Positions 1 to 64,000 of a DNA stretch of 64,000 nt are shown one piece after another. A model generated the notes under the pieces. It made no database searches and was not told where the DNA came from. It saw only the letters and a list, made by a program, of their open reading frames with translations. Both the position numbers and the translations under genes were made by a program. Numbering within the stretch: position 1 is the first letter of the stretch; every line of letters begins with the position of its first letter. Source of the stretch: Leuconostoc mesenteroides subsp. mesenteroides ATCC 8293 (lineage in GTDB: Bacteria; Bacillota; Bacilli; Lactobacillales; Lactobacillaceae); contig NC_008531.1 in the NCBI RefSeq assembly GCF_000014445.1, forward strand, positions 1,457,001 to 1,521,000. The letters run 5' to 3'.

Positions 1-257
1 GGAGAAAACTAACTATTACAAAAAATAGTTAATCTGTTTGCACCTATCCGTGAGTGTCCCTCTATCAATGTTGCTTTTTTAGTAAAAAACGAACATTAAA
101 TACGTTAATCGCTTTTTACTTATCCATTTTACCATAATTATAAATTATATTTTGAGAATATTACTAATTATTTCTAACATTTATAGTGTATGTCTTAGTT
201 TAGTGCTCTTTCAGCTAAATATGAAAGACAATTATTGTCCTTTTTGAAAGTAATTGT
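1..257. other. AT-rich intergenic region, no gene seen
   Basis: No convincing ORF or RNA gene is visible. The stretch has a small hairpin (8-bp arms near 10-17 and 24-31) and a longer imperfect inverted repeat whose arms lie near 79-89 and 110-120. It may be the 5' region of a minus-strand gene lying left of the window, but nothing inside the window shows that gene. Confidence 0.5.
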
Positions 258-286
258 AAAAAAAATACATCCATTGATGTATTTTA
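258..286 (-). terminator. Terminator of yebC
   Basis: The minus strand has a 10-bp perfect stem (262-271 with 276-285), a 4-nt loop and a run of eight T residues, a few bases after the yebC stop codon. Confidence 0.85.
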
Positions 287-291
287 CCTAC

Positions 292-1014
292 CTAATCAGC
301 GGTTGTATAAACTGCCAAAACGTCTTCATTATCTTCTAATTCATCGACTAACTTATCCAACTTCTCGCGATCTTCTTCTAAAATGTCCATTGGATTTTGA
401 GCGATCATTGTCACTTCTGCGTCTTCAAAAACATATCCAGCTTCTGTCAAAGCCGATTCAACAGCTTGGAAATCAGCTGGCTCTGTATAGATTTCAAAAA
501 CATCATCAGAAGTTTGCATGTCCTCCGCACCTGCTTCCAACGCAGCCTCTAGCACTGTGTCTTCGTCTAAATCGGGAAACGCACTACGATCAATAGCAAG
601 ATAACCCCTACGATCAAAGTGAAATGCCACTGATCCTGAAGTTCCCAATGCACCGCCAGCGTGCTTGAATGAGTTACGAACACTTGATACCGTGCGGTTA
701 ATATTATCTGTAGACGCTTCGACGAGAACAGCTACTCCAGCAGTACCATACCCTTCGTAAGTGACTTCTTCAAACTTAGCGCCATTTGCGCCAGAAGCCT
801 TATCTAACGCACGTTGTATGTTTTCCTTAGGCATGTTAGCGGCCTTAGCTTTTTCAACAACTAATCGCAATGATGCGTTCATATCTGGATCTGCACCGCC
901 GGCCTTTGCAGCAACATATAAGTCGTGCGCTATCTTTTGAAAAATTTTACCACGCTTAGCATCTTGGGCGTTTTTACGACCTTGAATGTTATGCCATTTA
1001 CTATGTCCTGACAT
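292..1014 (-). CDS. yebC: YebC/PmpR family protein
   Basis: This 240-residue protein has the typical YebC/TACO1 length and opening (MSGHSKWHNIQ) and the three-domain layout with an acidic C-terminus. Family members were described as DNA-binding regulators; more recent work ties them to translation of difficult peptide stretches. Which role applies here cannot be read from sequence. The start has a strong AAGGAG ribosome-binding site. The gene is a single unit, with its own extended -10 promoter upstream and a strong terminator downstream. Confidence 0.95.
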   Translation of the reverse strand: MSGHSKWHNIQGRKNAQDAKRGKIFQKIAHDLYVAAKAGGADPDMNASLRLVVEKAKAANMPKENIQRALDKASGANGAKFEEVTYEGYGTAGVAVLVEASTDNINRTVSSVRNSFKHAGGALGTSGSVAFHFDRRGYLAIDRSAFPDLDEDTVLEAALEAGAEDMQTSDDVFEIYTEPADFQAVESALTEAGYVFEDAEVTMIAQNPMDILEEDREKLDKLVDELEDNEDVLAVYTTAD

Positions 1015-1050
1015 TGTGTCATCTCCTTGAAATTAATGAATAACGCTTCT

Positions 1051-1059
1051 ATTTTAACA
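1051..1059 (-). promoter_or_regulatory. Extended -10 promoter of yebC
   Basis: The minus strand reads TGTTAAAAT about 40 bases before the yebC start codon. No good -35 hexamer is visible, so this is a TGN-extended -10 type. Confidence 0.55.
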
Positions 1060-1098
1060 AAAAATAACTACAATTTCCAGTAAGCACAGTTTAAATCA

Positions 1099-1587
1099 TT
1101 AATATTGATTACCGCCCAAAAGCTCCAAATATGACATTGCTGAACTGGCAATCAATGCTGCCAAAATATCGTCTAAGTAAACATTAATGCTATCGGTCTT
1201 GTCGTTAATTTCTCCAATTAACCCTGGCTTTAGGTCATCTAACAAACCATAATGCACTGTTGCAGCCGCAGAAAATTGTTGCGTAATTGCAATTGCCAAA
1301 ATTTCATCAACATTATGACCATTGGCATCGCGTTGCAAGCGTGCTTTTAAGGGTTGGTCATCGGGCATAACTTCTGCTTGCTCATCAAGGTATATCGCAG
1401 TCAAAATAATATCAGCTACTTCATCTTTGTAAAGAACATGTGCAATAGATTTGGCCAATACTTCTTCATTAATGGTATCTTTGTATTTGCCACTCAAAAA
1501 TGTACGTGTGCCTTCGGCGATATCATTGGTAGTCACACCTCGACGTGCGAGCGTTGTGATTGCTGATTCTTGTAATTCTTTAGTCAT
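1099..1587 (-). CDS. Phosphatidylglycerophosphatase A-like protein (YutG type)
   Basis: This 162-residue protein resembles the Gram-positive PgpA/YutG family, whose members remove phosphate from phosphatidylglycerophosphate in phosphatidylglycerol synthesis. Family hallmarks seen include the N-terminal 'LARRGV' segment and an acidic 'YLDDILAALIASS' end. Unlike E. coli PgpA it has no obvious membrane helices. I chose the ATG at 1587, which has GAAGGA nine bases upstream, over the longer in-frame start at 1623. The gene begins 16 bases after serA and is probably cotranscribed with serC-serA. Activity is inferred from the family only. Confidence 0.75.
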   Translation of the reverse strand: MTKELQESAITTLARRGVTTNDIAEGTRTFLSGKYKDTINEEVLAKSIAHVLYKDEVADIILTAIYLDEQAEVMPDDQPLKARLQRDANGHNVDEILAIAITQQFSAAATVHYGLLDDLKPGLIGEINDKTDSINVYLDDILAALIASSAMSYLELLGGNQY

Positions 1588-1603
1588 TTTGGTTTTTCCT
1601 TCT

Positions 1604-2782
1604 TTATATTCTTGTGTTAACATAACGACGAGTTAAGATAACGTGTGGAATTTCATCCAAAGCCGTTTTTACCAACTCTTGTTGTTCTTCAGTAAAGTCG
1701 TTAATTGCCACCATTGTATAGGCATAATTTCCAACAGCACGATTACTTAACTGTTCAATGTTGATATTATGATCACCAAAGAACTTTGAAATTTGTCCCA
1801 ACATATTCGGCACATTTTCGTGAATAATACCAACGCGATACTTAGTCGTGAATGGTTCATTAATATCTGGATAATTAACTGAATTTACAATATTTCCTGT
1901 TGTTAAATACTCATCTAGTTGACGTGCAGCCATCAAAGCACTCGTGTCCTCTGCTTCAATAGTTGATCCACCAATATGCGGCGTAATAATAACCTTAGGA
2001 TTATCAAACAAAACACTGTCAGCAAAATCAGTGATATAGACACGTAACTGATCATTATCCAACGCTTCCTTTGCAGCTTCATCATCAACAATGCCGCCTC
2101 TTGACAAGTTGAGTAACGCAGCCGTTGGCTTCATCAGATGCAATTTATCCGCATCAATGAAATAACGATTTTTCTCTTCTAATGGAATATGAACAGTCAC
2201 ATAGTCGGCTTGCTCTAATACTTCCTCAACACTTCTTGCATGAACAATATGACGATCGACACGCCAAGCTGTATTGGCATTCAACCCAGGATCATAACCA
2301 ATAACGTCCATATCAAGAGCTAAGGCGGTATTAGCAACTTTTGATCCAACGTTTCCTAAACCAATAACACCCAGTTTCTTTCCTGCTAGTTCTGTGCCAC
2401 GGTAACCGCCTTTATTTGACTCTGTGCGCAAAGACACATCCCCGCCCCGTGTATCATTAGCAAATTGTATAGCACCAACTACTGGTCGTGCTGCCAAAAC
2501 TAGTGATGCAATTGTTAGTTCTTTCACGGCATTTGCATTCCCACCAGGCGTATTAAAAATAGCAATACCACGTTTTGATAATTCCTCAACAGGAATATTA
2601 TTAAAGCCAGCACCAGCACGAACAATGGCACGAACATTATCATCGATTGGTTCATCGTGTAAATTTTGTGAACGTAACAAGATGCCTTTTGGCGCATCAT
2701 TACCGTTAATGTCGTAGTGATGGTCTTTCAAATAGTCCAGTCCTTTAGAACTAATAGCATTATAAGTTTTAATGTTTGTCAT
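1604..2782 (-). CDS. serA: D-3-phosphoglycerate dehydrogenase
   Basis: SerA oxidises 3-phosphoglycerate to 3-phosphohydroxypyruvate with NAD, the first step of serine synthesis. Its 392 residues include the nucleotide motif GLGNVG near residues 141-146, the catalytic arginine region 'LSRGGIVD', the catalytic histidine in 'ITPHIGGST', and a C-terminal ACT domain from about residue 318 that may bind serine for feedback control. The start overlaps the end of serC by four bases, so the two are translationally coupled. The operon sits behind a serine leader-peptide attenuator. Confidence 0.96.
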   Translation of the reverse strand: MTNIKTYNAISSKGLDYLKDHHYDINGNDAPKGILLRSQNLHDEPIDDNVRAIVRAGAGFNNIPVEELSKRGIAIFNTPGGNANAVKELTIASLVLAARPVVGAIQFANDTRGGDVSLRTESNKGGYRGTELAGKKLGVIGLGNVGSKVANTALALDMDVIGYDPGLNANTAWRVDRHIVHARSVEEVLEQADYVTVHIPLEEKNRYFIDADKLHLMKPTAALLNLSRGGIVDDEAAKEALDNDQLRVYITDFADSVLFDNPKVIITPHIGGSTIEAEDTSALMAARQLDEYLTTGNIVNSVNYPDINEPFTTKYRVGIIHENVPNMLGQISKFFGDHNINIEQLSNRAVGNYAYTMVAINDFTEEQQELVKTALDEIPHVILTRRYVNTRI

Positions 2783-3867
2783 TTGTAATTATTTTCTGCT
2801 TTCTTCAAAAATGTAATTAAGGCATCAACTGCTTCAATAGGTTGTGCATTGTATAATGAAGCACGGAAACCGCCAACCGACCGATGACCACTTAAATTAA
2901 ATAAACCTTCTTTAGTTGCGTCTTTGGCTATTGCTTGATCTCGTTCTAAGTCTGCTGTAGTAAAGACAACGTTTGTCAGTGAACGTGCCGATTCATCAAC
3001 CAATGCATGATAAAATGTAGAGTTATCTAGGTAATCATACAATTTTGAAGACTTCTCAATATTTTGCGCATACATACTGTCAACGCCTCCCTGCTCTTGT
3101 ACCCACTCAAGTACTAAGTTCAGAGCGTAAATCGAAAATACTGGCGGTGTATTATACATTGAATGCTTGTCCAGATAGTTTTGATAACGCAACATTGAAC
3201 CTACGTTTTCAATATTTTGTTCTTTTAACCAATCTTTTTTGACGATAGCAACCGTAACGCCAGCTGGCCCAAGGTTCTTTTGCGCCCCCGCAAAAATAGC
3301 ATCAAAATCATTGACATCATATGGCTCTGCCAAAATATTTGAACTCATATCTGCTGTTAATCGACCAACGGTTTTAGGCAAAATCGATTGATGGTAAGTA
3401 GCACCCTCGATTGTGTTATTGGTCGTTAGATGTAGGTAATCATACTCATCGGCGTTGAAATCTGTAGATAACATAGGTAAATGATGATAATGATCCACTT
3501 TGGAGCTGTCCAAAATTGTTGCTTGTTTACCAATAGTAACTGCTGCCTGCGCTGCCTTTGAGGCAAAGTTACCTGAATCTAAAACAGCAATTCTATTCTT
3601 ATTATTGGCAAAGTTAAGTGGCAACATTTCAAATTGCGTGGATCCCCCACCCTGAATAAATGCAACACCATAATCATCTGATATATTCATTAAATCACGC
3701 AAACGTTCTTCAGCGCTGTTAATGATTTCTTCAAATTGCGTGGAGCGATGCGAGATTTCTATGATGGACATATGCGTAAATTCATTTTTGATGAATTCAT
3801 TTTTAATCTTAGTGAGAACTGGCGTTGGTAGAACACCTGGACCAGCAGAAAAATTATAGTTTGTCAT
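2779..3867 (-). CDS. serC: Phosphoserine aminotransferase
   Basis: SerC transfers an amino group from glutamate to 3-phosphohydroxypyruvate, giving O-phosphoserine. It has 362 residues, normal for the PLP-dependent class V family, with the canonical N-terminus (NFSAGPG) and the PLP lysine in 'FAGAQKNLGPAG'. It is the first structural gene of the operon, starting 27 bases beyond the attenuator terminator, with AAAGGGA as ribosome-binding site. No serB is in the window. Confidence 0.96.
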   Translation of the reverse strand: MTNYNFSAGPGVLPTPVLTKIKNEFIKNEFTHMSIIEISHRSTQFEEIINSAEERLRDLMNISDDYGVAFIQGGGSTQFEMLPLNFANNKNRIAVLDSGNFASKAAQAAVTIGKQATILDSSKVDHYHHLPMLSTDFNADEYDYLHLTTNNTIEGATYHQSILPKTVGRLTADMSSNILAEPYDVNDFDAIFAGAQKNLGPAGVTVAIVKKDWLKEQNIENVGSMLRYQNYLDKHSMYNTPPVFSIYALNLVLEWVQEQGGVDSMYAQNIEKSSKLYDYLDNSTFYHALVDESARSLTNVVFTTADLERDQAIAKDATKEGLFNLSGHRSVGGFRASLYNAQPIEAVDALITFLKKAENNYK

Positions 3868-3891
3868 TAAAAATCCCTTTCAATATACAAA

Positions 3892-4014
3892 AAGACAACA
3901 CAAGTATACACACCCATGTTGTCCGTCATTTCTACGTTATCTGTACGCAAAGAATCCCGATCACATGAGTGGTCGAGTGGAGGATGATGTTTGATTGAAG
4001 AATAATTTGTTCAT
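3892..4014 (-). promoter_or_regulatory. Serine leader-peptide attenuator of serCA
   Basis: The transcript runs from a leader peptide ORF (3961-4014) to a terminator with a 7-bp stem (3917-3923 with 3894-3900) followed by TTTTTG, then serC. The end of the leader ORF (CACTCATGT, 3971 to 3963) can pair over nine positions, one of them G-U, with ACATGGGTG (3919 to 3911), which overlaps the terminator 5' arm and loop. A ribosome at the stop codon would hide the first segment and let the terminator form; one stalled upstream at serine codons would leave it free to block the terminator. Pairings are read from sequence; the mechanism is inferred. Confidence 0.7.
3961..4014 (-). CDS. Serine-rich leader peptide (17 residues)
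   Basis: The ORF starts with ATG and ends with TGA. Codons 10-12 are three consecutive serines (TCA TCC TCC), and AGGGA lies eight bases upstream of the start. It begins about 30 bases after a good promoter and ends 38 bases before the terminator hairpin ahead of serC. It is too short for ordinary gene callers. Its only likely role is to sense serine-charged tRNA. Confidence 0.65.
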   Translation of the reverse strand: MNKLFFNQTSSSTRPLM

Positions 4015-4043
4015 AATACATCCCTGCTTCTTTGAATAATTTA

Positions 4044-4071
4044 ATAGTACTATACCAGAAAAATTTGTCAA
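4044..4071 (-). promoter_or_regulatory. Promoter of the serC-serA leader
   Basis: The minus strand has TTGACA (4071-4066), a 16-base spacer and TACTAT (4049-4044). The -35 hexamer overlaps the -35 of the opposite-facing tRNA-Leu promoter. Confidence 0.7.
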
Positions 4072-4093
4072 CCCTTACTTTTTCAGGTATAAT
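4065..4093 (+). promoter_or_regulatory. Promoter of tRNA-Leu
   Basis: TTGTCA (4065-4070), a 17-base spacer and a perfect TATAAT (4088-4093) lie 14 bases before the mature tRNA 5' end. Confidence 0.85.
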
Positions 4094-4107
4094 AAAAAAG
4101 TTGAACC

Positions 4108-4191
4108 GCGGATATGGCGGAACTGGCAGACGCGTACCGTTCAGGTCGGTATGGTGGCAACACCGTGCAGGTTCGATTCCTGTTATCCGCA
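4108..4191 (+). tRNA. tRNA-Leu (anticodon CAG)
   Basis: The 84-base sequence folds as a class II tRNA. The 7-bp acceptor stem is GCGGATA with TATCCGC, and the D arm follows. The anticodon stem TACCG/CGGTA encloses a loop with CAG at positions 34-36. A long variable arm (GGTG/CACC) and a T arm with TTCGATT complete it. The discriminator is A and CCA is not encoded. The long variable arm and the anticodon fit leucine, decoding CUG. Confidence 0.95.
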
Positions 4192-4192
4192 T

Positions 4193-4228
4193 AAAAAAAG
4201 ACTTAACTTTTCAGTTAGGTCTTTTTTT
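4193..4228 (+). terminator. Terminator after tRNA-Leu, probably shared with pta
   Basis: An 8-bp stem (GACTTAAC with GTTAGGTC, one wobble) is flanked by an A run on the left and a T run on the right, so it can serve both convergent genes. Confidence 0.85.
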
Positions 4229-4234
4229 ATATAC

Positions 4235-5215
4235 TTATAATGCTTGCGCAGCAGTAATAATAGCTACTTTATAAACATCCTCTTCATTGGCTCCTCGCGA
4301 TAAATCAGAAACAGGTTTTGCTAAGCCTTGTAAAATAGGTCCAATCGCTTCAAACCCACCCAAGCGTTGTGCAATTTTATAGCCAATATTACCTGCTTCT
4401 AGACTTGGGAAAATAAATGTGTTCGCTTTACCTGCGACTTTTGAATCAGGCGCCTTTGCGGCAGCAACAGATTCAACAAACGCAGCATCAAACTGTAACT
4501 CTCCATCAATTGAGTCCGCCAGTTCAGGTGCTAACTTCTTAGCCAATGCAGTGGCAGTTGCCACCTTATCGACCAAGGGTGATTTCGCGGAGCCCTTAGT
4601 TGAAAATGAAAGCATCGCAACTTTTGGTTCAATATCAAACACTTGAGCTGTGTGGGCTGATTGTATTGCAATTTCAGCCATCGTGTCCGAATCAATGTCA
4701 ATGTTAATGGCAGCGTCCGCAAATACATAACGCTCTTCGCCTTTTTGCATAATGAATGCACCAGAAATACGTGATGAGCCAGGCGCCGTTTTAATGATCT
4801 GCAACGCAGGACGAACTGTATCACCAGTTGGATGTACTGCGCCTGACACCATACCGTCAGCTTTGCCAGTATAAACCAGCATTGTCCCAAAATAGTTAAC
4901 ATTTTGTAGCCATTTGGCAGCTGTCTCAGCGTCTGTTTTCCCTTTGCGCCTTTCGACAAGTGTCGCATTTAATTTTGCCAATTCATTCTCATCATATGAA
5001 GCAGGATCAATCGTCTCTATGTTCGATAAATCAAAGTTATGGGCTTGGGCAGTTTTTGAAATTTCCTGTGCATCCCCCAACAATATTGGCTCGATCAAAT
5101 TATCAGCTGCTAATCTGATAGCTGCGCCCTGGATACGGGGATCTTCACCTTCCGGAAATACAATTGTCTTATTTTGACCGGTAATTTTATTTTTTAATTG
5201 CTCAAAAAGTTCCAT
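4235..5215 (-). CDS. pta: Phosphate acetyltransferase
   Basis: Pta interconverts acetyl-CoA and acetyl phosphate. In heterofermentative lactic bacteria it works with acetate kinase or the ethanol branch to balance redox and ATP. The protein is 326 residues, the short single-domain form without the N-terminal DRTGG domain. It carries the usual N-terminal 'GQNKTIVFPEGEDPRI' and C-terminal 'PVSDLSRGANEEDVYKVA' signatures. I chose the ATG at 5215 because GGAGG lies five bases upstream; the in-frame ATG at 5227 overlaps that site. Upstream are two dyads, one covering the -10 and one resembling a Rex operator. Confidence 0.95.
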   Translation of the reverse strand: MELFEQLKNKITGQNKTIVFPEGEDPRIQGAAIRLAADNLIEPILLGDAQEISKTAQAHNFDLSNIETIDPASYDENELAKLNATLVERRKGKTDAETAAKWLQNVNYFGTMLVYTGKADGMVSGAVHPTGDTVRPALQIIKTAPGSSRISGAFIMQKGEERYVFADAAINIDIDSDTMAEIAIQSAHTAQVFDIEPKVAMLSFSTKGSAKSPLVDKVATATALAKKLAPELADSIDGELQFDAAFVESVAAAKAPDSKVAGKANTFIFPSLEAGNIGYKIAQRLGGFEAIGPILQGLAKPVSDLSRGANEEDVYKVAIITAAQAL

Positions 5216-5250
5216 AAATTCCTCCAAATTCGCTGCTACGAATTAATTAT

Positions 5251-5269
5251 TTACAATTTAATTGTAACA
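5251..5269 (-). promoter_or_regulatory. Putative pta promoter within a 7-bp dyad
   Basis: TTACAAT-TTA-ATTGTAA (5251-5267) is a perfect dyad. On the minus strand it includes TACAAT preceded by TGT, an extended -10, about 46 bases before the pta start codon. The dyad may be an operator or chance symmetry in AT-rich DNA. Confidence 0.4.
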
Positions 5270-5304
5270 GACAACTACACAAAAGTCTGTGTATTTAGTA
5301 ATAT

Positions 5305-5322
5305 TTGTGAATTTATTCACTC
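5305..5322 (-). promoter_or_regulatory. Rex-like operator candidate upstream of pta
   Basis: TTGTGAATTTATTCACTC matches the Rex consensus TTGTGA-N6-TCACAA at 10 of 12 defined positions. It lies about 40 bases upstream of the putative pta -10 and touches the ung stop codon. Confidence 0.4.
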
Positions 5323-5983
5323 ATTTCAACCAATCAATAGGTTGTCGCCCCTTAGCAACTAAAAAGTGATTTGCTTTTGAGAATGGTTGACTTCCAAAAA
5401 AGCCACGGTAAGCTGATAGTGGGCTTGGATGGGCACTCATTAAGACGAGATGCTTAGACTCATCAATAAATTGACGTTTCGATTGGGCAAACTTTCCCCA
5501 CAAAATAAAAACTTTCGGTGCATCATCTTCAGAAGCAATTTGGATCAAACTGTCCGTCAACGGCTCCCAAATTTTCCCTTGGTGCGCATTAGCCTGCCCT
5601 TCTGGAACTGTTAAGACAGCATTTAGTAGCAATACACCTTGTGTGGACCAGCTGGTTAAATCATGAGATTGACGAGGCCCAACATCTGTCGAAAGCTCTT
5701 TTAAAATATTCTGTAAGGAAGGTGGTGCTGGCACGTTTTCAGGAACTGAGAAGCTCAATCCTTGGGCCTGACCAATATTGTGATATGGATCTTGCCCCAT
5801 GATGACCACTTTCGTCTCAGGCAAAGGTGTTTTCTCAAGAGCAGCAAATATATTTTTTTGCTGTGGAAAAATATGAGCATCTTCCCGGTAAGTTGATTGA
5901 ATAAACTGCGCGACTTGTTTTAAATACTCAGGATTTAACTTGGCCTTAACAGCTGGTGCCCAAGTTGTATGTGATAATGGCAT
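5321..5983 (-). CDS. ung: Uracil-DNA glycosylase
   Basis: Ung removes uracil from DNA as the first step of base excision repair. The 220-residue product carries the water-activating motif GQDPYH, the uracil-binding segment and the C-terminal motif 'HPSPLSAYRGFFG', all expected of family 1 UDG. The start at 5983 gives the standard N-terminus; the longer frame to 6031 adds a Ser/Lys-rich stretch without a ribosome-binding site. The start faces the plus-strand gene at 6032. Confidence 0.96.
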   Translation of the reverse strand: MPLSHTTWAPAVKAKLNPEYLKQVAQFIQSTYREDAHIFPQQKNIFAALEKTPLPETKVVIMGQDPYHNIGQAQGLSFSVPENVPAPPSLQNILKELSTDVGPRQSHDLTSWSTQGVLLLNAVLTVPEGQANAHQGKIWEPLTDSLIQIASEDDAPKVFILWGKFAQSKRQFIDESKHLVLMSAHPSPLSAYRGFFGSQPFSKANHFLVAKGRQPIDWLK

Positions 5984-6031
5984 TTTCTTCTTCTTTCGTG
6001 ATAAACTTGTAATTGAATACGAGGTTTGCAA

Positions 6032-6571
6032 ATGACAAAATATTACTTACGTCAACGACATAGTATTAATGATGGCGTCAACATTGTTTTCGACCAAGAT
6101 TTTAAAGCGTCTTATTTAGTGTCTGGCCGTTCTGGTAAAAAATCTGACGAAATTCAAGTTCAAGACATGTCCGGTCGCGTTTTGGTGCGCATCCGCCAAA
6201 CATCTTATGGTATTATACCAAGATTTACCCTCAACTACCGTGGGCATATCGTCGGGTCAATTAGTTTTACACTAGGCCATATTAGTGACTTTGTTTATGT
6301 TCGACATTTAAGCTGGTTAATATCTGGTAATTTCATTGCAAATCGATACTTCATATACCACAATACCAAAAAATTGCTTAGTGTGAAACCGGAAAATCGA
6401 CCAGATGGTCTATATAATCAATTGAATGTCACATTTGATGCTCAGGCTCCTGTTCATATTGCAATTGCAGCGTTACTCGATATTTGGGGCGTAAAATCAA
6501 ATCCATTAAAACACTTTAACTGGCTCAAAGGGCCAAATAACTTATCCTATCGCTCAACATACACAAAATAA
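6032..6571 (+). CDS. LURP-one/YxjI-like protein
   Basis: The 179-residue protein has the features of the LURP-one-related (YxjI, tubby-like) fold: an N-terminal 'YYLRQRHSINDGVNIVFDQD' segment, then strand-rich repeats with 'GRSGKKSDEIQVQDMSGRVLVRIRQ', and a closing hydrophobic helix ('HIAIAALLDIWG'). In the family this central helix sits inside a beta barrel. The function of bacterial members is unknown. The ATG at 6032 has GAGG seven bases upstream and is preferred to the TTG at 6026. Confidence 0.7.
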   Translation: MTKYYLRQRHSINDGVNIVFDQDFKASYLVSGRSGKKSDEIQVQDMSGRVLVRIRQTSYGIIPRFTLNYRGHIVGSISFTLGHISDFVYVRHLSWLISGNFIANRYFIYHNTKKLLSVKPENRPDGLYNQLNVTFDAQAPVHIAIAALLDIWGVKSNPLKHFNWLKGPNNLSYRSTYTK

Positions 6572-6610
6572 AAAAGCATGATGTCTCAATTAGCGACTCA
6601 TGCTTTTTTA
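6570..6610 (+). terminator. Bidirectional terminator
   Basis: A 12-bp stem (AAAAAAGCATGA with TCATGCTTTTTT) lies between two convergent genes and has A and T runs on both sides. Confidence 0.88.
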
Positions 6611-6612
6611 TA

Positions 6613-7755
6613 TTAAATCATCTCCAAGTGCAATTGTTGTGGCTTTGCCCAACCCATTTTACGCATGAAACGATAACCAACAAATGAAACAATCACGGGA
6701 ACACCTACACCGATAATCATGTAAGCAGCAAATGCAGCAGGATTTGAACCAGCCAATGCCAACGGAACGATAAATGAATTAAATCCAATACCAGCCATTG
6801 AGAAAGGTGCAGTAACATTAAACGCGATTGTTGCGATTGGTGCAGCAATTGCTGCGCCAATCATTGGTGGAATAATCAAGGCAGGATTTTCAGTCAAATT
6901 TGGAAATTGAATTTTTGGTGTAACAATACCTTGAGCAATTGTTGCGCCAATTTTATTTTCATGAAATGACATTGCAGGGAAGCCAACGAATACAGCCGTT
7001 GTACCGATTAAGATTGCTCCTGCAGCCTCTGGTGAAGTTACACCCGTTGCACCAATTGCCACAGCTAAAGCTGCTGCGGAGGCTGGTGTCATGGTCATTG
7101 CACCAAAGGCCATTGCAACAATGGCTGTACCAATAATTGGATTAACTGCAACACTCGAAGCAATAAACTTTCCGATTGCGACCAACGCCGGTGTCGTAAC
7201 AGCTGCCAAGTAGTACCCTGACACCGTGCCAACAATTGTGGTCGCCGCTGGTACAATGACCATATCTAATGGTGTCTTACCACTCAACCACTTACCAAAC
7301 AATACGGCAATCACACCAGCCATAACAGCTGAAATTGGTTGTCCAGTGGTCATTATAGCTGAACCAGCAGCTTGTGCACCAGCGTATCCGGTTGCTGTCA
7401 CACCCTCCACGGCTTTATCTGTGAAGAAAACAGCGTTAGCACCAACCGCTGAGGCAGCCATCGCACTAAACATAACCATTGTATTCGTTTTCATTTGTGA
7501 TGCAATCGCGGCGCCAAATGCTGCTGGTAACATAATTTTAGTGATTGCACCCATTTGGACCATCGGTGCCCAGTGGATGAATCCTGCAATCGTTTGCAGC
7601 AATAATCCCATACCCAAGGTAACCAAAATGGCGTTTGAGACAGCTGCACTGACTTTATAAACAGTGTCACGAACTGACTCCTTTTCTTGAGCTACTTTTT
7701 CTTTAATTTGATCTGTATCAATTTTATGTTGTGGTGTAATTGCGTTTTGTGCCAT
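6613..7755 (-). CDS. PTS EIIC-like membrane protein (PF13303/PfoR type)
   Basis: This 380-residue protein has about ten hydrophobic segments rich in Gly, Ala, Met and Thr. It matches the PTS_EIIC_2 family, which includes the Clostridium protein PfoR. A short charged cytoplasmic N-terminus (residues 1-35) precedes the membrane part. Neither EIIA nor EIIB domains, nor sugar enzymes, are nearby, so sugar phosphotransfer is doubtful. The ATG at 7755 has AGGAGA at good spacing. The gene stands alone between two terminators behind a leucine leader-peptide attenuator, which suggests a link to amino-acid status. Substrate unknown. Confidence 0.8.
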   Translation of the reverse strand: MAQNAITPQHKIDTDQIKEKVAQEKESVRDTVYKVSAAVSNAILVTLGMGLLLQTIAGFIHWAPMVQMGAITKIMLPAAFGAAIASQMKTNTMVMFSAMAASAVGANAVFFTDKAVEGVTATGYAGAQAAGSAIMTTGQPISAVMAGVIAVLFGKWLSGKTPLDMVIVPAATTIVGTVSGYYLAAVTTPALVAIGKFIASSVAVNPIIGTAIVAMAFGAMTMTPASAAALAVAIGATGVTSPEAAGAILIGTTAVFVGFPAMSFHENKIGATIAQGIVTPKIQFPNLTENPALIIPPMIGAAIAAPIATIAFNVTAPFSMAGIGFNSFIVPLALAGSNPAAFAAYMIIGVGVPVIVSFVGYRFMRKMGWAKPQQLHLEMI

Positions 7756-7811
7756 GTTATTTCTCCTGTTTAATAACTTAATTCCAATATGAGCTACTAA
7801 CAATCGTTGAG

Positions 7812-7927
7812 AAAAATAAAACGTCCCAACGATTGCTCGTTAGGACGTTTCCTACCTAACCAGCTACTCTGACTCTTTTAGTAAAGTCTAGTAGCTGATT
7901 ATTGCTCAAATAACAACCTACTAGACT
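7812..7927 (-). promoter_or_regulatory. Leucine attenuator: competing stems and terminator
   Basis: In transcript order, segment A (7927-7918) pairs perfectly over 10 bp with B (7894-7885). B (as 7897-7890) can instead pair over 8 bp with C (7868-7861). C plus the following bases (7864-7855) can pair at nine of ten positions with 7844-7835, the 5' arm of the terminator. The terminator has a 13-bp stem with one wobble (7849-7837 with 7832-7820), a 4-nt loop and a T-rich tail. A overlaps the leader stop codon, so a ribosome there favours B:C and termination. Stalling at the leucine codons favours A:B and read-through. Confidence 0.78.
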
Positions 7928-7989
7928 CAAATGAGAAGGAGGTTGAGGAGGAGTGCGTTATTTTGATGTGCTTGTACATTTTTAGCCAT
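7927..7989 (-). CDS. Leucine-rich leader peptide (20 residues)
   Basis: The ORF begins ATG GCT AAA and ends TGA, with GGAGA six bases upstream of the start. Leucines occupy codons 13-15 and 17-19, five as CTC and one as CTT, so all depend on the leucine tRNA that reads CTY, uncommon codons in this AT-rich DNA. It follows a near-consensus promoter by about 50 bases and leads straight into competing hairpins and a terminator, the classic leader-peptide layout. Confidence 0.8.
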   Translation of the reverse strand: MAKNVQAHQNNALLLNLLLI

Positions 7990-8039
7990 GATGCGTCTCC
8001 ATTTTTTGAGCGAATTACTCGCTTGTTTCTATGAGTAAT

Positions 8040-8068
8040 AATATACCCTAATAACATTTATATGTCAA
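8040..8068 (-). promoter_or_regulatory. Promoter of the leucine leader and EIIC gene
   Basis: The minus strand has a perfect TTGACA (8068-8063), a 17-base spacer and TATATT (8045-8040). Confidence 0.88.
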
Positions 8069-8108
8069 TACTTTTTTATAAATCTAATAAAACTCTCCAA
8101 AACTATAG

Positions 8109-8114
8109 TATAAT
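8109..8114 (+). promoter_or_regulatory. Candidate -10 for the 8135 gene
   Basis: A perfect TATAAT lies 20 bases before the start codon. No clear -35 is seen 16-18 bases upstream. Confidence 0.4.
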
Positions 8115-8134
8115 AAACAAGGAGGAAAAATATT

Positions 8135-8455
8135 ATGAAACAGATATTTCAATTTATTGGGGCCGTGGTTACAGCGATTATTGGGCTGTTAATTTTGATT
8201 CCTGTCATTTTAACAATTATTGGCGTAGCAGTTCCGGTCGTACTTAGCATTATTGGCATTGCACTCTTCGTTGCCTTAATTATAGCTGCTGTTGCTGGCA
8301 TTATTGGCTTAGTTGCATTTTGGCGTTTCAGAAAAAATATCAAAGATAACGAATTTGAGTTTGTTAGAAATGGTAAACATTTCAACATACATATTAGTAA
8401 GGACGGTACCAAGGTAAACCATCGACGTGATGTAACAAATGACGATGAAGATTAA
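8135..8455 (+). CDS. Small membrane protein of unknown function
   Basis: This 106-residue protein starts with about 65 residues of nearly unbroken hydrophobic sequence rich in Ile, Val and Ala, probably two membrane segments (about 6-30 and 36-64). A basic boundary (WRFRKNIK) and a charged, soluble C-terminus ending in an acidic run follow. AAGGAGG precedes the start. The gene overlaps the next by 17 bases, so the two are probably translated together. I do not recognise a family. Confidence 0.75.
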   Translation: MKQIFQFIGAVVTAIIGLLILIPVILTIIGVAVPVVLSIIGIALFVALIIAAVAGIIGLVAFWRFRKNIKDNEFEFVRNGKHFNIHISKDGTKVNHRRDVTNDDED

Positions 8456-9143
8456 ACTAGCGCAATATGCTCAGCAATTTTCTGACAGCCCAGATACGTT
8501 GGTTAAAATAAATGCAGCTCGTAAGGCATTACAGTCCCTTGCTCAGCATACTTTACCCGAAAACCCCCTACCTCAGCTTAGTTTTTCTAGTCAAGATATT
8601 CTATCCGATTTACGACTGATGCCTCTTGATGATTTACTTTCTGAATTTCGACAAACAATTATTAAGTCTTTTGGCGTCTGGCATTTGCCAAATAAGCTTT
8701 GGTTATCGGATTTAAATCAATTTATTGATGGCCGACGAGTTTTAGAAATCATGTCAGGAAATGGCGTTATTTCTAGCCAATTGCGCCTTTTTGGCAATAA
8801 CGTCATCGCAACAGATAACTTCGACTGGCACGGTCAAGATATACAGCATCCTGATTTATGGACAGAAGTTATCTGTTTAGATGCATTGGAAGCTATAAAA
8901 GCAATGTCCTATGATGTGGTTATTCTAAGCTGGGCACCTGATACAGATGAAACGGACTGGCAAGTTCTACAAGGCCTACGTGCGCAACACTTTAATGGTG
9001 ATTTTATTGTCATTGGTGAAAAAAATGGCGCAACCAATTCACAATTATTTTGGCAGAATGCAAAACTAGCACGCCCCAAAAAGTTAAATCAACATCATCA
9101 ACCATTTGATTTTATTAGTGATCAAGTTTGGTTAGTACAATAA
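8439..9143 (+). CDS. SAM-dependent methyltransferase-like protein
   Basis: The 234-residue protein has a methyltransferase motif I, 'VLEIMSGNGVIS', near residues 103-114, followed by an acidic strand end ('VIATDNFDW'), and a motif IV-like 'YDVVILSWAPDTDE' near 155-168. The first 80 residues are helical and not recognised. It is a class I Rossmann methyltransferase by pattern; the substrate is unknown. The start lies inside the preceding membrane-protein gene (ATG at 8439, or 8445). A bidirectional terminator follows. Confidence 0.6.
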   Translation: MTMKIKLAQYAQQFSDSPDTLVKINAARKALQSLAQHTLPENPLPQLSFSSQDILSDLRLMPLDDLLSEFRQTIIKSFGVWHLPNKLWLSDLNQFIDGRRVLEIMSGNGVISSQLRLFGNNVIATDNFDWHGQDIQHPDLWTEVICLDALEAIKAMSYDVVILSWAPDTDETDWQVLQGLRAQHFNGDFIVIGEKNGATNSQLFWQNAKLARPKKLNQHHQPFDFISDQVWLVQ

Positions 9144-9186
9144 AAAAACGATCTGGCGATAGAAATTATCACATGATCGTTTTTTA
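9142..9186 (+). terminator. Bidirectional terminator
   Basis: AAAAAACGATC and GATCGTTTTTT form an 11-bp stem around a 21-base loop, between two convergent genes. Confidence 0.8.
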
Positions 9187-10020
9187 TTTGTACTTTTCTT
9201 CTAAGCCGCTCATCCAGTGACCAGCCCATACACCGAGGATGAATAAGATAAAACTTATAAATCCGCTCATTATGTTAAAGCCACTATAATCAGCGACTGG
9301 TGGAATAACAATTAAAAGCGTTGACACCACAACAATACCTAAAATGAAATGGTATACCTTAGCATAATAGTGATGTAAAAGATAGTTCATTAATTTTGAA
9401 AAAAGGATTAATGTCAACATACCACCAAGTGCTATTGGCAAAAATACACTTATATCAGCACGTTTAAATCCGGCTAACATTGGGTCAAATAATCCTAGGT
9501 ATAGCAACAGGTTTGATGGACTTAATCCCGGGACAATAACGCCTAACGCGATTAGTGCCCCCGCCAACATCCAAGAAAAGAAATTAATTGGCATCGTTCC
9601 AAAGATGGCCGTCATATTATATAGGAATAATCCACCAGCAACTATTGTGACGATGAATAATATCCAATCGCTCGGGCTCCGCCCATGCTTGCCACTTTCC
9701 TTTGTCAGAGCTGGTAAAGTACCAACAATGGCACCAGCAAACCCCCACAAAATAATTGCTTTATATTCAACAAGCAAAAATTCTAATGGTCGGCTTAATA
9801 AAATAATACCAGCGATACCACCCAAACCCACTGGTAGAAAAAACCAAAAATCTTTCTTAAAATTCTGCCTCAAATGCGCCATGAAGTTCAGCATTCGTTC
9901 ATACAAGCCAAGAATTGCTGCTAATACGCCACCGGATACACCAGGAAGAATAAACCCTAGAGCAATGAATATCCCTTTGAAAAAGCGTATAAACCACTCT
10001 TTAATGTTACTATTGTTCAT
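9184..10020 (-). CDS. DUF368 membrane protein, PopT-like lipid carrier
   Basis: The 278-residue polytopic membrane protein has DUF368 hallmarks: the N-terminal 'GFILPGVSGGVLAAILG' and a second, inverted copy 'GVIVPGLSPSNLLLYLG' in the middle, consistent with an inverted-repeat transporter fold. Published work on this family (PopT) shows it helps return undecaprenyl phosphate across the membrane for wall synthesis. That function is inferred here by family. The ATG at 10020 has GAGGTG upstream; the GTG at 10029 overlaps that site. Confidence 0.85.
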   Translation of the reverse strand: MNNSNIKEWFIRFFKGIFIALGFILPGVSGGVLAAILGLYERMLNFMAHLRQNFKKDFWFFLPVGLGGIAGIILLSRPLEFLLVEYKAIILWGFAGAIVGTLPALTKESGKHGRSPSDWILFIVTIVAGGLFLYNMTAIFGTMPINFFSWMLAGALIALGVIVPGLSPSNLLLYLGLFDPMLAGFKRADISVFLPIALGGMLTLILFSKLMNYLLHHYYAKVYHFILGIVVVSTLLIVIPPVADYSGFNIMSGFISFILFILGVWAGHWMSGLEEKYK

Positions 10021-10091
10021 CAGTAGCACCTCAATATGATGTATATTATTGTTCTAAGTATTTTACGGCATACTGCCAATTACACTAATCT

Positions 10092-10119
10092 TAAAAAAGC
10101 TTAATATTCCATTAAAGCT
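10092..10119 (-). terminator. Probable terminator of the rnz-recJ-apt operon
   Basis: An 8-bp stem with one bulge (10111-10119 with 10098-10105) spans the end of apt and is followed on the minus strand by a short T run. Confidence 0.5.
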
Positions 10120-10631
10120 AGGAATGGCACTTCGCCAGCTTTCATAATTTTTTCACGGCCTTGCAAGCTTTCTAATTCTATAATAAAAGCTACACCAGCA
10201 ACGATGCCACCAAGTTTTTCAATAATTTCACGTGTAGCATTAATAGTGCCGCCTGTCGCTAGTAAATCATCAACAATCAGCACACGTTGTCCTGGCTTAA
10301 TAGCATCTTTATGAATTTCTAGCTCATTAACACCACCATACTCTAATGTGTATGATGCTGATACAGCTTCACGAGGTAATTTGCCACCTTTACGAGCTGG
10401 AACAAAGCCGATATTCATCGCATACGCCAGCGGTGAACCTACAATAAATCCACGTGATTCAGGACCAGCAATTAAATCAACGTTTAAATGTTTAGCAAAA
10501 TCAGCAATAGCATCTACTGCTTGCTTATAGGCCACACCATCACCCATCAATGGTGAAATATCACGAAAACTAACACCTGGTTCGGGGTAATCTTCAACTG
10601 TTGCAACAAAATCATGTAAATCTACTGTCAT
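10101..10631 (-). CDS. apt: Adenine phosphoribosyltransferase
   Basis: Apt converts adenine and PRPP to AMP in purine salvage. The 176-residue protein contains the PRPP loop '[13 protein letters not shown]' near residues 119-131 and the family segments '[11 protein letters not shown]' and 'GPESRGFI'. It lies 34 bases after recJ. The rnz-recJ-apt order is common in Firmicutes, where apt usually follows recJ. Confidence 0.97.
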
Positions 10632-10665
10632 TCTAAATCTCAGAGCTATCGCTCATACTTTCTTT

Positions 10666-12633
10666 TTAACGATTTGCCAAATACTTTTGGTATGTTATTG
10701 ACGTGGTTAAGGGTTTTTGTGCTGCTCCCGAAATAATTGTAACAAATCCATTGGTAACGTGCACGAATCCTAATTCAATAAATACTTGAATCATAATATT
10801 CAAATCGTTCTTATTGATATTTAACTGCTTCGCTATTTTATCCAAGTTCTGCGCAAAATTTAGATCCTGATGTGCGTAAATGAATTTATATACTTGAGCA
10901 AAAAACTTTTTATGAGCAGCATTTTCATCAGTTGCCTCTGATGTATTAATAGCAGTTAGTAGAAGCTGTATCGTTTTGCGCCCACGGAAATAATTAATAC
11001 CCAGAGTCGCAGCAAATGATATCCCTAATGGATTAGCAACCATAGGCACCCAATCTGGATGGTTAAAGCCAACTGCTTCAACATTATTTTCTAAAGCTAA
11101 CTTAATATGTTGCTTTAAGTTTCCCATGGTTGTTACTTTATTAATTTTTGGTTGCTGCAATCCAAACACTGGTTGCTGATTTCCAGTACCGAAAGGTTCA
11201 AGCAGGCGTAGTTCTTCATACGTTTCAGTGCTGATTTCATTAACCGACAGTGTCGTATTAATACTAATCGGCTTGGCATGAATTTGTAATTTAGCTGAGT
11301 TCAAACGAACTTGCTCTTTTAATACATCTAGTTGCTCTGGGGAAATAGCTAGTCCTAGTGCACTGGCATGCCCACCAAACGTATCATACAAATCGTGAAA
11401 GGTATTCATAAATTGATAGAGGTCAAAATCACCAAAAGTCCGACCAGATCCTTTATAAACACCATCCGTTAAACTTAAAACAATTGTTGGTTTTTGTAAT
11501 AGTTCCACCAATCGACTAGCCACAATACCCAAAATTCCTTGATGCCAATCTTGACCAGCAATAACCAAGACTTGATCATTTTTGTATTCGTCTGACAAAG
11601 CCATTTGTTTTGCAGACCCAAATACCTCTTCAACAATTTCTTGACGTTGCGCATTAATGGCCTCAACTTCAGAAGCAATGGCAGTTGATTCTTCTGGATC
11701 TTGACTTAACAAAAGTTGTAGAGATAAGCTAGCATCCCCTAATCGACCAACAGCATTTAAGCGAGGGGCAATCTTAAATGAAACTGTTTCTGAAATAACT
11801 GGTTCATTATCTTTCTTACCCGCATTTTTCAAAACTGCGGTTAGACCCGGACGTGGCGAAACATTAATTTGTTTCAATCCCCATGAAACTAGAACCCTGT
11901 TTTCGTCAGTCAAAGACACCATATCAGAAATTTCACCTAACGCAACGAGATCCAACAACTCAGTTGGTAGCTCTGTTTGATCCTCAACTGGTTGCCCTTC
12001 ATTTAATAATGCTTGGGCAACTTTGAAAGCAACACCAGCGCCAGATAAATCACCAAATGGATACTGGCCTTTTGGATGTCTTGGGTGAATAACGGCATAA
12101 GCGTTTGGCAATGTGGCAGGCATTTCGTGATGATCAGTAATAATGACATCAATACCTTGACTCATCGCATATTCAACAGCTTCTTGACCACTAACACCGT
12201 TATCTACTGTCACAATCAATTGCGCACCATCAGCAATAAGTTTTTTATACGTATCAATATTTGGCCCATAGCCATCTGAAAAGCGATTAGGTATGTAAGG
12301 TGTTACATCTGCCCCCAATACTTCTAAGGCTTCAACCATAATTGCTGTACTAGTGACACCATCCATATCATAATCACCGTACACAACAATCTTTTCACCA
12401 CCAAAAGCTGCGTCCTGTAGACGCTCAATGGTTCTATCCATATCATGAAGTAACATGGGATCATGCAATTGTTCTACACTTGGTTGTAGATATTTAAAAG
12501 CTGCTTCTGGATCTGTATAACCCCTTTGAGCCACAATTGTTGACATAAATTGACTAATATTTAGTTGTGCGCTTAACTGCCGAACAACCTTTTCACTTGG
12601 TTGTGGCAGAATGTTCCAATTATTTTGATTCAT
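10666..12633 (-). CDS. recJ: Single-stranded-DNA-specific exonuclease RecJ
   Basis: RecJ degrades single-stranded DNA 5' to 3' in recombination and repair. Seen are the DHH phosphoesterase motifs '[12 protein letters not shown]' and 'ITDHHEMP', the DHHA1 motif '[12 protein letters not shown]', an OB-fold region and an extra C-terminal domain of about 130 residues typical of Firmicutes RecJ. The 655-residue product begins at 12633 (MNQNNWNIL). The longer frame to 12711 runs backwards into rnz and adds a hydrophobic stretch without family support. The start overlaps the end of rnz by 14 bases. Confidence 0.95.
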
Positions 12634-13576
12634 TACTATCTTTCTTAAAAGGAATATCAATAATGTCAAAGTCGCGTGCCACATACGTGTTAGCAAAGTT
12701 GCGACGGACATCGTGTATTAATTCTTTAACCATCGGCCCAATATAACGAGCTGAAAGATGTGTCAATACTAACTTGTTTACATGTGCCCGGCGAGCCACA
12801 CTTGCAGCATTTGCACTTGTTGAATGGGCATGGGCTTTGGCCATTTTCGCCTCTTCTTCGCTTGAACCATAGGTACTCTCATGCACCAGAACATCGGCAT
12901 TTTTTGCTAACCACTCTACATTATCATTAGGACGAGTATCTAAAATGAAAGTTACTATACGACCTTTTTGAGCTTTACCAATGAAATCATGACCATTAAC
13001 GATACGCCCATCTGGTAGTGTAACTGTTTTTCCTGCTTTGAGTTGTCCATATACTGGTCCAGAAGGAATATTTCCCTGCTTTAGTTTATCAACTAATAGT
13101 TCGCCTGGATGATCTTTCTCTATCACACGAAATCCCCAGGTCTCAATACGATGACGCATTGGTGCGGCAACAACTTGAAAAGTATGATCTTCAAAGATGA
13201 CACCTTCAGTTAAGTCAACATACTCAATTGGATACGATAGACGTGTTTCGGAAATCCGTAGTGCCGTTTGAACAAATTCTTTAACACCCTTAGGCCCATA
13301 TATAGTTAAGGGTTCATTTTTATCAGCACCTTGAAAGGAACGTGAGCTTAAGAATCCTGGCAATCCAAATATATGATCACCATGCAAATGTGTAATAAAT
13401 ATTTTTTCAACTTTACGTGGTCGCAAAGTGGTTTTTAAAATTTGATGTTGCGTTGCTTCACCAACATCAAAAAGCCACACAGCATTGCGTTCGTCTAAAA
13501 GGCGAAGCGCAATACTTGTAACATTTCTAAATTTAGATGGTTGGCCAGAGCCAGTCCCGAGAAATTCAAGTTGCAT
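12620..13576 (-). CDS. rnz: Ribonuclease Z
   Basis: RNase Z cuts the 3' trailer of tRNA precursors that lack encoded CCA, which fits the tRNA-Leu gene at 4108. The 318-residue protein has the metallo-beta-lactamase motif '[13 protein letters not shown]' near residue 61, a second metal-site histidine in 'HESTYG', and 'LTHLSARY'. Length and layout are those of the short bacterial form. It is first in the rnz-recJ-apt operon. Confidence 0.96.
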
Positions 13577-13623
13577 TCATTTTACCTACTGAGCGCTTTC
13601 TTAATAACGTTCATAACTAGTCA

Positions 13624-13632
13624 ATTATAACA
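13624..13632 (-). promoter_or_regulatory. Extended -10 promoter of rnz-recJ-apt
   Basis: TGTTATAAT, a consensus extended -10, begins inside the T run of the msrA terminator and lies about 48 bases before the rnz start codon. Confidence 0.65.
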
Positions 13633-13656
13633 AAAAATGAGCGTTTCCGCTCACTT
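13632..13656 (-). terminator. Terminator of msrA
   Basis: A 6-bp GC-rich stem (TGAGCG with CGCTCA, 4-base loop) is followed by TTTTTT on the minus strand. Confidence 0.8.
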
Positions 13657-13701
13657 TCATATCATTTAAATTGAATTTATCTTAAAATATATTGGTTAAA
13701 T

Positions 13702-14217
13702 TCAATTCCACTTATCAGCTTTAAATTGCAAGCGTTGTGCCATTTCTAGTGCTTCTCGTTCTGGATCCTTCTTGTAAAAATCCTGGTGATACTCTTCTGC
13801 TTCATAAAATGGTTTGGCGTCTTCAATTTTCGTCACGATGGGTTCATCAAAACGATTTGAAGCTGCTAATGCGGCTCTAGATTCTTCAGCAATTTCACGT
13901 TGTTCAGGACTATTTACAAAAATCACTGGACGGTAGTTATCACCGCGGTCTTGGAATTGACCCATTGCATCAGTTGGATCAGTCTGTTCCCAATATATTT
14001 CGACTAGTTCACGATAACTTATTTTTTCGGAATCAAACCAAATTTTAACAGCTTCTGTGTGTCCTGTAGTATGTGTTAGTACTTGCTCATAAGTTGGATT
14101 TTCAACATGACCACCAGTATAGCCTGAACGAACCTTTTCTATGCCATCCAAAGAATCAAATGGTTGAACCATGCACCAAAAGCAGCCACCAGCAAATATT
14201 GCAGTTTCTATTGCCAT
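13702..14217 (-). CDS. msrA: Peptide methionine-S-sulfoxide reductase MsrA
   Basis: MsrA reduces the S form of methionine sulfoxide. The catalytic cysteine lies in GGCFWC near residues 10-15, and '[15 protein letters not shown]' and '[11 protein letters not shown]' are characteristic. The protein is 171 residues and lacks the usual C-terminal resolving cysteines, so regeneration by another route is likely. It has its own ribosome-binding site (AAGGAGA) and terminator. A separate msrB lies at 60414. Confidence 0.96.
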
Positions 14218-14277
14218 GTTATTTCTCCTTACAAATTAAAAGTAAAAGCAGTTACACTCATTTTACTTTAATTAAGA

Positions 14278-15231
14278 TTAAATTTCAAAAGTTTCCTGTT
14301 TTTTAGCTAACTTTGTTCGCTCAATATCTTCTTTAGCGTGAATTAATCTTGTTACCAGAGCATTAAATGGCATAGCTACATCATGTTCAGATCCTAATTT
14401 AGCGAAGTAACCGTTTAAAAAATCGATTTCTGTATGTTTACCAGCTTTAATATCTTGATACATTGATGGGTAATGATTTCCAGCATTTTCAGGTCGTATG
14501 AGTAAGGCTAAATCCTTCATGATCGCGTTTACATCAACGTTAATTCCTTCTAACTCACCAATTTTTTTTATTTCATCCAGAATATTTAGTGATAAATCCA
14601 TACCATTTCCAGCCATACCGAACTCTGCAATATTTGCATCTAACAAAACTGTTAACGGGTTAAGGACAGAGTTAATTCCCGCTTTATGCCAAATTGCTTC
14701 AATGACATTTTGAGATAATGTCACATTGAGACCAGCCTTATTCAGAGCCGATACAATTGGTTTAGCGTTAGCCTCACCGATTGCCTGTAATTTGATGGAC
14801 CCAGTTCCCGTCACGCGAATTTCACCAGGATTAATTAATTCTGATGTCCACAAAGTCACACCAGCCAAAATCTGATTGCGATTAACATGCTTTTCCATGA
14901 CCTCAATATTACCAAGACCATTAGAAAGAACCAACAGCTTGGTATTCTTAGTAATAATGTGCTTGATATCTGTTAACATCATATCTAATTGAGGGGTCTT
15001 CGTTAACAAAATAATAAGGTCAAACTTACCATCAATTTCTTTAGCTGTCATAACAGGAATATAATATTTTTTTGTTGCCCCATCATCTTGATGCACTGTT
15101 AACCCATCTGTGCTTATGGCAGCAATATGTGCAGCCCAGCCATCAATTCCTGTAACTTCATGGCCAGCTTGTTGTAACATCACACCAACTCGAGCGCCTA
15201 AAGCACCAAACCCTGCTATTGCTATTTTCAT
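14278..15231 (-). CDS. panE: 2-dehydropantoate 2-reductase family protein
   Basis: The 317-residue protein has the N-terminal NADPH motif GFGALG (residues 7-12) and the C-terminal ApbA/PanE domain with the catalytic 'WHKAGINSVLNPLT'. PanE makes pantoate; in some lactic bacteria the same family reduces branched 2-keto acids such as ketoisocaproate. No pantothenate genes are nearby, so the substrate is open. I start at 15231, where the Rossmann fold begins. The frame continues to 15300, but GGAGG there sits only two bases from the ATG at 15291. Confidence 0.75.
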   Translation of the reverse strand: MKIAIAGFGALGARVGVMLQQAGHEVTGIDGWAAHIAAISTDGLTVHQDDGATKKYYIPVMTAKEIDGKFDLIILLTKTPQLDMMLTDIKHIITKNTKLLVLSNGLGNIEVMEKHVNRNQILAGVTLWTSELINPGEIRVTGTGSIKLQAIGEANAKPIVSALNKAGLNVTLSQNVIEAIWHKAGINSVLNPLTVLLDANIAEFGMAGNGMDLSLNILDEIKKIGELEGINVDVNAIMKDLALLIRPENAGNHYPSMYQDIKAGKHTEIDFLNGYFAKLGSEHDVAMPFNALVTRLIHAKEDIERTKLAKKQETFEI

Positions 15232-15252
15232 AATTTTAGAAGCGTGAGTAAT

Positions 15253-15275
15253 CAGGTATTTATTCACAATACCTG
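15253..15275 (-). repeat. 8-bp inverted repeat before panE
   Basis: CAGGTATT and AATACCTG flank seven bases, 22 bases upstream of the chosen start. It could be an operator, an RNA hairpin, or part of an N-terminal extension of the coding region. Confidence 0.45.
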
Positions 15276-15340
15276 AAATAGCTAAACGCATTTCCTCCAT
15301 ATCTGTTTGCTAGTTCTGTTACTTTTTCTCACAAAACTTT

Positions 15341-16072
15341 TTACTGTTCTTCACTCTTTATATTATCCAGCAAGTCCCGCTCTTGTTGCGTTAACTGCCG
15401 CTTTTCTAATAAATCAGGTCGGCGTAAATAAGTACGGCGCAATGACTCCTTTAATCGCCACTCAGCAATTTTGGCGTGATTACCACTAGTCAAGACTTCC
15501 GGAACCATTCGTCCCCGAAAATCAGCTGGTCGTGTGTACTGCGGAAATTCTAACAAACCATCTTCAAAAGAATCTCCCTCAGCACTTGCCGCATTACCTA
15601 AAATTTCGGGCAGAAAACGTACTGTGGCATCGATAATAACCATCGCGCCGAGTTCTCCACCTGTCAAAACATAGTCACCTAGTGAAATTTCATCATCGAC
15701 TAATTCTCGAATGCGCTCATCATACCCTTCGTAATGACCAGCAACAAAAGTTAAATGGTCATAAGTAGCTAACTCTTGGGCAACTTCGTGGTTGAACTGT
15801 CTACCAGCTGGATCCAACAGGATCACACGTCCTTTGCCACCAGCTTGCTTTTCAACAGAGGCCATCGCATCAAATATTGGTTGTGGTGTTAATAACATGC
15901 CAGCACCGCCACCAAATGGATAATCATCTACGTTATTATGCTTATTTTCGGTGAAATCTCGAAAATCAGTCACTTGAAAGTCTAACGCCCCTTTATCAAT
16001 CGCTTTGCCAATAATTGATTGGCGCATTGGTGCAAACATGTCGGGAAATAAGCTTAAAACATCTATTCTCAT
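15341..16072 (-). CDS. trmD: tRNA (guanine-N1-)-methyltransferase
   Basis: TrmD methylates G37 next to the anticodon and prevents frameshifting. The 243-residue protein shows the SPOUT trefoil-knot segments '[10 protein letters not shown]' and '[20 protein letters not shown]'. Its start overlaps the rimM stop by one base. Usually rpsP leads this operon, but here rpsP is 11 kb away at 27134. Confidence 0.97.
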
Positions 16073-16593
16073 TAATCTAATAACCCTTCTAAAGCGTCAA
16101 TTGTAATTAATTTGGCGTCAACATCAACTGATTTAACAACATCATCAATCATAGGAATCAAGGCATCTGATTGACCGTCACGTTGAACTATCCAAACATC
16201 ATTCGCTCCTGTTTCCATAATTTCCTTGACAACACCGATTTTGTTACCATCCAAATCAACCACAGTGCTATCGATAATTTCATCGTAATAGTACTGATCG
16301 TCTTCTAATTCTGGACGAGCTGTACCTTCAATATAAACATCATCACCTTTATATTTTTCAATTTCATTAATGTTGGTTACGCCAACAAATAAAACCAACC
16401 ACATGTTTTTATGTAGTCGTGATGATTGCACTTTGACAGGGATACGTCCCTGTTTTGTATCAATAAATAGATCTGCTCCCTTTTTGAAGCGATCTTGAGC
16501 AAAATCAGTAATCGCCATGATTTTCACTTCACCACGAATACCATGTGTGTTTACAATTGTGCCAACTTTAAAATAATTTTCTGTATTAGTCAT
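16072..16593 (-). CDS. rimM: Ribosome maturation factor RimM
   Basis: RimM helps mature the 3' domain of 16S rRNA and binds S19. The 173-residue protein has the N-terminal RimM barrel ('[15 protein letters not shown]') and a C-terminal PRC barrel ('[16 protein letters not shown]'). It is coupled to trmD. Confidence 0.96.
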
Positions 16594-16627
16594 AAGTCTA
16601 TTGTATCAGGTTTTACAAACGGAAATA

Positions 16628-16663
16628 CAAAAAAAGTGCGTCATAAAATCTCACTGACGCACT
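16628..16663 (-). terminator. Terminator between ogt and rimM
   Basis: A perfect 9-bp stem (16635-16643 with 16655-16663) is followed by seven T residues on the minus strand, ending the addB-addA-ogt transcript. Confidence 0.88.
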
Positions 16664-16668
16664 GTTTC

Positions 16669-17151
16669 TCACTTCTCTAATAGGTTTTCTAATACTAATA
16701 ATTTTCTTTTAATGTCAGTACCGTATCTATACTTACCCACACCACCACTCTTAGGTAAGATATGATGACAGGCATTAATAATTGGAATAGGATTTTTACC
16801 AATCGCTGTCGCTACAGCGCGAACAGCAGTGGGATGATTAATCTTTTTTGCGAACTGCTCGTACGTTAATAATTCATGACAGGTATTTAGGGCCTGCCAT
16901 ACCTCTCTTTGAAAGGCAGTGGACTTAAGGTACCCAATCTTAATCCGCGAGAAATCAATCTTTTCACCAGCAGCATACGCTCGAAAAAGACTTGTTTCTG
17001 GTAATACTTGCTGTTTTAACTCATATTCTGGAAAGTCATTTAAAAATTCGCTAACACCATCATCAGCTAGACTAATGCACACAATTTGATCATTCTTTTT
17101 AAATAATGTTAGTTTACCGTTTAAAAAAGAGATTGTTTCATATTTTATCAT
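16669..17151 (-). CDS. Methylated-DNA--protein-cysteine methyltransferase, variant active site
   Basis: The 160-residue protein has the Ogt/AGT fold: 'TAFQREVWQALNTC' in the DNA-binding part, the arginine-finger segment 'AVRAVATAIGKNPIPI', and the acceptor cysteine. The usual PCHR motif reads ACHH, and the following loop GGYxGG reads GKYRYG. The cysteine is kept, so alkyl transfer is possible, but the proton-relay surroundings differ. It follows addA by 50 bases and probably shares its transcript, a repair grouping. Confidence 0.82.
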   Translation of the reverse strand: MIKYETISFLNGKLTLFKKNDQIVCISLADDGVSEFLNDFPEYELKQQVLPETSLFRAYAAGEKIDFSRIKIGYLKSTAFQREVWQALNTCHELLTYEQFAKKINHPTAVRAVATAIGKNPIPIINACHHILPKSGGVGKYRYGTDIKRKLLVLENLLEK

Positions 17152-17201
17152 TACTTCACCATGACATTTTTGTGTAAAACCCAATAAGTAATATTTATTG
17201 T

Positions 17202-20200
17202 CTATTTTACACTAATTACTCGACCGACATTCAAAGCAATTAATTGTGGATCACCAACCTGATAACCAACATATTCCCGTTGAAGTGCTTGTTGATACAA
17301 ATGAAGCTGTCCCTTATATCGCGCCTGCAATTTAGTCAAGTCTTCATCTATTTGAGCATTTCGAACAAAGTCGGTTTTATAATCAAACAATGTGATTGTT
17401 TGCGATGCTTCATCAACAAAATACCCATCAATAATACCATGAATTAACACTGGTGCAGAATCCTCTAGTGTGTCATAAATATCATTGGCTGGCATAATCA
17501 TAGCAAAAGTAGCTTCTCTGTGCAACGTCTTCTGGTGAGCAATGATTTGTTTGGCAAAGTCGGATTGCAAAAATGCAAGAATCTCATCAATTTCAATTAG
17601 TGGTGCCACGCTAGGCAAAATTCTTTTATTTTCAACCAATTCGTCACGTAATTTTTCTATGCTCTGTACTGTATTAATTTTGGTAAAATCAATCAACTGT
17701 AAGATCAAATGTGTTGCCGTTCCTACCGCAGAGCTTGATGGTTTTTGCGAACCGTCATTCATAAAATCTGGTAAAGGTAACTCGTCAACCTTCAAAACAT
17801 TAGCAGGTTGTAATTGTCCATTTTCAGTAATAACGGCTGTCTGCATCTGAGCAAGATCCGGGTCCTCAAATATTTGTTTGATTTCACTCACAGATTGATA
17901 CGCCGCTGTTTGTGTTGCTTGTAAGTTAGCATATTGATAGTTCAAAATTGTTTTAGCTCGATCAAAATCCATCGGCGAATAGGTTCCATCCTCAACTAAT
18001 TCACTACCTTTAGTACTCGCTATTGGTGCATGAATTTCGTTTTGATTTGTGAGTGTAACAGCCACTTTTCCTGTTAATGGTGTTTCAGATCCCACCAACC
18101 TTGGTAATTGACCATCACCAAGCCAATCCTCTAGTACTTTATTTTTTGTACGAGCTAAACTCATAATAGTCCATTTTAGATATGAATCGGCTTGTAAGCG
18201 CAAAAATTCAGGTAAAAATTGTCCATTGGCGTTCTTGGATTGCTGCCACAAAGATTTTAAGGATTGGTTCCCTGCTTCTCCCTTGACTTTAACCGAACCA
18301 ACGATATACAATTGCTGTTCAGCTCTCGTCAGGGCAACGTATAAGAGGCGCATTTCTTCAGACCAACTCTGTCGCTTTAACGCCTGCTGCACTACAAGCT
18401 TTTGTAATGTAGGAATCATAACCAAAGCATCTGGTTGAATATACTCTACCCCTATACCTTCATTTTTTTGAATCAATAGGCCGCCCTTTAAATCCTGGGT
18501 ATTAAATGATTTATCAAATTCTGGTAAAAATACAATTGGAAATTCTAATCCTTTTGATGCATGGATGGTCATAATTCTTACAGCTTGAGCATCCGTTTCT
18601 TGTGCTGCTTCGCCTAAATCGCTGTCACCAGACTGCAACTGTTCAATATATCTAATAAAACGGAACAAACCGCTATGCGTATTATTTTGATAGGTACGCG
18701 CATATTCGTATAACGCATGCAAATTTGCTTGTCTTTGTGCACCTCCCGGCATACCAGCAACGTAATCAAGCCACGCCGTATCATCATAGATAGCCCAGAT
18801 TAATGCTACTAAATCGTTTTGTGTCGCAATTGCATGCCACTTTTCAATTAAATTGAGGAAATTTTGCGCTTTTTGATCTTGTTGCGCGTAAGCTTGCAAC
18901 GCTGTCCAGTAATCATGCATTTTATCTGCAATACGAATTGCCGCCAACTCATTTTCATCAAAGTTAAAAACTGGGGAACGTAACACCGCGGCTAATGGAA
19001 TATCCTGATGTGGATTATCTATGACGCGCAATATATCGAGCATCAGATACACTTCCATCGTCTGAAAATAATTACCGACACCTTCAACTTGAACGGGAAT
19101 TCCCGCCGCACGTAAGGTTGACACAAGGTCAATATAGCCCGACTTGGCTCGTGTCAAAATGGCAATATCACTGTACTCCACTGGGCGAAGACCGGCTGGA
19201 TCAGCTTTACGATCGAATATTGAAGTTTCACGTAGCTTCAGTATTCTTTCGGCTAGCAAAGCATATTGGGCCTGCCTTTTCTCAAATACTTCCGTATCAG
19301 TTTCCAAATCTTCTTCAGCGTCTTCGACAATAATGTCCATATGAAATACAGCAGGTACATCATCTGGATAAGCGGCTTTCGGAACTAGTTTTGCCTCACC
19401 CGCGTAGGCAATATCTCCAAGTGTTTCATCCATTATTTGCGTAAAAATCAAATTCGTAATATTGGTGACGTTGTTTTGCGATCTAAAATTATCCGCTAAA
19501 TCAATACGAATATCATCGCTTTCTTTTTTCGCAAATTGTTTATATTTGTTTGTGAACAGAGATGGTTCTGCTTGACGAAAGCCATAAATACTTTGCTTCA
19601 CATCCCCAACCATATACATATTATGCCCGTTCGAGACACTAGTTAACAGAGTTTCTTGTAATTGGTTGATGTCTTGATATTCATCAACTAAAATTTCATC
19701 AAATTGCCCTTGGATTGTTTGTTTGGTAACATCATCTGATAGTATTGCTAACGCCAAAGTTCCTAAATCTGGGAAATCAAGTAATTTTTCTTCGCGCTTG
19801 GTCCTTCTAAATGATTCTCGGAATGCTTGCGTTACGAGAATTAGCGTATCAATTAGCTTATAAGATTCTTTTTGCACTAGTTGCCATGACTTTTCATCGA
19901 GTGCAAAATAAGATGTTATCAATGAATTCATTTGCGATTTGACGCCAACAACCTGCCCTTTAATCTGTCGAGCCACTTCAAGCGTGGCTGACAAATCCGG
20001 ATCTTCTTTGATTGCCTTTGTTTGAGAATTAATCTTACCACTTGGTGTGTCTAAAATAGCTTCCCGAAGTTCATCCCAAGGTGCAACCATCGCTTTGTCT
20101 TGGATTAATAATAAATAATCTTGGATCTCAAGAAAAGCATCTTGTGTTTTTTTGAGTTCATCAATTCCTGTAATAGTAAGTTGTACTTCTTCAACTTTTT

Positions 20201-20894
20201 TAATCAGATTCTTAATAATTTCTAGGATAATTGGCCGAATACTGCGTACATATAACGCTGTTGCTGTCAGTGGTTCCCCTGTCACTTCATAAGGTTCACG
20301 TAGCTTCTCTAACCATTCATTTCCGTCAGCGCGGGCTTCTGCAAAATCTGATAACTTTAAAATGATTTTCTGTAACTGGTCATCTTGATTTGGATTACCA
20401 AAATTATTTACTAATGTTAAAAACTGCTCATGATGAATGTTATTTTCATCATAAAAATCAGCTAAAACATCAGTTAACACATCTTGTTGCAATAATTTAC
20501 GTTCAGCCGTATCTGACAATAATCGAAATTGTGGGTCTAACCCAATGATATGGTAATACATTTCAATAATTCGTAAAGCATACGCATCTATGGTTGAAAT
20601 GTTCGCTGCTGGTAATATCAAGAGTTGCTCTTGTAAAAAGCGTTTTTGACTTTCATCAGCTACCTTTAAACGTTTTTCAATAGCGACTTCTAAACGTTCC
20701 CGCATTTCTTTTGCAGCAGCGTTTGTGAAAGTTACAATTAAAAATTTTTCGACACTCACACCACTTAAAATTTTTTGAATGAGACGCTCAATTAAAACAG
20801 TTGTCTTTCCCGACCCGGCTGATGCAGCAACTAGAATATTATGACCCTTTTCTTCAATTGCACGTTGCTGATTTTTTGTGAATTTGGTTGCCAT
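17202..20894 (-). CDS. addA: ATP-dependent helicase/nuclease subunit A
   Basis: AddA (RexA) with AddB forms the double-strand-break resection enzyme that replaces RecBCD. The 1230-residue protein has the UvrD-type Walker A '[10 protein letters not shown]' near residue 25, motif II 'VDEYQD', motif VI '[14 protein letters not shown]', and a C-terminal RecB-like nuclease with 'GIIDGYF' and 'LFDYKTDF'. It starts on the last base of addB. The protein is complete and intact. Confidence 0.96.
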
Positions 20895-23800
20895 TAATCT
20901 TGACCACCTTTCAATAATTTAATGATTGTGTTTTTATCAGCTGGCGACTGCACTTTATAGGCATCACCCAAAGCACGATCAAAACGGATAATATCAAGAT
21001 AAGGAGAATAAGTCAATCCACCTTCAACTGGCATAATTGGAAAATACCCAGACAAAATGAGATCTCCCGCAGTAATAATATTTTCACGATTACGCTGTAG
21101 TAATAAAGCAAACTCATCTGGATCAACTGCGTCTACACCAATCTTTCCTAACGCACCGTTTTTCAGTAACACTACTGGATAGTGAGCTGATTTTTCTTGT
21201 GGTTCTAAAGTTGTCAGCGCAGAAACATACGCTGGCTCAGAAATAAAAAGACCACGATACTTAAAAGTTTCTGGTATTAATTTGCCAGTAAATAGCGCAT
21301 TAAGATCTGTTTTATCCGTTATTTTGGTTTTTTCTGGAGATATTTTGGCAAAAAAAGCACCTCCAATAGCCGCGACACCAAGCTTTTCTGCGCTTTGTTG
21401 GGCAGCGTCCCAATAAGTTAACAATTGCATTTGCAAACCATCGTAAGCTTGACCCCAGTTAAAGGTTTTGCCATTTGATTTATAATCAATGATTGTACCG
21501 AATTCGCCATTTACATCTTGCTTATCAAAACGATCAAGTTTACCACGCACTTGCATACGTGCAAAAGAAAGTGGTGGTAATGACTCCTTTGAAAAACCAA
21601 ATAGTTGCTCAACTGCTTCTGGTTTGCTCGTATTTTCTCGTGCCGCAGCTTGTAAATTCAGTACTAGCGTTTCACAGACACGTGTCAAATAGTTTGTAGT
21701 TGCCCGCATTTTGCCAGAGTCATTTAATATTTCAAACGCTGGTAACGCTAATTGACTCTGCATATGTTGTCGCACTAAAGCACGTAATTCATCCCCAGTG
21801 ATATCGCGTAAACTTTTATTTTTTACAATTAATTCATGGAGCACATTTTCAAAAACCGCATGATAAAGCGTACCAGTTTGAGCCACATTCAGTTCGTTCG
21901 TTGCGCGCTCTTGCAGCTTCAAACCATACTGGAGAAAGTAAGCAAATGGATTACTATAATAACTTTCCAACTGTGATATAGAGACGTTTAGTCGTTCACC
22001 AAACAAAGCCGAGATAAATTCTGGCTTTAATTTTGTAGTATTATTTTGATAATTTGGTGCTGATAATACACGTTCAAGTCTATCTTGCATTGTATTGGAA
22101 ATAACATTTTGAACGGCTTTAAAAGCTGCTGTCTGGCCGTAAACAGGTAAAATTTTAACCAAATCAGACAAAGTTGCTCTTGCTGTCCCAACATATTGCT
22201 TTAATAGCGATGCCGCGCTACTTGGTATACTACCGATTACCTCTACTTCACTATTAAATGTATCTACTAATCGTTTGAAAAACGGTGACATTTCTGCTAG
22301 TTGTCCACTTGGTTCCAAAATTGGGTAAGAAAGTGTTATTGACCCGATGGAGCTCATCAAACTTCCATAAAAAAGAAGGTTTTCTTCTGCCATCTGCTGT
22401 TGTGCAGTGTTTTGCAAATAACGCGGATTAGTTCCTGACTGCAAAGCAGGTTGCACAATTGATCGCTCAGCATCATTGATCAGCGCTGCATTTTTTACTT
22501 GTGCTGGCAAATTCTGACGTGTGCCACCAATAAAATAAAGTTGTTTATACTGCGTATTTTGAACAATTCCTGCTTCTGAAATCATTAATTGGTCCAAATT
22601 ATTCGGTATACCAGAGAATTTTGCGCCAGACAAACCAGCTTGCAACGTGGTCACTATATCAGTGAGTGATACACTACGCTCGCCATCAATTTCAACCATC
22701 TCGTCTAAAGTTTTTGTCAGCATTTGCCAAACTTCTTCACTCTGCTGTGAACGAGATAAATTTCCTTGTGCAATAAAATCATCACGCTGTTCTAAAAGAG
22801 CATCGGTTACATGATATTTTTGTAACCATAACACGAGATGCGTCACCGACTGACGCAAATTTTTAGCCATTGCAAATCCGTCATCCAACTCATCAAAAGC
22901 TTCGACAATAAAGTGGCGTAGATATTCCAAGCGGTTGTTAACTTTTTCGTCTTCTGAAATTTCTGTATCATCGTCATCTCGCGTCACTTGAAAAAGTTTA
23001 AATGGTCGTGAAAAATCACGCCACCTTGATTCATATGGTCGATAAGCATATAAATAGTTATCCATGTGCGAAACGATATCAAAAAACTCGTCGTGTGAAA
23101 CAATTTTATTTTCAAAAGTTGGTCGTAACAATCCTGTCTTTAAAATCGCCAACATCGTCTGATACTGAAATTTATTAGGTGCTAACAAGTTCAATATTAG
23201 CTCTACCAAGGGATGATTCATCATATTCACATCCATATCCAAAAAATATGGTAATTCAAATTGCGACATGACTGCTTCTATATGTGCTTGATACGGTGTT
23301 AAATCTCGTGACAAAATAATAATATCACGTAAATGTAATGTTGGATCATCAACTAGTGAACGCCTAATACGTCGTGCTACTTCTTTAATTTCAGTAATTG
23401 GATTTTCGGCCGCAAAAACATTCAAGTGTACCTCATCTCGTGAGCCAGTAAAATTGCGGTACTCACCCAGGCACGCCCAAGCGCCTAAAACCTGTTGCGC
23501 GGTCCTTGATAGTGGTCTCATTTTTGTAGCAGCAGTAATAGCCACTTCTTGCTGTGCAGTACGTGCTGTTATGGATAATTGTTCAACCGTTGTCATTGGT
23601 TTAAAGAACACATCACCTTCTCGTTGTTGACCCATTTTTTCAGGGTCACCGAGGATACCCATTGTCACTGGGTAAGTAGTAATTAATTGATTGACTACCA
23701 TCATTTCTGCACTTGTAAACCCATTAAACCCATCAAAATAAAATGCAACGTTAGATAGTTTAAGATCAGCCAACTGTTTTGCAAAGGCAATCAATGTTTC

Positions 23801-24373
23801 CTGTCCTGTAATTTGATTCTCACCCATGCGAGCATTAAAATCATCAGCCACGATCGCCAAATCATGTAACTTGGCATTAAGTGTTTGTCTCAGAAATATA
23901 TTATCTGCAGACTTCTCAAGAACTTCTAATAAATTTTCTGGCGTGACATTACTAGCGCGTAACTCGACCAGCTGGGCAACCAATGCAGACACAAAGCCAC
24001 TTTTTGTTTGCATCCGTGAGAACACTGGTAAATTATCTGATTGTTCACGTAAAATATTTGAAACAATCATAAATAATCCCGTCGGTTCGACGATATCTGG
24101 TTGCCGATCTGGTGTGTTTTTCATTAATGCCCAAGCTAAACGGGTTAATGAGTAGACTTGCAGACGACTTTGCGCATACAACTCACTGTCGTCGTTACCA
24201 TTCATTATTGAAAAGCGCTGCAGTACATTGACCTCACTATCGAATTTCACATGATTAGGGACAATATAAAAAACTGTCAGCAACTCATTTTGACAAAATT
24301 GCTGTTGAATCATTGTCAACATTTCGGATCTTAAGTCATGTTGACCATTACCCATTACAACATTGAGTGACAT
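20894..24373 (-). CDS. addB: ATP-dependent nuclease subunit B, RexB-like
   Basis: This 1159-residue partner of AddA supplies the second nuclease. The C-terminal nuclease motif '[16 protein letters not shown]' is present with upstream 'RGKLDRFDK'. Two features of Bacillus AddB are absent: the N-terminal Walker A lysine (here 'GNGQHDLR') and the iron-sulfur cysteines at the C-terminus, as in streptococcal and lactococcal RexB. One-base junctions with the esterase and with addA show tight coupling. Confidence 0.92.
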
Positions 24374-25164
24374 TAACTCAATCTCTCTTCCTGAACATAG
24401 TTAATTGGTAGCCATTCTAACACGCGTTCAATTTGTTTGTTCCAATAATACCATTCGTGTGTGCCAGGTGCTGTTTCGTATGTAATATCATAATTCAATT
24501 GCTGCAAAGTTGATATAGCAACATCATTAATGGGCTTCAAAAAATCTTGTTCTCCTATCCATGCATATAGTTTTGGTCGCTTGTGACACGTCTTGGCGAG
24601 AGCTAAAATATCATTTTTAGAACCAGCAAAATCATCAAAATCGCCAAAAATTCCTTGCCAATATGAAAGCTTTTCCATATTTAAAAAGTCTTCTTGTCTC
24701 GGATTGCCTACTAATGCTCCGGAAAGAGAGGCGGCATAACTGAATTGACTTGTTCCCAAGGCCAACTTAAACGCACCGTAACCACCCATTGACAGTCCGG
24801 CTACGAAATTTTTTTCTCTTTTAGTTGATATTTGTGGAAATAAGCTAGCTACTTTTTCAGGTAGCTCACGTGCCAATGCATCAAAATAGTTCAATCCATA
24901 GGTTGTGTTAGTATACCAAGCTAAGTCAGTAGACGGCATTACAATTGCCACAGGTGTTTGCCTTACTAAACGTTCAATTGATGTCCGACGTTGCCAAATT
25001 GCATGATCACCTGACATACCATGGAGAAGGTACAATACAGGAATATCCTTTAAAGTTTCTGTTGTCCAAGTTGGGTTATGATCTGATAATTCGGGTAGAA
25101 TAACATTCATCACACGATCCATACCAAGCACTTTTGAATAATAATTAACTTCTAAAAAAGCCAT
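24373..25164 (-). CDS. estA: Esterase of the EstA/esterase D family
   Basis: The 263-residue alpha/beta hydrolase has the nucleophile elbow GLSMGG near residues 123-128, the oxyanion segment 'LLHGMSGDHAIW', and the catalytic histidine in 'GTHEWYYW'. It resembles the tributyrin esterases of lactic bacteria and the S-formylglutathione hydrolase fold. It is intracellular: no signal peptide is seen. It heads the addB-addA transcript and ends on the first base of addB, a link without obvious biochemical logic. Confidence 0.88.
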   Translation of the reverse strand: MAFLEVNYYSKVLGMDRVMNVILPELSDHNPTWTTETLKDIPVLYLLHGMSGDHAIWQRRTSIERLVRQTPVAIVMPSTDLAWYTNTTYGLNYFDALARELPEKVASLFPQISTKREKNFVAGLSMGGYGAFKLALGTSQFSYAASLSGALVGNPRQEDFLNMEKLSYWQGIFGDFDDFAGSKNDILALAKTCHKRPKLYAWIGEQDFLKPINDVAISTLQQLNYDITYETAPGTHEWYYWNKQIERVLEWLPINYVQEERLS

Positions 25165-25195
25165 GTCACACCTCTTTCCATTTACTATTAATGTT

Positions 25196-25204
25196 ATTTT
25201 AACA
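25196..25204 (-). promoter_or_regulatory. Extended -10 promoter of the esterase-addBA operon
   Basis: TGTTAAAAT begins at the end of the T run of the preceding terminator, about 35 bases before the esterase start. Confidence 0.55.
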
Positions 25205-25236
25205 GAAAAAGCGCACGATTGTTCGTACGCTTTTCT
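25204..25236 (-). terminator. Terminator of the 25252 gene
   Basis: AAAAGCGTACGA pairs with TCGTGCGCTTTT around a 4-base loop, followed by a T run on the minus strand. Confidence 0.85.
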
Positions 25237-25251
25237 AATTCCTATGACTAT

Positions 25252-27033
25252 TTACTTTAACCCATCAATCGTTATTTTCTCGATTGTCGCAATCTTCGCA
25301 TCATCTAACATATTTGCTTTGAAACTGACTTTATCGCCTTCTTTTAAGAATACAGCCTTAGGCGCATTATCTGCGTCAATCTTAAAGACAGCGGACTGTC
25401 CTTCGACCATAAAATTAACAATCGTATTTTTACCATCATTAATTAATGCAACACGTGTTACGCTACCGCTAATGGTTTTATCATACTTTTTGTTCGTTGA
25501 GTGATTGTTTGTACTATTTGAAGCTAAATCATTACGATAATCATCAAGTGCCTCTTGGGCATTATCACCATCGACGACAATGTCGTTATCAATAGCATTA
25601 ATATATACGTACTTTTTAAAGATTCCCTTACTATCTAATAATGAAACAACCCATGTTGGTGTGCCATCAATATTATATAGAATTGGCCTTTGTGCTACCC
25701 ATTTTTTCTCGGGATATATTTTATCTGCAATGCTGATCGCACCATCTGAGTCCATTAGTCCTGAATGGGTGTCACGATAATAAGTTAATTCACCCGTTCG
25801 AGCATTAATTAATGAATAACCAAGAGCAGAATCCTGATTATTATTACCAGACGTAAAATCAGTGAAGTACAATAAGTTCCCCTTTGAATCAATTAATGGT
25901 GTGATTTGACCCGAAGCATAAACACCATTATCGGTTGGAATTTTCACATCACGTTTTGCGCCAAAAGATGTTTGGTTCCACCAACCCTTTTGATATCGAC
26001 CATAAAATTCATTCATTTTATTTGCTGCGGAACTTGTAATAGGTGCATCAATAAATTTTGGTGCCTTATTCGCCGCGTAAATTTTAACTTCACCAGTTTG
26101 CGCATTCAACACAGCTGTTTTAAATTCATTGAACTTCATTCGTCCTGAAACACCATATTCACGGTATAGTGTTTGAATATAATATGGTGTACCATTCTCA
26201 TCAATTTCTAAATTCATATTGCCCATGCTAGCATAAGTTGGTGCTGACGCATATATTTTACGCGCCGCATCATTATTTAGATACGCCGATGGACTGTATT
26301 TTAATCGTTCCTTAACAAATTTTGGTTGTGCGTTAACATCAGTTGCACTAATAATGAAATATCCTGGAACTGATTTATTCTTTAACCATTTGAAAAAACC
26401 ATTAAACTCTACTGTAGCCACATAAACATATTTACCATTAACTACTTGAGCAGTAATCCCGTCCAATTCATACATGTTTGAATTAGGAATGACGCTAAAT
26501 TTTTGTTGCATTTTCCTTTTGGCAGTATCAGGTGCCAGCGCAATTGGCATATCCTTAGCGGATGTCAACAACTCCGAAGACCCTTTAGTTTTAGCTGGTA
26601 TTGAACTATAAACATTATTAATACTGGTTAGCTTTGTGACAAAAGACACGGCCCCTACTGCTATCCACAATACGAGTGGTGCTACTGCAACAAAAATATA
26701 GCGACGAAAGAAATAAGTTTTTGTACGGTCACTCACATCTTTGGCATAATTTTTGCTTCCCCAATCACGAATTTTATCAAAAGAAGCTAATCCAGCATAG
26801 CCAATTAAGTTAATAATTGCTGCAACAAATGCAAATAAAATATTGACATTGATCAATGTTGTCATATTCTTTGGCGGCAACTGAATATACAGCACAACAT
26901 AGGCCAAAATAAATTCAATCAAGGTGCTCAAAATGAACCATTTTATTCTGCGATTCAACGTCACCGCGATGATATTAACAAGCAATGTTCCAATCAAAAA
27001 TACCAGTGTAACATTTACAAAACTTAGTAACAT
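25252..27033 (-). CDS. Large membrane-anchored protein of unknown function
   Basis: The 593-residue protein has four hydrophobic segments (about 3-23, 30-52, 63-82 and 112-133), then a soluble domain of roughly 450 residues on the outer side by charge pattern. That domain has PepSY-like repeats of the form 'NAQTGEVKIY' and 'NARTGELTYY', each before 'YYRD' or similar. The last 70 residues look like a small beta barrel ('LKEGDKVSFKANMLDD'). A 25-residue Asn/Ser/Lys linker separates it. I recognise no named family. It is a single-gene unit between two terminators, with a 7-bp dyad upstream. Confidence 0.7.
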   Translation of the reverse strand: MLLSFVNVTLVFLIGTLLVNIIAVTLNRRIKWFILSTLIEFILAYVVLYIQLPPKNMTTLINVNILFAFVAAIINLIGYAGLASFDKIRDWGSKNYAKDVSDRTKTYFFRRYIFVAVAPLVLWIAVGAVSFVTKLTSINNVYSSIPAKTKGSSELLTSAKDMPIALAPDTAKRKMQQKFSVIPNSNMYELDGITAQVVNGKYVYVATVEFNGFFKWLKNKSVPGYFIISATDVNAQPKFVKERLKYSPSAYLNNDAARKIYASAPTYASMGNMNLEIDENGTPYYIQTLYREYGVSGRMKFNEFKTAVLNAQTGEVKIYAANKAPKFIDAPITSSAANKMNEFYGRYQKGWWNQTSFGAKRDVKIPTDNGVYASGQITPLIDSKGNLLYFTDFTSGNNNQDSALGYSLINARTGELTYYRDTHSGLMDSDGAISIADKIYPEKKWVAQRPILYNIDGTPTWVVSLLDSKGIFKKYVYINAIDNDIVVDGDNAQEALDDYRNDLASNSTNNHSTNKKYDKTISGSVTRVALINDGKNTIVNFMVEGQSAVFKIDADNAPKAVFLKEGDKVSFKANMLDDAKIATIEKITIDGLK

Positions 27034-27060
27034 ATTAATTCTCCCTTATTAATGATGTTA

Positions 27061-27084
27061 TTATCGACACACGATATTCGATAA
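27061..27084 (-). repeat. 7-bp dyad upstream of the 25252 gene
   Basis: TTATCGA and TCGATAA flank ten bases, 27 bases before the start codon and next to a GATAAT -10-like hexamer. It is a candidate operator. Confidence 0.4.
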
Positions 27085-27086
27085 AT

Positions 27087-27123
27087 AAAAACAGTCGCTT
27101 CCAATTATAGAAGCGACTGTTTC
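27087..27123 (-). terminator. Terminator of rpsP
   Basis: AAACAGTCGCTTC pairs with GAAGCGACTGTTT around a short loop, followed by TTTTATTT on the minus strand. Confidence 0.88.
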
Positions 27124-27133
27124 GTCAGTTATA

Positions 27134-27553
27134 TTAAACAAGTGCTAATAAATCAGCCTTCTTAGCAGATGAAGTATATGCAGTGCCTTGGGCATCCAAA
27201 TATGCTTTGATTTCTGCAACAGTATTCTTATCTGTAGGCTTCTTAGCTGAAGCTTCCTTAGTTGTTGCTTTCTTAGCTGGCTTCTTGCCTGACTTTGATT
27301 CGTTGTACTTTGCCAAAATACCTGCATTGCTCAACAAGTTACGAACTGTGTCAGATGGTTGTGCACCATTACCCAACCATGACAAAATCTTTTCTTCATC
27401 CAACTTGATTTCTGCTGGTTGTGAGATTGGGTTATATGTACCAACTGTTTCGATAAAACGGCCATCACGTGGTGAACGTGAATCAGCAATAACGACACGG
27501 TAGAATGGACGCTTCTTTGCACCCATGCGCTTCAAACGAATTTTAACTGCCAT
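27134..27553 (-). CDS. rpsP: 30S ribosomal protein S16 with C-terminal HeH/LEM-like domain
   Basis: Residues 1-83 are a normal S16 ('[20 protein letters not shown]'), which binds 16S rRNA early in 30S assembly. The chain then runs on to 139 residues: a Lys/Ala/Thr-rich linker (84-109) and a compact segment (110-139) with '[12 protein letters not shown]' and 'KKADLLAL', matching the two-helix HeH/LEM or SAP-like pattern found in nucleic-acid-binding proteins. S16 is usually 80-100 residues. It is transcribed alone, away from rimM-trmD. Confidence 0.93.
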
Positions 27554-27608
27554 TGTGGTAGTCCTCCAAATTTCTTTTGTGCTTTTTACACTTTTAATTT
27601 ACTATATA

Positions 27609-27637
27609 ATTATGCCATATACCAATATATATGTCAA
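27609..27637 (-). promoter_or_regulatory. Promoter of rpsP
   Basis: TTGACA (27637-27632), a 17-base spacer and CATAAT (27614-27609) lie about 56 bases before the start codon. Confidence 0.82.
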
Positions 27638-27661
27638 GTAGCATACCTTGACATATATATT
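27624..27661. repeat. 15-bp perfect inverted repeat over the rpsP -35
   Basis: The arms 27624-27638 and 27647-27661 are exact complements with eight bases between. Each arm holds a TTGACA, facing away from the centre of the repeat. One is the rpsP -35; the other has no matching -10. The stem could also act as the terminator hairpin of the 66-residue ORF, which ends at 27692, though its tail is not T-rich. Confidence 0.6.
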
Positions 27662-27691
27662 TAAAATCAGAAGGGCATTGTTTCAGAGTTA

Positions 27692-27892
27692 CTATTCATC
27701 ATTACTATGACGCGCCGTATTAATTTCTTCACTCAAAATAATTAAATTATCTAGTGCTCGACGCGCCAACATTGAATCATGTTTACGATTTGCTGGGTTC
27801 GTAATGCCACCAAGTGTGTGTGGTGTGTTTAAATCGTTAATAATTTTTACTAATTCATCTTGCCAAATTTTAAGTTGATCATTTTCGCCCAT
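27692..27892 (-). CDS. Small protein of unknown function (66 residues)
   Basis: The ATG at 27892 has AGGAG eight bases upstream and a TTGTTA-17-TAAAAT promoter about 30 bases above. The product is hydrophilic and predicted mostly helical, with 'WQDELVKIINDLN' and 'MLARRALDNLIILSEEIN' as amphipathic helices joined by a Gly/Pro/Asn turn. I recognise no family. It is its own unit between the ileS terminator and the rpsP promoter. The promoter, ribosome-binding site and helix pattern support a real gene. Confidence 0.65.
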   Translation of the reverse strand: MGENDQLKIWQDELVKIINDLNTPHTLGGITNPANRKHDSMLARRALDNLIILSEEINTARHSNDE

Positions 27893-27923
27893 AAGCCCTA
27901 CTCCTATAAACACTTTACCCATT

Positions 27924-27952
27924 ATTTTATCAAAATTACAACTAAATAACAA
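27924..27952 (-). promoter_or_regulatory. Promoter of the 66-residue ORF
   Basis: TTGTTA (27952-27947), 17 bases, TAAAAT (27929-27924) with a TG extension. Confidence 0.65.
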
Positions 27953-27999
27953 ACTAATTACTAAAAACTCACCTTCACTAAACAAATAATTGCCAAACA

Positions 28000-28037
28000 A
28001 AAAAACATTACACATAATAAAAGTGTAATGTTTTTAA
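28000..28037 (-). terminator. Terminator of ileS
   Basis: AAAAACATTACAC pairs with GTGTAATGTTTTT, ending in a T run on the minus strand. Confidence 0.88.
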
Positions 28038-28038
28038 T

Positions 28039-30831
28039 TTACTCCAAGCCCTCTGTTACAGCTTCTGGATAAAACTCGCGTATGATTTCAGCTTCATGTT
28101 TTGATAATTCTGGGAAAGCTGAATCAGCACCTAAGTCCTCATGGAACATACGATCTCGTGGAGAAACACCGCCTGTTGCATGAGCAACAGCCAATTGCCA
28201 ACCATCATAATCTTTAGCATTCTCAGCGTCTTGAACATCTTGAACATGCAATTGAGATACCATTAGAAGCAAACGAACATCGGCATGCAATTCTGCTAAC
28301 CAGTTTTGTTGCTCAGTCGTCAAATACATTGTCAAAGCTGCTTCAGCATTTTTACCAATCAAATCTGCTTCACGCGCTTCTTCTAATATTTTGTTAACTG
28401 CATCACGTAACTTCATAAACACTGCCCAGTGATCAAACAGTGCTGTCGTGTCACCCAAATCCTCTACCTCAGGCATATCTGTCAAGTAAGCAAATTCAGC
28501 TGTTTCATGTGGCAAATACTCCCATACTTCTTCAGCAGTATGTGGTAATACTGGCAATAGTAATCGTACAAGATCAGTTAACGTTTTGTAAAATACGGTT
28601 TGCATAGAGCGTCGGGCATGACTTGTTGGGGCTTCAACATAGACGACGTCTTTAGCAATATCCAAATAAAAGGCTGATAAGTCAACGTTGACAAAATTAA
28701 TAACACGCTTGAAAATATCATTTAATTGATAATTATCATAGTCTTTACGAATATCTGCAACGAACTCATTTTCTAAAGCATAGAAATACTGATCATGTGC
28801 AGATAAATCACTGTAAGCAATTGCATCTTTTGTTGGATCAAAATCAGCTGTATTGGCCATCAAGAAACGCAATGTATTACGCAACTTACGATAATTTTCT
28901 GAAACTTGTTTCAAAATTTCATTTGATACAGGCATATCTTGCGATGTATCAACAGAAATTGTCCACAAACGTAAAATTTCAACACCAAGCTTGTTGGCCA
29001 CTTCAATAGGAGAAATCGTATTACCCAGTGACTTTGACATCTTGTTACCTTTACCATCAAGGGTAAATCCTTGTGACAAGATAGCCTTGTATGGTGCTAC
29101 ACCATTGACAGCAACTGAAGTGATTAATGAAGAATTAAACCAACCACGATATTGATCAGATCCTTCCAAATACATATCAGCTGGATAGTCCAATTGTGGA
29201 CGTGTATTCAATACGCCATTCCATGAAGAACCAGAATCAAACCACACATCCATGATGTCTTCTTCCTTGGTAAATTCACCATTTGGAGAATGTTCATTAG
29301 TATAGCCTTCAGGCAACAAATCCTTAGCTTCATGTTCAAACCAATAATTGGAACCATGTTCTGCAAATAAATCGGCAACATGGCTAATGACAGTTTCATC
29401 TAAGATAGCTGTCCCATCTTCTGCATAAAAGATTGGTAATGGCACACCCCAAACACGTTGGCGTGAGATGACCCAATCACCACGATCACGAATCATATTG
29501 TGCAGACGCACCTTTCCCCATTCTGGGAAATAAGCAACTTTATCTAATTCTGATAAAATTTCACTACGGAATTTTTCAACAGATGCAAACCATTGTGGCA
29601 CGGCTCGCCAAATGATAGGCTTTTTTGTACGCCAGTCAAATGGATATGAATGCGTGATTTTCTCTTTTGCCAAGAACAAGCGCGCATCGGTTAACTTATT
29701 AATCACCGTACCAACAACATCATCGTAAAACTTGCCTTCAAAATCAGGACCAGCATTAGCCGTCATAAATCCTTTGGCATCAACAGTGACATCAGCAGGC
29801 AAACCATATTTTTTACCTACATTATAATCATCTTCACCAAAACCAGGAGCAGTATGGACCAATCCAGTTCCAGAATCTAGGGTAACGTGATCAGCATTCA
29901 TAACTAGCTCTTCTTGCTCACTATCCCATGGATGGTATGCAGTAATCTTATCAAGTTCTTGTCCCTTGTAAGCAGCGACCGTTTCCCATGATTCCCAGCC
30001 AAACTTAGGCGCCACTGTTTCAAGTAAGTCTGTGGCTACAACGAATTTACGGTCTTCCCCAACTGGTTTCACCACCGAATATTCAAAATCAGGACCTAAG
30101 GTAATTCCACGAGAAGCCGTCACTGTAAAGGGTGTCGTCGTCCAAACTACAAAGTACGTATCCTCATCCAAGAGACCATGACCATCTTTAACTTTGTTTG
30201 CATAAAACAAAGACGTTGAATCAATATCATGATATTCAATTTCAGCTTCAGCCAATGCAGATTCAGAAGACCATGACCAATAAACTGGCTTTGCGCCTTT
30301 AAAGATATACCCTTTGGAAACCATAGTACCGAAAACTCGAACTTGTGCTGATTCAAATTCAGGTTGTAAAGTTATGTATGGATTATCCCAATCACCTAAC
30401 ACACCGAGTCGCTTAAAGTCAGCACGTTGTGTATCAACCTGCTTCAGAGCAAAATCTTTCGCCAAATTACGCCACTCATGCTTTGGCATACTTTTGCGAT
30501 CGTGCCCCAGCTTTGTCAATTGTTGCTCAATTGGTAGACCATGTGTATCCCAGCCTGGAACATACGGTGCATAGAAACCTGCCATATTCTTATAGCGAAC
30601 AATAATATCTTTAGTAATCTTATTCAAAGCATGACCAATGTGAATATTTCCGTTCGCATATGGTGGCCCATCGTGCAAATTAAAATGTGGTTTCAATTGA
30701 TTTTGGGACAATCTTTTTTGGTATAAATCCTGTGCATACCATTTTGCTTGACGCTCGGGTTCAGTTTTAGGTAGCGAACCACGCATTGGAAATCCTGTTT
30801 TTCCAAGATTTAATGTATCTTTATATTTCAT
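28039..30831 (-). CDS. ileS: Isoleucyl-tRNA synthetase lacking C-terminal zinc cysteines
   Basis: IleS charges tRNA-Ile and edits valine. The 930-residue protein has the HIGH motif in '[12 protein letters not shown]', the KMSKS motif 'KMSKSLGNT', and the CP1 editing domain between them. In most bacterial IleS the C-terminus is a zinc ribbon with two CxxC pairs. Here the aligned segment survives (residues about 888-925, '[11 protein letters not shown]') but the four cysteine positions read S, D, S and E, so zinc cannot bind in the usual way. A T-box leader precedes the gene. Confidence 0.95.
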
Positions 30832-30895
30832 TGATAAATTCTCCTTTTTATCATTTTTTAGCCATTTTAAACAAATTTATTTAAACCATAATAAA

Positions 30896-31136
30896 TATAA
30901 AAAGCCCCTATGCTCGAAAGCATAGGGACGCAATAGCGTGGTACCACCCAACGTTTAGCAGCATAAAAATGCTGCCCTCAACTGGGGTTTAACGATCCTC
31001 ACCGGCTTAGCTTACTAAATATTGATATTCAGCTAAACAAAATAGTAACTGATCTGGTCAACATCAGGGACGATCATCTCTAACCACCATGACTCGCTGC
31101 ACGTATGAATGCCAACCTTGCTGTGTTACGCTTTTT
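30896..31136 (-). promoter_or_regulatory. T-box leader of ileS
   Basis: The T-box core GGGTGGTACCACG (about 30938-30950) is followed by a perfect 9-bp terminator stem (30919-30927 with 30906-30914) and a T run. The UGGU bulge matches a tRNA with discriminator A, as tRNA-Ile has. A stem III hairpin (GCAGCAT with ATGCTGC) and GA-rich stem I motifs ('GCGAGTCATGGTGG') lie upstream. A candidate isoleucine specifier ATC sits at 31026-31024 in GAATATCAAT. Uncharged tRNA-Ile would stabilise the antiterminator and allow ileS expression. Confidence 0.92.
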
Positions 31137-31140
31137 ATAA

Positions 31141-31803
31141 TTATTTATCGTCTTCGTTTTGTTCTGATCCCGGAAACACTACCACAGGGCCTTGCTCCTC
31201 GCTTGACTCTGGATCCTTCTGTTCTTCATCAGGTTCAGGAATAGCTACTGGCTCAGCCTTAGCGATTTCGCCAATACGATGAGCAGTTACTTGCCCCATT
31301 GGTAAACGATGAACTGCTTCTGCTAACTCATCGCTTTCTAATAGTTTACGCTGAGATTCCAATAATTGCAAGAATGAATTTTTAAAATCTTCAACTTCAG
31401 TACGTAATTGATTTTGCTCGTTCGTTAGATCAGCATTTTCTTGGGCTAAACGAACAGCATCAGCATCTGCCTTTGCTCGAGCATCATTAATAATTTTCGT
31501 CGCTGATTCTTGTGCATGAGTCAACTGCTTTTTCACTTCGACATCAGCATCTTGCTTCAAGCGATCAGCTGCTTCTTGGGCAACAAAGATTGATTGATTC
31601 ACTTGATCACGTTTTGATTCTAGCTCTTCAATCTTTACTTGAGCTAGTTCATTTTGATGCTTTAATTCATCACGTTCTGCAATCAGGGCTTCATAATCAC
31701 CGTTAATCTGGTCCAGAAATGCGTCGACATCTGTTGCAATGTAAGCTTTGCTGCCTTTTTTTGTAAATTCATGATTCAAAATTTCATCAGGTGTTAATGC
31801 CAT
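31141..31803 (-). CDS. divIVA: Cell-division initiation protein DivIVA
   Basis: DivIVA binds negatively curved membrane at septa and poles. The N-terminal lipid-binding domain ('MALTPDEILNHEFTKKGSKAY') is followed by long coiled coil (about 30-75 and 85-170) and an acidic tail. It has 220 residues. It is last in the dcw cluster, 60 bases after ylmH, with a strong AGGAGA site. The ileS T-box begins right behind it. Confidence 0.95.
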   Translation of the reverse strand: MALTPDEILNHEFTKKGSKAYIATDVDAFLDQINGDYEALIAERDELKHQNELAQVKIEELESKRDQVNQSIFVAQEAADRLKQDADVEVKKQLTHAQESATKIINDARAKADADAVRLAQENADLTNEQNQLRTEVEDFKNSFLQLLESQRKLLESDELAEAVHRLPMGQVTAHRIGEIAKAEPVAIPEPDEEQKDPESSEEQGPVVVFPGSEQNEDDK

Positions 31804-31863
31804 AATTTTTCTCCTTTAATATGTTTTGTGCGTTCACAACTACAGTTATTTCATACTTGCTCA

Positions 31864-32661
31864 CTATCTCCGGATAATATTGACAATGGATTTAATCTTG
31901 CCTTTTTTACTTATTCCGTCAAGCAATTTAATCTGAACTCGACCATGCTTTCTGACTGAAATAACATCACCGATTGCTAATTCTACATCCGGTTTAGCTA
32001 TTTCGCTCCAATTCACGCGCACTTGATTTTCTTCAATTAGCTTTTTAGCACCAGAACGCGATAGGTCAAATCCAGCTGAAATTACCGTATCAAGTCGTAA
32101 AGAAGATAACAACAAGAAATTTTCTTCCCAGTCATTTATATGGGGTAGTACGTTATTAAGATCACATTCTATTAGAGACACTTGAACATGACCAATTTTG
32201 GTAACCATCTGTTGCATGTAATGTTGCATCTTTGAATCAATGATGATTTGCCATCGACTGTGTGTCTGATCATATAAAATATCACCGATAACATTTCTAC
32301 TAATTCCACTGTACATCATTGAGCCTAAAATAGTTGAGTGATGCAGGTCATCAAATTTAGTAGGATATTTTATTTCAAGCAATGATATCTCAAATTCCAA
32401 ATCATCTTGAGGATATTCCTTGGGTATAAGAATAGCACGCTGGCTTTCCGCACCTTGAACACCACCATTAAAGTAAACAGCTAAATCAGCAGCATGATTC
32501 ACTAAAACATTTAAAATGTACTGTTCCCGTGGATTGAGAAATCGTGTTAAAATACTACGATATTCATTTCTAGATTGTTGAATCCAATCATCAACTTGCT
32601 TTACAAATGGTTGTTCATTTGAACGAAAATGTTGACTAATTGTTGATAGCTTGTTTGTCAT
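31864..32661 (-). CDS. ylmH: YlmH-like S4-domain RNA-binding protein
   Basis: The 265-residue protein ends in an S4 RNA-binding domain (about 187-245, '[16 protein letters not shown]'). YlmH/RqcP2 homologues bind tRNA-carrying 50S subunits, and family members have been linked to ribosome rescue and division. The N-terminal two-thirds matches the YlmH-specific domain. It overlaps yggT by four bases. Confidence 0.9.
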
Positions 32662-32921
32662 AGAAACAAATTAACCAAGTGTAATAAACCACTACGAGCA
32701 AAATTCAAAGCAATTATGGCGACAATTGGTGAAAAATCAATCATTGCTATAGGCGGAATAAAGCGAAACATACTTAAGTAAGGTTCAACAATTTTTCCAA
32801 GGAACCGCCCCAAGCCAGATTCACGTGCGCCAGGAAGCCAAGACATTAAGATATAAACGACAATGGCATATTCATAATATTGAATCAGGTTAAAAACCCA
32901 TTTAATAATTTCTATTATCAT
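32658..32921 (-). CDS. YggT family membrane protein (YlmG)
   Basis: This 87-residue protein has two hydrophobic helices around the conserved '[23 protein letters not shown]' loop, of which '[12 protein letters not shown]' is the family hallmark. It is known as YlmG in the dcw region of Gram-positive bacteria and cyanobacteria, where it affects cell and nucleoid shape; its biochemical role is unknown. Confidence 0.9.
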
Positions 32922-32926
32922 GTGTA

Positions 32927-33376
32927 TTAGTACCGGCTGTTTGGTTCAAGGTTATCCGTCAATGTGCCAGAAATCTCAAATGTATTCGGCGTTACCAAAA
33001 AAATTGATTGTCCGATGCGTTCAATTTCCCCATTAACAGCGTATATTGTACCGCCTAGGAAATCTAAAATGCGCTTGGCTTGAGCTTCATCAATTTGAGT
33101 AAAATTAACGATTGCAGCCTCACCGCCAAGTATCTGTGACGCAATTGAACGAGAATCTGAATAAACTTTAGGCTCAAATAAAGCAATTTTACTGTTAGCG
33201 CTGTTCAATCCTGCAGGAGTTTGTGACTGGGTAGTTTGTCTAACAAATCGTGGTTGTGAAGAAGTTTGTTGTGTTGTCTGCTGCTCTTGCTGCTGACTTT
33301 GTTCATACCCATCTTCTTCGTAATAGTCGTCTTCTTCATTGCTGAAAAGACGCTTAATTGTATCACCTAATGCCAT
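32927..33376 (-). CDS. sepF: Cell division protein SepF
   Basis: SepF polymerises and anchors FtsZ to the membrane. The 149-residue protein has an N-terminal membrane-targeting helix ('[12 protein letters not shown]'), a Gln/Thr/Ser-rich disordered linker (about 15-60) and the globular SepF domain ('[15 protein letters not shown]', '[13 protein letters not shown]'). It starts nine bases after ftsZ. Confidence 0.95.
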
Positions 33377-33385
33377 AAGTTCTCC

Positions 33386-34693
33386 TTAACGCTTCTTGAA
33401 AAATGGTGGCTGATCATTATCATCATCATTTGACAAATCAACAGATGCACTTGAAGTTGGCGTATTAAACACATCAAAAGATTGCTTTTGAACATCGTCA
33501 AAACGTTTTTCCTCAGAGAATACATCTTTTGTATCATTCGTAATGTTCCAGTCTGCAAATGGATCATTTTGTGCCATTGTAGGCTTAGGCGCAGCATTTG
33601 AAGGTGCTGGCTTTTCAAATACAGAATTGTTTATTGGCGCTTCATTGGTATTTGTTGTGCTACTTGTATTAACGTTAGAACCAAAAACATTTGCAGCTGA
33701 GGCAGCAGTGTTTTCAGTCATTTTAGGTTTTTCAGTCACATTTTGTAAACCAGTAGCAATCACTGTAACTCGAATTGAATCTTCCAAGTTTTCATCAATT
33801 GAAGTACCAAAAATAACATTGACATCGTGACCGGCTTCTTGGCTAATCACTTCTGAGGCTGTTTGCGCCTCAAACAATGACATGTCCAAACCACCTGTGA
33901 TGTTTAACAAAACATCTTCAGCTCCTGCCATATCAACTTCCAACAATGGAGAAGAAATAGCTTGCTTAGTTGCATCAGCTGCACGCGTTTCACCACTGGC
34001 TTGTCCAACACCCATCAAAGCAGGTCCGGCATCTTGCATAACCGTTTTAACGTCAGCAAAATCCAAGTTAATAAAGCCTGGGTTTGTAATCAATTCTGAA
34101 ATACCACGAACACCTTGTGCCACGACTTCATCAACTACCTTAAAAGCTTCTGACAATGGCGTGCGCAAATCAATACGATCTTTCAAACGTTCGTTTGTAA
34201 TAACAATCAAAGAATCGACAGATTCTGAGAGTGCTTGAAGACCTTCGGCAGCATAACGACCACGCTTTGGACCTTCCCACTTAAATGGACGAGTAACCAC
34301 AGCAACGGTTAGAGCGCCTTGCTCCTTGGCAATACGTGCTACAACTGGAGCAGCGCCATTACCAGTTCCGCCACCCATTCCAGCTGTAATAACTACCATA
34401 TCAGCCCCTGTCATGGCAGAAGCAATTGCCTCTGATGATTCTTCAGCGGCCTTGGTTCCTCTTTCAGGATTAGAACCGGCACCTAATCCACCGGTCAATT
34501 TAGGACCAATTTGAATTTTTGTGTCTGCTTTTGATTTATCTAGTGCTTGTACATCAGTGTTGGCAACGATAAATTCGACACCGCTAACACCTTCTTCTAT
34601 CATATGATTAACAGCATTGGAACCACCGCCTCCAACACCGATAACCTTAATGATTGCGCCTGCTTGTTGCGCGTCATCAATTGAAAAATCCAT
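33386..34693 (-). CDS. ftsZ: Cell division protein FtsZ
   Basis: FtsZ is the tubulin-like GTPase of the Z ring. The 435-residue protein has the tubulin signature [10 protein letters not shown], the T7 loop '[11 protein letters not shown]', and a C-terminal peptide '[11 protein letters not shown]' that binds FtsA and SepF. A disordered linker of about 100 residues rich in Asn, Ser and Thr joins them. Confidence 0.98.
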
Positions 34694-34716
34694 GAGTCGT
34701 CTCCTTAAATGTTCGA

Positions 34717-36048
34717 TTATTCTTCATTAAATAAATTGCTGAGTTTTTGACGCATTTTGCCAAACCAGCCTTGTTGCGGGTCATTTACAATTTCACCATC
34801 ATACTGAAAACTTTCTACAGGTTGTTGCACAACTTCATCCCCATACTCTTCTGGTAACATGGAAGTTTGTTGTTCAACTGCATGACGTTGCATAATAGTT
34901 TGCTTAATCACCTGTTGTGTCATACTTTCACGAGAAGCAAACATCGCATAGGATAGCGAACGCGAATAGGCTGGATGCCGCAAACCAATTTGATCTGGTA
35001 CAAACAAGCGGACATTATCACCCAAAACTCGCTTTGCAAAGTCTACCATTTTCGGTAAGGCAGCGTTGCCACCAGTTAGAACAAAACCACCTGGTAGATT
35101 CAACGCACCAATTTGCTTTAATTGCTCAAATAGTCGCGTATACATCTGTTCTAAACGTGCAGCGATAATCTCTGAAAGATACTGTTCGTCAAATTGCTTA
35201 GTAAATTCTTCGCCGATAACCTCTACTGGAAATTCGTTAGATGACACAGTCTGCGAAGGATCTGCATATCCATAGTCTCGCTTGATTTTCTCAGCGTTAA
35301 TATATGATGTCCCTAACACAGTTGATATATCTTTAGTAACATTATCTCCACCTTCTATATCGACGAAGGTAAATTTGAGTTTTCGATCATGGATAACTGA
35401 AGTACTAGTTTGGCCGCCACCAAGATCTATAAGAACAGTTCCAAAATCTTGCTGCCCATCATTTAAAATGATAGATCCCATGGCTAATGGTGCTAATACA
35501 AATTCTCGTAAAGTTAATCCTGCTTTTTGAATAGCCATCCGTGTGTTATCTAAAACTTTTTCCGGCCCAACATAAGCAATGCCATGCATCTCTAACCGAA
35601 CACCAATCATTTCATGTGGATCTTTGATGCCATCAAAACCATCAACTACAAATTCCTCAGCGACCAATTCTATTACATCATGGTCAGCTGGCAATCCACG
35701 CGACAAGGCCTGTGTTGCAACATTTTGTACATCTTGATATGTAATTCTTTTATTCTGATTAGCAATCGACACTAAACCGTCGACATTAATAATTTTAATT
35801 TGATTAGCTGGAACACCAGCTACGACTTCACTGATTTGAATATTTGCTTTTTCTTGTGCTTGGTCAATCGCTTCACGAATTGCACTTGCAGTCGCATCAA
35901 TGTCAACGATGACACCACGTCTCAAGCCCCGAGATGGGGCATTTCCTGCACCAATTACATTGAACTGATTACCAGTCATTTGTGTAATGACAACCTTGAT
36001 TGAAGTAGTTCCGATGTCTAATCCAACCGTCACGCCTGAATTATTCAT
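34717..36048 (-). CDS. ftsA: Cell division protein FtsA
   Basis: FtsA is the actin-like ATPase that tethers FtsZ to the membrane. The 443-residue protein has the phosphate-1 motif '[13 protein letters not shown]', phosphate-2 '[15 protein letters not shown]', and adenosine motif '[15 protein letters not shown]'. Its C-terminus '[12 protein letters not shown]' is an amphipathic membrane helix. A 91-base gap upstream holds its own promoter. Confidence 0.97.
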
Positions 36049-36080
36049 GCGTCGTGCCCCTTTATAAATTATTTTTTTAA

Positions 36081-36134
36081 AATATACCTAGTACTAATGG
36101 TACCATACAAATGAGGTGTTTTACCACTCATTTG
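36081..36134 (-). promoter_or_regulatory. Probable ftsA-ftsZ promoter with hairpin
   Basis: TTGTAT (36110-36105), an 18-base spacer and TATATT (36086-36081) lie in the divIB-ftsA gap. A hairpin with 8-bp arms (36108-36115 with 36127-36134) overlaps the -35. It has no T tail, so it looks like an operator or processing site rather than a terminator. Confidence 0.5.
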
Positions 36135-36139
36135 CTGTT

Positions 36140-36844
36140 CTATTTAGAACCATATCCGTAGGAATATGCACCATATTGTAAATCAATTATTCCCTTGGTT
36201 TGCATTTGAGCTGCAATACCAGGATAATAAATCATTTTTTTCCCAAATGTCTTCAGCGTAGCCAAAACTGTATTTCCATCCGTCATAATAATCTTCAAAC
36301 GATTATTGTTGTCCTTGGTTGGTGAATATATGATTTGACTTATGTTCTGCCTTAATGATAATTCAAACTGTGAGAAAGTTTTAGCCGTGTTAGTCAGTTG
36401 CGCGTTATTTTTGAAGTTACTATAAATTGGTGCATTTCCGTTAGGATTATCAACTTTTTTTGATTTCCCTTGACGGTTAAGTGCATACCATTGACCATCT
36501 TTTTTCACAAATCCTGCACTAATATTTTCAACAACTTTGATTGAAACGACATTACTGTCCAAATCAATATCAGCAGAATAAACTTTGGCATCTTTTTTTA
36601 TTAATCGATGCGCGATGAAGGTCGTTTGTCCAAGAACACGCCAGCGTGGTGTTTTATCGTTAATGCCAACATATTTTTGAACTTGTTGTTTGGTTAACAT
36701 ATTCGAATCAATGTTAACTGAACTAATCGTACGCCATGGTTGTAAACTCAAAATTAAACCGACAATTAAAACAACAAAAGCCGTCAAACTAATCCAAAGT
36801 TGTAACGGTCGTCGCTTCATAAATTGTGATTTAATTTTCTCCAT
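36140..36844 (-). CDS. divIB: Cell division protein DivIB/FtsQ
   Basis: DivIB works with FtsL and DivIC at the septum. The 234-residue protein has a short basic cytoplasmic tail, one membrane helix (about 16-35), a POTRA domain ('ISSVNIDSNMLTKQQVQKYV') and a beta domain. It overlaps murG by one base. No divIC is seen in the window. Confidence 0.92.
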   Translation of the reverse strand: MEKIKSQFMKRRPLQLWISLTAFVVLIVGLILSLQPWRTISSVNIDSNMLTKQQVQKYVGINDKTPRWRVLGQTTFIAHRLIKKDAKVYSADIDLDSNVVSIKVVENISAGFVKKDGQWYALNRQGKSKKVDNPNGNAPIYSNFKNNAQLTNTAKTFSQFELSLRQNISQIIYSPTKDNNNRLKIIMTDGNTVLATLKTFGKKMIYYPGIAAQMQTKGIIDLQYGAYSYGYGSK

Positions 36845-37935
36845 TATTCACCAATTGCATCTAATATTAACGCGTATAAACGATCTCCAGCATCTCTGAT
36901 GCCAACATTTTTAGCTTGTTCTGTCATTGTTTTGCTAACAGATTCATTTAATAACAGCGAATCCGCTGCTAGCAATAATGCTTTCCCTGACAAAGCTGGT
37001 TCAGTAATCATCAATGCAGCGCCTGCATCAACTAGGCTTTGTGCATTTTTTGTTTGATGGTCACCAGTAACATAGGGGCTTGGCACTAGAATTGATGGAA
37101 TGCCCAGTGCCGTGATTTCAGCAATAGACGTTGCACCAGCTCGAGATACAATAGCCGACGTTTTTGCCAATACCTCTGGCATGTTTTCAATGTAAGGTAA
37201 AATTCGAACATTATCTGCTGGCTGTGTAGTCAGCCGATCTAAAACATTTTCATATCGCTTTGGACCAGTCACAATAACGACTTGATAATTTCTTTTATTA
37301 AACTCTTGCATAGCATCAATGACAGCTAAATTGATTGGCGGTGCCCCTTGAGAGCCTCCAAATATCAATAATGATGGCTTTTCATCGCTCAATCCAATTT
37401 GTTGCCATGAAAAATTAGACTTAATAGATGCCACCTGTTGGGCCCGCGGGTTTCCTACAACAAATACTTTGTCTTTAGGAAATTGTGACAGCGCAGCATC
37501 AAAAGCGACACCTATCTTAGTTGCACCACGTGACAAAAACTTATTTGTAACGCCTGCCACTGAATTTTGCTCATGTATAACAGTTGGGATGTGCAGCCTT
37601 TGGGCAGCATAGACAACAGCGCCACTGACATATCCACCTGTTCCAACTACAACATCAGGATCAAAATCCTTAATAATCTTTTTAGCCTCTTTAACCGCTT
37701 TTAAGAATAATGATACTGTCTTGATATTTTCTAATGAAAAAGATCTTTTAAAGCCTTGAACAGTTAATTTTTCAAAAGGCATGCCTGTGGCCGGCACAAT
37801 GTTTGATTCCACACCACGTTCTGAACCAACATACAAAAATTCCGTATCCGGCTCATGTTTACGAATGACTTCAGCTAGTGCCAATGCTGGGTAAATGTGA
37901 CCACCAGTACCACCACCCGATAGAATTATTTTCAT
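36844..37935 (-). CDS. murG: MurG N-acetylglucosaminyltransferase
   Basis: MurG adds GlcNAc to lipid I, forming lipid II at the inner membrane face. The 363-residue GT-B protein shows the N-terminal '[19 protein letters not shown]', the linker 'GSQGAPPIN' and '[21 protein letters not shown]' for the nucleotide sugar. Confidence 0.97.
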
Positions 37936-37945
37936 TTTAGTCCTC

Positions 37946-39295
37946 TCATGAATTCAATGTTTCTTTCAGTGATGCAACAAAATTATCACCGCGCTCTTCA
38001 AAGCTACTATATTGATCCCAACTTGCCTGTGCCGGAGAAAGCAACACTACATCTCCTGGTGAAGCTAATTGAACAGCTACTGGCGCAGCATGTTCGACAT
38101 CAGTCACAGCAATCACTGGTTTTCCAGCCTCACGTGCAAGTGTTACAATTTTTTGTTGCGTTTCTCCAACAGCAATAACTGCCTTCACATTTTTTAGATT
38201 TGGTAGCAAACGTTCCAAATCATCGCCACGCTCTAAACCGCCTCCAATCCATATCGTTGGACAATCAAAACTATCCAAAGCGGTTTGGGTGGCTTCAATA
38301 TCTGTTGCTTTAGAATCGTTATAGTATTTAACATCACCAGCTGTGAACAGATATTGCAGTCGATGTGCTACACCACTAAACGTTTTTAAAACTTCTCGAA
38401 TAGCTGGTTTAGACACACCGGCTAAATTAGCTACTGTTACAGCAGCTAAAATATTTTCCTGATTATGTGGTCCTACTAACTTAATATCCTTAGTAGGCAT
38501 CACAATTTCATCTGTTAATGTCAAATTACCATTCGAAAATGCAACTGGAAAATGCTGTTTTGTTCTAGAAAATTCTAAAACTTGAGCCTCAGTTTCATTT
38601 TTAAACTTTTCTGTATCTTGCCCATCAGCATTTAAAACCAAGTATTGATTAGCATTTTGATGACGCGTAATGCGGAATTTAGCAGCAACATAGTTGGCGC
38701 GCGTTTTATGGTAATCTAAATGATTTGAAAAAATATTAGTAACCAACGCGATGTCTGGTTGGATATCAGGTAGTCCTAATAATTGGAAGCTAGATAACTC
38801 CAATAATAAAGTATCTTCTCGAGTTAAATCAAAAACCACTTCACTAACTGGAACACCGATATTTCCCGCAGTTATTACATTTTGGCCGTCAGCCTTCAAC
38901 ATATCACGAATTAATGATGTAGTTGTTGTTTTTCCGTTCGAGCCAGTTACTGCTATCAAGCGACCATTAAAAGTGCTCAAGGCAATCTCAACTTCTGTCA
39001 ATATAGGAATATTAAGTTTTTCAGCTTTTTGCACTAAAGGATGGTCATAATTAATACCAGGATTTTTAATCAGGTAATCATATGTGCTATCAAGCGTTTC
39101 GGCATTGTCCGTGCCAATCAATGTTACATCAGCAGCCAATAACGATCGATAAGTAGCATCTTGCGCATCAAATTCGCCGCCATTGACCACTGTAACTTTG
39201 CTACCTAATTTTGTTAATAGTTGTGCTGCTGCTTTTCCTGAGCGTGCCCAACCAAATACCATTACTTTTTTGTTTTTAAAATCTGTTGCTTGCAT
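37946..39295 (-). CDS. murD: UDP-MurNAc-L-alanine--D-glutamate ligase
   Basis: MurD adds D-glutamate to the growing peptidoglycan precursor. The 449-residue protein has the Mur-ligase ATP loop '[14 protein letters not shown]', the metal-binding '[10 protein letters not shown]', and the C-terminal domain with '[15 protein letters not shown]'. It begins 43 bases after mraY. Confidence 0.97.
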
Positions 39296-39338
39296 AACTA
39301 ACCTGATTTCTATTATATGTACGCGGCTAATGTCCGCT

Positions 39339-40301
39339 TTAACTCATATACAAAATACCAATAATTCCTATGATTGCAGTTACAATCCAGAACAAGGCAT
39401 CAATTTGCCATTCATTCCAGCCAAACTTTTCAAATGAGTGATGTATTGGCGCCATGGGAAAAATTCGCTTTTTCCAGAAATGATAGCCAATTGTTTGAAT
39501 AACTACTGATAGGGTCTCGATAACAAAAATCAACCCAAACCATAAAAGTGAAAAAGGAATGCCAAGTACAATTGATTCGATTGCCAGCCCAGCACCCAAA
39601 GCTAAAGATCCGGTATCGCCCATAAAAATTTTTGCTTTTGGTTTGTTAAATAACAAAAAGCCAACCAACGCACCGATAATTGAGGCGTTAAAAATCACAA
39701 TTATATGGTTATGAACTCCTAAAGCAATCCACGTATATACGAGATAGACAATAAGACTTGTCCCCGTTAGTAGACCATCTAAGCCATCTGTTAAGTTAGT
39801 CGCATTTGACCAACCCACCAGCCAAAACCACAGGAAAATGAAGTAAAAGATTCCTAAATTAAAAACACCAATAAACGGTATATTTAATATGAGTGGTATT
39901 TGCATAATCCACATAATAATCATGATGACAACCGCACATAACGTTTGCGCCAAAAGTTTTGGTATGAAGCGGAAACCATCATCCGCATGATGAATCATTT
40001 TCAACGCATCATCAATGCCACCAATAATTGCGTAAGCAACAACTGCCAAGATGGGTATAAGCACCATTACAAATCCAATTTTACCCGAATAAGCGACACT
40101 ACCAATCAGTGCGCTTAGCGATGCAGCTGCAATAAACAATGCCCCACCCATACTTGGTGTACCTGCTTTAGATTGATGGTCAGGCCCAAGTTTCCGAATT
40201 ACGGCCTGTTCTTTAGATTGTTTTAAAAATTTGATCACCGCAGGCATGAATATTACAGTAACAATAAACGCACGGGTGAATGCCCAAAAATACTCTGTCA
40301 T
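39339..40301 (-). CDS. mraY: Phospho-MurNAc-pentapeptide translocase MraY
   Basis: MraY moves phospho-MurNAc-pentapeptide onto undecaprenyl phosphate, making lipid I. The 320-residue protein has about ten membrane helices and the catalytic motifs 'KAGTPSMGGALF', 'NATNLTDGLDGL' and 'FMGDTGSLALG'. Its lipid carrier connects functionally with the PopT-like protein at 9184. Confidence 0.97.
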   Translation of the reverse strand: MTEYFWAFTRAFIVTVIFMPAVIKFLKQSKEQAVIRKLGPDHQSKAGTPSMGGALFIAAASLSALIGSVAYSGKIGFVMVLIPILAVVAYAIIGGIDDALKMIHHADDGFRFIPKLLAQTLCAVVIMIIMWIMQIPLILNIPFIGVFNLGIFYFIFLWFWLVGWSNATNLTDGLDGLLTGTSLIVYLVYTWIALGVHNHIIVIFNASIIGALVGFLLFNKPKAKIFMGDTGSLALGAGLAIESIVLGIPFSLLWFGLIFVIETLSVVIQTIGYHFWKKRIFPMAPIHHSFEKFGWNEWQIDALFWIVTAIIGIIGILYMS

Positions 40302-40310
40302 TTTCTCCCA

Positions 40311-42449
40311 TTACTCCTTCTCTTTTAAAGCAATTGACACAACACTACTTTTTACAATAAGTTGGTTTTCAGCTATACTTTGGCCCGAAATAAATCCAGA
40401 ACCTTTCCACGTTAGTTTGAAGCCTATTTTATTAGCAAATGTTTGCGCATCAACTAAACTCCAACCAATCATATTTGGCATATATGTGTTTCCTTTTGCA
40501 GTCAAAATTACTAATTGGTTTGTCAATGACTTTTGATTAGCTAGCAATGACTGACTAGTAATTTTACCTTTTGATCCCACAACTGCAACTCTAAATCCAG
40601 CCTTTGTCATTGTAGATTTTGCACTTGAAATAGATTGCCCAACTACATTAGGTACTGTTTGTTTAGTTGTCTTTGATTTTACCGCACTATCACTATCATT
40701 TAAAGCCTGGAGCATTAAAGGCTTAAATAGTTTACTCATTGTTGGTTGAATATCACCGTCAGGCAATTTTGAGGGTTGCTTGACAGCCATGTAGAATATA
40801 TATTTTGGATTTTTTTCCGGCGCCAGAACCATCACCGAATGGATAGCATCTTTATAAGTCTGTGAATACTGACCATTCTCACTGATTTGAGCTGTACCTG
40901 TTTTAGCAGCAATCTGATAACCATAATCACTAAGATCAAATTCCTTAGCAGTTCCATCCGACTTATTAACAACATCTATCATATATTTTCTGACTTGCTT
41001 TGCCGTACTAGCTTTGATGGGATGTCCAACTGTCGTTGTTTTACCTTGTTTAACTATTTCTCCAGTAGACGAATTGACAATTTTATCAATAAAGTACGGT
41101 CTAATTTCTTTACCATTATTGGCAATTGCTGAATAAGCTTGTATCATTTGCAAGGGTGTAACACGGATTGCTTGACCAAACGCTGTGTTTGCTTGATCAA
41201 TCGCATATGAAAACGAGATTGACCCTGCTTCTTCGCCATTTAGCCCTGACTGGGTTGACTGCAAAAACTTGAATTTTTCTAAATAATTTTTCCACGTCTG
41301 TGCACCAATTTTTTGCTCTGTTTTTGCAAATGCGACGTTCGATGAACGCCAGAAGCCCTCTCGATATGTCATTTGTCCTTGATCATCACCAAAAGAATCT
41401 GTCACTTCCTTTCCGTCAATCAGATAAGTTCCTGACTGGAAGGTTGCGTTAGGCTGCCACTTACCAGTATCAATAGCTGCAGCTAATGTTATGCCTTTCA
41501 TGGTAGATCCTGGCTCAAAGGCTCCTTGATCTAACAAATTGGACCAGACTGTTGGAGTATCTGATTTATCATTAGGATTAAAATTAGGTCGTTGCGTTGC
41601 TGCGACAATACGACCTGTTTTAGCTTCCATTAACACAGCAACTGCTGCTGTTGGTTTAGTGGCTTTCACAAATGTGTCCATTCGTGTTTCCAACGTTGTC
41701 TGTAGCGAAGAATCTAACGTGAGATAAACGTCATCTCCATTTTTAACACTTTTACTGCTATCAGTTTTTTGCCCCTGATAACTCTTGATACCGTTTTTAC
41801 CTGATAGCAATTTGTTTTCTGATGCTTCAATACCCATTATGCCAGATATAGTTGACTGACCACTACTACCTTCAACCATGTTCACATTTCCAATCAGATG
41901 CGAAGCCATCTGATCATTAGGATATGTTCGAGCCTGATGTGAAGTAAATGAGATACCTGAAAGCTTCATTTTCTCAATTTTATTATGTTGCGAAATCGTC
42001 AAGTTTTTACCCGCGGTACCAAACTCAACTTGAAATTGTTTACTGGACAAGCGTTTATAGATTTCTTTTTCTTTTAGATTGATTACCTTGCTTAACTCAC
42101 GAGCGACTTTAGCTTTGTCCGTTACGTACAATGGCTTACCATCAGTATCTTTCTGATTTTTATTCAATATTGCGTACATATTATAGACTGTGGTATTTTC
42201 TGCCAACACCTGCCCGTCCGAATCAAATATTTTGCCACGAGAGGCAATAATATTTTGTTTTCCCATAAAGGCCTCACGTGTGGCTTTTGTAAGATTATGA
42301 CCATCTACCGATTTATTACCCGCGATAATAAAAAGACGCACACCAAGTCCTAAAATCACGATGGTCGTTGCGATAAGCAGCAGAACGCCAAAGGTCTTGG
42401 CGTTTTTCGTGATTTTTTTGTGTGGTATCCGTCTCACTTTGTTTTTCAT
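40311..42449 (-). CDS. pbpX: Penicillin-binding protein 2X/FtsI with PASTA domains
   Basis: This is the septal transpeptidase. The 712-residue protein has a membrane anchor (about 20-40), a dimerisation domain, and the transpeptidase motifs STMK ('FEPGSTMKGITL'), SSN ('WRSSNVAFAK') and KTG ('AAKTGTAQISENG'). Two C-terminal PASTA domains follow ('VPNVVGQSISSAKSTMTKAG' and 'MPNMIGWSLVDAQ'). PASTA domains also occur in the PknB kinase at 50281. Confidence 0.95.
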   Translation of the reverse strand: MKNKVRRIPHKKITKNAKTFGVLLLIATTIVILGLGVRLFIIAGNKSVDGHNLTKATREAFMGKQNIIASRGKIFDSDGQVLAENTTVYNMYAILNKNQKDTDGKPLYVTDKAKVARELSKVINLKEKEIYKRLSSKQFQVEFGTAGKNLTISQHNKIEKMKLSGISFTSHQARTYPNDQMASHLIGNVNMVEGSSGQSTISGIMGIEASENKLLSGKNGIKSYQGQKTDSSKSVKNGDDVYLTLDSSLQTTLETRMDTFVKATKPTAAVAVLMEAKTGRIVAATQRPNFNPNDKSDTPTVWSNLLDQGAFEPGSTMKGITLAAAIDTGKWQPNATFQSGTYLIDGKEVTDSFGDDQGQMTYREGFWRSSNVAFAKTEQKIGAQTWKNYLEKFKFLQSTQSGLNGEEAGSISFSYAIDQANTAFGQAIRVTPLQMIQAYSAIANNGKEIRPYFIDKIVNSSTGEIVKQGKTTTVGHPIKASTAKQVRKYMIDVVNKSDGTAKEFDLSDYGYQIAAKTGTAQISENGQYSQTYKDAIHSVMVLAPEKNPKYIFYMAVKQPSKLPDGDIQPTMSKLFKPLMLQALNDSDSAVKSKTTKQTVPNVVGQSISSAKSTMTKAGFRVAVVGSKGKITSQSLLANQKSLTNQLVILTAKGNTYMPNMIGWSLVDAQTFANKIGFKLTWKGSGFISGQSIAENQLIVKSSVVSIALKEKE

Positions 42450-42451
42450 AA

Positions 42452-42820
42452 TTATTGATTAATATTGCGCACACTGTTGTCAGACAGTGTCATGCCATAT
42501 TTTTTTGCAACCTTATCTAGATTTTTTTTACTCATGGCTGTTTGCACCTGTGTACGTAAATCGTCATTATTTTGCTTAGTTTCATCAATTTTGGTTTGAA
42601 CTGCGTTTACACTGGCTGTTGTTTTGGTCGTTTGCATGCTTGTATAAACAACGCCAACCATCAATGCCAAAACAACAGTGGCAACAATAGCTACCATTAT
42701 TCGCTCTTTTTTTGTCCAAGCGGCTGCTTTATATTTAGTACGACTATGAGTACGCGGCTGAGATGCTGTTAAAGGTGCTTGCTGTGCTAAAGGTGTATAT
42801 TGATATGCATTTTGTGCCAT
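42452..42820 (-). CDS. ftsL: Cell division protein FtsL
   Basis: The 122-residue bitopic protein has a basic N-terminal tail of about 40 residues, one membrane helix ('IMVAIVATVVLALMVGVVY'), then a coiled-coil stretch. Size, topology and place between rsmH and the PBP identify it; FtsL sequences are weakly conserved. Confidence 0.88.
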   Translation of the reverse strand: MAQNAYQYTPLAQQAPLTASQPRTHSRTKYKAAAWTKKERIMVAIVATVVLALMVGVVYTSMQTTKTTASVNAVQTKIDETKQNNDDLRTQVQTAMSKKNLDKVAKKYGMTLSDNSVRNINQ

Positions 42821-42878
42821 GTAATATTCTCCAATTTATTTATCATTGCTAATCTTATGTAAGACCACAGCATCTAGT

Positions 42879-43817
42879 CTATTTTCTTCTTATGCCACGT
42901 AGTTTCGCCGACTCTGCACGATGATTGATAGCCATCTCTTCTGTGCTTGGTGAAATTGGTTTGCGCGTTAATAACTCATAATCAGCTTCAAATTGCCCCG
43001 GTAGCACTGGCAAACCAGCAGGTAATTCTGGTGCCGAAGATTTTTCACGAAACATTTGTTTTACTAAGCGATCTTCTAATGACTGAAAAGTAATCACACT
43101 AATTTTGCCGTCAGTTGCTAATAACTCAAGTGCTTGAGTTAATGAATCTTCTAAGGCACCTAATTCGTCATTGACAGCAATACGAAATGCTTGAAATGAG
43201 CGTTTTGCAGGATGTCCACCCTTTCGACGGGCGGGTGCTGGAATTGCTTCTTTAATGATGTCTACCAATTCAAAAGTCGTATTAATTGGTGCGTTTTCAC
43301 GGTGCTGCTCAATCTTTCGAGCAATTTGCTTAGGGAAGCGATCTTCTCCATAACGGCTCAAAACACGCATCAATTCATTAAACGGCCACTCATTAACAAT
43401 TGTTTTAGCTGTTAATGCTTGGCGTTGATCCATGCGCATATCAAGTTCAGCATCATATTTATAACTGAACCCTCGCTGACCATCATCAAATTGCACAGAA
43501 CTAACACCCAAATCGTAAACAATACCATCAACTGCTGTCACACCATAATCCGCTAATGCGGAGGTTAATGTCCGAAAATTTTTATGAATTATAACTAATT
43601 TACCAGCAGCGATTTCATCTGCGTATTGTTCAGCGTTATATTGGATAGCTGTATCATCTTGGTCAAAACTATAAAGTGTACCGGTTGTGAGTTGCTTTAA
43701 GATTTCTCCAGTGTGTCCACCGCCACCTAATGTAGCATCGACATAAGTTCCTTCTGGTTTAATATCTAATAGAGCAATAGCCTCATGTAAGAGTACTGTT
43801 ACATGTTCAAATGGCAT
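42879..43817 (-). CDS. rsmH: 16S rRNA (cytosine-N4)-methyltransferase RsmH
   Basis: RsmH (MraW) methylates N4 of C1402 in 16S rRNA. The 312-residue protein shows '[10 protein letters not shown]', the SAM motif '[12 protein letters not shown]', and the family end '[15 protein letters not shown]'. It is second in the dcw cluster. Confidence 0.97.
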
Positions 43818-43855
43818 AGCAGCCCTCTTTCTTAAAACTTGTATTATTAATTCGT

Positions 43856-44287
43856 TTAAAGGTCGAAGTCTACCAAACCTTCAGCAATATTATCAAAATC
43901 ATCCGCAGTTTCAGCCGTATATGCTGACCAATTCTCTGCACTCCATATTTCAAATGAATCACCAACACCGGTAACTACAACACTTTTTTCTAGTGACGCG
44001 TATTCTCTTAAATTATTAGGAACAACAATTCGTCCCTGCTTATCAAACTCGGCTTCTAATGCACCAGCCATAACAAAACGTCTAAAAGCACGTGCATCTT
44101 TCTTGCCTAATGGTAATTGATTTAACTGCTCTTGCAATTTTTCCCAAACTGCCATCGGCATAGCGCGAAGTGATTTCTCCATCCATTTTGTAATAATGAA
44201 TTGATCACCGAGTTGATTACGAAATTTTGCCGGAATAATTAAGCGACTCTTTGTATCAAGCGTATGTGAATATTCACCCATGAACAT
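43856..44287 (-). CDS. mraZ: Transcriptional regulator MraZ
   Basis: MraZ binds DNA repeats upstream of its own operon and controls dcw expression. The 143-residue protein has two SpoVT/AbrB-like halves, each with a DxK/DxR turn ('[18 protein letters not shown]' and '[19 protein letters not shown]'). It starts with a strong GGAGGTGG site. Confidence 0.96.
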
Positions 44288-44325
44288 AGAGCCACCTCCA
44301 TTAAAATTTCTATACTATTAATTTA

Positions 44326-44350
44326 CCACATTTCCCCACTTCACTCCACC
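44326..44350 (-). promoter_or_regulatory. MraZ box: three GTGG repeats at 10-base period
   Basis: On the minus strand GTGG occurs at 44349-44346, 44339-44336 and 44329-44326, exactly ten bases apart with similar flanks, 40-60 bases before mraZ. This fits the direct repeats known for MraZ autoregulation. Confidence 0.75.
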
Positions 44351-44392
44351 CAAATTATTGTTTTGTCACAAACTAGTAAATTTTCAGCACAC

Positions 44393-44424
44393 AAAAAGCG
44401 CAGTTATCAAGGATAACTGCGCTT
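44393..44424 (-). terminator. Terminator of the DUF3397 gene
   Basis: A perfect 13-bp stem (44396-44408 with 44412-44424) with a 3-base loop, followed by a T run on the minus strand, separates this gene from the mraZ promoter. Confidence 0.85.
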
Positions 44425-44438
44425 CAAAAATGTGGGGT

Positions 44439-44780
44439 TTAATGGAGGAATAACCCAATAATTGTTATCAAAATGACAATTATTGCGGCCAATAAACCAC
44501 TCCATTGCCAGTACCTTCGCCAAAATGTTTGCCATCGCCAGTTATTTTGCAATAAAAACCAAGCTAAAAAGATCCCAACGACCAACCATACAAGTAAAAA
44601 CCAAGGAACAAAGCTAATACCAAATAGATAACCCATTGTTTGGTGCAATACAATCCAGTTAGGAATCGTAATAATGTCTAATGTTTTAATAGATGCTTGT
44701 TTTAAAGCTGTCCATTTCTTAAATATAATGACAACTGTCCAAAAAATAAAACCACCGAGTGGCCAAATCCACCATTGCAT
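44439..44780 (-). CDS. DUF3397 family membrane protein
   Basis: The 113-residue protein has three or four membrane helices and many Trp residues, and sits just upstream of mraZ, the usual place of DUF3397 genes in lactic bacteria. The ATG at 44780 has GAGG eight bases upstream and gives the expected length; the longer frame has no ribosome-binding site. Function is unknown; a terminator isolates it from mraZ. Confidence 0.75.
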   Translation of the reverse strand: MQWWIWPLGGFIFWTVVIIFKKWTALKQASIKTLDIITIPNWIVLHQTMGYLFGISFVPWFLLVWLVVGIFLAWFLLQNNWRWQTFWRRYWQWSGLLAAIIVILITIIGLFLH

Positions 44781-44880
44781 GTTAATTACCTCGTATCTAA
44801 CTTTAACGAATTCGCGTAGAAATTTCAATTATTTTAGAAGATATGTTAGACTAGAAAGTAATATATTAGAGGTGATATCA

Positions 44881-45087
44881 ATGACTGACGAACAAAACCA
44901 TCGACCGGTTAACACAAAATTACAAGCCGAAATAGAATCAAAGTTAAACCAGCACAAGGTGCCAAAAATTGATAAAAAACCACGGACACGTCTCGAAAAA
45001 ATGACGTTAGTTATGTCATGGTTTATGGTTATCTTAATGGCTGGATCAGTAATATACGCAGCTATTAGCGCATTAGGCTGGCTATAA
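44881..45087 (+). CDS. DUF4044-like small membrane protein
   Basis: The 68-residue protein has a hydrophilic, charged N-terminal half and one C-terminal membrane helix ('MTLVMSWFMVILMAGSVIYA') ending in 'SALGWL', as in DUF4044 proteins found near dcw genes of lactic bacteria. The ATG at 44881 has AGAGGTGA upstream; the longer frame from 44674 runs antisense to the DUF3397 gene. Function unknown. Confidence 0.75.
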   Translation: MTDEQNHRPVNTKLQAEIESKLNQHKVPKIDKKPRTRLEKMTLVMSWFMVILMAGSVIYAAISALGWL

Positions 45088-45088
45088 T

Positions 45089-45133
45089 AAAAAAGACGTA
45101 AATTCAGTGTAGTACTGAATTTACGTCTTTTTT
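45089..45133 (+). terminator. Bidirectional terminator
   Basis: A 19-bp perfect stem (45089-45107 with 45115-45133) with A and T runs on the outside lies between convergent genes. Confidence 0.92.
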
Positions 45134-45134
45134 A

Positions 45135-46841
45135 TTATTCAACTGATATGAAGAATGGATACAATGGTTGTCCACCATCGTGAACTTCGACTTCTAGACC
45201 GTCATCTAATTCTTCCACAAATGCTTTTAACTTTTGTGCAACTTTAGCTTTTGTTCCCTCACCAAAAATAATTGTCACAATTTCAGAATCATCATCAATC
45301 ATTTTTTGAATAGCTTCTTGCGCAGCTGATTCAACATTGTGAGCTACGACTTCAATGTCACCATCGATAATCCCCATCCAATCACCATGATGAATTTCAT
45401 GGCCATTAAATTTAGTTTCGCGAACTGCCTGTGTGACTTGCGCCGACTTTACATCAGCCACCATTTCTGACATTTCTGCAGCATTTTGTTCCAAATCAGC
45501 ATCAGGGTTATAGCCCATCATCGCTGTTAATCCTTGTTGAATTGTACGTGTTTTAACAACTTCTACTGGAATTTCCGCTAATGTAACTGCCTGTTCTGCT
45601 GCCATGAAAATATTGCTGTTGTTCGGTAAAATAATAGCCCTTTTTGCGCCACTATCTTCAATAACCTTAACAATATCAGCAGTTGATGGATTCATTGTCT
45701 GTCCACCAGAAATCACAGTATGAACGCCTAAACTTTTGAAAAGTTCAGCAATACCATCCCCAGCAGCAATGGCAATTACTGCTGTGTCAGATACTGGGAC
45801 CTGCATTGCAGCTATTTTTTCAACACGTGCTTCTTCTGCACGTTGTGCATCAATAACTGTTTGCTGTTGATCGCGCATATTGTCGACTTTAACTTTAACT
45901 AGTGAACCAAAATGTGTTCCCCAACTGATTACTTTACCAGGATTCTCAGTATGCACGTGTACTTTAACAATTTCATCATCGTTGATAACTAATAAAGAGT
46001 CACCTAATTCTGCTAAATAATCGTAAAACTTTTGGTAATCAAAATCATGATCATATGTTGTGCCTTTACCAATCTGAACCATAATTTCAGTACAGTAACC
46101 ATATTTAATATCTGCTGGATCTAAACTGCTACTAGCTTGCGCCCCCGCATGAAGTTCCTTGACCATTTGATCAAGCTCAGCATTATCAGGTGCTTTAATA
46201 TCTTCTTCATTAAAATCACCACTGATCACTTGATAGAAAGCTTGCAATACGAAAACAAGTCCTTGTCCGCCAGAATCAACAACACCCACTTCTTTTAAGA
46301 CTGGTAACAATTCAGGCGTTGAATCCAGAGCTACTTGTGCTGCTTCCTGAACAGCAGCCATCAGTTCAACAATGTCGTCTGTTTGTTCAGCCACCTTGTT
46401 TGCTTTAGCTGCCGCCTCACGAATAACCGTCAAGATTGTTCCTTCAGTAGGTTTCATCACTGACTTATATGCCACTTGTGCACCACTCATTAATGCATCA
46501 GCTAGATCACGTGCCGATAGTGTTTCTTTTCCAGCCATACTATTGGAAAAGCCACGAAAAATTTGTGATAATATCACGCCTGAGTTACCACGTGCTCCCA
46601 TCAGTAAACCCTTGGAAGTAGCTTTGGCCAAAGCACCAATTTCTGTTTCTAGTGAGTCACGCTCATACTGCGCACCACTCGCCATTGAAAGGCTCATGTT
46701 CGTTCCTGTATCGCCATCAGGAACCGGAAATACGTTTAATTTATTAATTTTATCTGCATTAGCAGCAAGTACAGCCGCTGCAGCATTAATCATCTTACCA
46801 AATTCAACATTGGTAATCTTTGTTAGTGAATTAACTGACAT
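45135..46841 (-). CDS. fakA: DAK2-domain protein, FakA-like fatty acid kinase
   Basis: The 568-residue protein has an N-terminal DhaL/DAK2 kinase domain with 'VFPVPDGDTGTNMSLSMASG' and 'GARGNSGVILSQIFRGF', a middle domain, and a C-terminal DegV-like part. FakA homologues phosphorylate fatty acids presented by FakB. It follows the Asp23-like gene by eight bases, the same pairing as yloU-yloV in Bacillus. No fakB is in the window. Confidence 0.88.
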   Translation of the reverse strand: MSVNSLTKITNVEFGKMINAAAAVLAANADKINKLNVFPVPDGDTGTNMSLSMASGAQYERDSLETEIGALAKATSKGLLMGARGNSGVILSQIFRGFSNSMAGKETLSARDLADALMSGAQVAYKSVMKPTEGTILTVIREAAAKANKVAEQTDDIVELMAAVQEAAQVALDSTPELLPVLKEVGVVDSGGQGLVFVLQAFYQVISGDFNEEDIKAPDNAELDQMVKELHAGAQASSSLDPADIKYGYCTEIMVQIGKGTTYDHDFDYQKFYDYLAELGDSLLVINDDEIVKVHVHTENPGKVISWGTHFGSLVKVKVDNMRDQQQTVIDAQRAEEARVEKIAAMQVPVSDTAVIAIAAGDGIAELFKSLGVHTVISGGQTMNPSTADIVKVIEDSGAKRAIILPNNSNIFMAAEQAVTLAEIPVEVVKTRTIQQGLTAMMGYNPDADLEQNAAEMSEMVADVKSAQVTQAVRETKFNGHEIHHGDWMGIIDGDIEVVAHNVESAAQEAIQKMIDDDSEIVTIIFGEGTKAKVAQKLKAFVEELDDGLEVEVHDGGQPLYPFFISVE

Positions 46842-46849
46842 AATCTCTC

Positions 46850-47209
46850 CTAGTCACTGACGCGAACACCCTGAACAATCACGTTAACCTCAGAAACATG
46901 AATACCCAAAAATGCGTCAAGATTATACTTTACTTTACCTTGAACTGATTTTGAAATCTCGGACAATTTAGTACCGTACTGTGCAACTAAGTAGACATCA
47001 ACTGCAACACCACTATCTTTTTGATGAACTACAACGCCTTTAGCATAGTTTTCCCGATTCAGAATCTGATTAACGCCATCGCGAAAAGTTGCTTTAGATG
47101 CCATCCCAACAACACCAGGATTTTCAATTGCAGATCCACCAACAATTGTAGCAATAACATCATTTTCAAGGCTAATATCGCCATTATTTGTTTTAATTAT
47201 AATTGCCAT
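46850..47209 (-). CDS. Asp23/Gls24 family protein (YloU)
   Basis: The 119-residue protein has the Asp23 pattern 'ENPGVVGMASK' and 'VHQKDSGVAVDVYLVAQYG'. Family members are envelope-stress related. The ATG at 47209 gives the conserved start (MAIIIKTNNG) but has no ribosome-binding site, while a strong GAGGAGG lies some 75 bases upstream. It pairs with the FakA-like gene. Confidence 0.85.
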   Translation of the reverse strand: MAIIIKTNNGDISLENDVIATIVGGSAIENPGVVGMASKATFRDGVNQILNRENYAKGVVVHQKDSGVAVDVYLVAQYGTKLSEISKSVQGKVKYNLDAFLGIHVSEVNVIVQGVRVSD

Positions 47210-47230
47210 AAAATTTAAGAACATTTATCG

Positions 47231-47319
47231 TTATATTGAGATGTCTTTTATCAACACCCTAAAGTATAACAATAAATGCATTTCCTCCTCACAAAGAGTT
47301 TACTAAGTATATTTTACCA
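47231..47319 (-). promoter_or_regulatory. Promoter and possible upstream ORF before the Asp23-like gene
   Basis: An extended -10, TGGTAAAAT (47319-47311), is followed by GGAGG and then an ATG only two bases later, opening a 16-codon frame (47281-47231) rich in Leu. The spacing is poor for that ATG, so its translation is uncertain. Confidence 0.35.
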
Positions 47320-47360
47320 TACATAAATTAAGTTGCATTGAGAGGTGTTCTATCTATTAA

Positions 47361-47388
47361 TAAAAAAGACCACCCCATGGTGGTCTTA
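47361..47388 (-). terminator. Terminator of rpmB
   Basis: A 9-bp stem AAGACCACC with GGTGGTCTT and a T run on the minus strand. Confidence 0.9.
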
Positions 47389-47417
47389 CGACGTCAGCAA
47401 GCTAACGAAATACTAGC

Positions 47418-47618
47418 TTAAACGCGTTCGATAGAACCGTTCTTCAATCCAGCCTTCAAAGTACGTGCTGTCAAGTAAACTTTCTTTGGTGCAGCACCAT
47501 TAATTTTAACCGTAACTTTTTGCAAGTTTGGCTTCCAGCTACGACGACTTGAGTTCAACGCGTGTGAACGTTGGTTACCAAAGCGTGTACGCGCACCAGT
47601 AATAGCATCTTTTGCCAT
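47418..47618 (-). CDS. rpmB: 50S ribosomal protein L28
   Basis: The 66-residue protein is a typical L28 ('[20 protein letters not shown]'), zinc-free form. It has a strong promoter and GGAGGG site. In Gram-positive bacteria rpmB usually faces away from yloU; here it is on the same strand but separated by a terminator. Confidence 0.96.
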
Positions 47619-47678
47619 GTTTAACCCTCCTTCTTCGAGCTGTTTATTTTTTAAAAGCTCTTTCTACAACAATATTAA

Positions 47679-47707
47679 ATTTTACCAGAAATTCAACCCT
47701 TTGACAA
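47679..47707 (-). promoter_or_regulatory. Promoter of rpmB
   Basis: TTGTCA (47707-47702), a 17-base spacer and TAAAAT with a TG extension (47684-47679). Confidence 0.8.
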
Positions 47708-47708
47708 G

Positions 47709-48023
47709 TTAATTTGTATATTTAGCTAAAATCTTTGCTAATTGTTCTTTATTATGGAATCCCGTTAAGCGTTCCACAACTTCTCCATCTTTTTTAATCA
47801 AAAGCGTTGGAATAGCACGAATACCGAATGCAGCAGGAGTTTCAGGGTTAGCATCCACATCCATTTTAACAAACTTCACATCGTCGACTTCATCAGATAG
47901 CACATCCAGAACAGGTGATTGCATGCGACATGGACCACACCAAGTTGCCCAAAAATCTGTTATGCTAACGCCCGTGTTTGTTTCTTGATTAAAAGTTGCA
48001 TCTTCTACTGTTTTAACTGCCAT
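47709..48023 (-). CDS. trxA: Thioredoxin
   Basis: The 104-residue thioredoxin has the active site WCGPC, the cis-proline segment 'IRAIPTLLI' and normal length. It can supply electrons to MsrA and MsrB, both coded in the window. The ATG at 48023 has GGAG nine bases upstream; the one at 48038 overlaps that site. It overlaps the end of thiN by 11 bases, so it is coupled to that operon. Confidence 0.96.
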   Translation of the reverse strand: MAVKTVEDATFNQETNTGVSITDFWATWCGPCRMQSPVLDVLSDEVDDVKFVKMDVDANPETPAAFGIRAIPTLLIKKDGEVVERLTGFHNKEQLAKILAKYTN

Positions 48024-48672
48024 GTTGTTTTTCTCCATCTACAGACTGCGTAATCATTATGATTCCTGTATCAAAGGACACGTGAACTGAATTTGATATA
48101 AATTCATTCGATGACCACATTTTATACTTATTTTTTGTTAGTGTCAATGGGTACTTGGCATCTATTATTTTGAAGTTCTCAACATCATTGAGCGGCATAA
48201 ATCCTAAATACTTTGAGTTAGGATACTTTGCAATCTCACTTAAGCCAGGTGTAACATAGCTCACGATGTTTGCATTATCAATAAAATTCGTTTTTTCAAC
48301 AATACTTTCAAACTTTTCATCAGCCATTAACCACAAATTACTCAACATGTGATCAATTCGTGCACCAGTAGCACCAAATACTTTAATAATATCGGGATTT
48401 TTGTCTTGAGCGTACATTAAGGCCAATTCTGTGTCTGTTTCATCTTTTTCGGCCTTGACATGAATAATTTTTTGCGCGGCTAAATGATTTTGAATTGTGG
48501 TTAATTCAAAATCTGTTAGAGAATCAAAATCACCAACCGCCATGATCATTGGTATATTTTTTTGGTATAGATACCAAGCACCTCTATCAGCGCCAATCCA
48601 CATCCCTTGTTCCTGAAATAAATTTTTGGGCCATAATTCCGTTGGCCCACCGGCTAAGATATTAATCTGCAT
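48013..48672 (-). CDS. thiN: Thiamine pyrophosphokinase
   Basis: ThiN converts thiamine to thiamine diphosphate, needed by phosphoketolase in heterofermenters. The 219-residue protein has 'AVGDFDSLTDFE', 'KDETDTELAL' and 'GATGARIDHMLSN', the family's substrate motifs. It abuts rpe. Confidence 0.93.
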   Translation of the reverse strand: MQINILAGGPTELWPKNLFQEQGMWIGADRGAWYLYQKNIPMIMAVGDFDSLTDFELTTIQNHLAAQKIIHVKAEKDETDTELALMYAQDKNPDIIKVFGATGARIDHMLSNLWLMADEKFESIVEKTNFIDNANIVSYVTPGLSEIAKYPNSKYLGFMPLNDVENFKIIDAKYPLTLTKNKYKMWSSNEFISNSVHVSFDTGIIMITQSVDGEKQHGS

Positions 48673-49328
48673 TATTTAATCAAATCTTTCAAAATACCGA
48701 TTTTTGCAGCAGGATCTACTTTATCGTACACATACGATCCAGCCACAAAAACTTTTGCACCAGCATCATATGCTGATTTAATCGTCTCGTTATTCACGCC
48801 ACCATCAATTTCAATATCGAAGTCAAAGCCACGCTCCTCACGGAATGTTTGTAGTTGTTCAATTTTTTGCAGCGTTGATGGCAAGAACTTTTGTCCGCCA
48901 AATCCTGGGTTTACAGTCATAACTAGTACTTGATCAACCATATCCAGTACTGCTTCAATTGCGGATACTGGCGTTCCTGGATTGATAACAACTTCTGCTT
49001 TGACACCTTTGTTCTTAATCATTTGTAAAGCACGGTGAATATGTGGTGTTGCTTCAACATGAACACCAATGATGTCTGCACCAGCATCCGCAAATTCTTC
49101 AACAAAGCGTTCTGGATTTTGAATCATTAAGTGAACGTCTAACACTAAATCAGTTTCCGGACGCAATTGCTTGACCCAATTTGGACCATAAGATATAGCG
49201 GGCACAAAAGTACCATCCATAACATCGATGTGCAAATACTCTGCACCAGCAGCTTCAACAAGCTTGACGTCACGTTCCAAATTTGTGTAATCTGCGCTCA
49301 AAATTGATGGTGCAATGATTCCTGACAT
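48672..49328 (-). CDS. rpe: Ribulose-phosphate 3-epimerase
   Basis: Rpe interconverts ribulose-5-P and xylulose-5-P, feeding the phosphoketolase pathway. The 218-residue TIM barrel has 'APSILSADYTNL', 'HIDVMDGTFVP', 'MTVNPGFGGQKF' and 'IDGGVNNETI', with metal-binding His and Asp visible. Its neighbour thiN makes the cofactor of the next enzyme. Confidence 0.97.
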   Translation of the reverse strand: MSGIIAPSILSADYTNLERDVKLVEAAGAEYLHIDVMDGTFVPAISYGPNWVKQLRPETDLVLDVHLMIQNPERFVEEFADAGADIIGVHVEATPHIHRALQMIKNKGVKAEVVINPGTPVSAIEAVLDMVDQVLVMTVNPGFGGQKFLPSTLQKIEQLQTFREERGFDFDIEIDGGVNNETIKSAYDAGAKVFVAGSYVYDKVDPAAKIGILKDLIK

Positions 49329-49341
49329 GATATACCTCTTT

Positions 49342-50229
49342 TTAATTGTCTGTTTTATATTTTGGTTTTTGCGCTTTAATCAACTCATAAAACGCCTTAT
49401 AACTATTATACCTTGACTGTGTGATTGTGCCAACCGCTACAGCCTCTTTAATGGCACATCCTGGTTCATTCAGATGTAAACATCCACGGAAACGACAATC
49501 TTGACGTTTTTCAACAAACTCTGGAAAATAATCATCTAATTCTTCAACAGGAAAATCAAACACTTCATATGAAGAAAATCCTGGCGTGTCAGCAATCAAA
49601 GCCTCATCTACCTCAATCAACGTTACCTGTCGTGTTGTGTGTTTTCCTCGACTCAACGCTTTAGAAACTTCACCCGTTTCAAGCCCAAGTTGTGGCGATA
49701 GATGATTCAGTAATGTTGATTTTCCAGCTCCCGTTTGCCCCATAAAAACTGAAACATGGTCTTTTAACATCATTTTAAGCGCTTCAAAAGCGCTTTTTGA
49801 ATCTGAAAAAATAACATCATAACCAATACTTTGATAATAATTAGCGACGTGATTTATTTTCTCATGTTCAGATTTTTCCAGCAAATCCATTTTAGAAAAA
49901 TATATCAACGGTCTTACGTTTGCAGCTTCAAGTGCCACCAACTGACGATCTAACAAATTTGGTGCAAAATCAGGTTCCTTGGCGGCTGTCACAATAACGG
50001 CAATATCAATATTTGCTATTGGCGGGCGAACTAAAAAGTTCTCCCGTTCATGGATTGCCCAAATAAAGCCCTCGTCATTTTCACTCTCAAAATCAACAAA
50101 ATCGCCAACTAGCGGTTTTTGCTTAGATTTCCGAAATTCACCGCGAGCTCGCGTTCTTTGAATGTCACCACTGGGTAACTGTATATCGTAATAACCGCTG
50201 AGCGATCTAATAATTCGTCCTGTTTTCAT
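49342..50229 (-). CDS. rsgA: Small-subunit-biogenesis GTPase RsgA
   Basis: RsgA is a circularly permuted GTPase that checks 30S maturation. The 295-residue protein has an N-terminal OB fold, the permuted G motifs ('FSKMDL', then '[14 protein letters not shown]', then 'DTPGFSSYE') and a zinc site '[14 protein letters not shown]'. I start at 50229, matching the family's '[12 protein letters not shown]'; the in-frame ATG at 50241 has no better ribosome-binding site. A weak terminator separates it from pknB. Confidence 0.95.
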
Positions 50230-50243
50230 ACCATTAATCATAA

Positions 50244-50268
50244 CAAAAAAAGCCGATAATATCGACTT
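50244..50268 (-). terminator. Terminator between pknB and rsgA
   Basis: A 6-7 bp stem around 50251-50265 followed by seven T residues on the minus strand. The stem is short, so partial read-through into rsgA is likely. Confidence 0.6.
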
Positions 50269-50280
50269 TTAGACACGTTG

Positions 50281-52206
50281 TTATTGACTCGAAGAGCTCT
50301 CAGATGTGGAACTGTCCGATGATGTAGTACTAGAATCCTCACTACTTGTTGAACTACTTGAGGAACTACTGCTAGAACTAGAAGACGACGAACTACTACT
50401 ACTTGAGCTCGATTGTTCTGGTCCCTGTGAAATCGTAATTAATAAGGTGTTATCTTTTGTAATCTTTGATCCGCCACGGATTGATTGACTAATAACATGG
50501 TCCTTCTTAACAGAATTGGAGTAAGTCGTATTAAAATTAACAGTGACATCATTTTGTGATGCCCAATTTTGAACATCGCTTTGTGTGCTACTTTTAGTGA
50601 AGTCAGGGACAGTAATCTTAACCGGTCCTGTTGAGACAGTGAAAGTCACCTTTGTGGCTGTAGGGTCTACCTTCCCATTGGCATTAATAGATTGAGCTAT
50701 AATTATGCCTGCAGCTACACTATCTGACGCTTGTTGTTCTTTTTGAATTTCGTATCCTTGCGAGCGCAATTGTGCTGCTGTTACATCATAATCCGATCCA
50801 ACATAATCTCCAAAACGCACTTTTGCCTTACCAGAGGAAATAACCAAGTTGATACTGTCCCCTTTTTTTACGTCAGTTCCTTCTTTAGGGGTTGAACGCA
50901 CAACACTGCCCTTTTTGATGGTTGTCGAAGTTGTCGAAGTCACACTACCAACATTCAATCCAGCTTCTTGTATTTTCTTTTCAGCCTTGGCTCTTGTTAA
51001 GTTGGATAAGCTCGGCACAGTGATTTGACTAGCCTGAATATGAATAAACGCAAAAATAGCAATAATAGCAACAATAAAAAGCACTGCAAAAGCCAAAATT
51101 TTAGGTAATTTATTTTCACGATACTTGATGCCATTGCCCCGAAGCACACTTCTAACATAATTAGGTGTCCGGTCAACAATTTTTGCGATACTTTTAACAG
51201 CGTAACCTTTTTTACCATACTCAATGATCAGATCTTTTACTGATGGTTCCTCAGGAACTTCCTCCGGTAAAACATTAACAGAGGAAACACCATTCTTGAG
51301 CTGGTCTTGAATTTGTTCCATCGGAATAATGCGCGTTTCGTTTTCAATATCCGCAGTTGGCGCAAATCGTTGTTCATTTGAACGACGTGGCGATAGAACT
51401 GTTTTTAAATCTTCAGCCATAACTGAGACATCTAAATAACGATCCTGTGGGTTCTTAGCTGTGGCTTTTAAAATAACATTTTCTAGTGCTTGGGGAATTC
51501 TTGGATCAAAATCACGTACTGAAGGCATATCATCAGTTGCATGTTTTAGTGCTACTGCGACCGGCGTATCTCCTTCATACGGCACTTGCTTCGTTAGCAT
51601 TTCATATAACATAACACCAAGTGCATAGATATCAGACTTTGCTGATGCCATGCCCCCACGGGTTTGTTCTGGTGACAAATAATGAACTGAACCAATCACG
51701 GTATGCGTCTGCGTCAAATCTTGCTCTGACTTAGCAATTGCAATACCGAAATCGGTAATCTTCACTTGATCATTTCTGTCAATTAAAATATTTTGTGGTT
51801 TTAAATCACGATGAATAATACCTGCATTATGTGCAGCCTGCACGGCGTTTAATATTTGCATCATAATATCAACAACTTGTTGATATGCAATTGGAAAATG
51901 TTCACCAATGTATGATTTAAGATTTGTACCATCAACATATTCCATGACAATATATTGTGAACCTTGGTACTCACCAACGTCGTATACTTGGACAATATTG
52001 TCATTAATCAGTTCTGTTACTGATAAGGCCTCACGTTGAAAGCGTTTTGCCAAATCTACATCATTTTTCATATCAAGACGCATCATTTTAAACGTTACAT
52101 CACGATTAAGAAATTCATCATGCGCCAAATAAACATTGGCCATACCGCCATCGCCAAGCGATTTTATAATACGGTATCGATTGTCAACTAGTGTATCTGG
52201 TAACAT
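50281..52206 (-). CDS. pknB: PASTA-domain Ser/Thr protein kinase
   Basis: The 641-residue protein has a Hanks kinase domain (1-270: 'GDGGMANVYLA', K40, 'HRDLKPQN', 'DFG'), a juxtamembrane region, a membrane helix (about 370-390) and three or four outer PASTA domains that sense muropeptides or lipid II. Two features are unusual. Residues 325-362 look like a helix-turn-helix ('GYAVKSIAKIVDRTPNYVRS') just before the membrane. The C-terminus is a 21-serine run followed by a Ser/Thr/Glu tail. It is coupled to prpC. Confidence 0.95.
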   Translation of the reverse strand: MLPDTLVDNRYRIIKSLGDGGMANVYLAHDEFLNRDVTFKMMRLDMKNDVDLAKRFQREALSVTELINDNIVQVYDVGEYQGSQYIVMEYVDGTNLKSYIGEHFPIAYQQVVDIMMQILNAVQAAHNAGIIHRDLKPQNILIDRNDQVKITDFGIAIAKSEQDLTQTHTVIGSVHYLSPEQTRGGMASAKSDIYALGVMLYEMLTKQVPYEGDTPVAVALKHATDDMPSVRDFDPRIPQALENVILKATAKNPQDRYLDVSVMAEDLKTVLSPRRSNEQRFAPTADIENETRIIPMEQIQDQLKNGVSSVNVLPEEVPEEPSVKDLIIEYGKKGYAVKSIAKIVDRTPNYVRSVLRGNGIKYRENKLPKILAFAVLFIVAIIAIFAFIHIQASQITVPSLSNLTRAKAEKKIQEAGLNVGSVTSTTSTTIKKGSVVRSTPKEGTDVKKGDSINLVISSGKAKVRFGDYVGSDYDVTAAQLRSQGYEIQKEQQASDSVAAGIIIAQSINANGKVDPTATKVTFTVSTGPVKITVPDFTKSSTQSDVQNWASQNDVTVNFNTTYSNSVKKDHVISQSIRGGSKITKDNTLLITISQGPEQSSSSSSSSSSSSSSSSSSSSSTSSEDSSTTSSDSSTSESSSSQ

Positions 52207-52208
52207 CT

Positions 52209-52943
52209 CTAATCCTTTTCATGTGTGACGAGTACCGCCGTCACGTTATCTGGTGCGCCTTTTTCATTTGCTTGCTGAATCATATCAAAAACTTTAATAT
52301 CAAGTGGTTCTTCGTAGCGCATTATTTGCTTAATTGTCTTGTAGTCTAATACTTTTGTAATACCATCAGATGTTAGAAATAAAATATCATCTGCCACAAA
52401 ATCGTGTTGAGAAATTTCAATATCTGCGTGTTCATCAACACCTAAAAATCGTGTCACACTATTAGCGTGTACCATGTTACTAGCATCTGCACTGGCCATA
52501 GCCCCTCTACGAACGATTTCATTTTTTAAAATATGGTCATTGGACAGTTGGGTTAATTGATTATTATGCAACAAAAAGGCTTTGGAATCGCCTAAATTAG
52601 CAATCACAACTTTTTCGTCAAACAATACAGCCAAAACAACGGTCGTTGCCATCTGTGACAGCTCTTGAAAGCGTTGCCCGGCCTTTATAATAGCATCATT
52701 TTCAATTTTAGCTTGTTTTTTTAACCACGCAATTGTAGGAACAATTGTCTCCAAATCATTGCTTTCCCAAGCATGTCCGAAGTGCTCAACAGTCATTGCA
52801 CTGGCAACCTCACCGCCTTCATTCGAAGTAACGCCGTCAGCAACGATCACCATTGTCCGTCCAACTTTATTTATAAAAGAACCTACATAATCTTCATTGT
52901 CGTGGCGCTTGGATCCAGGATCCGTACGATAGGCAATTGCCAT
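52209..52943 (-). CDS. prpC: PP2C-type protein phosphatase
   Basis: This 244-residue phosphatase reverses PknB phosphorylation. Metal-binding aspartates are visible in 'RHDNEDYVGSF', 'VIVADGVTS', 'FLTSDGITKVL' and 'GAPDNVTAVLV'. It ends two bases before pknB and starts on the last base of rsmB. Confidence 0.95.
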   Translation of the reverse strand: MAIAYRTDPGSKRHDNEDYVGSFINKVGRTMVIVADGVTSNEGGEVASAMTVEHFGHAWESNDLETIVPTIAWLKKQAKIENDAIIKAGQRFQELSQMATTVVLAVLFDEKVVIANLGDSKAFLLHNNQLTQLSNDHILKNEIVRRGAMASADASNMVHANSVTRFLGVDEHADIEISQHDFVADDILFLTSDGITKVLDYKTIKQIMRYEEPLDIKVFDMIQQANEKGAPDNVTAVLVTHEKD

Positions 52944-54289
52944 TAATCATTTTTCCTCAATGTAGCAACGAAAAAGCCATCTGTATGGTAATCATCGGGA
53001 TACACATGTAAGGCTTTTTCGCCATGATCTAATTTTAATTTATACGTTGTTTCCGTTGGAATTAATTCAAAATTCGGATGGTCTTCCAAAAAATTTGTTA
53101 CAACATCGTCATTTTCTTGACGCAAGATTGTACAAGTACTGTAAACCATGATACCATTTTTTGCAAGGTTTTGGCTAACTGAATCCAAAATTTGTGTTTG
53201 TAAACGAGCTAAACTTTCGACATCTTCCAAGGTTTTATCATATCTAATTTCAGGCTTTCGACGCAATAAACCAAATCCTGAACATGGTGCATCAACTAGA
53301 ATTCGATCAAATTTTTTGTCAATTTGTTCAGGAACTTTTCTTGCATCTAGGACACGTGCATGAATTTTATCGGCTACGTGTAATCTCTCAGCATTGTTGT
53401 TAATTAACTTAATTTTATGCTCATGAACATCTAAGGCCGTAATCACAGCATCTGGAGCGCTGTATTGTGCAAGTTGCGTGGTTTTTCCACCAGGTGCCGC
53501 CGCTGCATCTAAAATACTTTTAACCTCAGGCGTCAAATGTAAACTTTCTACTGGTAGCATCGCACTTTCATCCTGTAATGTTAACCAACCATCATGGTAT
53601 GCTTTAGAACTGGCCACATGCCCACCGCTGACTAAAAACGCATGTGCAGCAACGCTAGATGCTGTAATAGTGAAATTTTCTGATTCTAGCGCAGTAACGA
53701 CTTCTTGATCAGTAGCTAGTAACGTATTAACACGAATGGATTGCTTAGGTGCATCATTGATTGTAGCAATGATTTGGCGTGCTCGTTCATCCCCATTTTG
53801 CTTAATCAACTCTTCAACCAACCAAACCGGCAAACTTGCTTCAATAGAAAGACGTTGTATGTCATCACCAATGTCGGCAACACTACGAAGGCCTTTACGA
53901 CTAATGTTATGCAAGATGGCAGTAACAAATTTTCCTGTTCCAACATGCCCTAGTATTTTAGCTACTTCAATTGATTCATTAAAGATGGCATGCTGTGGTA
54001 TTTTATCTAGGTATTCCATTTGGAAAATAGCTGTATATAGCAGCTCCCGAACCCATGGATCAATTTTTTTGCTACCTACGAAAGGTTCAAGCCAATACTC
54101 AAAAGTTAAGCGATGCTGAATGACACCGTAAACCAAAGTTGTTAATAAACGAGTATCTGCTTCACCCAGCTTATGTTGCTTGATCACTTGATTTAATTGT
54201 AGATTAGAATATGCACCATTTTTTATTTTGGCTAGTGTTTGAACTGCTAAAACACGTGGATTGTCACTGTAAACTCGTTTATCGCTCAT
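52943..54289 (-). CDS. rsmB: 16S rRNA (cytosine-C5)-methyltransferase RsmB
   Basis: RsmB methylates C967 of 16S rRNA. The 448-residue protein has an N-terminal NusB-like RNA-binding domain and the Nol1/Nop2 methyltransferase with 'DAAAAPGGKTTQLA' and catalytic cysteines in 'DAPCSGFGLLRR' and 'YSTCTI'. It overlaps fmt by 11 bases. Confidence 0.96.
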   Translation of the reverse strand: MSDKRVYSDNPRVLAVQTLAKIKNGAYSNLQLNQVIKQHKLGEADTRLLTTLVYGVIQHRLTFEYWLEPFVGSKKIDPWVRELLYTAIFQMEYLDKIPQHAIFNESIEVAKILGHVGTGKFVTAILHNISRKGLRSVADIGDDIQRLSIEASLPVWLVEELIKQNGDERARQIIATINDAPKQSIRVNTLLATDQEVVTALESENFTITASSVAAHAFLVSGGHVASSKAYHDGWLTLQDESAMLPVESLHLTPEVKSILDAAAAPGGKTTQLAQYSAPDAVITALDVHEHKIKLINNNAERLHVADKIHARVLDARKVPEQIDKKFDRILVDAPCSGFGLLRRKPEIRYDKTLEDVESLARLQTQILDSVSQNLAKNGIMVYSTCTILRQENDDVVTNFLEDHPNFELIPTETTYKLKLDHGEKALHVYPDDYHTDGFFVATLRKND

Positions 54290-55244
54290 TAATTGTTGCC
54301 CATTTCTGACCTACTTCAAGATCTTTTCCAGCGCCATTTAAATAGGCACTAATCGCCATTTCTGATTTACCTGCCGGCTGTAGTCGGTTGATTTGAACAA
54401 CCGTACCATTTGCGGAGGCCACTTTTAATTGTTTTTTGCTTTTCTCAACAATGGTGCCCGGTTCTTGCGCTGTTAATTCAGACAAGGGTGTCACATCAGT
54501 GATTTTCACGCGTTGATCCAAAACCTGCACAAAAGCTGGATGAGTTGGATATAAACCACGTATATGCCAGTCTAGTTCTTGGGCTGTTTCTGTTGCAAAA
54601 TTAAGATTCTGCATGTCGTGCGGTATATTTGGTGAAAAAGTAACTTCTTCTTCATTTTGTACTACTGGGTCAATATTACCGGTAGCGATTTTAGGGAGTG
54701 TCTTTAATAGCAAATCACGTCCAGCAATGCTTAATTTGTCAAACATCGTGCCAACATTATCGGTGCTCGTAATTGGAACTTTTATCGTATCAATAACATC
54801 ACCGGCATCCATTTTTTTGACCATGTACATAATTGAAACACCGGTTTCTTTATCGCCATTCATAATGGCATAATGAACTGGTGCACCACCTCGATATTTT
54901 GGTAATAATGAAGCATGCGTGTTAACTGCAGCAATTTTGGCCGCGTCTAATAATTTTGTAGGTAAAAATTGTCCAAATGCTGCGGTCACGATGAAATCAG
55001 GATTAATATCAATGACTTGTTGCATCTCAGGAGAACCACTTATTTTTTCTGGTTGTAAAACAGGCACGTTCTGCGCCAGTGCTGCAACTTTAACAGGACT
55101 TGGTGTTAAAGTATGCTTGCGTCCCTGTGGGCGATCGGGTTGTGTCACAACAGCCTTCACATCATAATTATTATTTTCAAGAAGCGCTTCTAATATCGGT
55201 ACTGCAAAACTTGGAGTGCCCATTAATACTACTGAATATGTCAT
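54279..55244 (-). CDS. fmt: Methionyl-tRNA formyltransferase
   Basis: Fmt formylates initiator Met-tRNA. The 321-residue protein has 'MGTPSFAVPILEALL', the catalytic 'NTHASLLPKYRGGAPVHYAI', and a C-terminal OB domain. The usual partner def is not adjacent. A terminator lies between it and priA. Confidence 0.97.
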   Translation of the reverse strand: MTYSVVLMGTPSFAVPILEALLENNNYDVKAVVTQPDRPQGRKHTLTPSPVKVAALAQNVPVLQPEKISGSPEMQQVIDINPDFIVTAAFGQFLPTKLLDAAKIAAVNTHASLLPKYRGGAPVHYAIMNGDKETGVSIMYMVKKMDAGDVIDTIKVPITSTDNVGTMFDKLSIAGRDLLLKTLPKIATGNIDPVVQNEEEVTFSPNIPHDMQNLNFATETAQELDWHIRGLYPTHPAFVQVLDQRVKITDVTPLSELTAQEPGTIVEKSKKQLKVASANGTVVQINRLQPAGKSEMAISAYLNGAGKDLEVGQKWATINER

Positions 55245-55301
55245 TTTATACCTCTCAAACAGCTGTGTTAGGGTGTTTTATTTTTTATTCGCACGATAAC
55301 A

Positions 55302-55328
55302 CAAAAATGTCCGAGCAATCTCGGACAG
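55302..55328 (-). terminator. Terminator of priA
   Basis: A perfect 8-bp stem TGTCCGAG with CTCGGACA, 4-base loop, followed by TTTTT on the minus strand. Confidence 0.85.
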
Positions 55329-55351
55329 TTATCAGTATTTATTATAACACA

Positions 55352-57763
55352 TCACATAAATGAGACAGGATCACGATCAATGCTTAGCTGCAAATCACCT
55401 TTAGCCTTTTGTGCGCGATTTTGTAGTTCCTGTAGCAACGTGTCCATTTCATTACGTTTTTTAAACTTTAGGATAATTTGAAAGTAATAGCGCTTGCGCA
55501 TTTTAGCAATTGGCTTTGGCGAAGGTCCTAAAATAATCACATCTTTCTTAGCATGCAAACGTAGCCAGCGCGCAACTTTCAGCATTTGAATGGCGGCTTG
55601 ATTTTCATCTGAATGGCTGGCTTGTATCTGAACCGTGTAGTAGTACGGTGCGTAATTTCCAGCATGCCGGACGGCCATCTCTTGTCTGTAAAAACCTTCA
55701 TAATCATGATTTTGAGCATAAGTAATTGCATAATGCTGTGGATTGAACGTTTGCACCAACACCTCACCAGGTTTTTTAGCCCGTCCAGCTCGCCCACTAA
55801 CTTGGGTCAACAATTGAAATGTACGTTCACTGGCATGGAAATCCGGCAATCCCAAAGAGGTATCTGCATTCAAAACACCGACTAAAGTAACATCAGGAAA
55901 GTCGAGTCCTTTAGCAATCATTTGCGTGCCTAATAAAATATCTGCCTCATGATTACCGAATTTTTGAAGCATCTTATCCATACTACCCTTTTTGCGTGTC
56001 GTATCTTGATCCATACGAATCACCCGCGCATCAGGAAATAATTCTTGTAACTCAGCTTCAACCTTTTCTGTACCAGTCCCGTAATAACGTATACGTTTAG
56101 AACCACATTGCGCACAGATAGTGGGTATTTTTTCTTCATGACCACAGTAGTGGCACTTCAGTGTATGTGTGTCCATGTGCAGTGTCATAGCTAAATTACA
56201 ATTAGGATCACATGGAACATAACCACAGTCTCGACACATCACGAAGCTTGAAAATCCTCGGCGATTGAGCATCAACACACTTTGTTCATCTTTCGCCAAA
56301 CGGTCGGCTAATTTGATACGTAATTCTTCCGAAAAATTGGTCTCTGGTCCTCGTGACAGCGTTTCTTTCATATCAATCACATTAACGCTCGGTAGTTTTG
56401 CGCCTCCTGCGCGCTGTGTCAGTGTTAATAGTTCATAAACACCGCGTTGTGCTCGCGCACGGCTCTCCAAAGAAGGTGTCGCTGAGCCCAAAATAACCGG
56501 TATTTGATAGTATTGACCACGCCAGAGTGCGATATTTCTGGCATCATACCGCGGATTATCAGACTGTTTATAGGTTGTTTCATGTTCTTCATCAACAATA
56601 ATTAAACCAATATTTGTCAGTGGGGCAAACACAGCAGAACGTGCACCAACAACAATTTTCACATCACCGCGCTCAATTCTACGCCACTCATCGTAGCGTT
56701 CACCATCACTTAATCCCGAATGTAAAACTGCTGTCTGGGCACCAAAACGGCCTTTGACCCTTCTAACCATTTGTGGCGTGAGGGCAATTTCAGGCACCAA
56801 AAAAAGAACCGTTTTTCCCTGCTCAAAAACATGTTGTGCCACCTGCAAGTAAACTTCAGTTTTACCTGAGCCAGTAATGCCTTCAAGTAAAAATGGTTGG
56901 AACCTTTGCGCATCAAATGTACCAGAAATACGTTCATAGGCCTCTTGTTGCTGCGCATTTAACTCAAGTAACGCTGTTTGTTTAACTTCAGCATGAAATG
57001 GATCGCGAAGAAGCTCCACTTTTGTTTTCATTAACCATTTTTTAGTTGCAGCTTGGTTTAAGACGGCGTCACTGATATCGATAACATCCTGCAGATCCTT
57101 TTTCACCCATGTTTCAGCCAAATGACTGAGTATGAACTGCAACAACGTTTCTTGTTTCTTTGCTGAAGATCGTAATCCTCTTAACTCATCCTCCAAAAAT
57201 TCAACATCATCACTGAACTGATAAGCTAATTGTGTCTTTATCTTCGCCTTGTCATGCACTGCCACTTCTACATCAATTTTATGTTGACGACGTAGCTTAA
57301 GCAAAGTTGCCATATCTGGCTCAGTAAAGTCGCCTGTTTTAAAAGCTATCTCATCAAGCCCTTTAAATAAACGATCACGTACATCGTCATCCACTTCGTC
57401 AATAATCCTTAAAGTACGCTCGTAGTTTGCTTTAAACACATTTGGCAGCATCGTTTGTAAAATTGTAATTCGAAAAGCAAATGTTTCACTGGCTAAGTAA
57501 TCAGATAGATTTAGTAGTTCTGTATTTAATACCGGTGTTAAATCTAATATTTGCTGAATTGGGCGCACTTGTTCCTCTGGTAAGTCAGTTGAAGCGATTA
57601 AACCAACAACAAATCCCATCACATTCCGGCGACCAAAAGGCACCGTCACACGCATGCCCAACAATAGCGAATCTATCATATTTTCCGGAACGGCATAGGT
57701 ATAAGGCTGATCAGTTTGCATTGTTGGCACATCAACAATGATTTGTGCGTATTGTTTCGTCAT
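55352..57763 (-). CDS. priA: Primosomal protein N' (helicase PriA)
   Basis: PriA restarts stalled replication forks. The 803-residue protein has the N-terminal 3'-end-binding domain, Walker A 'EGITGSGKTEVYLQ', the 'DEEHE' box, and a two-zinc cysteine module ('CRDCGYVPCDPNC', 'CHYCG', 'CAQCG') inside the helicase. Its start overlaps the GNAT gene by four bases. Confidence 0.97.
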   Translation of the reverse strand: MTKQYAQIIVDVPTMQTDQPYTYAVPENMIDSLLLGMRVTVPFGRRNVMGFVVGLIASTDLPEEQVRPIQQILDLTPVLNTELLNLSDYLASETFAFRITILQTMLPNVFKANYERTLRIIDEVDDDVRDRLFKGLDEIAFKTGDFTEPDMATLLKLRRQHKIDVEVAVHDKAKIKTQLAYQFSDDVEFLEDELRGLRSSAKKQETLLQFILSHLAETWVKKDLQDVIDISDAVLNQAATKKWLMKTKVELLRDPFHAEVKQTALLELNAQQQEAYERISGTFDAQRFQPFLLEGITGSGKTEVYLQVAQHVFEQGKTVLFLVPEIALTPQMVRRVKGRFGAQTAVLHSGLSDGERYDEWRRIERGDVKIVVGARSAVFAPLTNIGLIIVDEEHETTYKQSDNPRYDARNIALWRGQYYQIPVILGSATPSLESRARAQRGVYELLTLTQRAGGAKLPSVNVIDMKETLSRGPETNFSEELRIKLADRLAKDEQSVLMLNRRGFSSFVMCRDCGYVPCDPNCNLAMTLHMDTHTLKCHYCGHEEKIPTICAQCGSKRIRYYGTGTEKVEAELQELFPDARVIRMDQDTTRKKGSMDKMLQKFGNHEADILLGTQMIAKGLDFPDVTLVGVLNADTSLGLPDFHASERTFQLLTQVSGRAGRAKKPGEVLVQTFNPQHYAITYAQNHDYEGFYRQEMAVRHAGNYAPYYYTVQIQASHSDENQAAIQMLKVARWLRLHAKKDVIILGPSPKPIAKMRKRYYFQIILKFKKRNEMDTLLQELQNRAQKAKGDLQLSIDRDPVSFM

Positions 57764-58314
57764 AACTCTATTTTACCAGAGGGGCTTATAGGCGTCATTT
57801 CATTTCGCAAAATGCCATATTTCATGCTATCCCAATACTGACCTTGCCACCATCTCACTTGTCGGATTTGTCCTTCTAATTTTAAGCCCAGTTTCTCGCT
57901 TACACGCATCATAGCCTTATTACCAGACCAAGTGGTTAAACCAATATGTGGTAAACTGTCATATTGCTCAAATAATATTTCCAACCACATACCTAATGCA
58001 CGGGTGCCAATTCCTTGTTGCCATGTTGCTTGTTGATAAATAACAATTCCTACCTCAAGCCAAGATTTTAGTTGTCCATCCTCAAAATATGCACTCACAC
58101 TACCAATAATTTGACCGTCGTATAAAATAACCCGCCGATTCATATTATTCACGAATCTTTCAGGGCCAATATTATTGATAAAATCGTCTTTTTTAGGTAA
58201 CACATCTTTAAAATATGGTCCGTTCCATTTAGTCCACTCAGCTTGCGGATCACTATAAGCTGTTTCCCAAAATAACGCTAAATCTTCTGTTTTGAATTGT
58301 CGTAATTTTATCAT
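57760..58314 (-). CDS. GNAT family N-acetyltransferase
   Basis: The 184-residue protein has the RimJ/RimL-type GNAT pattern: 'IGSVSAYF', the acetyl-CoA loop 'QQATWQQGIGTRALGMWLE', and 'VSEKLGLKLEGQIRQVRWW'. The substrate is unknown. It overlaps priA by four bases, so translation is coupled. Confidence 0.85.
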   Translation of the reverse strand: MIKLRQFKTEDLALFWETAYSDPQAEWTKWNGPYFKDVLPKKDDFINNIGPERFVNNMNRRVILYDGQIIGSVSAYFEDGQLKSWLEVGIVIYQQATWQQGIGTRALGMWLEILFEQYDSLPHIGLTTWSGNKAMMRVSEKLGLKLEGQIRQVRWWQGQYWDSMKYGILRNEMTPISPSGKIEL

Positions 58315-58324
58315 TTTTACCTTT

Positions 58325-58353
58325 CAAAAAAAACCGGTATAAAACCAGTTTTT
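58325..58353 (-). terminator. Terminator of nadR
   Basis: AAAACTGGT pairs with ACCGGTTTT (one wobble), followed by eight T residues on the minus strand. Confidence 0.85.
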
Positions 58354-58355
58354 CT

Positions 58356-59498
58356 CTAAATATGCTTAATATTAAATCCTGTTCTAGTTTGAATAGCATC
58401 TAGTGCTTGTAAGTAACGTGCATAATATCCATAAGGATCATCACTATCGCCTTTTGCATCAAGAATTACTAGTTTGTCCGTAAATCCATATTCTTCAATC
58501 ACTTCTAACAAATGGCGGTGGAAAGCCCAACGCGAATCATTATCTGAAGTTGTCATATTTCGGAAGCCGTCATCAACATAAGGAGTCACCGGTGGAATAA
58601 GTAGAATTAAGTCAATCAACTCCTCACCAATTGTATTATCAAACAATGGCTTCAGCTGCGCATTATCCACATCGTTTAACCACATATCTGCGTATACTTT
58701 GGTCACCATTGCATCAGTATCAAAAATCGTTAGACCATTGTTAGCTGGAGAGTTAATTTCTCTTGAGTTCGCATCATATTGTCCTTGAATTAAACGGATG
58801 TAGTCTTTAACGACTAACTCTTCATCGCTAACATTCGATTTTTCTTGATACTCACGAGCATACTCTTCTGAAAATGGTGAATTACTTGTTCGAGCCAAAC
58901 GACGTACTAATGTGGATTTTCCTGTTGAAGCTGATCCCATCACCGTGACTTTTTTAGCAAAATGGCGTCGAAAAACACGGTTAATGTAATCCCAATTTCC
59001 AATAGGATCTTTTCGAATATCTGTTGCTGATATTTTTAATACAGTGCGATCCATCAAGCTCACTTTGAACTGACCGTTCTTCGGTAATCTTGTTTCTAAT
59101 TGATTTTTGTAATCTTTCTCACCGGTATAAAATGTAATCGTTGCATCTTTATTAACAATATTACGCTTAACCGTTTCAACAATTATTCGTGTCCACTCAT
59201 CCCAACCATCAGGCATCATTGGGATATTGTCTTCATTGATGTAATCAACTTTAATATCTGTTTCGTCACTAAATGCTTCTCTCAAATAGCGAAAACGTTT
59301 CTCAACGGATAATCCGATTTGGTACCCTCTATCGTTTGTGTAACCAGAAGCAATAACAACGACACCATCATTTAAGGCAGCCGCTTTATAAATTTCTGCT
59401 TGGTGCCCTACGTGCATTGGTGCTAACGTACCAAAGAAAACGCCAATTTTGTCACCTTGAAGATCATCTGTGAATAAGTTCCCTGCAATTGTTCTCAT
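58356..59498 (-). CDS. nadR: NadR-type NMN adenylyltransferase/ribosylnicotinamide kinase
   Basis: The 380-residue protein joins an N-terminal NMN adenylyltransferase ('VFFGTLAPMHVGHQAEIY', 'ISATDIRKDP') and a C-terminal ribosylnicotinamide kinase with P-loop 'GSASTGKST'. It makes NAD from nicotinamide riboside. It lacks the N-terminal HTH of enterobacterial NadR, so it is enzymatic only. It is just downstream of pnuC, the riboside importer. A TATAAT lies only ten bases before the start and no ribosome-binding site is evident. Confidence 0.93.
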   Translation of the reverse strand: MRTIAGNLFTDDLQGDKIGVFFGTLAPMHVGHQAEIYKAAALNDGVVVIASGYTNDRGYQIGLSVEKRFRYLREAFSDETDIKVDYINEDNIPMMPDGWDEWTRIIVETVKRNIVNKDATITFYTGEKDYKNQLETRLPKNGQFKVSLMDRTVLKISATDIRKDPIGNWDYINRVFRRHFAKKVTVMGSASTGKSTLVRRLARTSNSPFSEEYAREYQEKSNVSDEELVVKDYIRLIQGQYDANSREINSPANNGLTIFDTDAMVTKVYADMWLNDVDNAQLKPLFDNTIGEELIDLILLIPPVTPYVDDGFRNMTTSDNDSRWAFHRHLLEVIEEYGFTDKLVILDAKGDSDDPYGYYARYLQALDAIQTRTGFNIKHI

Positions 59499-59543
59499 GA
59501 CTTTATTAATTATATCCTATTAAAATTTGAACATTGCGCATGT

Positions 59544-60311
59544 TCATTCTTTTTTGGTTAACTTTCGCCACTGAATAATACCGTATATAGCATTGACAGA
59601 TAAGGCGAGGTTCATACCTAACATAGCAAACGCACTAGGATCCGCATGTCCCGTCCAAGCACGTCCCCACAAAACAATTTCGACTATATCAAAGAGTAGC
59701 CAAGCATACCATGATTCCGCAAACTTTGCGGTTTGCAGAATTTGAGCCCCCATTGATATGGTTGTTGTCAATCCATCCATGTACGGTTGTCTTGACCCAG
59801 CCTGATGTAAAATCATACCAACAATCACTAATATAACTAGGAATACTGGGATAACTAGAAGCCATTGTTTGAAGGTCATATATTTAGTCGCTACCACATC
59901 TTGACTGTCTTTTTCTGATAAATTATCGCGTTTCATAAAGCCAAGCCAAGCTGCAACACCAACAAATTGCATAACAACCCAAAATGCACTTAAAGCAACC
60001 TCACCAAACAACTGTGACTGAAAGGCCAATGGCATGTACATAACAGAATAAATCAGGCCCCAAAAATAATTTGTTATACGACCCTTGGCGACCAATACAA
60101 CAGTGATAATGTTCATCATCCCGGTTGCCAAGCCAAACCAATCGAGCGTGCTATTGTGAACAACACCCAGTGTCCAAACTAGTAATTGCAGTAAAATCAG
60201 TACTAAAAACAATACACCTTCAGCCCATTTCCAGCCAAATAACAATTCTTTGAAAATGTTCACGGGGTTAAAGTAGCGCCAAAAACGATGCCAGACTGGT
60301 TCCTCAACCAT
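59544..60311 (-). CDS. pnuC: Nicotinamide riboside transporter PnuC
   Basis: PnuC facilitates uptake of nicotinamide riboside, trapped by NadR phosphorylation. The 255-residue protein has about seven membrane helices, rich in Trp, with the family segments 'TNYFWGLIYSVMYM' and 'ESWYAWLLFDIVEIVLW'. GGGAGA lies before the start. A 7-bp hairpin (TGAACAT/ATGTTCA, 59528-59546) sits at its stop codon before nadR. Confidence 0.93.
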   Translation of the reverse strand: MVEEPVWHRFWRYFNPVNIFKELLFGWKWAEGVLFLVLILLQLLVWTLGVVHNSTLDWFGLATGMMNIITVVLVAKGRITNYFWGLIYSVMYMPLAFQSQLFGEVALSAFWVVMQFVGVAAWLGFMKRDNLSEKDSQDVVATKYMTFKQWLLVIPVFLVILVIVGMILHQAGSRQPYMDGLTTTISMGAQILQTAKFAESWYAWLLFDIVEIVLWGRAWTGHADPSAFAMLGMNLALSVNAIYGIIQWRKLTKKE

Positions 60312-60341
60312 TATAGATTCTCCCTAATAATTATTTATTTC

Positions 60342-60350
60342 ATTATATCA
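60342..60350 (-). promoter_or_regulatory. Extended -10 promoter of pnuC-nadR
   Basis: TGATATAAT, a consensus extended -10, lies about 30 bases before the start codon. A 6-bp dyad CCTAAA/TTTAGG (60359-60381) sits just upstream, a possible operator. Confidence 0.6.
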
Positions 60351-60413
60351 GTAAATAGCCTAAAAAACCGATTAGTTTAGGGAGATTTTGCCGTCCAAAA
60401 ACCAGCTATTAAT

Positions 60414-60857
60414 CTAATCTTTAAACAATTTCAAATATTTGCCGTAGCCATCTTTTTCTAAATCTTTTTTTGGAATGAACCGTAAGCTAGCTGAATTGAT
60501 ACAATATCTTAAGCCACCACGATCAGGCAATCCATCATTAAACACATGACCCAAATGAGATGCCGCTTCTTTTGAAGTGATTTCTGTCCTTGTCATTCCT
60601 AATGAACGATCTGTATTTTCTTGTAAATGCTCGTCGTCATCGATTCCTTTTGTAAATGATGGCCAACCACAGCCGGAATCGTACTTATCCGTTGAACTAA
60701 ACAATGGTTCACCACTGACAACATCAACGAAAATACCATCCTCCCACCATTGGTCATACTTACCAGTGAACGGGCGTTCTGTTGCCGCATGTTGAGTCAC
60801 CTCGTATTCTTCCGGTGTCAAACGAGCACGCAATTCTTCATCGTTATATTTTGTCAT
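60414..60857 (-). CDS. msrB: Peptide methionine-R-sulfoxide reductase MsrB
   Basis: MsrB reduces the R form of methionine sulfoxide. The 147-residue protein has 'DSGCGWPSF', 'SHLGHVF' and the catalytic cysteine in '[12 protein letters not shown]'. The zinc-binding CxxC pairs of some MsrB proteins are absent. It is a single unit with a good promoter. Confidence 0.96.
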
Positions 60858-60879
60858 AAAATCCTCTTTTTATTTTTTA

Positions 60880-60907
60880 ATTTTACGCTGGTTTTAAGAT
60901 ACGTCAA
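60880..60907 (-). promoter_or_regulatory. Promoter of msrB
   Basis: TTGACG (60907-60902), a 16-base spacer and TAAAAT (60885-60880). Confidence 0.75.
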
Positions 60908-60930
60908 CCAATAGAACTTAGCAGCGAAAA

Positions 60931-60960
60931 TAAAAAAATGTCGGCATTTCTGCCAACATT
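60931..60960 (-). terminator. Terminator of clpX-engB
   Basis: TGTTGGCA pairs with TGCCGACA around GAAA, then seven T residues on the minus strand. Confidence 0.9.
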
Positions 60961-61545
60961 TTAAATATGTTGTTCAATCCAATGCCACACTTCATCTTTA
61001 CCATATTTTGTTTCCGATGAGAAAAATTGGAAATCACTGTCTTCATTATCAAAGCCTAATGCTTTTTTAATGACTGATTCAGCTTTATTAAACTTACCAC
61101 GCGAAATTTTATCTGACTTAGTTGCTACAACTAAAATTGGAATATTATAGTAATGTAGCCATTCGTACATTGAGATATCGTCTTCACTAGGCTCATGGCG
61201 TGCATCTACTAAACTAATAACACCACGTAGCTGTTTACGACTAGTGATGTATTCTTCAATCATTACACCGAAAGCTTCACGCTGGGCCTTTGAAACTTTA
61301 GCATATCCATACCCAGGAACATCAACGAAATATAATTTATCTTCAACATCATAAAAGTTTAACGTTTGTGTCTTACCTGGTTGTGAAGATGTGCGAGCAA
61401 AATTTTTCCGCTGGATTAGTGTATTTGTTAAAGAAGATTTACCGACATTTGAACGACCAACCAAAGCTATTTCAGGTTTTCCGTCTGTTGGATACTGAGA
61501 CGCTGATACAGCACTCATCACCATTTCGACATTGTGTACATCCAT
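60961..61545 (-). CDS. engB: Ribosome biogenesis GTPase EngB/YsxC
   Basis: This 194-residue GTPase acts in 50S assembly. G motifs are visible: '[10 protein letters not shown]', 'DVPGYGYAK', 'TKSDK'. It starts directly after the clpX stop, the conserved clpX-engB order. Confidence 0.97.
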
Positions 61546-62796
61546 TTATTCACTCACCTTTTTTAATTGCAATTCTGGCTGTTCACCCTGTTCCACGCTG
61601 GCTTTGGTAATAATAACTTTAGCAACATCATCACGACTGGGAATATCGAACATGACATCCTTCATCACATTTTCAATGATTGAGCGTAATCCTCGAGCGC
61701 CAGTGTGTCGCTTAATCGCAACACTAGCCATTGCATCCAATGCATCCGGTTGAAATTCAAGTTCAACATCATCTAGACCCAAAAGAGCAGTGTATTGCTT
61801 AATTAAAGCATTTTTAGGCTCTGTCAAAATTCTTGTTAAATCAGAAATAGTCAACTCGTCTAACACAGTTACAATAGGCAGACGACCAATAAATTCTGGA
61901 ATCAACCCAAACTTGGTCATATCTTCTGGTTGCACATGATGCAAAATATTGTCGTCATTCAAAGCCTCAGCGTTTTCATTTGCATCTGAACCAAAACCAA
62001 TAACTCGTTCGCCCAGTCGCTCCTTAATGATTGTGTCGATTCCAGCAAACGCACCACCAACAATAAACAAAATGTTGGTCGTATTCACTTGAATCAACTC
62101 TTGCTGTGGATGCTTACGGCCTCCTTGAGGTGGCACGCTAGCAGTTGTCCCTTCAAGCATTTTTAATAGTGCCTGCTGAACTCCTTCACCAGAAACATCA
62201 CGTGTGATGGAGACGTTCTCTGATTTTTTAGCAATTTTGTCAATTTCATCAACGTAAATAATACCACGCTCAGCAGCTGCAACATCAAAATCAGCTGCTT
62301 GCAGTAATTTCAAAATAATATTTTCAACGTCTTCACCAACATAACCCGCTTCAGTCAATGTAGTTGCATCAGCAATTGCGAATGGTACGTTCAGAATACG
62401 TGCCAAGCTTTGTGCTAAATAAGTTTTACCCGAACCAGTTGGCCCCATCAAAGCAATGTTTGATTTTTGTAGCTCAACATCTAATGTTGGCGCCACGTTT
62501 TCATTAATACGTTTATAGTGATTATATACAGCTACCGCCAGAGTCTTTTTAGCATCTTCTTGTCCAATAACATAATCATTTAACTCATTAACAATCTCGT
62601 GTGGTGTTGGCAGTGACAACACTTCTGCTGCACGATCTACAGTCAATTCTTCTTCAATAATGCCTTCAGCCAAAGCAACACACTCATTACAAATGTAAAC
62701 ATCATTTGGCCCGGCAACAATCTTTTTTACTTCACTTGCAGATTTTCCACAAAAACTACAGTGTATTTCTTCTTCAAAATTTGGTGTATTCGCCAT
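61546..62796 (-). CDS. clpX: ATP-dependent Clp protease ATP-binding subunit ClpX
   Basis: ClpX unfolds substrates for ClpP. The 416-residue protein has an N-terminal zinc finger ('[11 protein letters not shown]', 'CNECV'), Walker A '[15 protein letters not shown]', Walker B '[10 protein letters not shown]', and the ClpP-docking loop region. It follows tig, the usual tig-clpX-engB order, but a terminator and an own promoter separate it from tig. No CIRCE or CtsR box was seen. Confidence 0.97.
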
Positions 62797-62829
62797 GATT
62801 ATTATCCTAAACTTTTAGTTACTTCCTCC

Positions 62830-62838
62830 ATTCTACCA
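62830..62838 (-). promoter_or_regulatory. Extended -10 promoter of clpX
   Basis: TGGTAGAAT lies about 35 bases before the clpX start; no clear -35 is seen. Confidence 0.45.
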
Positions 62839-62905
62839 GTTTATTCCTACGCACGAAATAGTAAATTATGATAGTATGTGTGTCTATAAATTAATTCAAA
62901 CCAAA

Positions 62906-62930
62906 ATAAAAAAGCCGACAGGCTTTTTTT
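62906..62930 (-). terminator. Terminator of tig
   Basis: An 8-bp stem AAAAAGCC with GGCTTTTT around TGTC, followed by T residues on the minus strand. Confidence 0.88.
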
Positions 62931-62936
62931 AATTAC

Positions 62937-64000
62937 TTAAACTGCTTTAGCAGAGTCAGTAACTTTCTTAATAGCTTCGCGCATAGCAATATCATGCTTC
63001 AACATTGATTCAGAGATAGCGGCACGCACTTTATCTTCTTCCATGTTGTATTGCGCAGCCAAGCTAGCAACTTCTTCAGAAACTTGTTCTGCTGAAGGAT
63101 CGATCTTTTCAGCTGCAACGATTGCTTCTAATATCAAGCCAGTCTTTACACGTGTTTCAGCACCTTCTTCGAATTGCTTATGCAAATCATCTTCAGTTTG
63201 ACCTGAAATTTGGAAGAACATTTCACGTGAAATACCTTGTTGTTGAAGTTGTCCCAAGTATTGGTCGATTTGACGATGTACATCTTCATCGATCATTTCT
63301 GCTGGAATTTCATCGCCATCAACTGAGGCATTATCAACTGCCTTAGAAATAACAGCGTCTTCAAAAGCAGCTTTAGCAGCTTGTGCCTTCTCATCAGCTA
63401 ACTTCTTAGATGTCTTTTCCTTCAATTCAGCTAATGTTTCAACTTCTTCATCAACATCCTTGGCAAATTCATCATCTAATTCAGGCAATTCCTTGCGCTT
63501 CAATTCGTGAATTGTTACTTCGAACAAAGCTTCCTTGCCCGCCAAATCAGCAGCTTGGTAGTCTTCAGGGAATGTTACGTTAACATTGACATCTTCACCA
63601 GCTGTGTGACCAACTAATTGTTCTTCAAAGCCAGGAATAAATTGACCTGATCCCAAAGCTAGAGAGAAGTCCTTGCCTTGTCCGCCATCAAACTTAACGC
63701 CATCAACTGAACCGTCAAAATCAATCACAACAGTATCGCCGTTTTCAGCCTTAACTGATTCTTCTTGCAAAACTAATTCTGCTTGGCCATCTTGCAAACG
63801 CTTGATTTCAGCATCTACATCAGCATCAGCAACTTCTTCGTCTTGTGCTTCAACTTCAAGGTTCAAGTATTCACCCAACTTAATAGCAGGGGCAGTCTTG
63901 ACAACAGCCTTTAAAGTCCAAGCTTCACCCTTATTCATTGAAACGGGTTCGATGTTTGGACGACCAACTGGTGTGATACCAGCTTCATCAATTGCGGCTT
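62937..64000 (-). CDS. tig: Trigger factor, partial (start beyond the window)
   Basis: Trigger factor is the ribosome-bound chaperone and prolyl isomerase. About 354 residues are visible. The open frame continues without a break to the window edge, with 'DEAGITPVGRPNIEPVSM' upstream of the first internal Met, so the ribosome-binding domain lies outside. The FKBP-like domain ('GDTVVIDFDGSVDGVKFDGG') and the C-terminal helical arms are inside. Confidence 0.95.
   Translation of the reverse strand, partial: AAIDEAGITPVGRPNIEPVSMNKGEAWTLKAVVKTAPAIKLGEYLNLEVEAQDEEVADADVDAEIKRLQDGQAELVLQEESVKAENGDTVVIDFDGSVDGVKFDGGQGKDFSLALGSGQFIPGFEEQLVGHTAGEDVNVNVTFPEDYQAADLAGKEALFEVTIHELKRKELPELDDEFAKDVDEEVETLAELKEKTSKKLADEKAQAAKAAFEDAVISKAVDNASVDGDEIPAEMIDEDVHRQIDQYLGQLQQQGISREMFFQISGQTEDDLHKQFEEGAETRVKTGLILEAIVAAEKIDPSAEQVSEEVASLAAQYNMEEDKVRAAISESMLKHDIAMREAIKKVTDSAKAV

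Follow-up and report, generated by a model that had tools for sequence, protein, structure and literature searches.

Organization of the region upstream of EIIC-1

We analyzed a 64,000-nt stretch of the Leuconostoc mesenteroides subsp. mesenteroides ATCC 8293 genome (NC_008531.1, positions 1,457,001 to 1,521,000), hereafter the window. On its minus strand lies a gene for a protein of the PF13303 family, which we call EIIC-1. Upstream of it are a promoter-like site, a short ORF preceded by a Shine–Dalgarno (SD) element, and an intrinsic terminator situated between this leader ORF and the gene (Table 1).

Table 1. Features of the EIIC-1 locus (window coordinates)
Feature	Position	Strand	Remarks
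Promoter-like site	8068-8040	minus	consensus match only
-35 TTGACA	8068-8063	minus	
-10 TATATT	8045-8040	minus	
Shine–Dalgarno GGAGA of leader ORF	8000-7996	minus	
Leader ORF, 20 codons, MAKNVQAHQNNALLLNLLLI	7989-7927	minus	
Segment A	7927-7918	minus	pairs with B 7894-7885
Segment B	7897-7885	minus	7894-7885 with A; 7897-7891 with C
Segment C	7867-7855	minus	7867-7861 with B; 7864-7855 with D (antiterminator)
Segment D, terminator 5' arm	7851-7837	minus	7844-7835 pairs with C in antiterminator
Segment E, terminator 3' arm	7832-7818	minus	followed by ATTTTT
EIIC-1, PF13303 PTS_EIIC_2, 380 aa	7755-6613	minus	start ATG 7755; AGGAG at 7767-7763

A preliminary description of this DNA had proposed a near-consensus promoter, a 20-codon ORF with a ribosome-binding site, and six leucines at codons 13–19. 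Each of these was recovered. The promoter-like site has 11 of 12 consensus matches and a 17-nt spacer between -35 and -10, yet such matches are not enriched in the region (2 found versus 2.5 expected from shuffles). Leu codons 13–15 lie at 7953-7945 and codons 17–19 at 7941-7933; codons 13, 14, 15, 17 and 19 are CTC and codon 18 is CTT. Because window ORFs of 180 aa or more use CTC for only 56 of their 1602 Leu codons, the probability of at least five CTC among six Leu codons, the leader having 5/6, is about 3e-7. Among the 79 SD-preceded short ORFs of the window (12–32 codons), two have at least six Leu (or Ile plus Val) within their last ten residues: the EIIC-1 leader and one at 59989.

Folding of the leader RNA gave a minimum free energy with z = -6.55, and 0/200 shuffles were equally good. 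The A:B, B:C, C:D and terminator helices were confirmed, in these predicted structures, as mutually exclusive. A:B (10 bp) and C:D (nine pairs in ten) have the lengths and positions first reported. The terminator, earlier given as 13 bp, is contained in a stem of 15 pairs, G-U included, with a loop of 4. The B:C helix is likewise present, but we count its core as 7 bp where 8 bp had been given, a difference that comes down to the choice of endpoint because the computed fold extends the core.

We compared the locus with known RNA families. The preliminary description had raised possible membership in the Leu/Phe leader RNAs of lactic bacteria. The corresponding family, RF01743, has no match in the window at the gathering threshold and is absent from the six Rfam matches up to E = 10 in 7700-8200, which argues against that assignment as far as the Rfam model can tell. 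Control of EIIC-1 by a T-box, or by any other RNA family already known, has a negligible chance and is already refuted at Rfam's sensitivity: although relatives have T-boxes nearby, such as those after EIIC-1 in Fructobacillus locus L054 and before brnQ-2, the T-box covariance model (RF00230) has no match at the EIIC-1 locus, no other Rfam family lies there, and T-boxes are missing before PF13303 genes in the relatives' loci examined. A T-box before PF13303 genes was sought as a candidate arrangement and rejected, with none at the gene in 15 loci, nor at the PF13303 loci among 20 sources; T-boxes were found elsewhere (L054, L046). The one in L054 (6240-6467, plus strand; RF00230, 96.4 bits) precedes an apparent amino-acid ABC transporter gene.

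Predicted response of the leader to ribosome position

The arrangement suggests the following switch. With ample charged tRNA-Leu, the ribosome would reach the leader stop codon and cover A; B:C would then pair, the full C:D helix would be blocked, the D:E terminator would form, and EIIC-1 would stay untranscribed. Under a shortage of charged tRNA-Leu, it would wait at Leu codons 13–17 and leave A free; A:B would pair, C would be released to D, the terminator would be blocked, and EIIC-1 would be made.

To model ribosome positions, we assumed that the ribosome edge lies 13 nt past the first nucleotide of the codon in the A site. A stall at Leu codon 13, 14, 15 or 17 leaves A uncovered, a ribosome at codons 18–19 covers A partly, and one at the leader Ile or stop codon hides A largely or completely. 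We then folded, at equilibrium (kinetics could differ), the RNA left uncovered as far as the end of D. For the window, the stalled fold contains A:B and C:D. The released fold contains B:C and a short local hairpin in D, and the long C:D helix is absent. Read-through at low charged tRNA-Leu is thereby predicted from the ribosome positions and the two folds; together with the anatomy, these models favor the leucine attenuator originally proposed.

Predictions for other leaders were more varied. Of the 17 Leuconostoc-type leaders, 11 have A:B in their stalled minimum-energy fold and 6 do not; several keep the inner C:D pairs in the released fold. Stalling raised antiterminator pairing by >0.5 bases in 26/31 Leu and 16/24 Ile leaders, and lowered it by >0.5 bases in 2/31 and 6/24, respectively.

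Conservation and covariation of the leader

We built a covariance model, R1, from 17 Leuconostoc-type leader sequences. R1 found the EIIC-1 leader in 19/19 Leuconostoc genomes searched. The 32 distinct EIIC-1 loci encode 26 distinct Leu-rich leader peptides, which end in (A/T)LLLNLLLI or near it in Leuconostoc and Periweissella, and have ALLLSLL-like ends in Fructobacillus and Convivina. Leu residues are kept while their codons differ by group (mostly CTC versus mostly TTG). Two sequences, L014 (masked N) and L024, were left out of the Leu alignments (A1 and A2).

For the terminated state, 98.6% of cells are paired across the 17 sequences, and five pairs show two-sided changes (0/500 shuffles). 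For the antiterminated state, 96.6% of cells are paired, with one two-sided change (26/500 shuffles). The L007 leader is a case in which A-B and B-C partners co-vary and the single C:D mismatch is repaired. A comparison across Leuconostoc for covariation and Leu codons had been put forward in the preliminary description as a check; the Leu run proved to be kept and compensatory changes were seen, not the loss of either that would speak against leucine control.

The antiterminator C:D is statistically the weakest helix. In 36 of 43 representatives, drawn from all leader classes, the region ahead of D beats shuffles (p < 0.05), whereas the C:D duplex does so in 10, the window not included; L064 and L200, in which the segment is too short, were left out of the C:D test. 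We also paired each C with foreign D arms. Own pairing had a median quantile of 0.13 and fell in the best tenth in 21/43 representatives (Wilcoxon 4e-7, an optimistic value because the representatives are related). This comparison shows apparent co-evolution, with C following D across the leader family. These data bear on the idea that the locus terminates part of transcription constitutively, without leucine control, its ORF being there by chance or in decay. The window's own C:D duplex, unexceptional versus shuffles (p = 0.27), would fit such an element. But the presence of the leader in every Leuconostoc genome searched, the compensatory changes in the terminated state, the retention of Leu despite the codon change between groups, and the C-D co-evolution make it very improbable.

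EIIC-1 and its neighbors

EIIC-1 matches PF13303 at 224.5 bits (cut-off 28.9), and its nearest named relative is from Leuconostoc litchii (93%). Its fold is that of glucose/maltose EIICs. The protein has no EIIA or EIIB domain, NCBIfam has no name for EIIC-1 or for its paralogue EIIC-2, and a PDB search by sequence found no relatives up to E = 10.

In relatives, EIIC-1 has livK, brnQ or an APC permease as a neighbor. Thirteen named Leuconostoc loci could be read past EIIC; a livK-like gene starts 25–40 nt after EIIC in 7 of them, and brnQ lies about 1.1 kb upstream in 6. No BCAA gene adjoins EIIC-1 in the window's genome. A tRNA-Leu gene (anticodon CAG) lies at window positions 4108-4191 (+), 2.4 kb past the end of EIIC-1. 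The preliminary description had called an EIIC target unexpected. The target is indeed of EIIC type, but it is less surprising than it seemed, because BCAA transport genes are nearby in relatives and the paralogue has an Ile/Val leader.

Could the attenuator be real and EIIC-1 be a conventional permease for a sugar or another carbon source, tuned to leucine supply? Its PF13303 membership and clear glucose/maltose-type fold would fit, but we consider this unlikely, given that Leu versus Ile/Val leaders are specific to the paralogue, that the relatives' neighbors are those above, and that EIIA and EIIB domains are missing from the protein.

Enzymes of 2-oxo/2-hydroxyacid metabolism adjoin other PF13303 genes. 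Within the order, each of the 30 PF13303 loci with the highest scores (L094-L123) has such an enzyme next to it on the same strand: PanE/ApbA, a D-lactate dehydrogenase type, or 2-oxoacid dehydrogenase E1/E2/E3. These loci belong to another subfamily than EIIC-1, and the enzymes are named for lactate, ketopantoate, pyruvate and oxoglutarate, not specifically for branched acids. The D-lactate dehydrogenase-, PanE/ApbA- and pyruvate/oxoglutarate dehydrogenase-type proteins found there lend some weight to a reading in which the leader answers leucine and EIIC-1 carries another 2-oxo/2-hydroxy acid (lactate, pyruvate, ketopantoate), tied to BCAA synthesis only via metabolism. We regard that as improbable, since the EIIC-1 and EIIC-2 loci read have no such neighbor and have BCAA transporters instead.

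Judged by regulation and neighborhood, EIIC-1 most likely serves BCAA supply and carries leucine or its 2-oxo/2-hydroxy acid, not sugar. The locus as a whole is thus probably one of ribosome-mediated leucine attenuation of transcription, acting on an EIIC-fold carrier for a BCAA or its 2-oxo/2-hydroxy acid. What the analysis shows is the anatomy of the leader and its conservation, a few compensatory changes, co-evolution of C and D across the leader family, the members of that family and the gene neighborhood; the response to leucine, the folding kinetics and the carried substrate are inferred.

Leaders of paralogous carriers and BrnQ permeases

EIIC-2, the second EIIC paralogue of the window's genome, is 43–44% identical and has the Ile/Val leader MKSLSSTNFTQVIKINVVIII. 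The brnQ gene of this genome also has an Ile/Val leader, MTYQSATTEQIIISIIIIR. We made an EIIC tree of 71 rows, left after identical proteins were removed from 95; the program warns of long branches. Ile/Val-rich leaders precede 19/19 members of the EIIC-2 clade (19 rows, 100/100). The EIIC-1 clade (38 rows) comprises 33 members with Leu leaders and 5 tandem copies with Ile leaders, the latter forming a nested clade (EIIC-1b, 99/99). A tandem EIIC copy occurs in six genomes (G039, G072, G073, G100, G126 and G150). In a search of 40 genomes, an EIIC-2 match of at least 56% was found in 30 and a doubtful one of 49% in another (G067); none of the six genomes with a tandem copy had a match, and three more genomes had neither. 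Because the Ile-leader clade is nested and EIIC-2 is absent from all genomes with the tandem copy, these data suggest that, after duplication, the copy went from sensing Leu to sensing Ile and stands where EIIC-2 is missing. We grade this as suggestive because independent lineages are few. L090 was left out of the Ile set, although the sequence upstream of it is very similar to that at L068.

EIIC-1-like genes of other lactobacilli (L025-L031, L060, L070, L071) are without a clear leader, and several of them have a TTCTCAT..AATTTTAAT-like stretch right after the -10 region. The tree's basal lactobacilli (L027, L029-L031, L071, L073) received automatic leader labels under a loose rule, and these labels look spurious; the one at L072 may be genuine. 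At L072 (G130:C1:154200-158000), a 30-codon ORF rich in Ile, which has an SD and possible hairpins, lies in front of an EIIC gene outside the Leuconostoc group and is perhaps an independent leader.

Two kinds of brnQ were distinguished. Genes like brnQ-1 (at least 60% identity) have an Ile/Val leader in 15/19 loci and a T-box core in none. Genes like brnQ-2 (about 50% identity or less) have a T-box core in 10/11 loci, and the eleventh lies at a contig end. The leader peptide at brnQ-1 is seen at L075, L162, L163, L170-L172, L192-L195, L197, L198 and L200-L202, and the T-box core at brnQ-2 at L154-L157, L159-L161, L191, L196 and L199. Within one bacterial family, these paralogous permeases thus appear to use two sensing systems, leader peptide versus T-box core.

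Related leaders before leuA, suf and NiCoT genes

R1 matches in the window's genome comprise the EIIC-1 leader and three further places. The first is the Leu leader MRNQATVQTNITNAALLLNLLRLP (E = 2.9e-4) of a leuA-type gene, whose best NCBIfam match is 2-isopropylmalate synthase (547 bits, under the cut-off of 697); apparent leuB, leuC and leuD, named by eye, lie downstream. A Leu/Ile leader, MNKNIKKLNNILIILLIS, stands before an HTH gene and a suf (Fe-S assembly) cluster (G000:C2:2006276-2000208; L175:2473-4117, minus strand). SufC of this cluster scores 362.7 bits, over the cut-off, and the remaining suf genes were named by eye. The suf cluster is followed in the same region by the leuA leader and the leu genes. 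A Leu/Tyr leader, MNKTIKKMNYSLLYLLLS, stands before a NiCoT nickel/cobalt transporter gene (L174:4160-5185, minus strand; also L148-L153 and L180), the product of which matches NicO at 267.6 bits.

Counting the window's genome each time, the leuA leader match was read in 6 genomes, a match before the HTH gene in 6 (suf was seen only in the window's genome), and a match before NiCoT in 7 Leuconostoc genomes, the peptide being read in two. A Leu leader, MMTNTIQLQNQKAFQVLLLNLNTFK, occurs once before an OppA-type peptide-binding protein gene (SBP_bac_5; L188, G455:C8:4600-6100). Upstream of ilvB in the ilvB-ilvC-ilvA genes of the window's genome, we saw no leader, and L190 has no convincing one. 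R1 matches outside the family (G001, G003, G202, G213; E 1e-4 to 3e-3) look like chance, judged by the downstream ORFs. The notion that NiCoT feeds a Ni-dependent hydroxyacid racemase was dropped, as Lar_N (PF09861) was found in 0/19 Leuconostoc genomes.

A wider reading has, in our estimate, an even chance of being right: that PF13303 holds non-PTS EIIC-fold carriers for BCAAs or branched 2-oxo/2-hydroxy acids; that the Leuconostocaceae wired such carriers, BrnQ, LeuA, suf and NiCoT to the charging of tRNA-Leu or tRNA-Ile via a family of leader-peptide attenuators; and that a duplicated carrier went from Leu to Ile where the older Ile-controlled paralogue is missing. If true, a carrier family annotated as sugar PTS would gain a testable substrate class, suf would supply the pathway's Fe-S dehydratases, and control of Fe-S assembly by leucine would be an unusual wiring. 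Branched-chain hydroxy acids of such bacteria matter to food and health (PMC8924213).

Comparison with known systems

As far as the literature search shows, what is new are the targets (EIIC-fold carriers, suf and NiCoT), their related leaders, and the change from Leu to Ile after duplication. The search turned up no earlier description of a leader in front of this EIIC or of suf in Leuconostoc, a weak negative given that subscription papers were mostly outside it. Within one Firmicute genus, several BCAA-linked genes are preceded by leader peptides, not T-boxes, with a T-box at brnQ-2, and the tandem EIIC copies would be a natural case of an attenuator changing its sensed amino acid after gene duplication.

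In the enterobacterial leu, ilv and his leaders, ribosome stalling on cognate codons picks the alternative helix, and the targets are biosynthetic operons. The EIIC-1 leader resembles these in its proposed stalling-based choice of helix, but it uses CTC, whereas the E. coli leu leader is rich in the Leu codon CUA. The Leu/Phe leader RNA RF01743 of Lactococcus lactis is likewise from a lactic acid bacterium and is named for leucine (PMC2864571); the EIIC-1 leader differs in having no Rfam match. T-box leaders of Firmicutes respond to uncharged tRNA and regulate genes for BCAA transport; they differ from the EIIC-1 leader in binding tRNA directly, with no leader ORF (PMC2494555). On the protein side, the glucose and maltose EIICs PtsG and MalT are about 15% identical to EIIC-1, which differs from them in having no EIIA/EIIB domain and in its control and neighbors, both of which point to BCAAs.

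The RNA mechanism is classical, and leucine leaders are already known, also in Gram-positives, as described for the Leu-rich leader attenuator of the Staphylococcus aureus ilv-leu operon (PMC5794164). Compared by their described features, the two leaders share a short Leu-rich ORF, a terminator and an antiterminator predicted to exclude each other, predicted read-through at low leucine and a Gram-positive host. The EIIC-1 leader has an extra segment pair (A:B, B:C) before the antiterminator, and the target is a biosynthetic operon in S. aureus but an EIIC-fold carrier here (PMC5794164).
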